Source of the DNA: Verrucomicrobiales bacterium
GTDB taxonomy: Bacteria > Verrucomicrobiota > Verrucomicrobiia > Limisphaerales > JACDHS01
Reading direction: 5' to 3'
Assembly (NCBI GenBank): GCA_028293445.1
Contig: JAQGOU010000220.1
Span: 1 to 46,774 of the forward strand
Length of the DNA: 46,774 nucleotides
The translations under genes and the position numbers were made by a program. Shown piece by piece: positions 1 to 46,774 of this stretch (position 1 is the stretch's first letter; every line of letters begins with the position of its first letter). Under the pieces are notes generated by a model that was not told the origin of the DNA, did not search any database, and saw only the letters and a program-made list of their open reading frames with translations.

Positions 1-26
1 CCAATAAACCCTCGCCAAAAAAGCCG

Positions 27-656
27 TTGAAAATTGTGCTGGTGGAAGATCAGCCGGAGATTCGCGCGAGTTGGATGCGTCTCATCGGAACATTTCCTGA
101 TTTTTCCTGCGTGGGAACATGCACGTCGGCGGAAGAAGCCTTACGCACTATTCCCACGCTCAATCCCGACGTGGTGCTGATGGATGTCTTTCTACCGCGA
201 ATGTCCGGCATTGAATGCACAGCGCGGCTCAAGGTTCTTTTACCGCAGGTTCATATCGTCATGCTGACTGCGGCGGATGATGACGAAATGGTTTTTCTGG
301 CGTTGGAGGCGGGTGCGGATGGTTATTTACTCAAGCAAACGAAGCCGGCTGATTTGCGCGACGCCCTGTTGGAGGTCCTGAGCGGCGGCGCACCGATGAC
401 CAGTGAGATTGCGCGGCGGGTTGTGCACTATTTCCGCGACCGCGCCAAGGTACGCGACACCATTGTTCATCTGGCTCCGCGGGAAAAAGAAATTCTGTCG
501 CTGCTGTCAAAGGGTTACGCCAACAAGGAGATCGCGGACGGATTATCGCTCAGCGTTGAAACCGTGCGCAGCTACTTGAAGAGCATTTACGAAAAGATGC
601 AGGTGCATTCCAGATCCGAAGCAGTCGCCCGCTATATGAGTTCTGAAAAAACCTAG
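27..656 (+). CDS. NarL/FixJ-family response regulator (receiver + LuxR-type HTH)
   Basis: N-term KIVLVEDQPEIRASW, phospho-acceptor region VVLMDVFLP, C-term LAPREKEILSLLSKGYANKEIADGLSLSVETVRSYLKSIYEKMQVHSRSEAV (LuxR HTH). Confidence 0.95.
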   Translation: MKIVLVEDQPEIRASWMRLIGTFPDFSCVGTCTSAEEALRTIPTLNPDVVLMDVFLPRMSGIECTARLKVLLPQVHIVMLTAADDDEMVFLALEAGADGYLLKQTKPADLRDALLEVLSGGAPMTSEIARRVVHYFRDRAKVRDTIVHLAPREKEILSLLSKGYANKEIADGLSLSVETVRSYLKSIYEKMQVHSRSEAVARYMSSEKT

Positions 657-667
657 GAAGGTTTTTT
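646..667 (+). terminator. Hairpin with T-run overlapping the stop codon of the response regulator
   Basis: AAAAAACC-TAGGAA-GGTTTTTT; the TAG stop is in the loop. Confidence 0.6.
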
Positions 668-695
668 CACCGGATCGTCTTTCGTTCTTTCCCCC

Positions 696-719
696 AGATA
701 CCCCCCATTCGGGGGTATC
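696..719. promoter_or_regulatory. Perfect short palindrome upstream of the amidase gene
   Basis: ATACCCCC-CATTC-GGGGGTAT; a related half (GGGGATACC) occurs ~25 bp downstream. Confidence 0.4.
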
Positions 720-834
720 CGTTCCACCGACTTGCGGGGATACCTCTCGCGCCGCCGCTTTGTTACAAACATGGCATCACACAAACTTTCGGGCCGTGAC
801 GGTTCACGACACGAGGATTTGTGCCAAAACGAAC

Positions 835-2304
835 ATGAACACAAAAACACAAACGTATCTAAAAAGCTCGGCGCTGATTTGCAGCGCCCTCGCTCTCGCA
901 TCGACGGCGCACGCCAGTACCGACTACGGTCCAGCCATTTGGAATCCACCGTGCAATGCGAATTATTACACGACGGGCAGCGGTCATAAATTCCACGTGG
1001 TTCACGACATCGAAGGTTATTACCTGACGACTATTTCCATGTTCAAAGGCTGCGGCTACACGGCGGCAAGTGTTCATTATCTGGTCAATGGCAAACAAGA
1101 CGCTTCCTCTGACGCGCCAGCCGGTGAAATTACGCAGATGCTCCGGGACTCAACCTATGGCTGGCATGCCCGTTGTTGGAACACTCATTCCACGGGAACT
1201 GAACACGAGGGCTTTGCCAACAATCCCGCCTGGTACACCGATGCGCTGTATCAAGCGTCCGCCGGACTGACGAGAAACCTCGGCAACAAATTTGGCTGGG
1301 CCAAGGACCGCAATCACATCATCGCCCACGGCCAGAAATCGGTCGCCGGCTGGCCCGCGTATGCATCGGCTAATTTAGGAATTGATCCGAATTGTAATAC
1401 CCACACGGATCCCGGTCCTTACTGGGATTGGACGAAATACATGGGCATGGTGAATGGATCCACGCCTCCTCCTCCGCCGGCTTACATTCCCGGTGACTTC
1501 ACGGGCAATGGCAGAACGGATTACACACTGTTCCGTCCGTCGACAGCGACGTGGTACATTCGCGACAGCGCCGGAGTGGGTACCGTTACTTCGTATCAAT
1601 TCGGTCAAACGGGAGATATTCCGCTGATTGGTAATTGGACATCTCAAACTGCGGCGGAGTTCGCGTTGTTTCGTCCATCGACTGCCACCTGGTATGTGCG
1701 GTTTCTGAGCGGCACAGTCACCTCCTTTCCGTTTGGAGCGAGCGGCGATATTCCGCTCATCGGCGGATGGTCCGGCCGCATGCGTGACCAGGCTTTGTTT
1801 CGCCCCTCAACCGGAATGTGGTATGTGCGGTTTGGCGACACGGGCGATGTCGTCTCTTTCTCCTGGGGCATCAACGGCGACGTTCCGTTTGTGGCTAACT
1901 TTGGCGGCAAGGGAATGATTGATCAAACGATGTTCCGACCGTCCACTGGCACGTGGTTCGTGCGCTACGGTGATACTGGCACGACCACTTCCTTTGGTCC
2001 CTGGGGCGGGACCGGCGATATTCCTCTGATCGGCGCCTGGTCAGGGCGCATGCAAGATGCGACCGTGTTTCGCCCATCGAATGGCACCTGGTATATCCGC
2101 AACGGCAGTACCGGAACGACCACATCCTTCGTGTTCGGACAAAACGGCGATGTTCCGTCCGTCGGAAATATCTTCGGCAACGGAGTCATCGATCAAATTG
2201 TCTTCCGCCCCTCAACAGGGACGTGGTATGTGCGCGATGGAAACACGGGCACTGTGAATTCGTTTGTCTTCGGTCAAAACGGAGACATCGTGGCTCACGA
2301 ATAG
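835..2304 (+). CDS. Secreted N-acetylmuramoyl-L-alanine amidase-like domain followed by six FRPSTGTWYVR (FG-GAP/VCBS-like) repeats
   Basis: Start MNTKTQTYLKSSALICSALALASTAHA (signal peptide). Amidase_2-like HKFHVVHDIEGYY...WHARCWNTHSTGTEHEG...HIIAHGQKSVAGWP...HTDPGPYWDW. Six copies of FRPS-x-x-WYVR. Confidence 0.8.
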   Translation: MNTKTQTYLKSSALICSALALASTAHASTDYGPAIWNPPCNANYYTTGSGHKFHVVHDIEGYYLTTISMFKGCGYTAASVHYLVNGKQDASSDAPAGEITQMLRDSTYGWHARCWNTHSTGTEHEGFANNPAWYTDALYQASAGLTRNLGNKFGWAKDRNHIIAHGQKSVAGWPAYASANLGIDPNCNTHTDPGPYWDWTKYMGMVNGSTPPPPPAYIPGDFTGNGRTDYTLFRPSTATWYIRDSAGVGTVTSYQFGQTGDIPLIGNWTSQTAAEFALFRPSTATWYVRFLSGTVTSFPFGASGDIPLIGGWSGRMRDQALFRPSTGMWYVRFGDTGDVVSFSWGINGDVPFVANFGGKGMIDQTMFRPSTGTWFVRYGDTGTTTSFGPWGGTGDIPLIGAWSGRMQDATVFRPSNGTWYIRNGSTGTTTSFVFGQNGDVPSVGNIFGNGVIDQIVFRPSTGTWYVRDGNTGTVNSFVFGQNGDIVAHE

Positions 2305-2372
2305 TTTCGCAGCATTTTCAGCACACCTCCCGCGCCAGCGTTCAGGGCTCCCTGAAGTTGACGCGGGAGTTT

Positions 2373-3797
2373 TTAATTTCCGAACTGAGCCGCAGCAGAA
2401 GGGAGCTCTCGTTCGATCTCATCCACGCGATATCCAAAGCCGCTGCCGCTGATCGTTGCTAAATCCACCTCGCCGTTGCGACGCTGATAAATTCCGGGAT
2501 GCACTTCCCCTTCAGCCGCGGAAGCTTCCGGATAAAACTGCATCGCATTGGTTTCCACACCCATGATCGTGCCGACGTTGGCAGCGAGCTGGACGTGTGG
2601 AATCTGGGCGAGCATCGGGTTCGTTAAATCCTGCACCATGAGATCCATTTTGTGCGCCTTGGCCCAACAGGCACTGAGGATGGCGCCGGTCTGGGTTTTG
2701 CAGGTCTTCAGCGCGACGCCCGTCCAGCCGAGTTCACGTCCAAATTTTACCATGCGCCAATCGTGCGCACTTTCGTCGAGAAAGAGAGGCTTCCGTTCGG
2801 AGACGCTATGGACAACGATCGGGTGAAATTCGAGTTCGTAGGGAAACGGTTGCTCGACGTAGAGAATCATCTTGAACAGATTCGGATGTTCTTTCGCGAG
2901 GCGATCCAGGATCTCGTTGACGTAGGCAGGATCTTTGACGGTGCAGTTAAAATCCGCAGAAAGCCATTGCACACCGTGCGCGAGGGAGATGCCTCCAACT
3001 TTGATGAGCCGCGCGTAATCCCACACGGAATCGTTACCGCGCAATTTGATTTTTAAACATTTCAGTCCGTCACGAGTAATCCAGTCGGTGAGCAACACAG
3101 GATACCCGTCGCGCACTTCATTGCCGGTGGCTTCGGAAGCATCGAGAAGATCGAGTCCACCGACGAGATGCCAGGCGGGTAATTTCGTCGCGGGGGGCAC
3201 GAAGTAAGCCTCGGGATATTGGCCAACGAAAGAAACGGTCTTCACGGCCGGGACCAGAAAGCTTTCCAGGGAACGGTTCATCCACTGCGCGTTGTAGGTT
3301 TTATAGATCGGTTGCTGATGAAGGTTTCCGTAAGCGTCATGCACCGCAATGTCGAACAACGAGCAACAGACCAATGCGGCCAACCAGGGCATTGGTTCGG
3401 CGAAGGCATTTTCCTCGTTGAACTTCCGCAAGGCCTCGCGAAGAACCTTCTCCTGGAAATCCCAGCCGATCTCCATGGGGTGCCCTTCGCCATCGAAAGA
3501 CGACCAGAGTCCCGCCAGTTTTATGCAAAAGTCTTTCAAAGCGCCGTGCCGAATCTCGTAAGGAACGGCACTGGGCCAGACCCATTGGACACTCAAGGGA
3601 GTCTCACCCCAGCCTTGCGCGCTATTTCCACGGCGGTCAACCACGGTGACCCGCGTGCGCGCGCAGGTGACGTAAGTAACCGTTTCCGCGCCAAACTTCA
3701 GCGGCACACGGGTATGCACAGGTAAGAAATAGAGCCGTGCGCCAGTAGTCCGAATATCCGTTGGCTTTGTAGGATGCTGCATGAAATGAGTCATCAC
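2373..3797 (-). CDS. Enolase-superfamily (mandelate racemase / muconate lactonizing enzyme-like) protein
   Basis: Ordered catalytic-type motifs: LKIKLRG (KxK), LSADFNC, YVEQPFPYE, LFLDESAHDW, ALKTCKTQTGAI. Confidence 0.8.
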   Translation of the reverse strand: MMTHFMQHPTKPTDIRTTGARLYFLPVHTRVPLKFGAETVTYVTCARTRVTVVDRRGNSAQGWGETPLSVQWVWPSAVPYEIRHGALKDFCIKLAGLWSSFDGEGHPMEIGWDFQEKVLREALRKFNEENAFAEPMPWLAALVCCSLFDIAVHDAYGNLHQQPIYKTYNAQWMNRSLESFLVPAVKTVSFVGQYPEAYFVPPATKLPAWHLVGGLDLLDASEATGNEVRDGYPVLLTDWITRDGLKCLKIKLRGNDSVWDYARLIKVGGISLAHGVQWLSADFNCTVKDPAYVNEILDRLAKEHPNLFKMILYVEQPFPYELEFHPIVVHSVSERKPLFLDESAHDWRMVKFGRELGWTGVALKTCKTQTGAILSACWAKAHKMDLMVQDLTNPMLAQIPHVQLAANVGTIMGVETNAMQFYPEASAAEGEVHPGIYQRRNGEVDLATISGSGFGYRVDEIERELPSAAAQFGN

Positions 3798-3918
3798 ATC
3801 CTGAAAAGGTTTGCAATAAAATCCATAGGGAGGATAGGATGCAGACTCGAAAGTCTATCGTTCTAACATTGAGGCAACGTGTACCGATCGTGCGCACGCC
3901 CAAGAAATCAGACCAACA

Positions 3919-6669
3919 TTGTTGTACATGAAAAAAACCTTTCTCTCCACCATTCGTGTTTGTCTGTTTGTTGCGTTGGCCACCATGGCCGCAGACGCCG
4001 CCCGCCTGGTGGTCCCATCCTTCGATGTGCGTTATTTGTCGTACACAAATTATAGCACCGGCAACGGCCCTTCTGGACTTTGGCTGGCCAACATTCGCGG
4101 TAAAAAGACATGGAGAGATCTTGTCGTCGCCAATAAGAACGACAACACCGTTTCGGTGCGCCTCTGCCGCGATGCCGGAAACTTTAATGTCACAGCAGTC
4201 TCTTATGCGGTCGACCTTCAACCAGTGGCCGTCATTGCCGCTGACATGAACCGAGATAACTACGACGATGTGATTTCCGCCAACTTTGGCACAAACACCA
4301 TCAGCCTCCTGCAAAATCAAAATAACAACACGTTGGGCACAGCAACGAATTTTGTCGTCGGCACAACACCCAATCCGGGACCAATCGCGTTGGCAGCAGG
4401 GAACGCGGCAGGGTCTGGACGACAGGATATCTTCGTGGCCAATCTGCTCGAGAATTCAGTGACCGTTTTGACCAATGCCGGCAATTGCTTTTTGATGCTC
4501 CGCAGCAACATTTCCGTGGGAACCGGGCCGATCGGCATCGCGTTCGCCGATTTCAACAATGACGGCACAGGTGACATCATTACGGCCAACACCAACGGAA
4601 CGATCAGCATTTTGCAAGGTTATGGTGCCGCTCATTTTCAGGCTTACAGTAATATAACAATGTTTGCCGGCGGCGACCCCCAACCGTCAGCCCTTGGGGT
4701 CGGCGACTTCAATATGGATGGCCGAATCGACCTCGTGGTGGCGAATTTTAATTCAAATAGCATCACAATCCTGACGAATAGCCTTGGAAATACATTTCTC
4801 GTCAGCAGCAACTATGACGTCGGCAGCAATCCTCGCGCCTTGGTCCTTCGCGATCTTAATCAAGATGGCATCACCGATATTGTGGTCGCGAACGAAGCCA
4901 GCACCAATGTCCATATTTTCCTGGGCAATCGTGATGGAACGTTCTCCTTGAACCTGGTCAAGAGCGTGGCGTCAAATCCAGTGGGCGTTGCCGCAAGCAA
5001 TTTCAACGCCGACAACATGAGTGACATCGCTGTGTTGTGTGAAAGCAACTCCACGTCGATTCTTCTATATGACCTGCCGCTGGTCTATAATGACACGATC
5101 ACAGCTTACGAAGACACTGCCAAAAGCATCACCCTGACCAGTGCACAGTTGACCAACGCCGCGTTGACTTACAGTATCGTCACCGGCCCGATTCACGGCG
5201 GATTAAGCGGTTCAGGCACAAGTTACACCTATACCGGGAGCACCAACTATTTTGGCACCGACAGTTTCACGTATAAGGTCAACGATGGATTAGTCGATTC
5301 CGCCACCGGCACAAACACGATTGCTGTTGTAGCAGTGAATGATGCGCCGAGCTTTAGTTTTTCCACGAATGTCATCACGGCAAACAAGTTTGCTGTCCTG
5401 ACGTATTCAAATTTCATCGCAAGCTCTTCGGCAGGTCCGGCCAATGAAAGCAGCCAGATTGTTTCCTATCTGACAACCTCGCTCGGAACCACGAACCTGT
5501 TCCTCACCCGGCCGACGATTCGAACCAACGGCGTTCTGACGTTCAGACCTTCAACGAATAACTTCGGCACCTCGACCGTCACGATTATCGCCCAGGATAA
5601 TGGCGGAAGAAGTTACGGCGGCACCAATCAATCCCTGTCCCAAACATTTACCATTGAGAACCCGGGACCGAACCCGTATCTCACGTTGAAAGGGACGTAC
5701 AATGGATTGTTTTCTGAAGCGGCAGGCGTTTCATCCAACAGCGCGGGGGCATTCACCTTCACGCTCTCGAACATCGGAAGTTACAGTGGGATATTATCAA
5801 TGAAGAATCTTCGTTACGCTTTTTCGGGACAATTTGATACGGCCGGCAACGCGCAATCCTTGATTAACAGCGCCACTCTAACCTGCGCGATCAACTTTCA
5901 ACTCGATGTTTCGAACAATACCGATCAGGTAACGGGAACCGTGACGAACGGCGTCTGGACTGCGGATCTGCTGGGCGACAAATTGACGTTTAATGCCACC
6001 ACCAACCTCGCACCGCTTGCGGGTAAATACACGCTCCTCATTCCTGGAGAGGTCGGTTCAACTAATTATCCCACCGGAGACGGCTATGGCGTCTTTACCA
6101 TCTACGCCGCAGGAACAGTTTCCTTCAGTGGCGCTCTTGCAGACGGCACCGCCGTTGCGGCGACAACTTATCTCTCCAAAAATGGTAAGATACCTCTCTA
6201 CGTTCCCCTGTTTGCTGGACGCGGAATCTTAACAGGCTGGATTTCGGTCACGAACGACATTACCAATCGTGTGGACGGAACACTTAGCTGGTCAACGGGC
6301 GATCATTACGTCCCGGGATGGAACACGAACGTTGCAGTCATCGGGTCCAGTTACACTGTTCCAAACACAAACACGCATTTCTTGGCTTTGACCAACGCGG
6401 TAATCACTCTGCGAAATGGCAATCTGACAACCACGCTGACTAACAACGCCACTGTCTTGACGAACAACAACGTCACGATGGCTCCAAACACGAACAGAAT
6501 CGCTGTGGTTTTTTACCCAGCGACAGGAACCGTTGGGGGCAGCTTCAAACACCCCGTAACGTTACAGACGATCCAACTGAAAGGGACTGTTTTGCAGCAG
6601 CAAAAGAAAGTCGAAGGCTTTTTCAATGCCTCGGGCGTGTCTGGTCATTTGGAATTAGCGGCTCCGTAA
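3919..6669 (+). CDS. Secreted FG-GAP/VCBS-repeat protein with an Ig/cadherin-like segment
   Basis: Repeated ADFNNDGTGDIITAN / GDFNMDGRIDLVVANFNSNSITIL / RDLNQDGITDIVVANEAS units; then TNYFGTDSFTYKVNDGLVDS (Big_9/cadherin-like). Confidence 0.85.
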   Translation: MLYMKKTFLSTIRVCLFVALATMAADAARLVVPSFDVRYLSYTNYSTGNGPSGLWLANIRGKKTWRDLVVANKNDNTVSVRLCRDAGNFNVTAVSYAVDLQPVAVIAADMNRDNYDDVISANFGTNTISLLQNQNNNTLGTATNFVVGTTPNPGPIALAAGNAAGSGRQDIFVANLLENSVTVLTNAGNCFLMLRSNISVGTGPIGIAFADFNNDGTGDIITANTNGTISILQGYGAAHFQAYSNITMFAGGDPQPSALGVGDFNMDGRIDLVVANFNSNSITILTNSLGNTFLVSSNYDVGSNPRALVLRDLNQDGITDIVVANEASTNVHIFLGNRDGTFSLNLVKSVASNPVGVAASNFNADNMSDIAVLCESNSTSILLYDLPLVYNDTITAYEDTAKSITLTSAQLTNAALTYSIVTGPIHGGLSGSGTSYTYTGSTNYFGTDSFTYKVNDGLVDSATGTNTIAVVAVNDAPSFSFSTNVITANKFAVLTYSNFIASSSAGPANESSQIVSYLTTSLGTTNLFLTRPTIRTNGVLTFRPSTNNFGTSTVTIIAQDNGGRSYGGTNQSLSQTFTIENPGPNPYLTLKGTYNGLFSEAAGVSSNSAGAFTFTLSNIGSYSGILSMKNLRYAFSGQFDTAGNAQSLINSATLTCAINFQLDVSNNTDQVTGTVTNGVWTADLLGDKLTFNATTNLAPLAGKYTLLIPGEVGSTNYPTGDGYGVFTIYAAGTVSFSGALADGTAVAATTYLSKNGKIPLYVPLFAGRGILTGWISVTNDITNRVDGTLSWSTGDHYVPGWNTNVAVIGSSYTVPNTNTHFLALTNAVITLRNGNLTTTLTNNATVLTNNNVTMAPNTNRIAVVFYPATGTVGGSFKHPVTLQTIQLKGTVLQQQKKVEGFFNASGVSGHLELAAP

Positions 6670-8993
6670 TCGGTCGTCGAGAATTTCTCGCCTCGCCGAA
6701 ACTGGAACGGCTGGCTTTCTGTGATGGCGAGAATCAGGCTTGAGAAACGAAATTCGTTCCGTGCCATTCTCGCCACGATCTCGTCGACAGCACAGCGATC
6801 GTAAACTTCGAGACCGCGCCCTAAAGCGTAGGTCAGCATTTTTTCCGCGAGACAACGGACAAATTCATCACGTCGCTTTTCGAGGAGAAATTTCCTGAGC
6901 GCTCCAACCCCATCGATCTTTTCTCCGGTCGCAAATTCTCCACTCGCATCGACCGGGAACTTCCCGTCCATTGTCCGCCATGAACCAATGGCGTCGAAAT
7001 TTTCCAGGGCGAACCCAATCGGATCCATGCGGGCGTGGCACGAAGCACACGCTGGATTTTTTCTGTGTTCCTCCAGACGTTGACGCAGAGAGGTCGATAC
7101 GGTCGGGCCTTTCTTATCGTCCAACGGCGGGATGTCAGGAGGAGGCGGCGGCGGCGCGGTTCCCAGTAGATTCTCGAGAATCCATTTACCGCGCTTCACC
7201 GGAGAGGTGCGATTGGGATTGGAAGTCAACGTCAGAATACTGGCCTGGCTGAGCAACCCGCCGCGTTCAGACCCTTCCAAATGGACACGTTGAAAATTCT
7301 CTCCCGTAACCCCTTTGATCTGGTAATGGCTCGCGAGCCGTTGATTCAGAAAGGTGTAATCTGCCGCCAAAAAATCGAGCACGCTTCGATCTTCCTTGAG
7401 GATAGAGGCAAAAAAAAGTTGCGTCTCATCCTCCATGGCGACCCGCAGCGATTCGTCGAAGGATGGGAACTCATCGGAGTCCGGGGCGGCCTGGCGCAAG
7501 TGGCGCAGCTGTAACCACTGTCCGCAAAAATTTTCCGAGAGAGCATCTGCTTTCGGATCTTTCAACATGCGTTCCACTTCTGAAACGAGATTCTTCTGCA
7601 GCGTATGATTCTTTGCTTCGGCAAAGAGTTTTTTGTCGGGCATGCTGCTCCAGAGGAAATAAGAGAGACGGGAGGCAAGGGCAAAGTCATCAATACGATG
7701 GATCTCGGACGAATCGTTTGGCTGCGGTTGAAATTCACCACGAAAGAGAAAACCGGGCGAGACCAGCACAGCTTGTAAAGCCAATTGGACACTGCCTTCA
7801 AAATGTTCACCATTTTTCATCCCCAGACTGTAGAACTGGAGTAATCGCTTGATTTCATCCTTCGTGGCAGGTCGACGATAGGCCTGATCCACGAATCGCC
7901 CGATGATTTCGCCTGCATACGCGCGCTTGTCGGTTTGTGCGGTGATTGGTTTCGGAAAAATCCGCAGATGACTTTCCGGGTACTGCGGCGGCCCCGCCGG
8001 ACCAACGACGTCGACGAAATCAACGTAGAGATTGCGATCATTCTTTCCAGGTTCCTCCTTCGGGTCTCGAAAGTTGTTCAGGTACGCCACTGAGATTTTG
8101 TATTCACCCGGCTGCAAATGGAGGCGTGTTCGATAAATCGATGGTTCCTCCTGCAACGCACTAACCTTGAAAACAGCGATGCTTTTATCGTTGAGACTAA
8201 CGTCCATCTTGGGGAGTTCCGGTCCGGCTTGTTCACCGTAGGCCCTTGTGCGGATGGTGTAGTCCCCTTCCACAGCAATGGTCATGTTGGTAAAGATTGT
8301 CACCTCCCGAAAGAGTCCCATGATCCCGTTCTTTTGATCCCTTGCCTGATTGTTGCTCCGGGAAAATCTTTCGGCCTGAAACCGGCGCACGGGACCATTT
8401 GTATCGGGTTGCTTCAGAATGGCAGTATCGAGAATCTTTTGCGCTGCTTTGAAATACTTCTCGAGAAGGATCGGTGACAAGGAAAGCGAATCCCCAATGT
8501 TATCGAAACCATAACCTGAGTCATCCGCAGGAAAGTCCTCAGCCGGATTAAAATCCACCCCGACCAGATCGCGAATGGTGTTGTTATATTCGGCGCGATT
8601 GAGACGGCGAACGGTCACCCGGCCCGGATCGGGTTTATCGCAATCACATTGGAAAACCTCCTTTTGAATCCATGAAACCAGCAGGTGCCGCTCTGCATCA
8701 CTCGGCTGCGGCTTGTCTTCCGGCGGCATTTCCCTGGTTTGCACATGGTGCATGACCAATTCCCACCTTTTGGGCTCCTTGAGAATAGCCGCGATATCCG
8801 CAAACGACTCGAGCGACAGATCGCCTTTATGTTTTTTATCGTTGTGACACCCGTAGCAGTAGCGGCTGAGAAGCGGTTTGATCTGCTTTTCGTATTTAGA
8901 TGCACCCCGTTGAGTCGGTGCCGGATTGGCCCCGAAACTGGTGTTCCGGACCAAAAGGATCAAAATAAAGATGGCAAACAGGCGCGCGGACAT
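6645..8993 (-). CDS. Planctomycete/verrucomicrobial-type cytochrome protein (DUF1587/1592/1588/1585/1595 architecture)
   Basis: CYGCHNDKKHKGDLSLESF near N-term; RLNRAEYNNTIRDLVGVDFNPAEDFPADDSGYGFDNIGDSL; ACASCHARMDPIGFALENFDAIGSWR; YALGRGLEVYD. Confidence 0.93.
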   Translation of the reverse strand: MSARLFAIFILILLVRNTSFGANPAPTQRGASKYEKQIKPLLSRYCYGCHNDKKHKGDLSLESFADIAAILKEPKRWELVMHHVQTREMPPEDKPQPSDAERHLLVSWIQKEVFQCDCDKPDPGRVTVRRLNRAEYNNTIRDLVGVDFNPAEDFPADDSGYGFDNIGDSLSLSPILLEKYFKAAQKILDTAILKQPDTNGPVRRFQAERFSRSNNQARDQKNGIMGLFREVTIFTNMTIAVEGDYTIRTRAYGEQAGPELPKMDVSLNDKSIAVFKVSALQEEPSIYRTRLHLQPGEYKISVAYLNNFRDPKEEPGKNDRNLYVDFVDVVGPAGPPQYPESHLRIFPKPITAQTDKRAYAGEIIGRFVDQAYRRPATKDEIKRLLQFYSLGMKNGEHFEGSVQLALQAVLVSPGFLFRGEFQPQPNDSSEIHRIDDFALASRLSYFLWSSMPDKKLFAEAKNHTLQKNLVSEVERMLKDPKADALSENFCGQWLQLRHLRQAAPDSDEFPSFDESLRVAMEDETQLFFASILKEDRSVLDFLAADYTFLNQRLASHYQIKGVTGENFQRVHLEGSERGGLLSQASILTLTSNPNRTSPVKRGKWILENLLGTAPPPPPPDIPPLDDKKGPTVSTSLRQRLEEHRKNPACASCHARMDPIGFALENFDAIGSWRTMDGKFPVDASGEFATGEKIDGVGALRKFLLEKRRDEFVRCLAEKMLTYALGRGLEVYDRCAVDEIVARMARNEFRFSSLILAITESQPFQFRRGEKFSTTDYGAANSK

Positions 8994-9130
8994 TTAACGA
9001 TCCATTTTCGACGATGCTCGACGCTAAATCATTAACTTTTTTTTGATTCGTAGCACCAGAAGGCAGAAATACCGTTACTCGCCCAAATCTCAGGCGAAAA
9101 ACCAATAAGTTGATCGTTTTGTCACCAAAA

Positions 9131-9417
9131 GCGATCCGTTTCCGGCGTTAAAAAATAATTTATCCTCAAAAACGTGTCGTTTCTGGCGTTCCAAAAAAAA
9201 TTATTGGCAAGAACGACACGATTTCGCCGATCCAAAACTTTTTATCGACGAAAACGACTCGTTTCTCCCGATAAATTATTTTTCATCGTCGTCCGGGACT
9301 CGTTTTCATCGATAAATTATTTTTTAACGCCAGAAACGACACGTTTTTGTCGTTAAAAATATTTTTATCGGCAGGAACGAGTCGTTTCTCGCGATATCTT
9401 GAGACATTTTCCCATTT
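9131..9417. repeat. Seven-unit 41-bp periodic array of near-palindromic ACGASWCGT-like cores with AT-rich spacers
   Basis: Cores begin at 9131, 9172, 9213, 9254, 9295, 9336 and 9377, every interval 41 bp. Spacers resemble CGATAAATTATTTTTATCG. Confidence 0.9.
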
Positions 9418-9487
9418 TCTTCTCTATATCGGATGCCAGAGGTAATTTCCGGATAGCAAACGGGGCACCAGATCGCCGTGGCTCGGT

Positions 9488-9601
9488 GGTTTGGAGTCCC
9501 GGCTTTAGCCGGCAAGGCGCTCGACCTGCGATCACGATTAGGTATTTGCAAATGCCCGGGCAAATCGCACACGTTGCCGGCTAAAGCTGGGACTCCAAAC
9601 C
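9488..9601. repeat. REP/BIME-like inverted repeat element (copy 1)
   Basis: GGTTTGGAGTCCCGGCTTTAGCCGGCAA (9488-9515) and TTGCCGGCTAAAGCTGGGACTCCAAACC (9574-9601); 28-bp arms, one mismatch; related copy at 24233-24345. Confidence 0.85.
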
Positions 9602-9841
9602 AAAAGATTGGCTTTCAGCACCCGATCAAGACAGTCGATCCTCACGCGCAGATTGTCGATCTTCGAACGTTAAACGGAAATTTCTTATGGCATCGCCCTA
9701 TTAGGCGCAGAAACGCTGCAAGTTGCACGCTTGCAGCTTCTTCCGCGTTTATGAATAAAACCGCATAATTCTTACCGAAATATTCCTGGAAAGCGCTGGC
9801 AAAACGTTGATGTTGGCAGTCTTTATGCGGCTCTCATTTGT

Positions 9842-10381
9842 ATGAAGCCCGCCCTGTTTTTCGAAGACGTAGGAGTTTTGACAATTCCTCGCCAAAACAT
9901 CAGCCAAAGCGCCCCCTTGGCAGATCGCTTTCAAGTAAACCACGACGCCATCGCTTCCGTGCGACGGTTGAAAGCCGCTGGATTTATTTTGATTGTCGCC
10001 TCGAATAAGCCGGAGTTGTCGCGCGGAACGATTTCCCGCCGCGAATTGGATCAGGCCCACGGGTTATTGCGTCAGAGCTTCTCGCTCGATGATATTTTTA
10101 TCTGTCCCCACGACGACGCCGATCGTTGTCCCTGCCGGAAACCGAGAGACGGATTATTCAAAGAGGCAGCTCACAAGTGGCACCTGGAGATGGAACGCAG
10201 TTTCGTGATCAGCGATAAATGGCAGGATGCCGAAGCTGCGCGGAGTCTCGGGTGTACCTCCGTTTTGTTGCAGTCACCGACCATCGGCAAGGTCCATCGT
10301 GATTTTCTTGTCCCGAATTTGGAAGCTGCCGTCGATAAAATCCTACACCTTCACGGTGCCAGGCAATTCACCATGGCTTAA
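9842..10381 (+). CDS. GmhB/histidinol-phosphatase-like HAD-family protein with a degenerate DxD motif
   Basis: SNKPELSRG, CPHDDADRCPCRKPRDGL (Zn-loop-like) and ISDKWQDAEAARSLGC fit the GmhB family; N-term ALFFEDVGVL replaces FLDRDGVI. Confidence 0.75.
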   Translation: MKPALFFEDVGVLTIPRQNISQSAPLADRFQVNHDAIASVRRLKAAGFILIVASNKPELSRGTISRRELDQAHGLLRQSFSLDDIFICPHDDADRCPCRKPRDGLFKEAAHKWHLEMERSFVISDKWQDAEAARSLGCTSVLLQSPTIGKVHRDFLVPNLEAAVDKILHLHGARQFTMA

Positions 10382-10384
10382 GGA

Positions 10385-11410
10385 TTAAAACTTCAGCCCA
10401 AGACTGGAGCGGATCTGCAGGTCATTGGGCGAAACACCATTAGCTGGCTGGGTGTCGAACGTGTCGAGAAGCGTCAGGGTGAAAATGAAATTCTCCATGA
10501 ACGTGTAACGGAGGTTCGATTCAAAGCGCAGTCGGTATTGCTCCAGATCCGCCTGCGGGAAGAACTCAAATTTCTCGTCGAAACTTAATTTCTTATTGAT
10601 GAACCACTTTGAATCTTCCGCCAACCGGTAGAAATAACGTTCGAGTGTCTTCTGACCTTTGAAATACTGCGCCTGATAGTTCATCCCGATTTCCGTGTTC
10701 ATGACGAAGTTCGTCAGCATCAGGACGTGATAACCAAAGCCCGGGCCGAATTCATATTGGAAATCAATTTTGCGGATTTCGTCATAGCCCGCGCCAACGA
10801 GGTTGTAAACAAACACTCGTTTGGTGAGATCGAAATCGGTCTTGGAACTACCTGTGACCTGGTTGGCGGACGTGATCCCATCCGTGCGTCCGTAGGTGCC
10901 GTTTAAATCAAATGTGTTTTTGAAAAAGCGATGCGGAACAATTTCACGACCGTAAGTAAATTTGAAGCGACCGTAATAAAGTTGCCGTTCTTTTTCACTG
11001 AAACCAAGGTCGGTCCCAATCTGGACGTCACCATGCCAGTGCTGTGGACCTTTAGGTTTTACTTCAGGTGGTTTAGCCACGAGACCATTCACGACCACGT
11101 TTGTCGTGATATTTGTTGCGGTGGCGGACGTCGTAATCGTCACATTCGTGAGCGCGTTCGTAACGACGATCTGGCCGAGAGGGATGACTTCCCGTTTGGC
11201 AATTTCCACCAGCGGAACGGTCAACGACGGCGCCCAGGTTGTAGCAATGACCACCTGGTTGGTCGTTTCCGAAATGAGTTTCCCCGTGAGACGATCGCCG
11301 TTGCGCAACTGCAGGACCATCGTCTGCGAAAACACCGTACAGGAACAAAGCCAAACCCCGAATAGAATTCGAACGAGATTAAGAGATTTAGGGCGTTTCC
11401 GTTTTAACAT
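10385..11410 (-). CDS. DUF481-family outer-membrane protein
   Basis: MVLQLRNGDRLTGKLISETTNQVVIATTWAPSLTVPLVEI followed by a beta-rich region ending in aromatic-alternating strands and a C-terminal F (SLGLKF). Confidence 0.75.
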   Translation of the reverse strand: MLKRKRPKSLNLVRILFGVWLCSCTVFSQTMVLQLRNGDRLTGKLISETTNQVVIATTWAPSLTVPLVEIAKREVIPLGQIVVTNALTNVTITTSATATNITTNVVVNGLVAKPPEVKPKGPQHWHGDVQIGTDLGFSEKERQLYYGRFKFTYGREIVPHRFFKNTFDLNGTYGRTDGITSANQVTGSSKTDFDLTKRVFVYNLVGAGYDEIRKIDFQYEFGPGFGYHVLMLTNFVMNTEIGMNYQAQYFKGQKTLERYFYRLAEDSKWFINKKLSFDEKFEFFPQADLEQYRLRFESNLRYTFMENFIFTLTLLDTFDTQPANGVSPNDLQIRSSLGLKF

Positions 11411-12272
11411 TGGTTTGGGTCACGGACTCTTGCGGTGCGGGCAGATCAGATGAGGTGATGCGACGAATGCCACCGAAGACGCGGACCTGACCTTCTGCGT
11501 TGTACTTAAGAACTGGACGGCTGGTGTCGGTATAATCGTGCGTTTCCCGACTGAGAATTTGGCCGTCCGGATTGATGCGCGTATAACTAAAGGACCGCGC
11601 GCCGGTTTGGCTCAACACGTGCAAGTTACTGAATTGGTCCAGTTGCGCTTCGGTTTTAGTGAAGGATGTCATCGGAGCCAGCGCAAACAGCTTAAACGTT
11701 TTTGTGCGCGTCGCATCAGTGATGCGGAGATAAAGCCGCATCTGTTTGAGAAAGATTGCCTGCTGCAAAATGTAGTGACGCACTTCTGGCACCTGTGCGG
11801 CCGTTCCTTCCAGTGGCACGCCGAACTCAATATCCTGCAATCGGGTACCGTTCATAATGGTGAATGTCTTCGCGACACTCGTCACTTCAGTGCCCCATTG
11901 CGAAAGCTTCACGGTGGCGGTCACCGTATAACGGCCGGAACGTGCGAAGTTGAAATAAGGAGTGAGGTTGACCCGTTTGGTTCCCGCGAGAGAGGACTCA
12001 AGGGAGAACTCCGCCTGCACGGGAGGGTTTTCAATCTTCGAAACGATAAACTTATCGAGCGACTCGATCGAAAACGTCAGCCAGTCCGCTTCTTTGCCAA
12101 GTTTGAGTGTCTGCCCGGACCGGTTGACGATCCGGACGGCGGCGATCAATTCTTCGTCGGGTAAAAATTGATCCTGCTCGAGGGCCAGTTCGATGCCAAC
12201 GCCGTTAGGCTGTGCCACTACAGAGGTCAAGGAGATCAACAAGGCAGCGAGGATAAGATTCGCCAGTTTCAT
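11388..12272 (-). CDS. Secreted hypothetical protein
   Basis: Signal peptide MKLANLILAALLISLTSVVAQ; long ORF overlapping the start of the downstream DUF481 gene. Confidence 0.65.
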   Translation of the reverse strand: MKLANLILAALLISLTSVVAQPNGVGIELALEQDQFLPDEELIAAVRIVNRSGQTLKLGKEADWLTFSIESLDKFIVSKIENPPVQAEFSLESSLAGTKRVNLTPYFNFARSGRYTVTATVKLSQWGTEVTSVAKTFTIMNGTRLQDIEFGVPLEGTAAQVPEVRHYILQQAIFLKQMRLYLRITDATRTKTFKLFALAPMTSFTKTEAQLDQFSNLHVLSQTGARSFSYTRINPDGQILSRETHDYTDTSRPVLKYNAEGQVRVFGGIRRITSSDLPAPQESVTQTNVKTETP

Positions 12273-12370
12273 TTCGGCAGTTTAAGGAGGTTCAACTCAC
12301 TAGCAAGTCACAAACGTTTCTCACGGGTAAAAGACGGATCGACGCTGATTCCTATTCAACCCGTACGAAA

Positions 12371-13384
12371 TCAAAACTTCAGATGCCGCTGCACTTCCTG
12401 ACAAACGCGAAAAGGCGAAATGGCGCGTAAACATTCCAAAGGTTTACTGTTCGCACAGGTTGATTTCATGCAGGGAGCGCACGGCAACGAAACCCGTAAG
12501 GCTGTATCAATTTGCCCGTAAGGTCCTGTCCGACGGGGTTCCGTCGGACCAAAAATAGCTACCACCGGTTTGCCGAGCGCCGCAGCAACATGCATCGGTC
12601 CGGTGTCGTTCGTGATGGTCAATTCGCTCAGTCGAAGCCACTCGATCATTTCGCGCAATGAGGTTTGACCCGTCAAATCCAGGCAGCGATCTGGTGCCCC
12701 GGCAGAAATTTCCTCCGCGAGGTGCGTTGAACTACGGTCGCCAAGAATCGCAAATTTGAAATCACTTTTGGCAGACAATTGCCGGACGACTTCAGTGTAA
12801 TATTCCGCGGGCCACAGTTTGTTATTCCAACGCGCACCGGGATTGATCGTGATCCAGCGGGAGGAGTTTGTTTTCCATTTAAGTTCCAGCGCGCCCTTGG
12901 TCAGCGGATTTTCCGGGAACCATGTGAAATTTTTGTGAACCGGAATGCCCAGGCGGTGCAAAATCTCAAGATACCAATCGACCGCATGAGTATGAGCCGA
13001 AGGGCGCCGAACGGTTTCATCGTAAAAGCAGGTCGCTCCTTCGCGCGGGTCATCAACGCCAATCGTGTGATCTCCGTTTGCCAGCCATGCAAAAACACCA
13101 CTACGAGCCAGCCCTTGCAAATCAATGACGAGGTCAAAATGTTGGCGCCGCAAATCCCGGATGCTCCTGAACATTTCATCCCAATGGAGAGGCGAAGCCC
13201 AGCGTTTGCGCTCAAAGCGGATGGTGCCGGCCAGGTCGGGATCGTTCTGCAAAAAGCCTTCCAGACCGGCATCAATCCACCAGTAAATTTCGCTTTTCGG
13301 AAGATGTTGCTTCAGCAAACGCAAGACCGGCAATGCCTGCACGACATCACCGAGCGAGCTCGGCTTTAAAATGAGGATTTTCAA
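12371..13384 (-). CDS. Glycosyltransferase family 9 (LPS heptosyltransferase-like)
   Basis: MKILILKPSSLGDVVQALPVLRLLK; ITINPGARWNNKLWPAEYY; TITNDTGPMHVAAALGKPVVAIFGPTEPRRTGPYG. Confidence 0.93.
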   Translation of the reverse strand: MKILILKPSSLGDVVQALPVLRLLKQHLPKSEIYWWIDAGLEGFLQNDPDLAGTIRFERKRWASPLHWDEMFRSIRDLRRQHFDLVIDLQGLARSGVFAWLANGDHTIGVDDPREGATCFYDETVRRPSAHTHAVDWYLEILHRLGIPVHKNFTWFPENPLTKGALELKWKTNSSRWITINPGARWNNKLWPAEYYTEVVRQLSAKSDFKFAILGDRSSTHLAEEISAGAPDRCLDLTGQTSLREMIEWLRLSELTITNDTGPMHVAAALGKPVVAIFGPTEPRRTGPYGQIDTALRVSLPCAPCMKSTCANSKPLECLRAISPFRVCQEVQRHLKF

Positions 13385-13439
13385 ACGCTGCTCTGAGGTA
13401 TCGCCATCACGCGGAACTTAATTGACCAGATCGTGCGAC

Positions 13440-14162
13440 CTATTTTCCGAAGGAGAGTCGCTCTGCCAAACGGGGCGGTAAACCAGCCGCAAGGATTTTG
13501 GCCTGCGCCGTGGCAATATCGTAATCGAGACGGCGAAGCTCAATCGAACCTTCGTCCATGTCATAAATGACGTAAGCGGCTTTTGGATTGCCGTCACGCG
13601 GTTGACCGATGCTGCCGACGTTAACAAAATATTTACGACCCGGTTCGACACGAAACTTGGAATAAGTTCCACCGCGGACCACGGTATCGCGGATGAACGC
13701 GACTGGAACATGGGTATGACCGAAGAAACAGACGGAGGTGTTTTGATACGTAAAGCTGGCGGCGGCCGCGAGCTTTTCAAAAACATATCCCCAACGTTGA
13801 GGCATATCGAGGGTGGCGTGAACAATCGTAAAGCTTGTGACGAGCTTCAGATATTTTAAATCGCGCAGCCACTTCTTGTCATCTTCACCCAACTGCTGGC
13901 GTGTCCATAAAACAGCCTCAGCCGCTGCGGGATTAAATCCTTCCATGGTGTCGTCGACCGAACACATCTCATCGTGATTGCCTTTCACGCAGGGGATGTT
14001 CATCTGTCGGACGATATCCAGACATTCTTTTGGGTTCGCGCCGTAGCCAACGACGTCACCAAGGCAGGCCACATGAGTACATTTCTGCGCCTGAATATCT
14101 TCCAGAACGGCCTGAAATGCCTCAAGGTTGCCGTGAATATCGGCGATAATTGCGTACTTCAT
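13440..14162 (-). CDS. Calcineurin-like metallophosphoesterase
   Basis: MKYAIIADIHGNLEAFQAVL; CLGDVVGYGANP; VKGNHDE; CFFGHTHVP; VNVGSIGQPRDGNPKAAYVIYD. Confidence 0.93.
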   Translation of the reverse strand: MKYAIIADIHGNLEAFQAVLEDIQAQKCTHVACLGDVVGYGANPKECLDIVRQMNIPCVKGNHDEMCSVDDTMEGFNPAAAEAVLWTRQQLGEDDKKWLRDLKYLKLVTSFTIVHATLDMPQRWGYVFEKLAAAASFTYQNTSVCFFGHTHVPVAFIRDTVVRGGTYSKFRVEPGRKYFVNVGSIGQPRDGNPKAAYVIYDMDEGSIELRRLDYDIATAQAKILAAGLPPRLAERLSFGK

Positions 14163-14174
14163 TCCTTAAAAATC

Positions 14175-14453
14175 TTATCTGACAATTTCGAATCCGCGAA
14201 ACTCATTTTTTGCTTCACCCCAAACGATCTGCTCGCTTTTGATGAATCTTCCGACTTCCGAATCGCGAATTCCCTGCAAAAACTCATCTAACTCCTGCTT
14301 TTGCCCCTCCACGACCAGTTCCACCCTTCCATCAGGCAAATTTTTCACCACTCCAGTGATCTCGAAACCAGTCGCCACGGTCTTCGTTGTATAACGAAAT
14401 CCAACGCCCTGCACTTTCCCCAAAAAAAACACCGTCATTCGACTGCGTTTCAT
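14175..14453 (-). CDS. acyP: Acylphosphatase
   Basis: [43 protein letters not shown]. Confidence 0.93.
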
Positions 14454-14533
14454 AGCTTCTTACCGCGATTCAAGTCTGTCATTACGCATAACTCTGCATG
14501 TTCACGCAACGATTTAATTGCACGTAAAGTGCC

Positions 14534-17386
14534 TCATTCCAAATTTTTCTTCGCCCGCTTCTTCGCATCCAGCAAACGACTGGTCGTGCTGGCTGTTTCC
14601 TCCGGCTTCGAAGCTCCGGTTTTTGCTGCCGTTTCGACGGTTGGCGCTGTCGCAGTAACTGCTTCCTTGGCCGGCAAAACAAACGGTTTCTCGGGTTTGA
14701 ACAAATCCGGACTGGGCTGCACGGTCGGGCCAGTTTGTCGGGCCCGCACCTCATCGCGTCGCGCGAGTAGCGACGATAATGACTCGTCCTGGGTCACAAC
14801 CTTGGCTTTCTTCCAAAATTGCAGGCGACGGAAAAAGCGCGCCATTTCATCCCAATCCAGTTGCACGCGACGAATCGCCACATCCAGCGGGAAAAGCAGA
14901 ATCGCCAATTTCATCAGCCATTCCCACAAATCTTTTGGCTGAAAGGTTTTCTTGCGGTCGTGCAAAAAGGGGTTGTCCGTTTCGGGATCCAGAATCTTTC
15001 CCTCACCGGTCTCGGTCAACTTGCGGAGCAGATGCAGGTTGGGCTCGGTGGCACTAAACTCCGGCGAATAATTTACGCTCGCTCCCAGGACTTGCGTCGC
15101 CCGGGGTACTCCATCCTTCATATCGGCGAGGTTCAATAGATAGGCACCAACCTGTTTGGTCGGGAATCTAGCTTCGTAATGTCCCGGACCTGTTTGTTCC
15201 AGGCGCACGACTTGTGTATCCCCTTTTGGACTCGACACGGTGGTCTGCAAATTGAGGAAGTTCCGATAATTTCCTTGGGTGTCGACCGCTTCGACGGAAA
15301 TGTGCCCTTCCCCGCGGTCTACCGAAACTTCGCTGGTGAAATCGGCATTCTCAATTTTTCTCAAACTCCACTGCGCGATCTGCGACCAGAATTGACGATA
15401 CTTATCCCAACCGAGCCAGTCGGCGGCCCATTTCGCCTTGGCGTCAGAAGTAAACGCCACAGAGCGACCCAACCCGTATTGCCAATGCGCGAGCACCGGA
15501 TCTCCTTTGTCGCTGACGAGCGGAACCTCCGCACGCGGCTTGGGAGTGGTGCAAACGTAGCCTTTCAGTTGTGGATATTCGCCAGAGCCAATGCCTCGGA
15601 TCAATTCGCTGTTCGCCGCCAACTGTGGTTTGAAAGGTTCCTCGAAAATCGCCGACTTCAAAATGATCGCCGCTTCCTTCAGGAAAATTTGCGGCAACTG
15701 CGCTGGCGAACGCACATCGTAAAACCGGCCCCGCCCCATATCCGCCATCCATGTCATTGTTTCGGGAGTCACATGGCCACCGATCATGACGGTGCTGATG
15801 GTGATCTTGTCCCCGACAATTTCCTCGACCATCTTTTTGCTGGGAGCACTCGGATCACCATCGCTGAACACGACCATGTGTTTCAGATTGGAGGGGGATT
15901 TCTTGAGCGCTTCATGCGCCATCTTCATCGGGTTGCCGAAATCGATCATGTCGCCGGGATTCATTCCGGCAATCATTTTGCCCATCGCTTTCTTGTCGCC
16001 CACTTTTTCGAGGGGATACAACCAACGACTATTCCCATCCCAAAGAACAATGCCCATTTCATCCTGCGGACCGAGCGCATCCAGCGCGGCAAACGCAATA
16101 TCGCGCGCCCATTGATTCCCATTGGGAAATTCCGTCGCATGACAAACGATCACCAGGGCGCCACTCGGCAGAACCTTCTTACTGTTCAGTTCCATGTCGA
16201 CCGGAAGCGTCGACTCCAACGGTGTTCCTCGATAACCGCCCGCCGCATACGTTTGATCGCCACCAATGCAAACCAGACCAACACCGAAATCGCGCACGGC
16301 ACTTTCGAGCAACTTCATGCTGTCGTCACCCAACTCACCCGCCGAAATGTTGCTGAGAAAGATCGCATCATAGCTCTGCATCTCCGCGAGAGTTCCGGGG
16401 AAACCAGTGGAATCAATGACCTTCACGTCAAGCTTGGCATCCTGCAGCGCGGCCGCCAGCGTGACATCCTGCTTCGGTTCCGCTGAGACAATTAAAATGC
16501 GCGGGTTACCGCGAACGCTGGTGAAACTCGTCGCGCGATTGTTTTGCGGGATCAGGTCACCCGGTCCGTTGAGTTGGATATTATAACTGTAAAAACCCGG
16601 CTCAGTCAGCGTCTGTGGAAAGGTGAAGAGATTCTTCCCTGCCACAAGTTCCACCTTTTGCTCACCCAACTGCTGTGCGTTACGAAACAACTGGACAGTC
16701 GCGCTTTGAGCTTCATCCGCCTGGGCGAAAATCTTCACGTCAAAGGTCTGGCCCTTCTTTACGGTGCTGGGCACGGTTAGTTTCTGCACGGAAATGTCAT
16801 TGCCACGGTTCACTCCCAGAGGCACGACATCGATGCTCACGCCGAGCGGTTTCGCCGCGAGCAACGCTTCCATCGCGCTGCCGGCATTTTCGTTACCATC
16901 AGAAAACAAAACAAGGCGTCGCTGACCGGTCTCCGGGAACGCTGCGGTTCCCAACCGAATGGCCGACGAGATATCGGAGCGTTCCGTCGAAACCACGGAA
17001 TAAATCTTCTTCACGTCCACGGCATTGGTGACCGAGGATTCAATGCTCGCCTCGCTGCCGAACACCAGGACGCCTGCCTTATCGACGAGCTTCTTTTGCG
17101 ACGCGAATTTATTAACCCATTCCCGCGCGGCTTCCTGTTGGGGTGATGGAACACTGTCGGAACGATCGAGCAGAAAGAAAACATTCACCCCTTCCATCGA
17201 GAGTTTCCACTGGAACCCCGCGACGGCAAGAATGAGGGAGAGAACAATAATCAACCGAATGAAGAACGCCGTCCAACGTCGCCAGATCGCGAGATGAACA
17301 TCAGATTTCCACGCCAGCCAAATTACCCACAGCACTGCGGGCGGCAGCAGAAAGAGGTAATAAGGATTGGAGAATTGGAAGTTCAT
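14534..17386 (-). CDS. Membrane-anchored VWA / glutamine-amidotransferase-like protein
   Basis: VNVFFLLDRSDSV; RRLVLFSDGNENAG; YDAIFLSNISAGELGDDSMKLLESAVRDFGVGLVCIGGDQTYAAGGYRGTPLESTLPVDME; N-terminal TM helices. Confidence 0.88.
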   Translation of the reverse strand: MNFQFSNPYYLFLLPPAVLWVIWLAWKSDVHLAIWRRWTAFFIRLIIVLSLILAVAGFQWKLSMEGVNVFFLLDRSDSVPSPQQEAAREWVNKFASQKKLVDKAGVLVFGSEASIESSVTNAVDVKKIYSVVSTERSDISSAIRLGTAAFPETGQRRLVLFSDGNENAGSAMEALLAAKPLGVSIDVVPLGVNRGNDISVQKLTVPSTVKKGQTFDVKIFAQADEAQSATVQLFRNAQQLGEQKVELVAGKNLFTFPQTLTEPGFYSYNIQLNGPGDLIPQNNRATSFTSVRGNPRILIVSAEPKQDVTLAAALQDAKLDVKVIDSTGFPGTLAEMQSYDAIFLSNISAGELGDDSMKLLESAVRDFGVGLVCIGGDQTYAAGGYRGTPLESTLPVDMELNSKKVLPSGALVIVCHATEFPNGNQWARDIAFAALDALGPQDEMGIVLWDGNSRWLYPLEKVGDKKAMGKMIAGMNPGDMIDFGNPMKMAHEALKKSPSNLKHMVVFSDGDPSAPSKKMVEEIVGDKITISTVMIGGHVTPETMTWMADMGRGRFYDVRSPAQLPQIFLKEAAIILKSAIFEEPFKPQLAANSELIRGIGSGEYPQLKGYVCTTPKPRAEVPLVSDKGDPVLAHWQYGLGRSVAFTSDAKAKWAADWLGWDKYRQFWSQIAQWSLRKIENADFTSEVSVDRGEGHISVEAVDTQGNYRNFLNLQTTVSSPKGDTQVVRLEQTGPGHYEARFPTKQVGAYLLNLADMKDGVPRATQVLGASVNYSPEFSATEPNLHLLRKLTETGEGKILDPETDNPFLHDRKKTFQPKDLWEWLMKLAILLFPLDVAIRRVQLDWDEMARFFRRLQFWKKAKVVTQDESLSSLLARRDEVRARQTGPTVQPSPDLFKPEKPFVLPAKEAVTATAPTVETAAKTGASKPEETASTTSRLLDAKKRAKKNLE

Positions 17387-19701
17387 GCTTTCTTGCGAAC
17401 GAACTTCTGCACGCGGTGGTTCATTGAGTCAGCCACGTAAAGGTTTCCTTTTGAATCGAGCGCAAGGCTCCAGGGATTGCTGAATTGCGCGGGCGCACCG
17501 CCAGGCCCGCCAAGGATTTCGATTGGTTGATCGTTGGCATCAAAGATTTGCACGCGACTGTTTCCGAATTCGCATACAAATTGCAAGCCGCTTGCGTCCA
17601 CGCGCACATCGTAGGGATAACTCAATTCACCAGGCTTGTTGCCGGCTTTGCCATAACTTCGCAGGAATTTCCCTTCTGGAGAAAACACCTGGATGCGGTG
17701 ATTGCACGAATCTGCGACATAAATCCGGTCGTGCGAATCGATGCCAAGGCTCTCCGCTCGATTGAATTCCCCCGCCCCATCCCCCGCGCTTCCAAAGGAA
17801 CTCAGAAACTTTTTTCCATCGGGCGCGAATCTCTGCACACGTTCCGCCATCTCATATTCGCTGACAAAAACTTCACCGTGCGAATTCACCGCCACGCCGC
17901 GAGGGAAGGCCAGTTGCCCTGCGTTCGTTCCGTGCTCGCCCCATTGCGTTACCAGTTTGCCCTCGGTCGTAAAATGATTCACGCGCCAGTAATGAGGTTC
18001 GACAACAATGATGTTGCCGTTGCCGTCGCGTGACATTCCTTTTGGATTGCCGCGCACGGTCTGGGGCATCTGCCAAAACATCAGGAACTTTCCGTCAGGG
18101 GAAAACTTCTGCACGCGACCAGTCATGTCGACGACATACAAGTTGTCATCGCGATCGAGGGCAAGGGCACGCGGTTTATTAAACTGACCGAGCGCTGTCC
18201 CACGGGAACCGATGACTTTCACATCGCTGAAGATTTTACTCTTAAGGCCGCCTGAATCGGAGCAACCGCTGAAGCAGAGCGCGCAGGAAACGAAGAAGAG
18301 ACAAACCGAGACACCGCGTCGACTCGTTTGGATCAGCGCCCGTCCGGCCGTCCAGAAAACGAACGGCGCCACCGCGATCAACAGCAGCAACAGACAAAGC
18401 GCATTGATCTGACTGTTGTATCCGTAATGCAAAAGATTGAACGCACGTAACGCCAGCGTTTCACCGTCGGGCGGAACAATCAGCACGATGCTTTCCACAT
18501 CCCAAATGCAGAGGAGATAAACGACATACCAGACCGCAGCGATTTGCGGGAAGACTTGAGGCCATTGCACATGACGAAACACCTGCCAATCATTCGCCCC
18601 TTCCATTCGAGCGGCGTCGGTCAGGTTGCGATCGACTCCGTTCAAGGCATGCGCGACGCCTGTCCATCCGATGGCAAGATAACGAACGACATAGGCAACG
18701 ATCACGATGCCCAGGCTCTGATACAACGCAGTAAACGGTGAGCGATTGAAAATCCAAATGAACGCAATGCCGAGCAATACACCGGGAATTAAAAATGAAA
18801 CCCAAAGAATCCCGCCGAGCGGCAAACGTGCGGTAACGATTCCGATGCCGATAATGACGCTCGCGGAGATGCCAGCGAACAGGACCGAATGAATCAACGC
18901 GCGTTGTCCGGCGGCCAGAGCCGGCAGGAAGTTGCTCCACGTTTTCCCGGAGAAAATAATTTGGCCCAGCGGCAAAGCATCAGAGAACAAAACCACCAGC
19001 AGGGTTAAAACTCCTGCGGACCAGAATAGTTTCTCCCCGAGTTGTTGCCGAAACAGTTTCGCCCTGATCACGTTTTGTTTGTGGGGCCATGAAACCTTTT
19101 GGGCGCGGAACCAGAACAGGAAAACGAGCGGCACTACAATCAACGGCCAGGAAAGCTTCAGCGCTTCAGCATAGTTAAACTTCGTTGTGAAGCTGACCCA
19201 GACTTCTTCGAGGAACACTCGGGTCTGCAGGATCGCGGGAACGGCGAAATTATTGAGCGTGAGGACGAAGGTAATCATCGCCGCTTGGATTAACGCGTTT
19301 CGCGCCATTGGAACCAACAGCCAGCGCACGAGCGGACCACCACTCAGCAAGGGATCGCATTCGAGTTGCGCCGGTTCCAGTCGTTGCCAGGACGACGCAA
19401 CAAAAAACAACGTGATCGGCCAATGCAACAGGACGAGAATCCAAATCGTTCCGCCCAAGGAAAAAATACTCAGCGGCAACCACGGTCGCCAGACGCCGGT
19501 TTCACCCAGGTAATGTAGCCAGGTGTTCGTGACGAGGAATGGAGGAATCACGAGCGCGATGGCAGCCAGAGCGAGCACCCATTTGCGCCAACGCGGTTCG
19601 AGGCCCATCAACCAAAGCGCGGCGAAGAAGCCAAGGACTACCGACGCTGCCGTCGCAGTCGCACTCACGCATAAGCTGTTAAAGATAAGCGCCCAGTTCA
19701 T
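17383..19701 (-). CDS. ABC importer permease fused to a C-terminal NHL-repeat propeller
   Basis: Polytopic N-term with two BPD-type segments (QLECDPLLSGGPLVRWLLVPMARNALIQA; NLTDAARMEGANDWQVFRHVQWPQVFPQI), then CLFFVSCALCFSGCSDSGG and NHL repeats (FNKPRALALDRDDNLYVVDMTGRVQKFSPDGKFL...). Confidence 0.88.
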   Translation of the reverse strand: MNWALIFNSLCVSATATAASVVLGFFAALWLMGLEPRWRKWVLALAAIALVIPPFLVTNTWLHYLGETGVWRPWLPLSIFSLGGTIWILVLLHWPITLFFVASSWQRLEPAQLECDPLLSGGPLVRWLLVPMARNALIQAAMITFVLTLNNFAVPAILQTRVFLEEVWVSFTTKFNYAEALKLSWPLIVVPLVFLFWFRAQKVSWPHKQNVIRAKLFRQQLGEKLFWSAGVLTLLVVLFSDALPLGQIIFSGKTWSNFLPALAAGQRALIHSVLFAGISASVIIGIGIVTARLPLGGILWVSFLIPGVLLGIAFIWIFNRSPFTALYQSLGIVIVAYVVRYLAIGWTGVAHALNGVDRNLTDAARMEGANDWQVFRHVQWPQVFPQIAAVWYVVYLLCIWDVESIVLIVPPDGETLALRAFNLLHYGYNSQINALCLLLLLIAVAPFVFWTAGRALIQTSRRGVSVCLFFVSCALCFSGCSDSGGLKSKIFSDVKVIGSRGTALGQFNKPRALALDRDDNLYVVDMTGRVQKFSPDGKFLMFWQMPQTVRGNPKGMSRDGNGNIIVVEPHYWRVNHFTTEGKLVTQWGEHGTNAGQLAFPRGVAVNSHGEVFVSEYEMAERVQRFAPDGKKFLSSFGSAGDGAGEFNRAESLGIDSHDRIYVADSCNHRIQVFSPEGKFLRSYGKAGNKPGELSYPYDVRVDASGLQFVCEFGNSRVQIFDANDQPIEILGGPGGAPAQFSNPWSLALDSKGNLYVADSMNHRVQKFVRKKA

Positions 19702-20750
19702 CGCACGAAAATGTCCTGCAGCGTTTTGGTGGCTGGCTCAATTTCTGAAATCAGTTTGTCCCAATCGACTTGTAGCGTCGGCGTAGAGACAGAACTCTTT
19801 GACTCGCCTTCAAGCGCTCCCCCTTCAACGAGCTTGCGCACGACCGCCGGCGATTGGAGATAGGCAAAAAGCTTTTCCGCCGACTCCATGTGTTTCGTTC
19901 CGCGAATAATCGCCACGGTATTCGGAATCAAAAGGGAATCTTGGTCGAGCGGTAAGGCTTCGATCGCCAGTCCTTCCCGTTTGCCGTTGAAGATGTCGTC
20001 GGAATCGGTGAGGCCGAGCGAGACTTCTCCCTGCCCCACAAATCTCACCACGACCGAATTACCATCGACCAGCTTGGGTTTGTTTGCCTTCAACGCGCGA
20101 CACCATCTCTCCCAATTCGCATTGCCCCAATGTTGACGCAACGCCAGGAAGTGCGTCGCGGTCGTGCCGAAGAGCGGATAGGCCAACGCGATCTGGCCCG
20201 CGAAGTTCTGATTGGTCAGGGCCGCGATCGAAAGTTGCCCGGCAATGCGCGGTGAATTCTTTGGGCTGACGACGAGGCGGCGGCTCCGATAGCCAAAAGC
20301 GGCCCAGCCATTGGTTTCGCGGAATACATTTTGGCCAGCGAGTAATCGGGTGCGCAGTTCTTCATTGCTCCAAAAGAGATCGCATTGCGGATGATCTTTC
20401 TCCGCGAGCAAACGATTGGCTAGCCCCACCGTCTTCACCGCCTCATTATCGAAAACCGTGCGAACAATGATGCCGGTTTCCTTGGTGAAGTCCTGAAAGA
20501 TTTGTTCCGCGTAGATTTGATCCTGTGAGGTGTAGACGACGATTGAATTATCATTTTGGCGACAACCCGCAGTAAACATCAGAAGGAAGACGATTGCGCA
20601 AAGCTGGAGAAGCGGAACATTTCTCGATAGGCAATTGACGATTGACGATAGCCAATGTGGCCGTCTGCTAAGACTCAAGCGGTCCTCCGATGGTAATACC
20701 ACCATTCGAAAAGCAGCACGAACAAGGCGCCCACCGCAATCCAACGCCAC
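19698..20750 (-). CDS. ABC-type (Fe3+-like) extracellular solute-binding lipoprotein; true start probably internal
   Basis: LCAIVFLLMFTAGCRQNDNSIVVYTSQDQIYAEQIFQDFTKETGIIVRTVFDNEAVKTVGLANRLLAEKDHPQCDLFWSNE. The ORF 5' extension overlaps the upstream gene. Confidence 0.85.
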   Translation of the reverse strand: MALDCGGRLVRAAFRMVVLPSEDRLSLSRRPHWLSSIVNCLSRNVPLLQLCAIVFLLMFTAGCRQNDNSIVVYTSQDQIYAEQIFQDFTKETGIIVRTVFDNEAVKTVGLANRLLAEKDHPQCDLFWSNEELRTRLLAGQNVFRETNGWAAFGYRSRRLVVSPKNSPRIAGQLSIAALTNQNFAGQIALAYPLFGTTATHFLALRQHWGNANWERWCRALKANKPKLVDGNSVVVRFVGQGEVSLGLTDSDDIFNGKREGLAIEALPLDQDSLLIPNTVAIIRGTKHMESAEKLFAYLQSPAVVRKLVEGGALEGESKSSVSTPTLQVDWDKLISEIEPATKTLQDIFVR

Positions 20751-22510
20751 ATTTCCATGTTCGCACGCTTCACTGTGCTCCCGGACACCGCGCCGTATTT
20801 GCCAAGTTGAATCTGTGGACGCGGTTTGATGTTGCTCTCGGCTGCGTCGAGAAGGTTCACGCAGAAGGTAGCATTGTCCGCGCCCACGCGCAGATGATAG
20901 GTGCCTTGCTGCTGCGTTTCGCCGAAGATAATTTCATGCGCGTTCGTCTCGATGACGAGCGACTTCTTCGTTCCATTCGGAAATACCACCTCCGCCGTCG
21001 TCACCGGTTGCATTAAGGCGAAGCGAAGCGGCTCTCCGGAACGCACGAGCAATTGATTATTCCTCGCGCTCGCGGGGTTCAACCAATCGACGGCATTGGC
21101 GATGAAAATGGGAAACGAGATCCGGAGCGGCCAGGTGCTCTGCAAGGAATCGAAGCCAATCCAAATGATCTTTTGTCGTCCGAGCTCACCCGCAACAATG
21201 AGCGGTGTTTGTTGTGCGTCGACCAAGGAAATACCCCAAGTCGGCATCTTCACGACCATTGTCTCGCTGATCTGCACGTTGTCAAAATTCACGTAGCGCA
21301 AGAGCGCATGCGTATTCTTCCAATCGACAATGGTAGGATTTTCGGTTCTCGAAATACCTTCAAACCAATTGGTATTCCCCACATGAACCGCCAGCACATT
21401 TGCCTTCGGCCAGACCGCTGGAATCACATCATCCAACACGACGAGATCAAATGTCTGCGCGTCATCGGTCGAATCGGTGGCGATGGTGAGTTCAACATTC
21501 GACGCCGCCCGGAGTGCTTTCTCCATGAACCGGTTCCCACGCGAGACGAGGAGAATCTTCACCGGCTCCGGCATTGTGCTGACGATGGAAGCTTCGTTGT
21601 CCGCTGCGAGATCGTCCTTCGTCGTGAGTCTCACGGTAAAAACGCCGTTGGTGCTTTGACCGGTCGTAAAAACCTGAGGCGATGTTTCGCCAGCGGCGAT
21701 CGTCAGTTGTTTAACTTCCAACAACTGATCACCGAAACGTAACTCAAGCTGCGCCTGCTGTGTTTCGAGGGAGAAGTTTTGCACGCTGGTGTAAACCGCA
21801 CGCTGCATCACGTCTTCGGGATTCGGACGCACATCGAGAGCGACCACGCCGAGGTTGTTCGCGCGCTGACCGACCGGATGATAAACCAGGTTCAGTCCTT
21901 TATTTTCAAATTCGCTTAGATCCGCCACGGCACCATCGCTGAACAGATGAACCTCCGCATCTTTGTGATCGCGCGTCAAAGTCTCGGCCAGTTTCAAAGC
22001 TTCAGTGAGATGAGTGGGACCATCGGTCGCGGCACAGGATTGCAACGCACGACGTAACGCCGCTTTGTTGCTGGTGGCCGATTGTTTCACCTCCGTCGTC
22101 CCGGCGACTTGCAGCACCACCATTTGATCGCTGTCATACAAACCGTCCACCCACTTCAACGCTTCCGCCCGCGCTTTTTCGAAACGGGACGGCGATTCGT
22201 CGGTGCTTTGCATGGACGCAGACGCATCCAGAACCACCACGCGGAGGGCGCCTTCCTTCGCGGGTCCAGAAAAGTAAGGTCGGCTCAGCGCAAGGACCGC
22301 GAGCGCCAGGAGCAGTAGTTGCAGAACGAGCAGCCAATTATGTCGAAGCTTTTGGAACGGAGCATTGGCCTGGGTTTCAGAAAGGAACCGTTGCCAAAGG
22401 AGTGTGCTGGAGATGAGCTTTACGACCCGTTTGCGCTTGAGCAAATAGAAGAGGACCACGACCGGAATCGTGAGTGCGAACCAAATTGCTGCTGGGGCGA
22501 GAAAACTCAT
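20675..22510 (-). CDS. BatA-domain VWA protein
   Basis: MSFLAPAAIWFALTIPVVVLFYLLKRKRVVKLISSTLLWQRFL; VVVLDASASMQSTDESPSRFEKAR; C-terminal TM helix. Confidence 0.9.
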   Translation of the reverse strand: MSFLAPAAIWFALTIPVVVLFYLLKRKRVVKLISSTLLWQRFLSETQANAPFQKLRHNWLLVLQLLLLALAVLALSRPYFSGPAKEGALRVVVLDASASMQSTDESPSRFEKARAEALKWVDGLYDSDQMVVLQVAGTTEVKQSATSNKAALRRALQSCAATDGPTHLTEALKLAETLTRDHKDAEVHLFSDGAVADLSEFENKGLNLVYHPVGQRANNLGVVALDVRPNPEDVMQRAVYTSVQNFSLETQQAQLELRFGDQLLEVKQLTIAAGETSPQVFTTGQSTNGVFTVRLTTKDDLAADNEASIVSTMPEPVKILLVSRGNRFMEKALRAASNVELTIATDSTDDAQTFDLVVLDDVIPAVWPKANVLAVHVGNTNWFEGISRTENPTIVDWKNTHALLRYVNFDNVQISETMVVKMPTWGISLVDAQQTPLIVAGELGRQKIIWIGFDSLQSTWPLRISFPIFIANAVDWLNPASARNNQLLVRSGEPLRFALMQPVTTAEVVFPNGTKKSLVIETNAHEIIFGETQQQGTYHLRVGADNATFCVNLLDAAESNIKPRPQIQLGKYGAVSGSTVKRANMEMWRWIAVGALFVLLFEWWYYHRRTA

Positions 22511-22650
22511 TTATGTCCAACCCAACTGACCCGCGCGAAAATAACAGTACATCACCCGTTTTCGACAAAATAGTACGGGAATCGTTTCAGAAAGAATGCA
22601 TTTTCTTCGCCGGAAATCACGGTGAACAAAACTCTTCAGAAAAAGGTGGT

Positions 22651-22760
22651 GACACGAATTACACAGATGAACACGAATTAGAGAGAAGGCCTCTCTAGAT
22701 TCCAGTGCTTTGTCTTCATCCTTTGTCTTAAAATTCGTGTTCATCTGTGTAATTCGTGTC
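22651..22760. repeat. Perfect 29-bp inverted repeat
   Basis: GACACGAATTACACAGATGAACACGAATT (22651-22679) and its exact reverse complement (22732-22760). Confidence 0.9.
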
Positions 22761-22923
22761 TCACCTCTGCGTCTTTCCGACTCTCCCGCTTCCGGTTTTA
22801 AAAAAATGGTAGGCTATCCCCTCCAAAAGGACATTTTTGCTCCATAAATATACCCCCGCCGATTTTCCACCTCGTTGCCCCTCCCGCATCGTGGTCCGAA
22901 CGCGATTTTATGGCGTCACGTGA

Positions 22924-23086
22924 CCGGAAACGAGGTTGGAACCAGAATCCACCGCATTCCCCGCCCCGCAACGACGTCGGCAACGAAAACCACGGCGTTG
23001 CAGGTCCGGAAACGTCGTGGGAAACGCTGCCAACGTCGTTGCGGGTGTGGGGTTTAGGTGGGATAGAGTTTCTTTCATGTTTCCGG
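22924..23086. repeat. Long imperfect nested palindrome (~163 bp) without a coding explanation
   Basis: Arms 22966-22985/23025-23044 (18/20), 22990-22999/23011-23020 (9/10) and outer CCGGAAAC/GTTTCCGG (22924-22931/23079-23086). Confidence 0.7.
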
Positions 23087-23252
23087 CGTAGGATCGTGGC
23101 GGGCGATCAATTTATGGGCGCGGTTTAAGTGCCAAACAGCACATTGCCTACAAGATTTATGAATTTAATCCAGTCGACACCCCTCTTCTCTTCCGCTTCG
23201 ATATTCCGCGTCTCTTAAACACAAAATTAAAACTAAAAACTAAAAAAACATT

Positions 23253-24185
23253 ATGAAACAAACGATACCAAAACCTATAGGCCAGTTGATGGTCTTTGCC
23301 GGGCTCACCGCCTTAACCGCAGCGCGTCATCACGACGATATTCATCTGGCGCATAACACTCCTGAGAATATCAATGCTGACGTCGCGGCCGTGGAAGTCT
23401 CAGTCCTGGATTACAATCAAAGCAACACGCGGTTGCGGCAATGCTACCAAATTGTTAGTGAGAAAACGGAAGCCGCCAAAACCTGCGCCACCATCACGAG
23501 GGAAATTCTCAAGCTCAAGCTCGGGAACCAGCATTCGCAGCGGTGGATCAATACTGGCTTTGCAGACTCCCTGGCCATGCCTCGTTCGGCGACTGAATTA
23601 TTACCAGTCGTATTCTTTCTCGGTCGTTACCTGGGCGAAAATCCCGGCCTGCAAGTGCCCGACTTGAATGTGACAGCCGATTACCTGGGAACCCTCCATC
23701 AAGATCTGTTGGGAGCCATCAACGCCGTGAATCAGGAACTGACTCAGAACGGCAAGCTCCTCTCCCTGCGCAATGAAAACGTCGCCAAACTCCGCAAGCG
23801 CATGAGCGACCTCGTGGCTGAACTCAAGCAATTGCTCGATCCAATGGATGGGCGTTGGCACTCTTTCGGATTGAATATCCCCGGTTTGGAAGAAACACCG
23901 GAAGCGCCTGAAGAAATTGAGGCGATCGTGGTTCATCACACGACGGCGTTGCTAACCATTCCACCAGTGGCGCGCGCTAATTATTACCGCATTTACCAAC
24001 GGATCGTGGGCGTCGATGCGGAACCGCTGTGGATCGGCAGCCCGAGCGATCCGGACTTCACGATAGAAAATCTGCCGCTGAATTCATCCGTGGAATTTTC
24101 TGTCACGGCCGTGAATGGCGGTGGCGAAAGCCCACTCAGCGAGCCGGTGATGGTGACGATACCGCCGCTGGTGAAAAGCGATTAG
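23253..24185 (+). CDS. Hypothetical protein with a C-terminal fibronectin type III-like domain
   Basis: Long ORF; C-term PPVARANYYRIYQRIVGVDAEPLWIGSPSDPDFTIENLPLNSSVEFSVTAVNGGGESPLSEPVMVTI. Confidence 0.7.
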   Translation: MKQTIPKPIGQLMVFAGLTALTAARHHDDIHLAHNTPENINADVAAVEVSVLDYNQSNTRLRQCYQIVSEKTEAAKTCATITREILKLKLGNQHSQRWINTGFADSLAMPRSATELLPVVFFLGRYLGENPGLQVPDLNVTADYLGTLHQDLLGAINAVNQELTQNGKLLSLRNENVAKLRKRMSDLVAELKQLLDPMDGRWHSFGLNIPGLEETPEAPEEIEAIVVHHTTALLTIPPVARANYYRIYQRIVGVDAEPLWIGSPSDPDFTIENLPLNSSVEFSVTAVNGGGESPLSEPVMVTIPPLVKSD

Positions 24186-24232
24186 GAAACTGCATCATTG
24201 CCGGGTGCAATTGAAAGTGGGTGCAAGCAGAA

Positions 24233-24345
24233 GGTTCGGAGTCCCGCCTTTAGGCGGCGAGGCGCACGCAAACACTATGGTTTCGAAATTTTCGATGCGC
24301 TCGTCCATGCGACAGGTCTACCGGCTGAAGCCGGGACTCCAAACC
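24233..24345. repeat. REP/BIME-like inverted repeat element (copy 2)
   Basis: GGTTCGGAGTCCCGCCTTTAGGCGGC...CCGGCTGAAGCCGGGACTCCAAACC; same outer ends and size as 9488-9601. Confidence 0.8.
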
Positions 24346-24376
24346 TCGACCTCACCCACTTTCCAATCATTGCATG

Positions 24377-24469
24377 GGAAGGACGAGTTCCACGAGTTCC
24401 CTGACTTTTCCGCATCGAGGCGGAATCGAACGGGCGCGTTTATATCGGACTCGTGGAACTTGTCCTTCC
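24377..24469. repeat. Second hairpin-type repeat, directly downstream of copy 2
   Basis: GGAAGGACGAGTTCCACGAGTTCC (24377-24400) versus GGACTCGTGGAACTTGTCCTTCC (24447-24469). Confidence 0.8.
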
Positions 24470-24560
24470 GAGATTTCATCGTGAGACATTCACCGTGGAA
24501 TGGTCAAAGACGATACAACATCGACAACCAAACGATTTTATCGCATAGAGAATTATCCCC

Positions 24561-25982
24561 ATGTCCAACCTTTCAAACGAGAAACCAACGCCGCCCACGT
24601 CTCCTTCGCGCGGGAGGCGTTTTAAGTTATTCCTGGGCGTTACCATTTTTCTCGCCTTTCTCTGCACGATCATCGTCCTCATTAAAAAATCGCACGCGCA
24701 AAGCGAGTGGGAACATTACCAACAGGAATTAGCGACTGCGGGAGAGCACCTGGACTGGGATTATTTTATTCCGCCAGAGATTAAAGCGGAGGAAAACTTT
24801 TACGCGGCTCCTTTCATGAAGGACATGTTTCAGCGACAAGGTGGCGGCCGTTCTGCCACTAACCAATGGATCCTGCCGGAAAACGATCGTCGATGGGAGT
24901 CGTTGAATGAGAAGGAAACATTTATCAAGAGTCCGAATGGCGTGACCTACCCCATTTCCGTGGTGTTCCAATGGGAAAAAGATCATCAACAACTTCTCCA
25001 AATATTTTTCGAAGCGTGCCAGCGACCTAAATCGCGTGTACTGACTGATTTCAAAAACCCGATCAGCAGGGACATGCCGAATTTTGTGACGATGCGCTCA
25101 ACGGCCCAGGCGATGTCCACCCTGGCTAAAGCTCATCTTGCCGCCGGACACCCGGAAGAAGCCATGCGCTATCTCGCGGGAATCCATCGACTGAGGCAAA
25201 CTCTCGCGTCCGGCCAAACGCTGGTTGAATCGATGATCAATGTCGCGCTGGGCGGAGTTTACATAGAGGTCGTACGGGATGGCTTTGAACAAAAATCGTG
25301 GAGCGACGAACAGCTCCGCACGCTGCAAAAGAAGTTGCTGGAATTGAACTGTGTGCCCGGATTGCCGAATTCATTACGGGCCGAAGTGGCTGGCATGATT
25401 CGAACGATAGACACAATGCCCGCCAGCGCCATCTTCAATTGGAGCTCTTACGGAAAAGGAACCAAGTGGGCACAGTTCGAACGTTCAATCACCTCGATGT
25501 GGCAAAGTCTGATCTTCTCCAGTGCGCGGGAAAAAAATCTCTTGAGCTACACACGGCTCATGATGGGCAACCTTGACTCAATGGATGCCAAAGCGGATCG
25601 AATCTATCCGAAAAAATGTGCAGCCTTCATGATACGAATTAATTCCCTGGACTTTAGTGCCCGCGAAAATCTTCTCGCCTCGATTGCGATCCCGAATTTC
25701 ACCAAAGCAACGGAAACAACGGCGAAAAATCAAACGCTCCTGAATGAAGCAGCGCTGGTGTGTGCGCTCGAACTGTTTCGCCGCGCCCAGGGACATTATC
25801 CTGAAACGTTGCAGGAACTTTCTCCAGGCTACATCGCCGTACTGCCACATGACATCATCACCGGCGAACCGCTGCGTTATCAGCGAACCTCGCCCGATGC
25901 ATTTAAGTTATACGCCGTCGGCTGGGATGGAATCGACGATGGCGGAATACCGACGGACTGGGCGTGGACAACGGGCAAATAA
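24561..25982 (+). CDS. Membrane-anchored hypothetical protein
   Basis: N-terminal TM (FKLFLGVTIFLAFLCTIIVLI); long ORF with C-term AALVCALELFRRAQGHYPETLQELSPGYIAVLPHDIITGEPLRYQRTSPDAFKLYAVGWDGIDDGG. Confidence 0.75.
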   Translation: MSNLSNEKPTPPTSPSRGRRFKLFLGVTIFLAFLCTIIVLIKKSHAQSEWEHYQQELATAGEHLDWDYFIPPEIKAEENFYAAPFMKDMFQRQGGGRSATNQWILPENDRRWESLNEKETFIKSPNGVTYPISVVFQWEKDHQQLLQIFFEACQRPKSRVLTDFKNPISRDMPNFVTMRSTAQAMSTLAKAHLAAGHPEEAMRYLAGIHRLRQTLASGQTLVESMINVALGGVYIEVVRDGFEQKSWSDEQLRTLQKKLLELNCVPGLPNSLRAEVAGMIRTIDTMPASAIFNWSSYGKGTKWAQFERSITSMWQSLIFSSAREKNLLSYTRLMMGNLDSMDAKADRIYPKKCAAFMIRINSLDFSARENLLASIAIPNFTKATETTAKNQTLLNEAALVCALELFRRAQGHYPETLQELSPGYIAVLPHDIITGEPLRYQRTSPDAFKLYAVGWDGIDDGGIPTDWAWTTGK

Positions 25983-26001
25983 TTTCGAAGGTAGAAAGAT
26001 A

Positions 26002-26673
26002 TTAAACCGTTGCACTCAAGATCGCCGCGAAAAACGCGTGGAGCTTGGCGGCATCAAGATTGTCATTGGTCCGAACGCCGCTGCAAAGATCGAGACCAAA
26101 GGGTTGAACCGTGGCAATCGCCTCAGCGACGTTGTCGGGACGAAGACCGCCCGCGAGAAAAATGGGAATCGAAATGGAATCACGAATACAACGGCTCAAC
26201 GACCAATCATGAGCGCGACCAGTGCCACCGAGTTGTTTCACGGGGAGACTTAAGTTGCCCGAATCAAGGAGCAGCGCGTCGACATGGGCGGCCGCCGCGA
26301 TCGCATACTCCACAGACTCCGGCCCGGAAACATGCACCACCTGCACGAGAGCGATCCCGGGCAACGCGGCGCGGAGTATCGGATACACTTCAGGCGACAG
26401 ATGATCGCAGAGCTGAAGAGTATTCGTTCGACAGGCGCGCTGTTGAGCAATGATCGCGGAGGGCGAATGTTGTGACGTCAACAGAAACGTGGCAATCGGA
26501 GGAGGAACGGTGGCAGCAATACTGGCAATGCTCGCCTCGGAAATCACCCCGGGTCCGCTCGGCATCGCCGACACCAGCCCCAAAGCCGACGCGCCCGCCG
26601 CAATCGCCAACGCCGCTTCCGCTGGAGATTTGATGCAGCAAATTTTTACTCTAGGACGTGAGTTCATAGCCAA
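26002..26673 (-). CDS. trpF: Phosphoribosylanthranilate isomerase
   Basis: RVKICCIKSPAEAALAIAAGASALGLVSAMPSGPGVIS; ALLLDSG; PIFLAGGLRPDNVAEAIATVQPFGLDLCSGVRTN. Confidence 0.88.
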   Translation of the reverse strand: MAMNSRPRVKICCIKSPAEAALAIAAGASALGLVSAMPSGPGVISEASIASIAATVPPPIATFLLTSQHSPSAIIAQQRACRTNTLQLCDHLSPEVYPILRAALPGIALVQVVHVSGPESVEYAIAAAAHVDALLLDSGNLSLPVKQLGGTGRAHDWSLSRCIRDSISIPIFLAGGLRPDNVAEAIATVQPFGLDLCSGVRTNDNLDAAKLHAFFAAILSATV

Positions 26674-26700
26674 GGATGATTCAGTGATCTATTAGAGAAC

Positions 26701-26946
26701 TTATAATTCTGAAATCTCAACCGTCTGGTTTGAAAGCAGTGCGGCGTCAATGAACATCCGTAAAGCAAGCGACGCGGTTTTCGTATCAACGAGTTTATCG
26801 ATGAAGTAAAAGCCGTCGGCCTCAATCTTGTAGTTGTATATCTCGGCCAAGGGATTTCGGTGGATTGGACTCGGGAGACGTTGAAACATTAAATCAAGTT
26901 CCTCACTGCCCGGAATCTTGCACTTAATTTTGTATTCTCTACTCAT
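26701..26946 (-). CDS. Small hypothetical protein
   Basis: 81-aa ORF of reasonable composition on an otherwise empty strand; no family recognised. Confidence 0.45.
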   Translation of the reverse strand: MSREYKIKCKIPGSEELDLMFQRLPSPIHRNPLAEIYNYKIEADGFYFIDKLVDTKTASLALRMFIDAALLSNQTVEISEL

Positions 26947-27018
26947 AATATCTATTTCAGTTTGGTTTTCGTTCGCCGCTCTTGGTTTATAGCCCGCTAA
27001 GAGTGTCCCGCAGTCGCG

Positions 27019-27246
27019 TCAAGCCGTTGTCTGGTTCTCCCGATGTAATCGAGCTTTTCGTCCCAAAATCCCATGAAGTGCCTGATCAATGAGTCGTACT
27101 GTCACCCCATTGTCTTGCGAGAGAAGATGCCCAATGCGCACGTCACGTGCAGTAAGGCGGCCCTGGTCCTCACGCAACAAAATGCGCGCAGCAATGCGGG
27201 CCTTGCGCCAGCATCGGTCGAGTCGTTCGGGCGAATTGTTCGACAC
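27019..27246 (-). CDS. Small hypothetical protein (uncertain)
   Basis: 75-aa ORF; plausible composition only, overlaps a plus-strand ORF. Confidence 0.25.
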   Translation of the reverse strand: MSNNSPERLDRCWRKARIAARILLREDQGRLTARDVRIGHLLSQDNGVTVRLIDQALHGILGRKARLHRENQTTA

Positions 27247-27306
27247 AACTTTCTTATAGCCCCCAACGCACTTAGATTAAAGCTCGAGTTGGAAAGACTC
27301 CTCGAC

Positions 27307-27759
27307 CTACTTCCAGGCATCTCTCCACATCTCGGGATACCAGCGTCCTTCATCCATCTCAATGAGGTCAAAATCGGTAACCACTTTTCCATCATCCTTG
27401 AATCCATATTGTTTGATCATGTCCGGGATGAATTCATCGGTCTCATCATCGCGCCAACCGCGCTTGCTCATGAAACTATTATAGATCAACACCTGCTCAT
27501 CCGTTAGTCCGTGCCCTTTGGCAAAACACCAATCGAGCGTCTCCTGGTCCGTTTTGCCGGCAAGCACTTGCGCCTTCACCTCTTCATAGGAAACGGACAA
27601 ATACCGGCACGTGCGCCCATCAAATCCTCGGCCGAGCATCTCAAAGTAGTCCTCGGGAAGTTTACCGGCGGCGTGCAGGCGAATTTTGGAGCACATGCGA
27701 GCGAAGTAGAACAACCCGCGAGTCTTCTCGTAACATCCTTTGATTCCTTCGATTTTCAT
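27307..27759 (-). CDS. DUF5069-like protein
   Basis: MKIEGIKGCYEKTRGLFYFARMCSKIRLHAAGKLPEDYFEMLGRGFDGRTCRYLSVSYEEV; start taken at the internal ATG. Confidence 0.75.
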   Translation of the reverse strand: MKIEGIKGCYEKTRGLFYFARMCSKIRLHAAGKLPEDYFEMLGRGFDGRTCRYLSVSYEEVKAQVLAGKTDQETLDWCFAKGHGLTDEQVLIYNSFMSKRGWRDDETDEFIPDMIKQYGFKDDGKVVTDFDLIEMDEGRWYPEMWRDAWK

Positions 27760-28056
27760 TTTAGTTGCCTGACGAAAACATCTCAGGTCCCGGGAGGATA
27801 TGTAAACTGCGAAAGAAAGACTCATCTGCAATCCAATTACTTGCGTGATGAGAGTAAACTGCGGCGTTTTTATTGACTTTTTAGATCGTTTTTCGTGTTA
27901 ATACCCCATTTTACGACACAGATGACGTTAAAGCTGACAAAACACCCCATTTTTCATGGTGGGGACCTTTTCCACGTCCGTTTCAAGTAATTTCTGTCGT
28001 TTCGATGACTTTTTCCTGTCCGAAATCCTATTCTTTTATGCTTCCGTGGCTATATT

Positions 28057-28070
28057 GAACTCCCGCGTTC
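28057..28070 (+). promoter_or_regulatory. Candidate SOS-type operator upstream of imuA
   Basis: GAAC-TCCCGC-GTTC ending 15 bp before the imuA ATG; position suggestive, motif not validated for this lineage. Confidence 0.3.
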
Positions 28071-28085
28071 GCCCGCGAGTGTCTC

Positions 28086-28775
28086 ATGTCGCCAAATCCG
28101 AAAATTGTTCAACTGCGCCAGCAGCTTGCCGAGAGATTTCCCGGCTTGCGCACGAACATCGGCGATCTCCCCGCCCGCACCCACGACGGTTGGCCGACGG
28201 GTCTCCAACAAATCGATCATTTGCTCGAAGGTGGTCTTAATAAATCGGCGATTACAGAAATTGTCGGGGAGAAAAACGGTTCCGGTGGTGCGCTTGTCAT
28301 TTCATGGTTATTGCGAAAGGCGGCGGCTGAAAATCAAATCTTCGCGCTCGTCGATGGACAGGACTCCTTTGATCCGACCGGGTTCGATCAGAAAACTCTC
28401 ACGCGGCTCTTGTGGATCCGTTGCAAAACAGCCGATCAGGCGTTGAAGGCGACCGATCTCGTGTTGCGGGATCGTAACTTGCCGTTGCTCATCCTGGATC
28501 TGCAACTGAATCCTTCGACGCAACTGCGCAAGATTCCGTCGTCGATCTGGTACCGGCTCCAGCGAATCGTGGAAGCGACTTCCACCATTTTTGTCGTCTT
28601 CACGCCGCACGCGATGGTCGGCTGTGCGCAGTCGCGATTAAATCTGCAATCGCACTTTGCCCTGAACGCGCTGGAGAAAAATCAAAGCGAGCTGTTGGGG
28701 AAATTGAAAGTCGAACTGACGCAACATCGCCTGCATGTCAGCCACACCGAAGAACAGGTCGCGAAGGCTGGATAG
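28086..28775 (+). CDS. imuA: ImuA-like (RecA/SulA-related) mutasome protein
   Basis: RTHDGWPTGLQQIDHLLEGGLNKSAITEIVGEKNGSGGALVISWLL; upstream of imuB and dnaE2. Confidence 0.85.
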   Translation: MSPNPKIVQLRQQLAERFPGLRTNIGDLPARTHDGWPTGLQQIDHLLEGGLNKSAITEIVGEKNGSGGALVISWLLRKAAAENQIFALVDGQDSFDPTGFDQKTLTRLLWIRCKTADQALKATDLVLRDRNLPLLILDLQLNPSTQLRKIPSSIWYRLQRIVEATSTIFVVFTPHAMVGCAQSRLNLQSHFALNALEKNQSELLGKLKVELTQHRLHVSHTEEQVAKAG

Positions 28776-28883
28776 TTTGTCGCGACCCGCGTCTCCACGG
28801 TTGCTGTTTTCAATTCCACAGAAACCACGAATATCAATGCACACGAATAGCGGCATCGACTGCAACAGAGACTGGATGCTATT

Positions 28884-28920
28884 CCCCCTCTCCCAGCGGG
28901 AGAGGGCCGGGGTGAGGGAG
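28884..28920. repeat. Dispersed palindromic repeat (CCCTCTCCC..GGGAGAGGG..GGTGAGGG)
   Basis: CCCCCTCTCCCAGCGGGAGAGGGCCGGGGTGAGGGAG in the imuA-imuB gap; near-identical copy at 33314-33348. Confidence 0.85.
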
Positions 28921-29037
28921 ATCGCTTCCTTACAAATTGTGCGTTCGAATCCCGTTAAAAATTCAGCAACCGCCTCCCTGTTTTCATTCGTGTCGATTCG
29001 TGCTGTGCCTTCGTGGCTCAACTAACCGTTTGAAGCA

Positions 29038-30516
29038 ATGTTCGCCGTTATTTTCATTCCCGACTTTTCGCTGCAGGCCGTGCTGCGTCACGAGCCACAG
29101 CTTTGGTCGCGTCCCGTGGCCATGATTGAGCAGGGGGAAACGAAAGCGCCGATTTTCCAACTCACGACCACCGCCCGCGCCGCCGGTGTTTGCGAAGGAC
29201 TCACTTCGACCCAAGCCCTGGCACGTTGCAGTAACATTCTGATCAAAAGTCGTTCGCTGTCGCAGGAACAAACCGCGCAGGAAACACTGCTGCAAACGGC
29301 TTACCAGTTTTCCCCGCGCCTGGAAACGACCGCCAATGGCGTCTGCACCATGGATCTGCAAGCGTTACCAGTGGAAACAAAAGGACACGGCGCTTTTCAA
29401 GCATGGGCGGAAAAACTGTTACTCACATTCGCTCCTTTGCATTTGCGCGCGCAGATCGGCATCGCCGCCACTCCGAATGTCGCACTGCACGCAGCGCGTT
29501 GCGCGAAGCCGATTTTCATCGTGCAGGATTCCGTCGACTTCATCTCCGCCCTGCCCGTCCAAAGTCTTGAACCCACGCCGCAGATTTCTGAGATTCTACA
29601 TCGCTGGGGAATTCGCACCGTCGGCGCGTTCACCGCTTTGGGCAAAGACAAAATCGCCGAGCGTCTTGGACCCGAAGGACTGGAGTTGTTCGATGGCGCT
29701 TCTGTCGAAGAGATTCGTCCACTGGATTTAATTATTCCGTCGGAACATTTTTCCGAGACGATGGAGTTCGAAGTTGAAATTGAATCGTTAGAGCCGCTCC
29801 TTTTCATCCTGAACCGTTTCATCGAACAACTCTCGCAACGATTGATGGCTTCTCAGTTCGTCGCGCAAGAACTTCAGCTGCGCCTTCGACTTTCCTCTGG
29901 CGACAGCTATGAGCATGTCTTTGCGGTCCCCTCGCCCACCGCCCATACCATGGTCCTCTTCCGCATGCTGCAAACGCACCTGGAAAATGTGCGTGCCGAT
30001 TCGGGGATCATTGCCCTCGCACTTTCTGCGACACCGACTCGCGCCGAGAATTATCAGTTTGGTCTGTTCGAGACCGCATTGCGTGATCCCAACCAATTTT
30101 CCGAGACGACCGCTCGCTTAAGCGCACTTTGCGGCAATGACAATGTTGGCACGCCCGTTTTGCAGGACAGTCATCGACCTGATGCTTTCAAAATTGAAAA
30201 GGTGCGGTTCGAATCGGCTTCAACTCTCGTCACACAACCGCTCCCGGCGAACACCTATGGGCTTTGCCTGCGACGCTTTCGTCCCACGTTTAACGCAGAT
30301 GTAGAACTGCGACACGGCACACCGGTGTTTATCAGTTCGCTCAAATTAAACAGCCCGATCGAAAAAGTGGCCGGTCCCTTTCGTAGTTCGGGCGATTGGT
30401 GGGAACAACAAAAACTTTGGACGCGCGAGGAGTGGGATGTGGAAATACGCAACGGTACGATTTATCGCATTTATCGCGAGAACCAGAATTGGTTCATCGA
30501 AGGAGTTTACGACTGA
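29038..30516 (+). CDS. imuB: ImuB-like catalytically inactive Y-family polymerase homologue
   Basis: MFAVIFIPDFSLQAVLRHEP (no DxD), LLTFAPLHLRAQIGIAATPNVALHAAR, RRWGIRTVGAF-type HhH region, sits between imuA and dnaE2. Confidence 0.9.
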   Translation: MFAVIFIPDFSLQAVLRHEPQLWSRPVAMIEQGETKAPIFQLTTTARAAGVCEGLTSTQALARCSNILIKSRSLSQEQTAQETLLQTAYQFSPRLETTANGVCTMDLQALPVETKGHGAFQAWAEKLLLTFAPLHLRAQIGIAATPNVALHAARCAKPIFIVQDSVDFISALPVQSLEPTPQISEILHRWGIRTVGAFTALGKDKIAERLGPEGLELFDGASVEEIRPLDLIIPSEHFSETMEFEVEIESLEPLLFILNRFIEQLSQRLMASQFVAQELQLRLRLSSGDSYEHVFAVPSPTAHTMVLFRMLQTHLENVRADSGIIALALSATPTRAENYQFGLFETALRDPNQFSETTARLSALCGNDNVGTPVLQDSHRPDAFKIEKVRFESASTLVTQPLPANTYGLCLRRFRPTFNADVELRHGTPVFISSLKLNSPIEKVAGPFRSSGDWWEQQKLWTREEWDVEIRNGTIYRIYRENQNWFIEGVYD

Positions 30517-33500
30517 TGAGCTACGTCGAGCTTCATGCCCGTAGTGCGTTCAGCTTTTTGCGCGGAAGTTCGCAGCCGGAACATATCGCGGAAGCAGCCG
30601 CGCAATTGGAAATGCCAGCGATGGCGCTTTGCGATCGTGACGGGGTTTACGGTGCGCCACGATTTTTTGGTAAGGCAAAGGAATCTGGCTTGCGACCGAT
30701 TGTCGGCGCAGAACTCACGATGGAGGATGGCTCCATCCTACCGGTCTTGGTGGAGAATCGCGCAGGTTATCAAAATTTATGCCGCCTTCTCACGCGCGCT
30801 CATCTCCGCAGTGAAAAGGGAAAGAGTAAAGTGGGCTGGGCGGAACTACCGGAGTTTAAGGAAGGATTGGTCGCGCTGACCGGTGATGAGGATGGGCCGC
30901 TTGTCTCTAGCATTCGGAATGAGCAAGGGAATGAAGCGCACTCGGCCATACAAGGTCAGAGCCTCCTGACGTCGGCTGCTACGAGTTTGGAACGCCTGCT
31001 TGGGACTTTTGGACGGGACCACGTCTTTGTCGAAATCCAACGCCACCATCTTCGCGGCGAAGAACGCGTCAACAGCGCCCTCGTTCAACTCGCAGACAAC
31101 TATAATCTTCCATTGCTCGCCACAAATGGCGTTCTCCATGCGACGCCCTCGGGACGTCAGGTCCTCGACGTTTTCACCTGCATCCGTCATCACACTCATC
31201 TCGACAACGCCGGAAAGTTGTTGGCGCAAAACAGCGAACGCTTTCTGAAAAATGAAAAGCAGATGCGCGAACTGTTTCGTGATCTGCCCCAAGCGATTGA
31301 GAACACATCGCGTCTCGCTGAACGTCTCCATTTTTCGCTGGATAACCTCGGCTACGAATTTCCGCAATATGCGGTCCCCGCGGGACACAACGCGGATTCA
31401 TTTCTGCGTGAGCAATCTTTTGCCGGGGCCCGTAAACGTTACCAGGGTGAAGTTCCCGAGAAGGTTCGCGGCCAACTGGAAAGCGAACTCGCACTGATCC
31501 AAAAGCTGGGCGTGTCGGGATATTTTCTCATCGTCTGGGACATCGTGGAGTTTTGTCGCGAACAAAACATTATGTCGCAAGGGCGTGGCAGTGCCGCGAA
31601 CAGTTCCGTCTGCTATTGCCTCGGCATTACGAACGTGGATCCGTTAAAGTTTCACACCCTCTTCGAACGCTTCCTCAGCGAAGGCCGCAAAAATTCCTGG
31701 CCGGATATTGATATTGATTTACCCAGCGGCGACCGACGTGAGCGAGTGATCCAGGAGGTTTACAAACGCTACGGCAAACATGGAGCGGCCATGACCGCCA
31801 ATGTCATTACTTATCGCGGACGCAGCGCGGCGCGTGAAATCGGCAAAGCTCTGAACATCGCTCCGGATGTGCTCGATCGTTTCTCCAATCTGTTTGCGAA
31901 TGGCGATTTTCCTCACACCCTCAATTTCACCGCGCAAATGGAGAAGGCCGGTTTGCCCGACGGACATCCGCGCGCCCTGGCATTTACGACGCTTTATCAA
32001 CAGATGCGCGCGTTGCCTCGTCATCTCGGGCAGCACTCAGGTGGCATGATTATTTGCCAAGGCAAGCTGGATTCAGTGATGCCGCTGGAAAATGCGTCGA
32101 TGCCTGGCCGTGTGGTGGCGCAATGGGACAAAGACGATTGCGAAGAGCTTGGCATCATCAAAGTAGATTTCCTCGGCCTCGGCATGATGTCAGTGATTCA
32201 GGACAGCGTGGAATTAACGCGGCAGTTGGGTCGGCCAATCGATCTTGCTCATCTTCCCGAAAACGACGCGAAGACGTTCGAAATGATTTGTGCAGCGGAC
32301 ACGATCGGTGTTTTCCAAATCGAAAGCCGCGCGCAGATGGCGACGTTGCCGCGCATGAAACCGGAAACCTTCTACGATCTATGTATTGAGGTAGCGATCA
32401 TTCGTCCGGGTCCGATTCAAGGCGGCTTAATGCATCCTTATTTGAGACGTCGCGCCGGAAAAGAAGAGGTCACTTATTATCATCCCGATCTGGAGCCGGT
32501 GCTCAAACGAACTCTTGGCATTCCACTCTTTCAGGAACAGATGCTGGAGATGGCGATGAAGATGACCGATTTCACCGCGTCGGAAGCCGAGGAGCTGCGC
32601 CGCGCACTGAGCTTTCATCGGTCCGAAGAAAAGATGATCAAGGTGGAAAAAAAACTTCGCGACGCCTTACAGCGCAAAGGGTATACGCCGAAGGTAATTG
32701 AGGATGTTGCGACGGCCGTCACGTCATTTGCGCTCTATGGCTTTCCCGAATCACATGCGATCAGTTTCGCGCATCTCGCCTACTCAACGGCTTACCTGAA
32801 AGCCCATCGTGCGCCGGAATTTTACGCCAGCCTGTTGAACAATCAGCCAATGGGCTTTTATTCCCCAGCCACCATCGTTAAAGACGGCAAGCGACACCGA
32901 TTGAAATTCCGTCCGGTTTGCGCGGAGAAATCAGACTGGCTTTGCACAATCGGAAAAGATGACTCGATCCGTCTCGGCTTTTGCATTGTGCGGGGAGTGA
33001 ATGAACAGAATGTGCGCGAGATGTTAACGGAACGGACGCGCACTCCATTTGCATCGATGGAAGATTTCAAATGGCGAACCTCCTTCAGCAAAGAGGCGTT
33101 GCGAACACTAGCTGAGATCGGGGCGTTAAATGTGTTGGCCAAACATCGGCGAGATGCGATGTGGGAAGTGGAAAAGGAGATGTTGAATGACGATTTGTTT
33201 TCGTTAGTTGAATTGAAGAGGGGAAACGCTCGCCCTCACCCCCGAGGAGAGAGGGATTTGATGGCCGCCTTTTCACAGTATGTAACTTCCTCGAACAGTG
33301 GCCGCATACCATTCCCTCTCCCAGCGGGAGAGGGCCAGGGTGAGGGAGAAAATGGGAATCAACAAGAGGACTGCCCTCTCTCTCCCATGACGCCTTCCGA
33401 ACGTCTTCACGCCGATTACGCAGGCATGGAATTAACCACGGGTCCACATCCCATGGCGTTGCTGCGAGAACAATGCGATGCGCTCAAAGTCTGGCCCGCG

Positions 33501-33806
33501 AGCGATTTGCCCCAGGCCAAAACCGGCGACACCATTCGCGTTGCCGGCAATGTTATTTGTCGTCAGCGCCCCGGCACCGCTAAAGGTTTTGTTTTCATTT
33601 CGTTGGAAGACGAAACCGGGATCAGCAACGCGATTGTTGCTCCCAAGCTGTTTGAAGAACTTCGCCTGCTCATCACGCAGGAATCGTTTCTTCTGATTGA
33701 AGGTAAGCTGCAGAATTCCGAAAATGTGATCCATATTCGAGCGGAGAAAATCGAGCGATTGACCCACGGCGATCTGGCGGGCAGTGCTTCCTACGACTTC
33801 CATTAA
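30516..33806 (+). CDS. dnaE2: Error-prone DNA polymerase III alpha subunit (DnaE2/ImuC)
   Basis: MSYVELHARSAFSFLRGSSQPEHIAEAAAQLEMPAMALCDRDGVYG (PHP); GRGSAANSSVCYCLGITNVDP; WPDIDIDLPSGDRRERVIQEVY; start overlaps the imuB stop (TGATG). Confidence 0.95.
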   Translation: MSYVELHARSAFSFLRGSSQPEHIAEAAAQLEMPAMALCDRDGVYGAPRFFGKAKESGLRPIVGAELTMEDGSILPVLVENRAGYQNLCRLLTRAHLRSEKGKSKVGWAELPEFKEGLVALTGDEDGPLVSSIRNEQGNEAHSAIQGQSLLTSAATSLERLLGTFGRDHVFVEIQRHHLRGEERVNSALVQLADNYNLPLLATNGVLHATPSGRQVLDVFTCIRHHTHLDNAGKLLAQNSERFLKNEKQMRELFRDLPQAIENTSRLAERLHFSLDNLGYEFPQYAVPAGHNADSFLREQSFAGARKRYQGEVPEKVRGQLESELALIQKLGVSGYFLIVWDIVEFCREQNIMSQGRGSAANSSVCYCLGITNVDPLKFHTLFERFLSEGRKNSWPDIDIDLPSGDRRERVIQEVYKRYGKHGAAMTANVITYRGRSAAREIGKALNIAPDVLDRFSNLFANGDFPHTLNFTAQMEKAGLPDGHPRALAFTTLYQQMRALPRHLGQHSGGMIICQGKLDSVMPLENASMPGRVVAQWDKDDCEELGIIKVDFLGLGMMSVIQDSVELTRQLGRPIDLAHLPENDAKTFEMICAADTIGVFQIESRAQMATLPRMKPETFYDLCIEVAIIRPGPIQGGLMHPYLRRRAGKEEVTYYHPDLEPVLKRTLGIPLFQEQMLEMAMKMTDFTASEAEELRRALSFHRSEEKMIKVEKKLRDALQRKGYTPKVIEDVATAVTSFALYGFPESHAISFAHLAYSTAYLKAHRAPEFYASLLNNQPMGFYSPATIVKDGKRHRLKFRPVCAEKSDWLCTIGKDDSIRLGFCIVRGVNEQNVREMLTERTRTPFASMEDFKWRTSFSKEALRTLAEIGALNVLAKHRRDAMWEVEKEMLNDDLFSLVELKRGNARPHPRGERDLMAAFSQYVTSSNSGRIPFPLPAGEGQGEGENGNQQEDCPLSPMTPSERLHADYAGMELTTGPHPMALLREQCDALKVWPASDLPQAKTGDTIRVAGNVICRQRPGTAKGFVFISLEDETGISNAIVAPKLFEELRLLITQESFLLIEGKLQNSENVIHIRAEKIERLTHGDLAGSASYDFH
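33233..33348. repeat. Pair of inverted dispersed repeats read through in frame within dnaE2
   Basis: CCCTCACCCCCGAGGAGAGAGGGA (from 33233) and CCCTCTCCCAGCGGGAGAGGGCCAGGGTGAGGGAG (33314-33348). Confidence 0.75.
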
Positions 33807-33882
33807 CCTGAGGTTTCTTTAAGGCAGCGTATTGAATAGCTCTAGTTGCCAAGCGCGCCAGGCTTCGCCACAGTATCCGCGG

Positions 33883-35448
33883 ATGAGCAAACGCTTTTAC
33901 ATCACGACAGCTATCGATTACGTCAACGGTCAACCGCATCTCGGTCACGCTTACGAAAAAGTCATCACGGATGTGATCGCGCGCGCCCGCCGAAGCATGG
34001 GCGAAGATGTGTTCTTCCTCACCGGCCTCGATGAACATGGCCAAAAGGTGCAGCAGGTCGCCGTGGCGGAAGGAAAGAATCCACAGGCCTATTGCGATGA
34101 ACTGGCGGCAAGCTGGAAGAACTTCGCGCAGAAACTAGGCCTATCCAATGAAGACTTCGTGCGGACAACCGAACCGCGCCATAAAGAAATCGTCCAGACC
34201 ATTCTGTCGAAGCTCAATGCAGAGGGCCATTTCTACAAAGCGACCTACACTGGTTTTTATTCCACGAGCGCTGAAACATTTCTGACGGAGAAGGATCGTT
34301 TGCCCGATGGCAGTTTCGACGCGAGTTACGGCAAGGTCGCCGAGCTCAAGGAAGAAAATTATTATTTCAAACTGAAGGATCAACAGGCGTGGCTGATTGA
34401 TTACATCGAGAAGAATCCTGATTTCATCGTCCCCTCTTATCGCCGGAATGAAGTGCTTGGGTTTCTGAAGAACGAAACGCTGGAAGATCTCTGCATCAGC
34501 CGTCCGGCGGCGCGTTTGACCTGGGGAATTCCGATTCCGTTCGATCTGAATTACGTCACCTACGTCTGGTTCGATGCGCTCGTGAATTACATTAGCGTTC
34601 CGGCGGCACATGGGGATCCGAAAATAACTGAATCTCTAAAACTGCCGAAAAACAGCGGCCAACCGCCTGTTGAACTCTGGGCGGCAGATGCCCATGTCAT
34701 CGGCAAAGACATTCTAAAGTTTCACGCCGTCTATTGGCCAATCATGCTCAAAGCGATGGGCCTGCCGATGCCAAAACAATTGCTCGTCCATGGCTGGTGG
34801 CAAAAGGATGGACAAAAGATGAGCAAGAGCACGGGCGTGAGCGTCGATCCTATTGCCGTCATTGATGAATGGGGACTGGATGCGTTTCGTTTTTACGTGG
34901 TGCGTGAGTTGGCGATCGGACCGGACGGCAATTGGACGGATGCTGGCTTTCAATCCCGTTACTCCGCTGAACTCGCCAATGGTCTGGGCAACCTGGTGAA
35001 CCGTTCGCTCTCGATGTTGAAAAAATATCGCAACGGAGTTGTGCCTAAAGTTTCCAACGAACTCGCCCCTGACGCCGACAAAGCGGTGCAGGAAACAATC
35101 GCAAATCTGCGCAAATACGAATTGCAGGATGCACTCGCTTCGATTTGGACCCTCGTGAATCGCGCCAATCAATATGTGGATCAAACCGCGCCATTCAAAC
35201 TCGCGAAGGATCCGACCAAGGCCGAACGTCTGGATGAAGTCCTCTACAATTTGTGCGAAGCGTGCCGGATTCTTGCGGTGTTGCTCTGGTCGTATTTGCC
35301 GACCACGTCAGAAAAGATCTATCAACAACTTGGTCTCACGGACTCGCCCAACAAACTGGACGCAGCGAAATGGGGCTTGTTAAAAGAGGGTCAGGTCGTC
35401 GGCGAACCGGCTGCGCTTTTCCCGCGCAAAGATCTGAAGCCAACGTGA
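33883..35448 (+). CDS. metG: Methionyl-tRNA synthetase
   Basis: FYITTAIDYVNGQPHLGHAYEKVITDVIAR (HLGH), FLTGLDEHGQKVQ, HGWWQKDGQKMSKSTGVSVDP (KMSKS). Confidence 0.96.
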   Translation: MSKRFYITTAIDYVNGQPHLGHAYEKVITDVIARARRSMGEDVFFLTGLDEHGQKVQQVAVAEGKNPQAYCDELAASWKNFAQKLGLSNEDFVRTTEPRHKEIVQTILSKLNAEGHFYKATYTGFYSTSAETFLTEKDRLPDGSFDASYGKVAELKEENYYFKLKDQQAWLIDYIEKNPDFIVPSYRRNEVLGFLKNETLEDLCISRPAARLTWGIPIPFDLNYVTYVWFDALVNYISVPAAHGDPKITESLKLPKNSGQPPVELWAADAHVIGKDILKFHAVYWPIMLKAMGLPMPKQLLVHGWWQKDGQKMSKSTGVSVDPIAVIDEWGLDAFRFYVVRELAIGPDGNWTDAGFQSRYSAELANGLGNLVNRSLSMLKKYRNGVVPKVSNELAPDADKAVQETIANLRKYELQDALASIWTLVNRANQYVDQTAPFKLAKDPTKAERLDEVLYNLCEACRILAVLLWSYLPTTSEKIYQQLGLTDSPNKLDAAKWGLLKEGQVVGEPAALFPRKDLKPT

Positions 35449-35470
35449 TCTCGCAAAGACTGCGTCGAGA

Positions 35471-37642
35471 CTAGTGGATGTATTGAAACTCCGGAGTCGA
35501 AAAGAGCGCCCATAGCAGGTCGCCCATGGCCTCCTTTGTTTCCGATGTCCCCTGCTCCTTTGCCGAATCGCCGGTGCCTTCCTTTTTGGCCGGAGTTTTT
35601 TCCACAGCAGTTTCCAGATACTTGATCGCGAGCAACCGCTCCTGTTTCCCAGGCGCACGGTTTAACGCGAGCCAATAGATTCTATCGACGACATGATCGA
35701 ACTGTTCCTCTTTGGCCAAATCGTTCACCAGATCGCCGCTGTAAACCAACTTGTGCAGCTCCGTTCCATTCAACAGTTCCAATGATTGCACGACCGCCAC
35801 ATCATCCGGTCGTCCAGTGCTCACTTCGCTATGTGCAGACGGCCGTCCGAGCGAACGCGTCAGTGGAGTAGAACCTTTGTCGAGATACGTGCGATTCTCA
35901 TTTTTCCACGTCTTCGACGTCGAAGCGCGGATACTGTCGATCAATTGCTCAGCTGTCATGCGGCGCAATGTCGGTGAACGGAAGTAACGCGGTTCTTTGG
36001 GCTTCTGCACATCGAAGTGATCCTCGCCCTTGGCATTATAGGCCAATTGATACGTGCGGCTGTTTAAGATGAGCCGAATGGTGTGCTTGATATCGTAACC
36101 GTTACGGATGAAGTCCTGCGCCAACCACTCCACCAACTCCGGGTGACTCGGTAATTGGTCGAGACGGAAATCATCGACGGGTTCAATGAATCCGAGACCA
36201 ACGTAGCGTTTCCAAAGGCGGTTCACGATCGTCTTGGCAAAACGCGGATTCGTCGGATCGACGATCAACTGCGCGACGCGATGGAGCCGATTTGTCAGAT
36301 CCTTCGGCACGTCCGTGGGCAGCCCCGGCAAATCGAACGGAAATTTTGCGTCGATCATCTGACCACTTTTCTTTTCACAACGAATGAGCTCGAGATCGTG
36401 CGGCGCAAACATTCCTGCGAACGCAGCAAAACGGGCTTGCGGCCATTCCTTGTTCAGAAAATGACTGTGGCAACTCGCACATTTCATTCCCGTGCCAAGG
36501 AAGACCTGTCCAACATTGGCCGCGCTCTGCAGCGTCTCCATGTGCTCTTCGTTCTTGATGTAAGCGCTCACGACACGATGGCCGTTCGGTTCGAAATATT
36601 TCGGGACGCGATAACCGGGCAGCGTCGGATCAATCAACTCAGAAACGAAAAGGTCGAACGCTTTGTTCTTTTTAAAGCTATCGAGAATCCAGTCGCGATG
36701 ATTCCCGCGCATTCCGATGCCGCCATTCAGTTCAACGATCGAACTGCACAAGGCATCTTCCCAAAAGGGCGTCCAATGCGCAGCGTAATCGTCGTTGCGG
36801 GCGAGCAGTTCGTCGATGAGCTTCGCGCGCTTACCGGGAGCTTTGTCAGCCACAAACTTTTGCGCTGCCTCTGCGGGAGGAATCAAACCAATCAAATCGA
36901 GATAGGCGCGACGGACGAACGTTGCATCATCACAGAGCGCCGGAGACTTCTTGGCCTCGGGAATTTTTGCGTCCTTCCATTTAGCGGAAACGAAAGAGTC
37001 GATGGGATTTACGATCTCGGATTTACGAATTACGGGCTCCGGGACTTTTCCAATCGGCGGCAAGAAGGTCGTGCGAAACTGGCGCATAACAGCGAATCGT
37101 TCCTCCTGGGAAAGATTTTCGTACAATAAACGATTGAGAAGTTTTTGCGCATCCTCATTGAGATTGCCAAAGGAACTGTCCCCGGTTTTCTGCGCCGCTA
37201 TTTCCGCGGAGTCATCTTTCGCACCGGCAGAGATCCAGAGGCGAATGAGATGAAGTTCGTTTTCGGATAAGGCGTCCGAACCTTTGGGCATCTGCGGCCC
37301 ATCGGCCAGTCCACGAATGTATTGCACTACCGCGCTCTCGTCGGGTTTGCCGGGAACAACTCCGGGCCCGGCTTTCTTCCCCTTTTGTTTGAGCGCTTCG
37401 ACCGTCGTCGTATCGAACCCGCTCTTCTTGTCCTCGGGCGAATGGCATTCGATACAGTTGTTAACGAGAATCGGTTTGATATCGCGCGCGTAGCTCACCT
37501 TCGCCGCTTCCGGTTTAATGATCGGGCGAACTTTAATTTCCGTCTTCTTCTTTTCCGCAGCCTCGCTACGAGAAACAAACACAATCGAAACAGCCGCGAG
37601 AAGCCCTGAGAAAAGCAAACACTTCATTCCGCTTCGGTTCAT
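35471..37642 (-). CDS. Planctomycete/verrucomicrobial-type cytochrome protein (PSCyt1 + DUF1549/DUF1553)
   Basis: VNNCIECHSPEDKKSGFDTTTVEAL; RRAYLDLIGLIPPAEAAQKFVADK; GTGMKCASCHSHF; FAKTIVNRLWKRYVGLGFIEPVDDFR. Start taken at MNRSGMKCLLFSG. Confidence 0.93.
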   Translation of the reverse strand: MNRSGMKCLLFSGLLAAVSIVFVSRSEAAEKKKTEIKVRPIIKPEAAKVSYARDIKPILVNNCIECHSPEDKKSGFDTTTVEALKQKGKKAGPGVVPGKPDESAVVQYIRGLADGPQMPKGSDALSENELHLIRLWISAGAKDDSAEIAAQKTGDSSFGNLNEDAQKLLNRLLYENLSQEERFAVMRQFRTTFLPPIGKVPEPVIRKSEIVNPIDSFVSAKWKDAKIPEAKKSPALCDDATFVRRAYLDLIGLIPPAEAAQKFVADKAPGKRAKLIDELLARNDDYAAHWTPFWEDALCSSIVELNGGIGMRGNHRDWILDSFKKNKAFDLFVSELIDPTLPGYRVPKYFEPNGHRVVSAYIKNEEHMETLQSAANVGQVFLGTGMKCASCHSHFLNKEWPQARFAAFAGMFAPHDLELIRCEKKSGQMIDAKFPFDLPGLPTDVPKDLTNRLHRVAQLIVDPTNPRFAKTIVNRLWKRYVGLGFIEPVDDFRLDQLPSHPELVEWLAQDFIRNGYDIKHTIRLILNSRTYQLAYNAKGEDHFDVQKPKEPRYFRSPTLRRMTAEQLIDSIRASTSKTWKNENRTYLDKGSTPLTRSLGRPSAHSEVSTGRPDDVAVVQSLELLNGTELHKLVYSGDLVNDLAKEEQFDHVVDRIYWLALNRAPGKQERLLAIKYLETAVEKTPAKKEGTGDSAKEQGTSETKEAMGDLLWALFSTPEFQYIH

Positions 37643-37713
37643 GTGATTGAAATAATGGACGCAAATGCGTCTCTGCGCAGTGATAAAATATCCTCCCCTC
37701 ACGGCCGCTACCA

Positions 37714-38004
37714 TCAATGAGTCCATCGCCAAAGTTCAAATGACCTCTCGAAAATTTCGAAGGCGCAGGGAAGTGTGAGCAGCAAAATACACCAACGCCA
37801 GCGAGTCCTGGCTGCGATGATTAAAGTCACCGCCGCCACCACGTGACGGAGTCCGAGGCCGAGAAATGAATAAACTCCTTTCGGATTGGAGAGTGAAAGC
37901 CCAGCCAGCGCATACCACACTAAACAGACGAGGCCGAAGGCGAAGGCGAACATGAAACCCGCGATTGCCATGAGTTTTCTTGGTGACGTGCCAGTCGTTT
38001 GCAT
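37714..38004 (-). CDS. Small membrane protein
   Basis: MQTTGTSPRKLMAIAGFMFAFAFGLVCLVWYALAGLSLSNPKGVYSFLGLGLRHVVAAVTLII. The ORF 5' extension only translates an attC-like remnant. Confidence 0.6.
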   Translation of the reverse strand: MQTTGTSPRKLMAIAGFMFAFAFGLVCLVWYALAGLSLSNPKGVYSFLGLGLRHVVAAVTLIIAARTRWRWCILLLTLPCAFEIFERSFELWRWTH

Positions 38005-38052
38005 GATGTGACGCTCGAAGCCGCCCACAAATGGAGCCACACCCGGCGCTGA

Positions 38053-38115
38053 TTGTAAACCCGCGAAGCGGAACGAAAAGCGGTCCACAGGCTTGGCCGA
38101 AGCACTCTGCTTGAA
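38053..38115 (-). other. Half attC-like remnant (family B)
   Basis: TGTAAACCCGCGAAGCGGAACGAAAAGCGGTCCACAGGCTTGGCCGAAGCACTCTGCTTGA matches the right half of 43008-43106. Confidence 0.7.
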
Positions 38116-38138
38116 CGGCGCATTATGGTTTTAAGTCA

Positions 38139-38954
38139 TTAATCTGGAGTCCATTGATAATTATAACTGGGGGGTGGATTGTAAAAAACGGCCAGCCCTT
38201 TACGCGGTGTACTATCCAGGAAAATCTTGATGTAACTGACATGGCCGTCCACAAAACTAACCATATTCTTTGCGTCATTATACCAGAAGTCAGACGACAA
38301 AGGTTCGTGCCATGACCAGGGCGCCAATGCCGAGGCCTCAGCGATCAACACCGTCCTGCTGGGATGTTTGACGGCACTCAACTTCACCTTGCCAAGACCC
38401 AGCCGGGTAATCGTAATCCCGTTGGTTCCCACCACCTCGCTGCGACCGTCCCCACCATTGAACGAGTAGCTGGAAAAATCCACAAAAGGTTCATCATGGA
38501 GACTCTTCCGCACGTTCTCCGTCGGACCGTTGTCGTCGTAAAAAATATGATTTGGATAAAACTTATCCGCTGGACAGTTAAATAGCGTGTCTTGCGGCGA
38601 CGATGCGCCATTCACACCCACGTAATTTTTCGTCAACTGTTTGTAGGCCGAATAGAGCGTCGCAAAGTTGGTCGGGGAAGCTGCCGCAGCGGGTGAAGGC
38701 GAAGCATCGTGTGAATCATCAGAATACATCCGGATGCCCATATTAATTTGCCGCAGATTATTCATGCAGCTTGTTTGTTGTGCTTTGGCTTTCGCCCGGC
38801 TCAAGGTTGGCAACAATAACGCGGCCAGTATGGCGATGACAGCAATCACCACCAGCAACTCTAACATTGTGAATGCTTCTGTGGTCTCGCGATTGTTTTT
38901 CACACCAGTTGGACAATGCAGAGACTGGCAAGTCACGCTGCCAAACTTGTGCAC
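38139..38954 (-). CDS. Prepilin-type N-terminal cleavage protein (H-X9-DG pseudopilin type)
   Basis: FTMLELLVVIAVIAILAALLLPTLSRAKAKAQQTSCMNNLRQINMGIRMYSDD; MVSFVDGHVSYIK. Confidence 0.9.
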   Translation of the reverse strand: MHKFGSVTCQSLHCPTGVKNNRETTEAFTMLELLVVIAVIAILAALLLPTLSRAKAKAQQTSCMNNLRQINMGIRMYSDDSHDASPSPAAAASPTNFATLYSAYKQLTKNYVGVNGASSPQDTLFNCPADKFYPNHIFYDDNGPTENVRKSLHDEPFVDFSSYSFNGGDGRSEVVGTNGITITRLGLGKVKLSAVKHPSRTVLIAEASALAPWSWHEPLSSDFWYNDAKNMVSFVDGHVSYIKIFLDSTPRKGLAVFYNPPPSYNYQWTPD

Positions 38955-39071
38955 TACGGCCGCAATGCACGAAGCGGGTTCTCGCGCACTTCACTTTCGT
39001 CGTCTGCCGAGAATTGCTCGATGCTTTTCTTTTCGAACAATCTTTTAAGGAACGAAAACATAGCTTCCTTT

Positions 39072-39100
39072 GCCTAACGAACCAGCTCAGCCACGCGGCG
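39072..39100 (-). other. Half attC-like remnant (family B, opposite end)
   Basis: GCCTAACGAACCAGCTCAGCCACGCGGCG matches the left end of family B sites (GCCTAACGAAACCAGCTCAGCCAGCCCG). Confidence 0.7.
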
Positions 39101-39494
39101 GAAAACCAAGTTTAGGCCGCTTAAGCAGGCAGGCCAGATAGGCTCCTGCCGTGATGTCGTAGGTTCCGCAGAATCCAGGCCACCAGACTGGAACGCCTGG
39201 ATTAAATATTAAACCGTGATGAATGAAATCGAAAAGACCGTGACCAATTAGTCCGGCCACGACCCACCAGAGCTTTTTTTTGAACCCGATCCCCGCGGCA
39301 AGCAGGAACAACACAATGGGTAAAGATTCAGCAAGGAGTGCATGGGTTGACCCTGCGATGGTCGCGAACAATGCATACAATAATGCGATTGCAATCAGCA
39401 CCGTAGGATAAAAGGAACGCTCCCGGTCGAATCCAATGGCGGTAGCACCGATTGAAATGCTCAAGGCAAGAAAGAGGCCGATCAAATATTCCAT
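39087..39494 (-). CDS. Polytopic membrane protein, unknown function
   Basis: MEYLIGLFLALSISIGATAIGFDRERSFYPTVLIAIALLYALFATIAGSTHALLAESLPIVLFLLAAGIGFKKKLWWVVAGLIGHGLFDFIHH. Confidence 0.7.
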   Translation of the reverse strand: MEYLIGLFLALSISIGATAIGFDRERSFYPTVLIAIALLYALFATIAGSTHALLAESLPIVLFLLAAGIGFKKKLWWVVAGLIGHGLFDFIHHGLIFNPGVPVWWPGFCGTYDITAGAYLACLLKRPKLGFPPRG

Positions 39495-39532
39495 GACGGG
39501 TTCTTTGGTGATAGTTGCATTTTGAACATGAA

Positions 39533-40045
39533 TCAAATCCATCTTCGCACGGTAGAGCAATACGCCCTGAATTCGTCACCAAAGAGGGATGCCAGGGCCC
39601 GCTCTTCCGGTTTGATCTGAAAACGATTCATGTAAAGAACGAAGGCGGGCAAACCAAAAAAGGAGAGAAACGTAGCCGTCAGCGCAGCCCAACCGGCCAA
39701 TATCAAAACGAATCCCAAATACATGGGATTGCGCGTGTGGCGGTAGACTCCTGATCTGACCAGGGATGAAGATGATTGAGGTTTTGTCGGATTAACAGTG
39801 GTTTTTGCCCATTTGAATTCCAAGAGGCCAAGTGCGCATACGCCGAGGCCCAACAACCCGAATAGGCCAGCCACGATTGTTTGAAATGCAAATTGAAAAT
39901 GGAATCCCGGGGCGTATGCAGATCCCAGCCACATCAAAAGAGCGATGATGATCACAAGAGCAACGGGAGGGATTTTCAATTCGAGAACATGCACGTCGGG
40001 GCGAGTATGCATAAAAGACGATTGATTAAGGTTATCAAAATTCAC
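39533..40045 (-). CDS. Isoprenylcysteine carboxyl methyltransferase-family membrane protein
   Basis: LVRSGVYRHTRNPMYLGFVLILAGWAALTATFLSFFGLPAFVLYMNRFQIKPEERALASLFGDEFRAYCSTVRRWI. Confidence 0.85.
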   Translation of the reverse strand: MNFDNLNQSSFMHTRPDVHVLELKIPPVALVIIIALLMWLGSAYAPGFHFQFAFQTIVAGLFGLLGLGVCALGLLEFKWAKTTVNPTKPQSSSSLVRSGVYRHTRNPMYLGFVLILAGWAALTATFLSFFGLPAFVLYMNRFQIKPEERALASLFGDEFRAYCSTVRRWI

Positions 40046-40053
40046 GTTATTAA

Positions 40054-40084
40054 AGCCGCCTCAGCATTCCGCCAAGGCGGCTTC
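40054..40084 (-). terminator. Terminator/attenuator-like hairpin downstream of the Cys-rich peptide
   Basis: AAGCCGCCT...AGGCGGCTT, 9-bp perfect stem, 13-nt loop; followed on the minus strand by a weak T-rich stretch (TTTAATA). Confidence 0.55.
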
Positions 40085-40103
40085 ACGTGTCAACAACGGG
40101 AAC

Positions 40104-40250
40104 TTATTTGCAGCCGCAGGGCGAGCAGTTGCAGCGTCCGGACTCGCAAGTGCAGGAGCAGGAGCAAGAGCCGTTGCACTTGCACTTTTTGGCGGAATTC
40201 GCGCTGGCGTTCTTGGGGTCGTTCAATTGATTTTTGCGATTTGATTTCAT
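40104..40250 (-). CDS. 48-aa cysteine-rich, metallothionein-like peptide (not in the supplied ORF track)
   Basis: Manual minus-strand translation: MKSNRKNQLNDPKNASANSAKKCKCNGSCSCSCTCESGRCNCSPCGCK*; 10 Cys in the last 26 residues, mostly CxC spacing. Confidence 0.8.
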   Translation of the reverse strand: MKSNRKNQLNDPKNASANSAKKCKCNGSCSCSCTCESGRCNCSPCGCK

Positions 40251-40374
40251 GGTCATTGATTCTTGATTCTTTACGGCTCAGTCCGGGCATCGTTGCCCGC
40301 GGTTTACCGGCCGTTCAACAGAGCTAACGGACCAACCCAAATTCCATTACACTCTTTTTTTTGATCGTGAATTC

Positions 40375-40935
40375 TCAATGACAATGGGCTTTTTCGTCCG
40401 AGTCGTTGCAGGTGCAATCAAAGCACCCGTGGGCGCTGCACGCGCCACAATTTTGAGAAAGAGCTTTTCGAAGATGCTTCCGGGCCCGATGAAGCCTCAC
40501 GGTAAGGTTGTTCTTTGTAACTCCCAGCTTTGCCGCGGCCACATCCGGCTCGTGACCTTTCAAATCCACTTCCTCCAATAACTCGCGGTATTGCTCAGGC
40601 ACCAAAGGCAAGAGACGCCGAAAACATTTGCAGAGCTCGCGCCCGTCCTCTTCATCGGGAGTTTCAGGAAGCTGCTTTTCGAAACGCTCAAGCGCACGAC
40701 TGCGTGCCCCTTGTTTCCGATAAACATCAATAATTGATCTTCGAAGTATCCGATAAAACCAAGTGATCGTTTCTTCGTCGGTTTCAGGATGCCGGTCGGC
40801 CGCCAAAGCTTTTATCAAGCTGTCCTGCACGACATCTTCGGCCAAATGGTGATCGCCGAGGCGATTTCGAGCAAAAGCCACGAACACCTGTAGATTCTTG
40901 ATGATTGCAGCTTCGACGCCAGCCATGCGGCTCAC
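40375..40935 (-). CDS. ECF-type sigma-70 factor with a C-terminal Cys/His-rich tail
   Basis: HLAEDVVQDSLIKALAA (region 2), NNLTVRLHRARKHLRKAL (region 4), tail NCGACSAHGCFDCTCNDSDEKAHCH. AGGAG precedes the GTG start. Confidence 0.9.
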   Translation of the reverse strand: MSRMAGVEAAIIKNLQVFVAFARNRLGDHHLAEDVVQDSLIKALAADRHPETDEETITWFYRILRRSIIDVYRKQGARSRALERFEKQLPETPDEEDGRELCKCFRRLLPLVPEQYRELLEEVDLKGHEPDVAAAKLGVTKNNLTVRLHRARKHLRKALSQNCGACSAHGCFDCTCNDSDEKAHCH

Positions 40936-41015
40936 ATTAGCTCCTGTGCCGCTTTGCGCAAACTTACTTTCCGATGGGAAGGATTTCGCAACGTGTAGCG
41001 GAAATTAACCATTTG

Positions 41016-41066
41016 CCGTCGCTTACGTAAGTGTCTCGCCGGGTTAGATGCAGGCACTCGTTAGGC
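41016..41066 (-). other. Truncated terminal attC-like half site
   Basis: Minus strand GCCTAACGAGTGCCTGCATCTAACCCGGCGAGACACTTACGTAAGCGACGG; no matching right half found towards the sigma gene. Confidence 0.5.
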
Positions 41067-41087
41067 CTTGGATTGGGGCTGTGTTGG

Positions 41088-41576
41088 TCATGTGATCGCA
41101 TCGACGAGAACATCCGACCAGAAATCATAGCCCTCGGGCAGCAAAAGCACTTCGGAGTGCTTCCGACACCAAAGAAAAACGTCCATCGTAAGCCGATCCA
41201 TCTCCGCGTCAGCAAAATCTCCTGCATCAGCGCCCGCATCTCCCGCCTGCTTAACTGCTGCCAAATCCTGAACTATCCTATCGCCGGAAGCAGGGGTAGG
41301 CAACCAACGCCCGAGAGTGTCTAAATAGTTGTAGTAGCTCTCATCCCAGTTACACCAGCCATCACGGTCCCGGGTATAGCGCAATACCAGAATCGCATCG
41401 ATCACCTCATACTGTAGTGACCCAAGGCCATCTGTATCCTCCTCCAACTCTTGAAACCACTGCTTGAGGCTCCGAATGTGGTCAGTCTGTGGACTAGCGG
41501 GTGAAAGTTTCATTCGACCAGAGGTGATGCGCTCGGGCTCTGACTTTCCGAATATCTTCTTTAGCCAATGGAACAT
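41088..41576 (-). CDS. Cassette ORF, hypothetical
   Basis: 162-aa ORF between attC-like sites; no family recognised. Confidence 0.7.
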   Translation of the reverse strand: MFHWLKKIFGKSEPERITSGRMKLSPASPQTDHIRSLKQWFQELEEDTDGLGSLQYEVIDAILVLRYTRDRDGWCNWDESYYNYLDTLGRWLPTPASGDRIVQDLAAVKQAGDAGADAGDFADAEMDRLTMDVFLWCRKHSEVLLLPEGYDFWSDVLVDAIT

Positions 41577-41595
41577 ATCGGTGGTGACGTGTGAG

Positions 41596-41691
41596 GCCTA
41601 ACGATACTCCGGATCAGCGAGCCCGCGCCGGCGATATCCAGAATGCAACGGAGACGCGATCGCGGGGTTCGCTGCATCCGGTTGGTTAGGC
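41596..41691 (-). other. attC-like site, family A
   Basis: GCCTAAC...CCGGATCAGC...GCTGCATCCGG...GTTAGGC; the arms pair with one extra G in the right arm on the plus strand. Confidence 0.88.
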
Positions 41692-41700
41692 CACACGAGA

Positions 41701-42063
41701 TCAAATACTGTATCCATATGCTCTCAGTCTGCTCTTGAGCCACTCATATAGCAAAATGCCAATACCGGCGATGACAATGCAAATCACCCAGCCGAACGGG
41801 GTCGGTCTCTGACGTGAGCCCATGAGTCGCCCCGCTCTGTCATTGCCCATAAATAACAACATGAGGCCGAGGATGACTAGAGCCGGCGCAAGCATCACCG
41901 CCTTCAGTGAAATGGAAACATCATCTTCATGATGTGACGCTGCAACTAAGGGCAAAACAATGGAGAAGTATGCGAGCACGCCACCACCAATGGACATAAA
42001 GAAACCAAGCCAGCGCATCTTCCTGACTGGCTGCTGTGGGTTTGGGTCGGTTGGAGCGTCCAT
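41701..42063 (-). CDS. Cassette ORF, small membrane protein
   Basis: 120 aa with several TM segments (WLGFFMSIGGGVLAYFSIVLPLVAA; VMLAPALVILGLMLLFMG; WVICIVIAGIGILLYEWL). Confidence 0.7.
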   Translation of the reverse strand: MDAPTDPNPQQPVRKMRWLGFFMSIGGGVLAYFSIVLPLVAASHHEDDVSISLKAVMLAPALVILGLMLLFMGNDRAGRLMGSRQRPTPFGWVICIVIAGIGILLYEWLKSRLRAYGYSI

Positions 42064-42075
42064 GTGCGCAATGTG

Positions 42076-42183
42076 GTCTAACGAAACCAGCTCAGCCAGC
42101 CCGTGTCAACAAACGTGAACCGTCCCGCTCAGCGGGAGAACGAAGAGCGGTCCACGAGCTTGGCTGAAGCGCTCTGGTCAGGT
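42076..42183 (-). other. attC-like site, family B (one core degenerate: GTCAGGT)
   Basis: GTCTAACGAAACCAGCTCAGCCAGCCCGTG...CACGAGCTTGGCTGAAGCGCTCTGGTCAGGT. Confidence 0.8.
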
Positions 42184-42209
42184 CACGAAACATCATATCC
42201 AAAATCATC

Positions 42210-42398
42210 TCAACGAACGCCACGCTTCTTCTGGGTGCTCTTGTGCTCGACTGCCTTTTCTTTTTTAACGGCCCACTTCCGAAACACTCTCGCATTTCTC
42301 CGCAACCACTTGGGGTCATCTTTATCACCAGGAATCTGGCTTCGCGCCTCAAGCTTATCTGCGGCCGCTGCAAATATCTCAGAGCCCAATTTTTTCAT
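42210..42398 (-). CDS. Cassette ORF, small basic hypothetical protein
   Basis: MKKLGSEIFAAAADKLEARSQIPGDKDDPKWLRRNARVFRKWAVKKEKAVEHKSTQKKRGVR; start moved to the internal ATG because the longer ORF begins inside an attC core. Confidence 0.55.
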   Translation of the reverse strand: MKKLGSEIFAAAADKLEARSQIPGDKDDPKWLRRNARVFRKWAVKKEKAVEHKSTQKKRGVR

Positions 42399-42410
42399 AA
42401 ACGCGAAGTG

Positions 42411-42504
42411 GCCCAACGACCTGAGCCACAGCCGGCTCGGGATGTAAACCGCGAAGCGGAACGAAAGACGTCATCGGCTGTTGGCTCCAGTGACATGGTT
42501 ACGC
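42411..42504 (-). other. Degenerate attC-like site
   Basis: GCCCAACGACCTGAGCCACAGCCGG...CCGCGAAGCGGAACGAAAG...CGGCTGTTGGCTCCAGTGACATGGTTACGC. Confidence 0.6.
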
Positions 42505-43001
42505 CTCACGGCTTGAAGCTTCGGCCATGAAAATGAGAAACTAACAAGGTGTCCGGTCATGGGATTCCTACCGCCGGTTGCTCTTCGTTTGAAACTGAAG
42601 TGGACACAATAAGCGTCCGACTCGTAGAAAAAGTATTTCCCATTGCTCTCTGATATTGGCGTCGCGCCAGTTCCTGGCAATGTGCGCTCTAATGTCTCAG
42701 CCATCACCATGCCGCCATTGATCTCAATAATAGAGTTGCTGGCGTTGCGTGGGTGTTCTGGTGTGTCCTTTGTGTCGAAAGCAAGATAAAGGTGACTCAT
42801 CAATCGATCAGGACGATCCTCATAGGCAACAAATCCGAGGCTATCCCAAACCATCGCAACTCGTGTTCCGCTTGGGTGCATTGGAATCTCACGCTGTCGT
42901 GATGGCTTCTCAAAACATGCAAGGAAGCGCTCGGTCTCTCGGAGCTGCAGCAAGTCATGCCCACCGAGGAGAACCTGGTCTGGAAGAATGGCGACGTGCA
43001 T
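42471..43001 (-). CDS. Cassette ORF, hypothetical (C-terminus reads into the attC)
   Basis: 176-aa ORF; PSGTRVAMVWDSLGFVAYEDRPDRLMSHLYLAFD; no confident family. Confidence 0.65.
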   Translation of the reverse strand: MHVAILPDQVLLGGHDLLQLRETERFLACFEKPSRQREIPMHPSGTRVAMVWDSLGFVAYEDRPDRLMSHLYLAFDTKDTPEHPRNASNSIIEINGGMVMAETLERTLPGTGATPISESNGKYFFYESDAYCVHFSFKRRATGGRNPMTGHLVSFSFSWPKLQAVRRNHVTGANSR

Positions 43002-43007
43002 AGTGCC

Positions 43008-43106
43008 GCCTAACGAAACCAGCTCAGCCAGCCCGGGTCAAGAGCGTGAACCGCGAAGCAGAACGAAGAGCGGTCCACGGGCTTGGCTGCAGCGCTCTGG
43101 TTAGGC
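43008..43106 (-). other. attC-like site, family B
   Basis: GCCTAACGAAACCAGCTCAGCCAGCCCGGG...CCACGGGCTTGGCTGCAGCGCTCTGGTTAGGC. Confidence 0.9.
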
Positions 43107-43373
43107 CACATGGTCATCTTTGAATGGTTCGATGTCGCCCATCAATCCTTCGGCGGCGTATCCGGGATGCTCGGGAGAGAGATTCAGAATCGCAACACAT
43201 CGGCCGTGTGCCGATTGTGCGGCCAACTCTTGTTCCGTCTCCACCAGATGGACCTGCTCGAAACAATATTCACAAAATCGAACTTTGGGGTCGTCGGTCG
43301 GCTTCAGCCCGCGCCACATCTTCGGGCATTGGAAGTTCACCCTGCAGTTTTGGATTTCGTTGGCTGATGCCAT
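43101..43373 (-). CDS. Cassette ORF, small Cys-containing (zinc-ribbon-like) protein
   Basis: FQCPKMWRGLKPTDDPKVRFCEYCFEQVHLVETEQELAAQSAHGRCVAI. Confidence 0.7.
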   Translation of the reverse strand: MASANEIQNCRVNFQCPKMWRGLKPTDDPKVRFCEYCFEQVHLVETEQELAAQSAHGRCVAILNLSPEHPGYAAEGLMGDIEPFKDDHVA

Positions 43374-43385
43374 ACTCGTAATGCG

Positions 43386-43481
43386 GCCTAACGATACTCC
43401 GGATCAGCGAGCCCGCGCCAATGATATTTAGAATGCAACCGAGACGTGATCGCGGGGTTCGCTGCATCCGGCGGGTTAGGC
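43386..43481 (-). other. attC-like site, family A
   Basis: GCCTAACGATACTCCGGATCAGCGAGCCCGCG...CGCGGGGTTCGCTGCATCCGGCGGGTTAGGC. Confidence 0.9.
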
Positions 43482-43826
43482 TCCGTAAATCTTGGAAACA
43501 TAATCTCGAACGTGAATAACTCGGCTCACATCTATCGCCCGGCGCATCTCGCTGGCCGGATTATAAAATGCGCCTTTGTGTGCAAGCGCCTCGCGTGCTC
43601 TATCCTGAAGCGCTGTCGACAATGACTGCCACCACTCGTCAACGTCGGCGACGAGCTGACCAACTTCTGCCGCTCCTCCGCTCACCACAACCGAATCTAT
43701 GCGAAGCTCACGCGGCTCACCGCGGAATGGTGTGTTCAACCAAATACGTCTCGTCTCACCATCTCGCTCAATTTTGAACTCTGTGAAGTCGCCGTCGCGG
43801 TATAATTCGATGGCAAAAACACGCAT
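43476..43826 (-). CDS. Cassette ORF, hypothetical
   Basis: 116-aa ORF bounded by attC-like sites. Confidence 0.65.
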   Translation of the reverse strand: MRVFAIELYRDGDFTEFKIERDGETRRIWLNTPFRGEPRELRIDSVVVSGGAAEVGQLVADVDEWWQSLSTALQDRAREALAHKGAFYNPASEMRRAIDVSRVIHVRDYVSKIYGA

Positions 43827-43835
43827 GGTAGAGCA

Positions 43836-43928
43836 GCCTAACGCTCCGGATCAGCGAGCCCGCGCCAGTGGTAAACAGAATGCAACCGAGACGCGATCGC
43901 GGGCTTAGATGCATCCGGTTGGTTAGGC
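43836..43928 (-). other. attC-like site, family A
   Basis: GCCTAACGCTCCGGATCAGCGAGCCCGCG...CGCGGGCTTAGATGCATCCGGTTGGTTAGGC. Confidence 0.9.
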
Positions 43929-43982
43929 ACGGATATCTGGCACATCTTTGTTGTTTGGAGCGCTTGGTTCGACATCGGAAAT

Positions 43983-44495
43983 CTATTTGAGTGATTTCTG
44001 TTCCGCCACCTCTTTGAGGGCAATATTCTGAAGATCCAGGGCTGTATACCACATCTCAGTAGTGTTTGTTTTCGGAATAATCGAACCGTCAATGCTACGA
44101 TCTCCACCGGTCATAACAGTGCCAACCTTAATCTGTCGAGTGGCCTTATCAACTGTTGCGAACTTCTCCCGCAAATCTGCCTTAACATCTTTCTTCTCTC
44201 GGTCGGTAACTTTATCCCCCCTCGCTATGATGCGATAGATCTTGTGAGTCTTCGGGGTAATCTGAACAAAGAGACTGTCGAAGGGCTTGATAGCATTCGT
44301 AATGACAACCCCATATTCAAGCTCCCGTGGCATGTCAGCGTTATAACCTGGAGAATTCGTTGACACTGCCGTCGCAGGTGCAAAGAAATCTCCCAACTTT
44401 AGGCCGAAGTATCGCTCAATCTTGTCGTCAGCCAGCGTTTTGGAAAGAATACAAAATAGGCATGTGATCAGGGTTAACTTAGGTAACATTTTCAT
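43983..44495 (-). CDS. Cassette ORF, secreted hypothetical protein
   Basis: Signal peptide MKMLPKLTLITCLFCILSKTLA; 170 aa. Confidence 0.7.
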   Translation of the reverse strand: MKMLPKLTLITCLFCILSKTLADDKIERYFGLKLGDFFAPATAVSTNSPGYNADMPRELEYGVVITNAIKPFDSLFVQITPKTHKIYRIIARGDKVTDREKKDVKADLREKFATVDKATRQIKVGTVMTGGDRSIDGSIIPKTNTTEMWYTALDLQNIALKEVAEQKSLK

Positions 44496-44551
44496 ATCAA
44501 TAATCTCTTTATAGGTTGTGTTTGGGTATTCACGATTGGATATGGATTACC

Positions 44552-44647
44552 GCCTAACGATACTCCGGATCAGCGACCCCGCACCAGTGGTAAACAGAAT
44601 ACAACCGAGACGCAATCGCGGGCTTCGCTGCATCCGGTTGGTTGGGC
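44552..44647 (-). other. attC-like site, family A
   Basis: GCCTAACGATACTCCGGATCAGCGACCCCGCACC...CGCGGGCTTCGCTGCATCCGGTTGGTTGGGC. Confidence 0.9.
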
Positions 44648-44650
44648 GGC

Positions 44651-45025
44651 TCAGCTATCACCCTGTCGTAATCCAGTCTGCCATATGATATCGCAATCTT
44701 TGCAGTAATAGCGATACTCCTGTGCCCGGTTCGGATCATTTCGATAAAATGGAATGCGTGCTCCACATTTCGGGCAATGGTATCGCACCAGCACTTTGTG
44801 GTGGAGGGCAAATATCGCAGCCAGCATTAAAACCACGATGAGACAAAATGGCCAAATGCCGGACCATCCGCGGTGCTCTTGGCTATAGCCCATGGCGAAG
44901 ATGCCGCAGAGTGCAGCAACAGCGAAAATCACCACTAATGGCACAACGAATCGAGTGCCAAATTCAGGATCTTGCTTCTCTATAGGCATATAACTTAAGC
45001 CGCCCAACGAAACCAGCTCAGCCAA
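44651..45025 (-). CDS. Cassette ORF, membrane protein with C-terminal zinc ribbon; likely start at MPIEKQDP
   Basis: Two TM segments then YHCPKCGARIPFYRNDPNRAQEYRYYCKDCDIIW. Confidence 0.7.
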   Translation of the reverse strand: MAELVSLGGLSYMPIEKQDPEFGTRFVVPLVVIFAVAALCGIFAMGYSQEHRGWSGIWPFCLIVVLMLAAIFALHHKVLVRYHCPKCGARIPFYRNDPNRAQEYRYYCKDCDIIWQTGLRQGDS

Positions 45026-45105
45026 CCCGTGTCGATAAACGTGAACCGTCCCGCTTAGCTGGAGAAGGAAGAGCGGTCCACGGGCTTGGCTGCAGCGCGT
45101 TAAGT
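45002..45105 (-). other. attC-like site, family B
   Basis: GCCCAACGAAACCAGCTCAGCCAACCCGTG...CCACGGGCTTGGCTGCAGCGCGTTAAGT. Confidence 0.88.
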
Positions 45106-45125
45106 GTCAAATCCAAAAGCCGATA

Positions 45126-45842
45126 CTACTTTGCATTGCTGTCCAACGAAGAACACGTGCGACTCCATCGTGGCAGCCAGTAATTGCCCTTGTCCAGCGA
45201 GAGAACCACGCTAGAAGTTCTGCCCACTATTTGACTTCGATCAACCGCGCCGAAATATCGCGAATCGAAGCTGTTGTCGCGATTATCACCCATCATAAAA
45301 TAGTGGTCGGCAGAAACATGTGCCGGCCCGAATGTGCGCATCGCTGGCACTCCGTTTATGGCCATAACTGCGTGCGGGTGGTCGGGAAGTTGTTCGGTGG
45401 CGAAAAGGGCATGGGCGCGCTCAGGGTCGTCGGCAAGTTGCTTGGATACCGCGGGCTCTAAAGTCGTATAATCTACGGATTGATCGTTGATAAATAACTG
45501 ATCATTCCGTGACTCAATCGTGTCGCCTGGCAGGCCAACCACACGCTTAACCAATCGTGTGCCATCCTTGGGTGAAAAGAAAACCACAATATCTCCACGT
45601 TGAGGGTTGCTCCACTCCGCGATGTGCCAAGTGGTGAACGGCACTTTGAGATCGTAGGCGAGCTTGTTTACCAATACGCGGTCACCCACAAGAATCGTTG
45701 GCTGCATTGAACCAGTAGGCACAACATTCCAATCCGCCAGGGATGAACGGATGGAAAACATAATCAGCGCGAGGATTAAAAGCGGGCGAATTTCTCGCTC
45801 CCACCACCGGGAGGCGAGACTGCGATACTTTTTACAATTCAT
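45126..45842 (-). CDS. lepB: Cassette ORF, signal peptidase I (S26)
   Basis: VPTGSMQPTILVGDRVLVNKLAYDLKVPF (Ser box); RGDIVVFFSPKDGTRLVKRVVGLPGDTIE (Lys box); YFMMGDNRDNSFDSRYFGAVDRSQIVG. Confidence 0.95.
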   Translation of the reverse strand: MNCKKYRSLASRWWEREIRPLLILALIMFSIRSSLADWNVVPTGSMQPTILVGDRVLVNKLAYDLKVPFTTWHIAEWSNPQRGDIVVFFSPKDGTRLVKRVVGLPGDTIESRNDQLFINDQSVDYTTLEPAVSKQLADDPERAHALFATEQLPDHPHAVMAINGVPAMRTFGPAHVSADHYFMMGDNRDNSFDSRYFGAVDRSQIVGRTSSVVLSLDKGNYWLPRWSRTCSSLDSNAK

Positions 45843-45903
45843 GACGTTTTGACCGCTTAAGCTTTTGGTCGTTCATTCTTTCACACCGTGACCGCGCTCT
45901 GAG

Positions 45904-45996
45904 ACCTAACGCTCGGGATCAGCAAGCCCGTGCCAGTGATATTCAGAATGCAACCGAGACGTGATCGCGGGCTTCGCTGCATCCGGTTGGTTAGGT
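45904..45996 (-). other. attC-like site, family A
   Basis: ACCTAACGCTCGGGATCAGCAAGCCCGTG...CGCGGGCTTCGCTGCATCCGGTTGGTTAGGT. Confidence 0.9.
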
Positions 45997-46018
45997 CGCT
46001 TGAATTTCATCGGAATAG

Positions 46019-46255
46019 TCATAAATAAACTCCTGGGTCTCCTGAATCGCGTAGCCTCGCCTCTTCTTCCTCCTTCGCGGCGGCCTGCTCACGCTGCATC
46101 CGCTGCTTCTCCCACTCCGCCATCTTCTGGTCAAGCGCCGCAGTCTCCTCTGACGTGAAACGCAAGTGGTCCGAAATCTGCGCGCCACAAACGCCGCAGT
46201 GCTTAAGGCGGCGATTGTAGAGCACTCGCATGCAACTTGGGCAGTGATGACTCAT
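46019..46255 (-). CDS. Cassette ORF, zinc-ribbon protein
   Basis: MSHHCPSCMRVLYNRRLKHCGVCGAQISDHLRFTSEET; upstream ORF extension is attC translation. Confidence 0.7.
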   Translation of the reverse strand: MSHHCPSCMRVLYNRRLKHCGVCGAQISDHLRFTSEETAALDQKMAEWEKQRMQREQAAAKEEEEARLRDSGDPGVYL

Positions 46256-46269
46256 AGCGTGTCGAGTTG

Positions 46270-46362
46270 GCCTAACGCTCGGGATCAGCAAGCCCGTGCC
46301 AGTGGTAAACAGAATGCAACGACGACGCGATCGCGGGGTTCGCTGCATCCGGTTGGTTAGGC
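46270..46362 (-). other. attC-like site, family A
   Basis: GCCTAACGCTCGGGATCAGCAAGCCCGTG...CGCGGGGTTCGCTGCATCCGGTTGGTTAGGC. Confidence 0.9.
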
Positions 46363-46366
46363 CGCA

Positions 46367-46699
46367 TCATAATGAATGCGATGCAGTGCCGATTGAACAT
46401 GTCGGGAATTGTCCAACAGCGCCAATCTTGTAAACACCGCCGTACGGGCCACGCTGCACCGTTTCGAAAATGCCGGGAGAAATGAAAGGCCTAATCTGCT
46501 CCCAACTCGGAATCACACCGTTGGTCTGATGTGTATCAATCGCCCACTGGTCCTTCGCTCCACTTAAAATTTCCAAACGCATCCTACATGATATCTCCGG
46601 CGCGTAAGAACGCGCCCATACAACCCAATGCACGGCAAATCCGAGAGCAAACGCAGCAATAACTGCGATTCCGAATTGGAGTTTCAGTTTGGAAGACAT
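46367..46699 (-). CDS. Cassette ORF, membrane-anchored pseudopilin-like hypothetical
   Basis: MSSKLKLQFGIAVIAAFALGFAVHWVVWARSYAPEISCRMRLEILSGAKDQWAIDTHQTNGVIPSWEQIRPFI. Confidence 0.65.
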   Translation of the reverse strand: MSSKLKLQFGIAVIAAFALGFAVHWVVWARSYAPEISCRMRLEILSGAKDQWAIDTHQTNGVIPSWEQIRPFISPGIFETVQRGPYGGVYKIGAVGQFPTCSIGTASHSL

Positions 46700-46707
46700 G
46701 GCAAGTG

Positions 46708-46774
46708 GCCTAACGAAACCAGCTCAGCCAGCCCGTGTCAATAAACGTGAACCGTCCCGCTTAGCGGGAGAACG
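46708..46774 (-). other. attC-like site, family B, cut by the window edge
   Basis: GCCTAACGAAACCAGCTCAGCCAGCCCGTGTCAATAAACGTGAACCGTCCCGCTTAGCGGGAGAACG. Confidence 0.85.

Follow-up and report, generated by a model that had tools for sequence, protein, structure and literature searches.

We found that a 48-residue cysteine-rich peptide, encoded on the minus strand of the Verrucomicrobiales contig analyzed here (the window, 46,774 nucleotides), probably acts as a metallothionein-like chelator of metal and is probably under the direct control of the CorE-like sigma factor encoded next to it. The preliminary description of this DNA had likened the peptide's cysteine pairs to those of metallothioneins from the sequence alone. 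That reading is now supported by the conservation of the gene, as well as by two elements absent from that description, a neighboring CorE-like sigma factor and a predicted promoter.

Translation of positions 40104..40250 (-), stop codon included, recovered exactly the 48 residues and ten cysteines that had been reported for this stretch. All ten cysteines are in CxC or CxxC spacing, while phenylalanine, tryptophan, tyrosine, histidine, isoleucine, and valine do not occur among the 48 residues. The cysteine fraction was the highest among 425 window ORFs of 30–80 amino acids (20% vs 15% for the runner-up), where the 20% figure counts the peptide from an in-frame alternative start, an ATG two codons upstream of the ATG at 40250. 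The ATG at 40250 is the start common to the relatives in the DNA alignment. The peptide has the properties of metallothioneins as a broad class, whose members are short, with about 15–35% cysteine in CxC/CxxC arrays and few or no aromatic and hydrophobic residues. No specific family had been recognized for it, and we also observed no match to any Pfam or NCBIfam model up to E = 10. The PF02069 profile did not match the peptide up to E = 10 (hmmscan), and a search of the genome with this profile gave nothing at the peptide locus, with all matches at other places below the cut-off. Searches of PDB sequences and of plasmid records with the peptide likewise returned no match.

A search of related genomes identified homologs of 44 amino acids in G019 and 45 amino acids in G090, at 57–63% identity. 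Both are encoded directly downstream of sigma factors that are 81% and about 77–78% identical to the window sigma, respectively. The only gaps in the peptide DNA alignment, of 3 and 12 nt, are in-frame, and the ATG is conserved; dN/dS was 0.27–0.32 in all three pairs, with only 43–44 codons compared. The cysteine pattern is retained in the relatives despite their diverged sequence. An antisense ORF at 39881-40327 (+) was considered and rejected, given that its frames are broken in the relatives. Because substitutions are biased toward synonymous changes, gaps are in-frame only, the ATG is conserved, and the antisense frames are broken, the peptide ORF is, by these comparative measures, a protein-coding gene under purifying selection. 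A lack of conservation had been named beforehand as the observation that would speak against the ORF; instead, we found homologs in two genomes, synonymous bias, in-frame indels, and a fourth, diverged relative.

The peptide is nevertheless rare. A sample of about 1,000 Verrucomicrobiota genomes contained three secure members and one diverged member, a count that leaves out the last weak matches of the class search (L181-L183). Searching the relatives with the single peptide yielded one good match, followed by cysteine-rich noise that mostly had stops or E near 1. The second-best match, L003, was discarded, as its frame overlaps an ordinary larger ORF. Two further weak matches, L147 and L149, were inspected and had neither a sigma factor nor a cysteine-rich ORF.

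Upstream of the peptide, at 40375..40926 (-), is an ECF sigma factor that is CorE-like, as judged from its domains and cysteine spacing. CorE is a copper-dependent ECF sigma factor whose family governs metal-handling genes (PMC3107203, PMC8999054). The window sigma matched Pfam Sigma70_r2 (2.3e-12) and Sigma70_r4_2 (7.7e-9), and this presence of regions 2 and 4 only represents the ECF architecture. The mechanical ORF opens with a GTG at 40935, from which the residues are numbered here, while translation more likely begins with the ATG at 40926. Its cysteines are at 102, 104, 163, 166, 171, 174, 176, and 185, compared to 120, 122, 181, 184, 189, 192, 194, and 206 in the Myxococcus xanthus sigma at locus L127, so that the offset is a constant 18 for seven of the eight positions. 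C102 and C104 form a CxC in the linker, with counterparts at 120/122 in the M. xanthus protein, and the C-terminus reads C163-x2-C166-x4-C171-x2-C174-x-C176, corresponding to 181/184/189/192/194. These C-terminal M. xanthus positions agree with the published CorE numbering (PMC3107203). In all ten aligned sigmas, C-x2-C-x4-C-x2-C-x-C is present at the C-terminus and C-x-C in the stretch that joins the two sigma domains. Cys189 of CorE, which has been described as the main residue in copper activation and is present where the sigma adjoins copper genes (PMC3107203), is retained in the window sigma as C171. No anti-sigma domain was found by Pfam in the proteins neighboring the sigma.

A predicted CorE-type promoter, TGTAAT-N15-CCGTTAGC, is located between the sigma and the peptide at 40323..40351 (-). 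We evaluated 80 relatives of the sigma (loci L050-L129), taken from a scan of GTDB genomes, and observed TGTAA-N15-nCGT near most of them, placed before the sigma, a divergent gene, or the next gene. Thirteen of the close relatives, belonging to Verrucomicrobiota and Lentisphaerota, lack the peptide; in these, TGTAAK-N15-GCGTTWGC precedes a divergent gene that, by the DPICGM, CPMHPE, and CPKCGM motifs at its N-terminus, starts with the metal-binding part of a heavy-metal P-type ATPase. The one such gene tested with Pfam was confirmed to have E1-E2_ATPase and the heavy-metal-binding HMBD. A matrix built from eight ATPase-linked sites, with the window's clade left out, placed its best window site at this same position, about 40323-40351 (-), with 13.6 bits vs 4.3 for the next site. 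The pattern TGTAATN15SCGTTWGC has no second exact copy in the 6.9-Mb assembly (89% complete); when two mismatches are allowed, motif counts are no higher than chance, and it is the exact match that carries the weight. The motif was also found in L050, L051, and L148. The window promoter motif is common to genes linked to related sigmas, and we infer that this promoter is used by this sigma. A maximum-likelihood tree of 44 sigmas groups the four peptide-linked ones into a single clade (96/77) nested in the ATPase-linked group, for which the simplest history would be that the peptide was gained once as a target. As a separate observation, CorE-like sigmas of Verrucomicrobiota, Chloroflexi, Acidobacteria, KSB1, and other groups have TGTAA-N15-nCGT beside them, which makes it a general promoter signature of this sigma group.

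The peptide gene is flanked by two RNA structures, each of which is single-copy in the genome. The leader of the mRNA (40251..40322, -, paired region about 40273-40314), about 75 nt between promoter and ATG, is strongly conserved and folds as a two-part hairpin. Of its 15 pairs, three changed on both sides, and 43 of 45 cells were paired across three genomes, compared to only 24–42% when the partner was slid by 1–3 columns. The pairing value was equaled by 45 of 500 shuffles. With three sequences, these results are suggestive of a conserved RNA structure, not proof of one. The second structure follows the stop codon at 40053..40083 (-), with a fold of -29.3 kcal/mol (z = -5.3 vs shuffles). In two relatives, 94% of its cells are paired, with two double-sided changes. 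The preliminary description had placed a 9-bp hairpin after the stop; the hairpin exists, but its stem is longer, at about 14 bp. It has no T run and no qualifying score as an intrinsic terminator, and Rfam gave only chance-level matches to either structure. The post-stop hairpin may act in mRNA stability or may set the peptide gene apart from the ICMT-like gene downstream.

The fourth member, in G658, was a weak match in the order search, where a CorE-like sigma is divergent from a 53-amino-acid peptide with 12 cysteines. The full motif, TGTAATGATTCGCCACGACGTGCGTTAGC, is 102 nt ahead of the peptide ATG, and this peptide, 41% identical to the one in the window, retains the cysteine pattern. 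The peptide strand goes on to encode an adaptor of the CusB/HlyD type and an RND pump (ACR_tran), which form a heavy-metal efflux cluster. The leader model was absent from the loci of the other sigmas, G658 included. We also observed in this region (L177, G658:C58:58000-70000) that RND efflux gene clusters flank the sigma/peptide pair on both sides and that the peptide and pump genes are separated by a gene for a 142-amino-acid, His-containing, membrane-like protein.

The next gene after the peptide in the window (39533..40045, -) encodes an ICMT/PEMT-type membrane methyltransferase-like protein, with Pfam matches to PEMT and ICMT. A 64% identical gene comes after the peptide in G090, and G019 has none. 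A small membrane protein comes next (39087..39494, -), with its start set by the G090 homolog, MEYLIG...; it is 71% identical to the gene at the same place in G090 and has no Pfam family above threshold. These two genes, which are common with G090 only, may be part of the peptide operon. Elsewhere in the window's own genome (89% complete), no HMBD match was found in a P-type ATPase, while an HMBD-containing CusB-type adaptor adjoins a TolC-like gene (L178, G000:C81). By eye, three consecutive window ORFs at 28086-33806 (+) look like an ImuA/ImuB/DnaE2 mutagenesis cassette, and two large ORFs at 6645-8993 and 35471-37732 (-) resemble cytochrome-c-domain proteins of Planctomycetes/Verrucomicrobia.

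The arrangement of these elements allows for other explanations. The peptide ORF could be a metal-sensing upstream ORF, with its cysteine codons or nascent cysteine motifs and the hairpins controlling the ICMT-like genes. Bordetella has cysteine-rich leader ORFs that respond to copper, the window ORF has a structured leader and a conserved post-stop hairpin on either side, and the ICMT-like and membrane genes come next in both the window and G090. However, G019 retains the peptide, leader, and hairpin without the ICMT-like genes, the downstream genes in G658 are quite different, the cysteine pattern is conserved across diverged sequence, and no T run follows the hairpin, making this explanation improbable. 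The small, cysteine-rich peptide and the methyltransferase-like gene, present downstream in two of the four loci, raise the idea of a RiPP or bacteriocin-like precursor that is modified by the membrane methyltransferase-like protein. We give this a very slim chance, given that PEMT/ICMT-type proteins are membrane enzymes, that the gene is missing in G019 and G658, that no maturase or exporter adjoins the window peptide, and that the peptide has a CorE-type control region.

We consider it least credible that the ORF is an untranslated chance frame and that the conserved element is an RNA leader or small RNA. While the leader is highly conserved and the ORF falls under the size cutoff of the ORF track, this would leave the synonymous bias, the in-frame indels of 3 and 12 nt, the conserved ATG and cysteine pattern, and the broken antisense frames in the relatives to be accounted for, along with a cysteine pattern that is retained in G658 without the leader. 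A main role of the peptide in feedback on the sigma, where it would compete for metal as an off-switch or serve as a chelator partner, is also very unlikely compared with bulk detoxification. The peptide always adjoins the sigma, both have cysteine clusters, and no anti-sigma factor was seen nearby, yet chelation alone would yield such feedback without a dedicated role.

If the peptide is a metal chelator under the CorE-like sigma, as we favor, a rise in cytoplasmic copper (or possibly Cd/Zn) would lead to metal binding at the cysteine-rich C-terminus of the sigma. The active sigma would then recognize TGTAAT-N15-CCGTTAGC at 40323-40351 and give rise to a short mRNA with the structured leader, from which the ten-cysteine peptide would be made and would tie up the metal through its CxC/CxxC thiolates. 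We infer metal binding by the peptide, the choice of metal, and metal-dependent activation of the sigma by analogy with CorE and with metallothioneins at large. Copper is the likeliest metal because Cys189 is retained and close relatives of the sigma adjoin heavy-metal ATPases, while Cd/Zn are a possible alternative because CorE2 responds to Cd/Zn (PMC8999054). Against the chelator reading, we counted the lack of a PF02069 match, the rarity of the peptide, and the presence of an ICMT-like gene without an obvious metal link. Since the genome is 89% complete, further members of the regulon may be missing from the assembly.

The metallothionein-like peptide and the CorE-like sigma are both parts of known kinds, while the pairing of the two was not found in the open-access literature searched. 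A more far-reaching proposal, which we put forward tentatively and consider rather unlikely as a whole, is that the peptide represents a new small-protein metallothionein family under direct sigma control, that the metal-dependent sigma exchanged an efflux pump for a chelator as its neighboring target, and that a new leader RNA, responsive to metal or stress, adds a second layer of control to the mRNA. Because gene callers and family models miss small cysteine-rich proteins, the number of bacterial metallothioneins is probably underestimated, and here the peptide could be identified through its control region where sequence alone fails. The occurrence of TGTAA-N15-CGT beside CorE-like sigmas in several phyla offers a route to further hidden metal-response genes. 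Within this sigma clade, the linked target varies among close relatives, being a pump in some and a chelator in others.

Compared to known systems, the window sigma resembles M. xanthus CorE (formerly ECF44, now ECF238) in its two sigma domains, its linker CxC, the identical spacing of its cysteine-rich tail, and the lack of an anti-sigma neighbor (PMC3107203, PMC8999054), but its identity to the L127 protein of M. xanthus is no more than about 38%. Targets reported for CorE comprise a multicopper oxidase, P-type ATPases, and a heavy-metal-associated protein, with no metallothionein-like peptide among them (PMC3107203). The Verrucomicrobiota divergons of a CorE-like sigma and a heavy-metal P-type ATPase (L052-L065) have the sigma clade and the promoter motif in common with the window. 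In those divergons, the motif points away from the sigma into the ATPase gene, whereas the window motif follows the sigma gene and precedes the peptide, with a structured leader. Like the bacterial metallothioneins SmtA/BmtA (PF02069) and mycobacterial MymT, the peptide is small and cysteine-rich, with CxC/CxxC pairs and no aromatic residues. It differs in having a basic, cysteine-free N-terminal part and no histidine, and neither PF02069 nor any other Pfam or NCBIfam model matches its sequence. Finally, MymT is likewise made under a copper regulator, RicR (PMC10141476), and the predicted control of the window peptide is by a sigma factor instead of a repressor.
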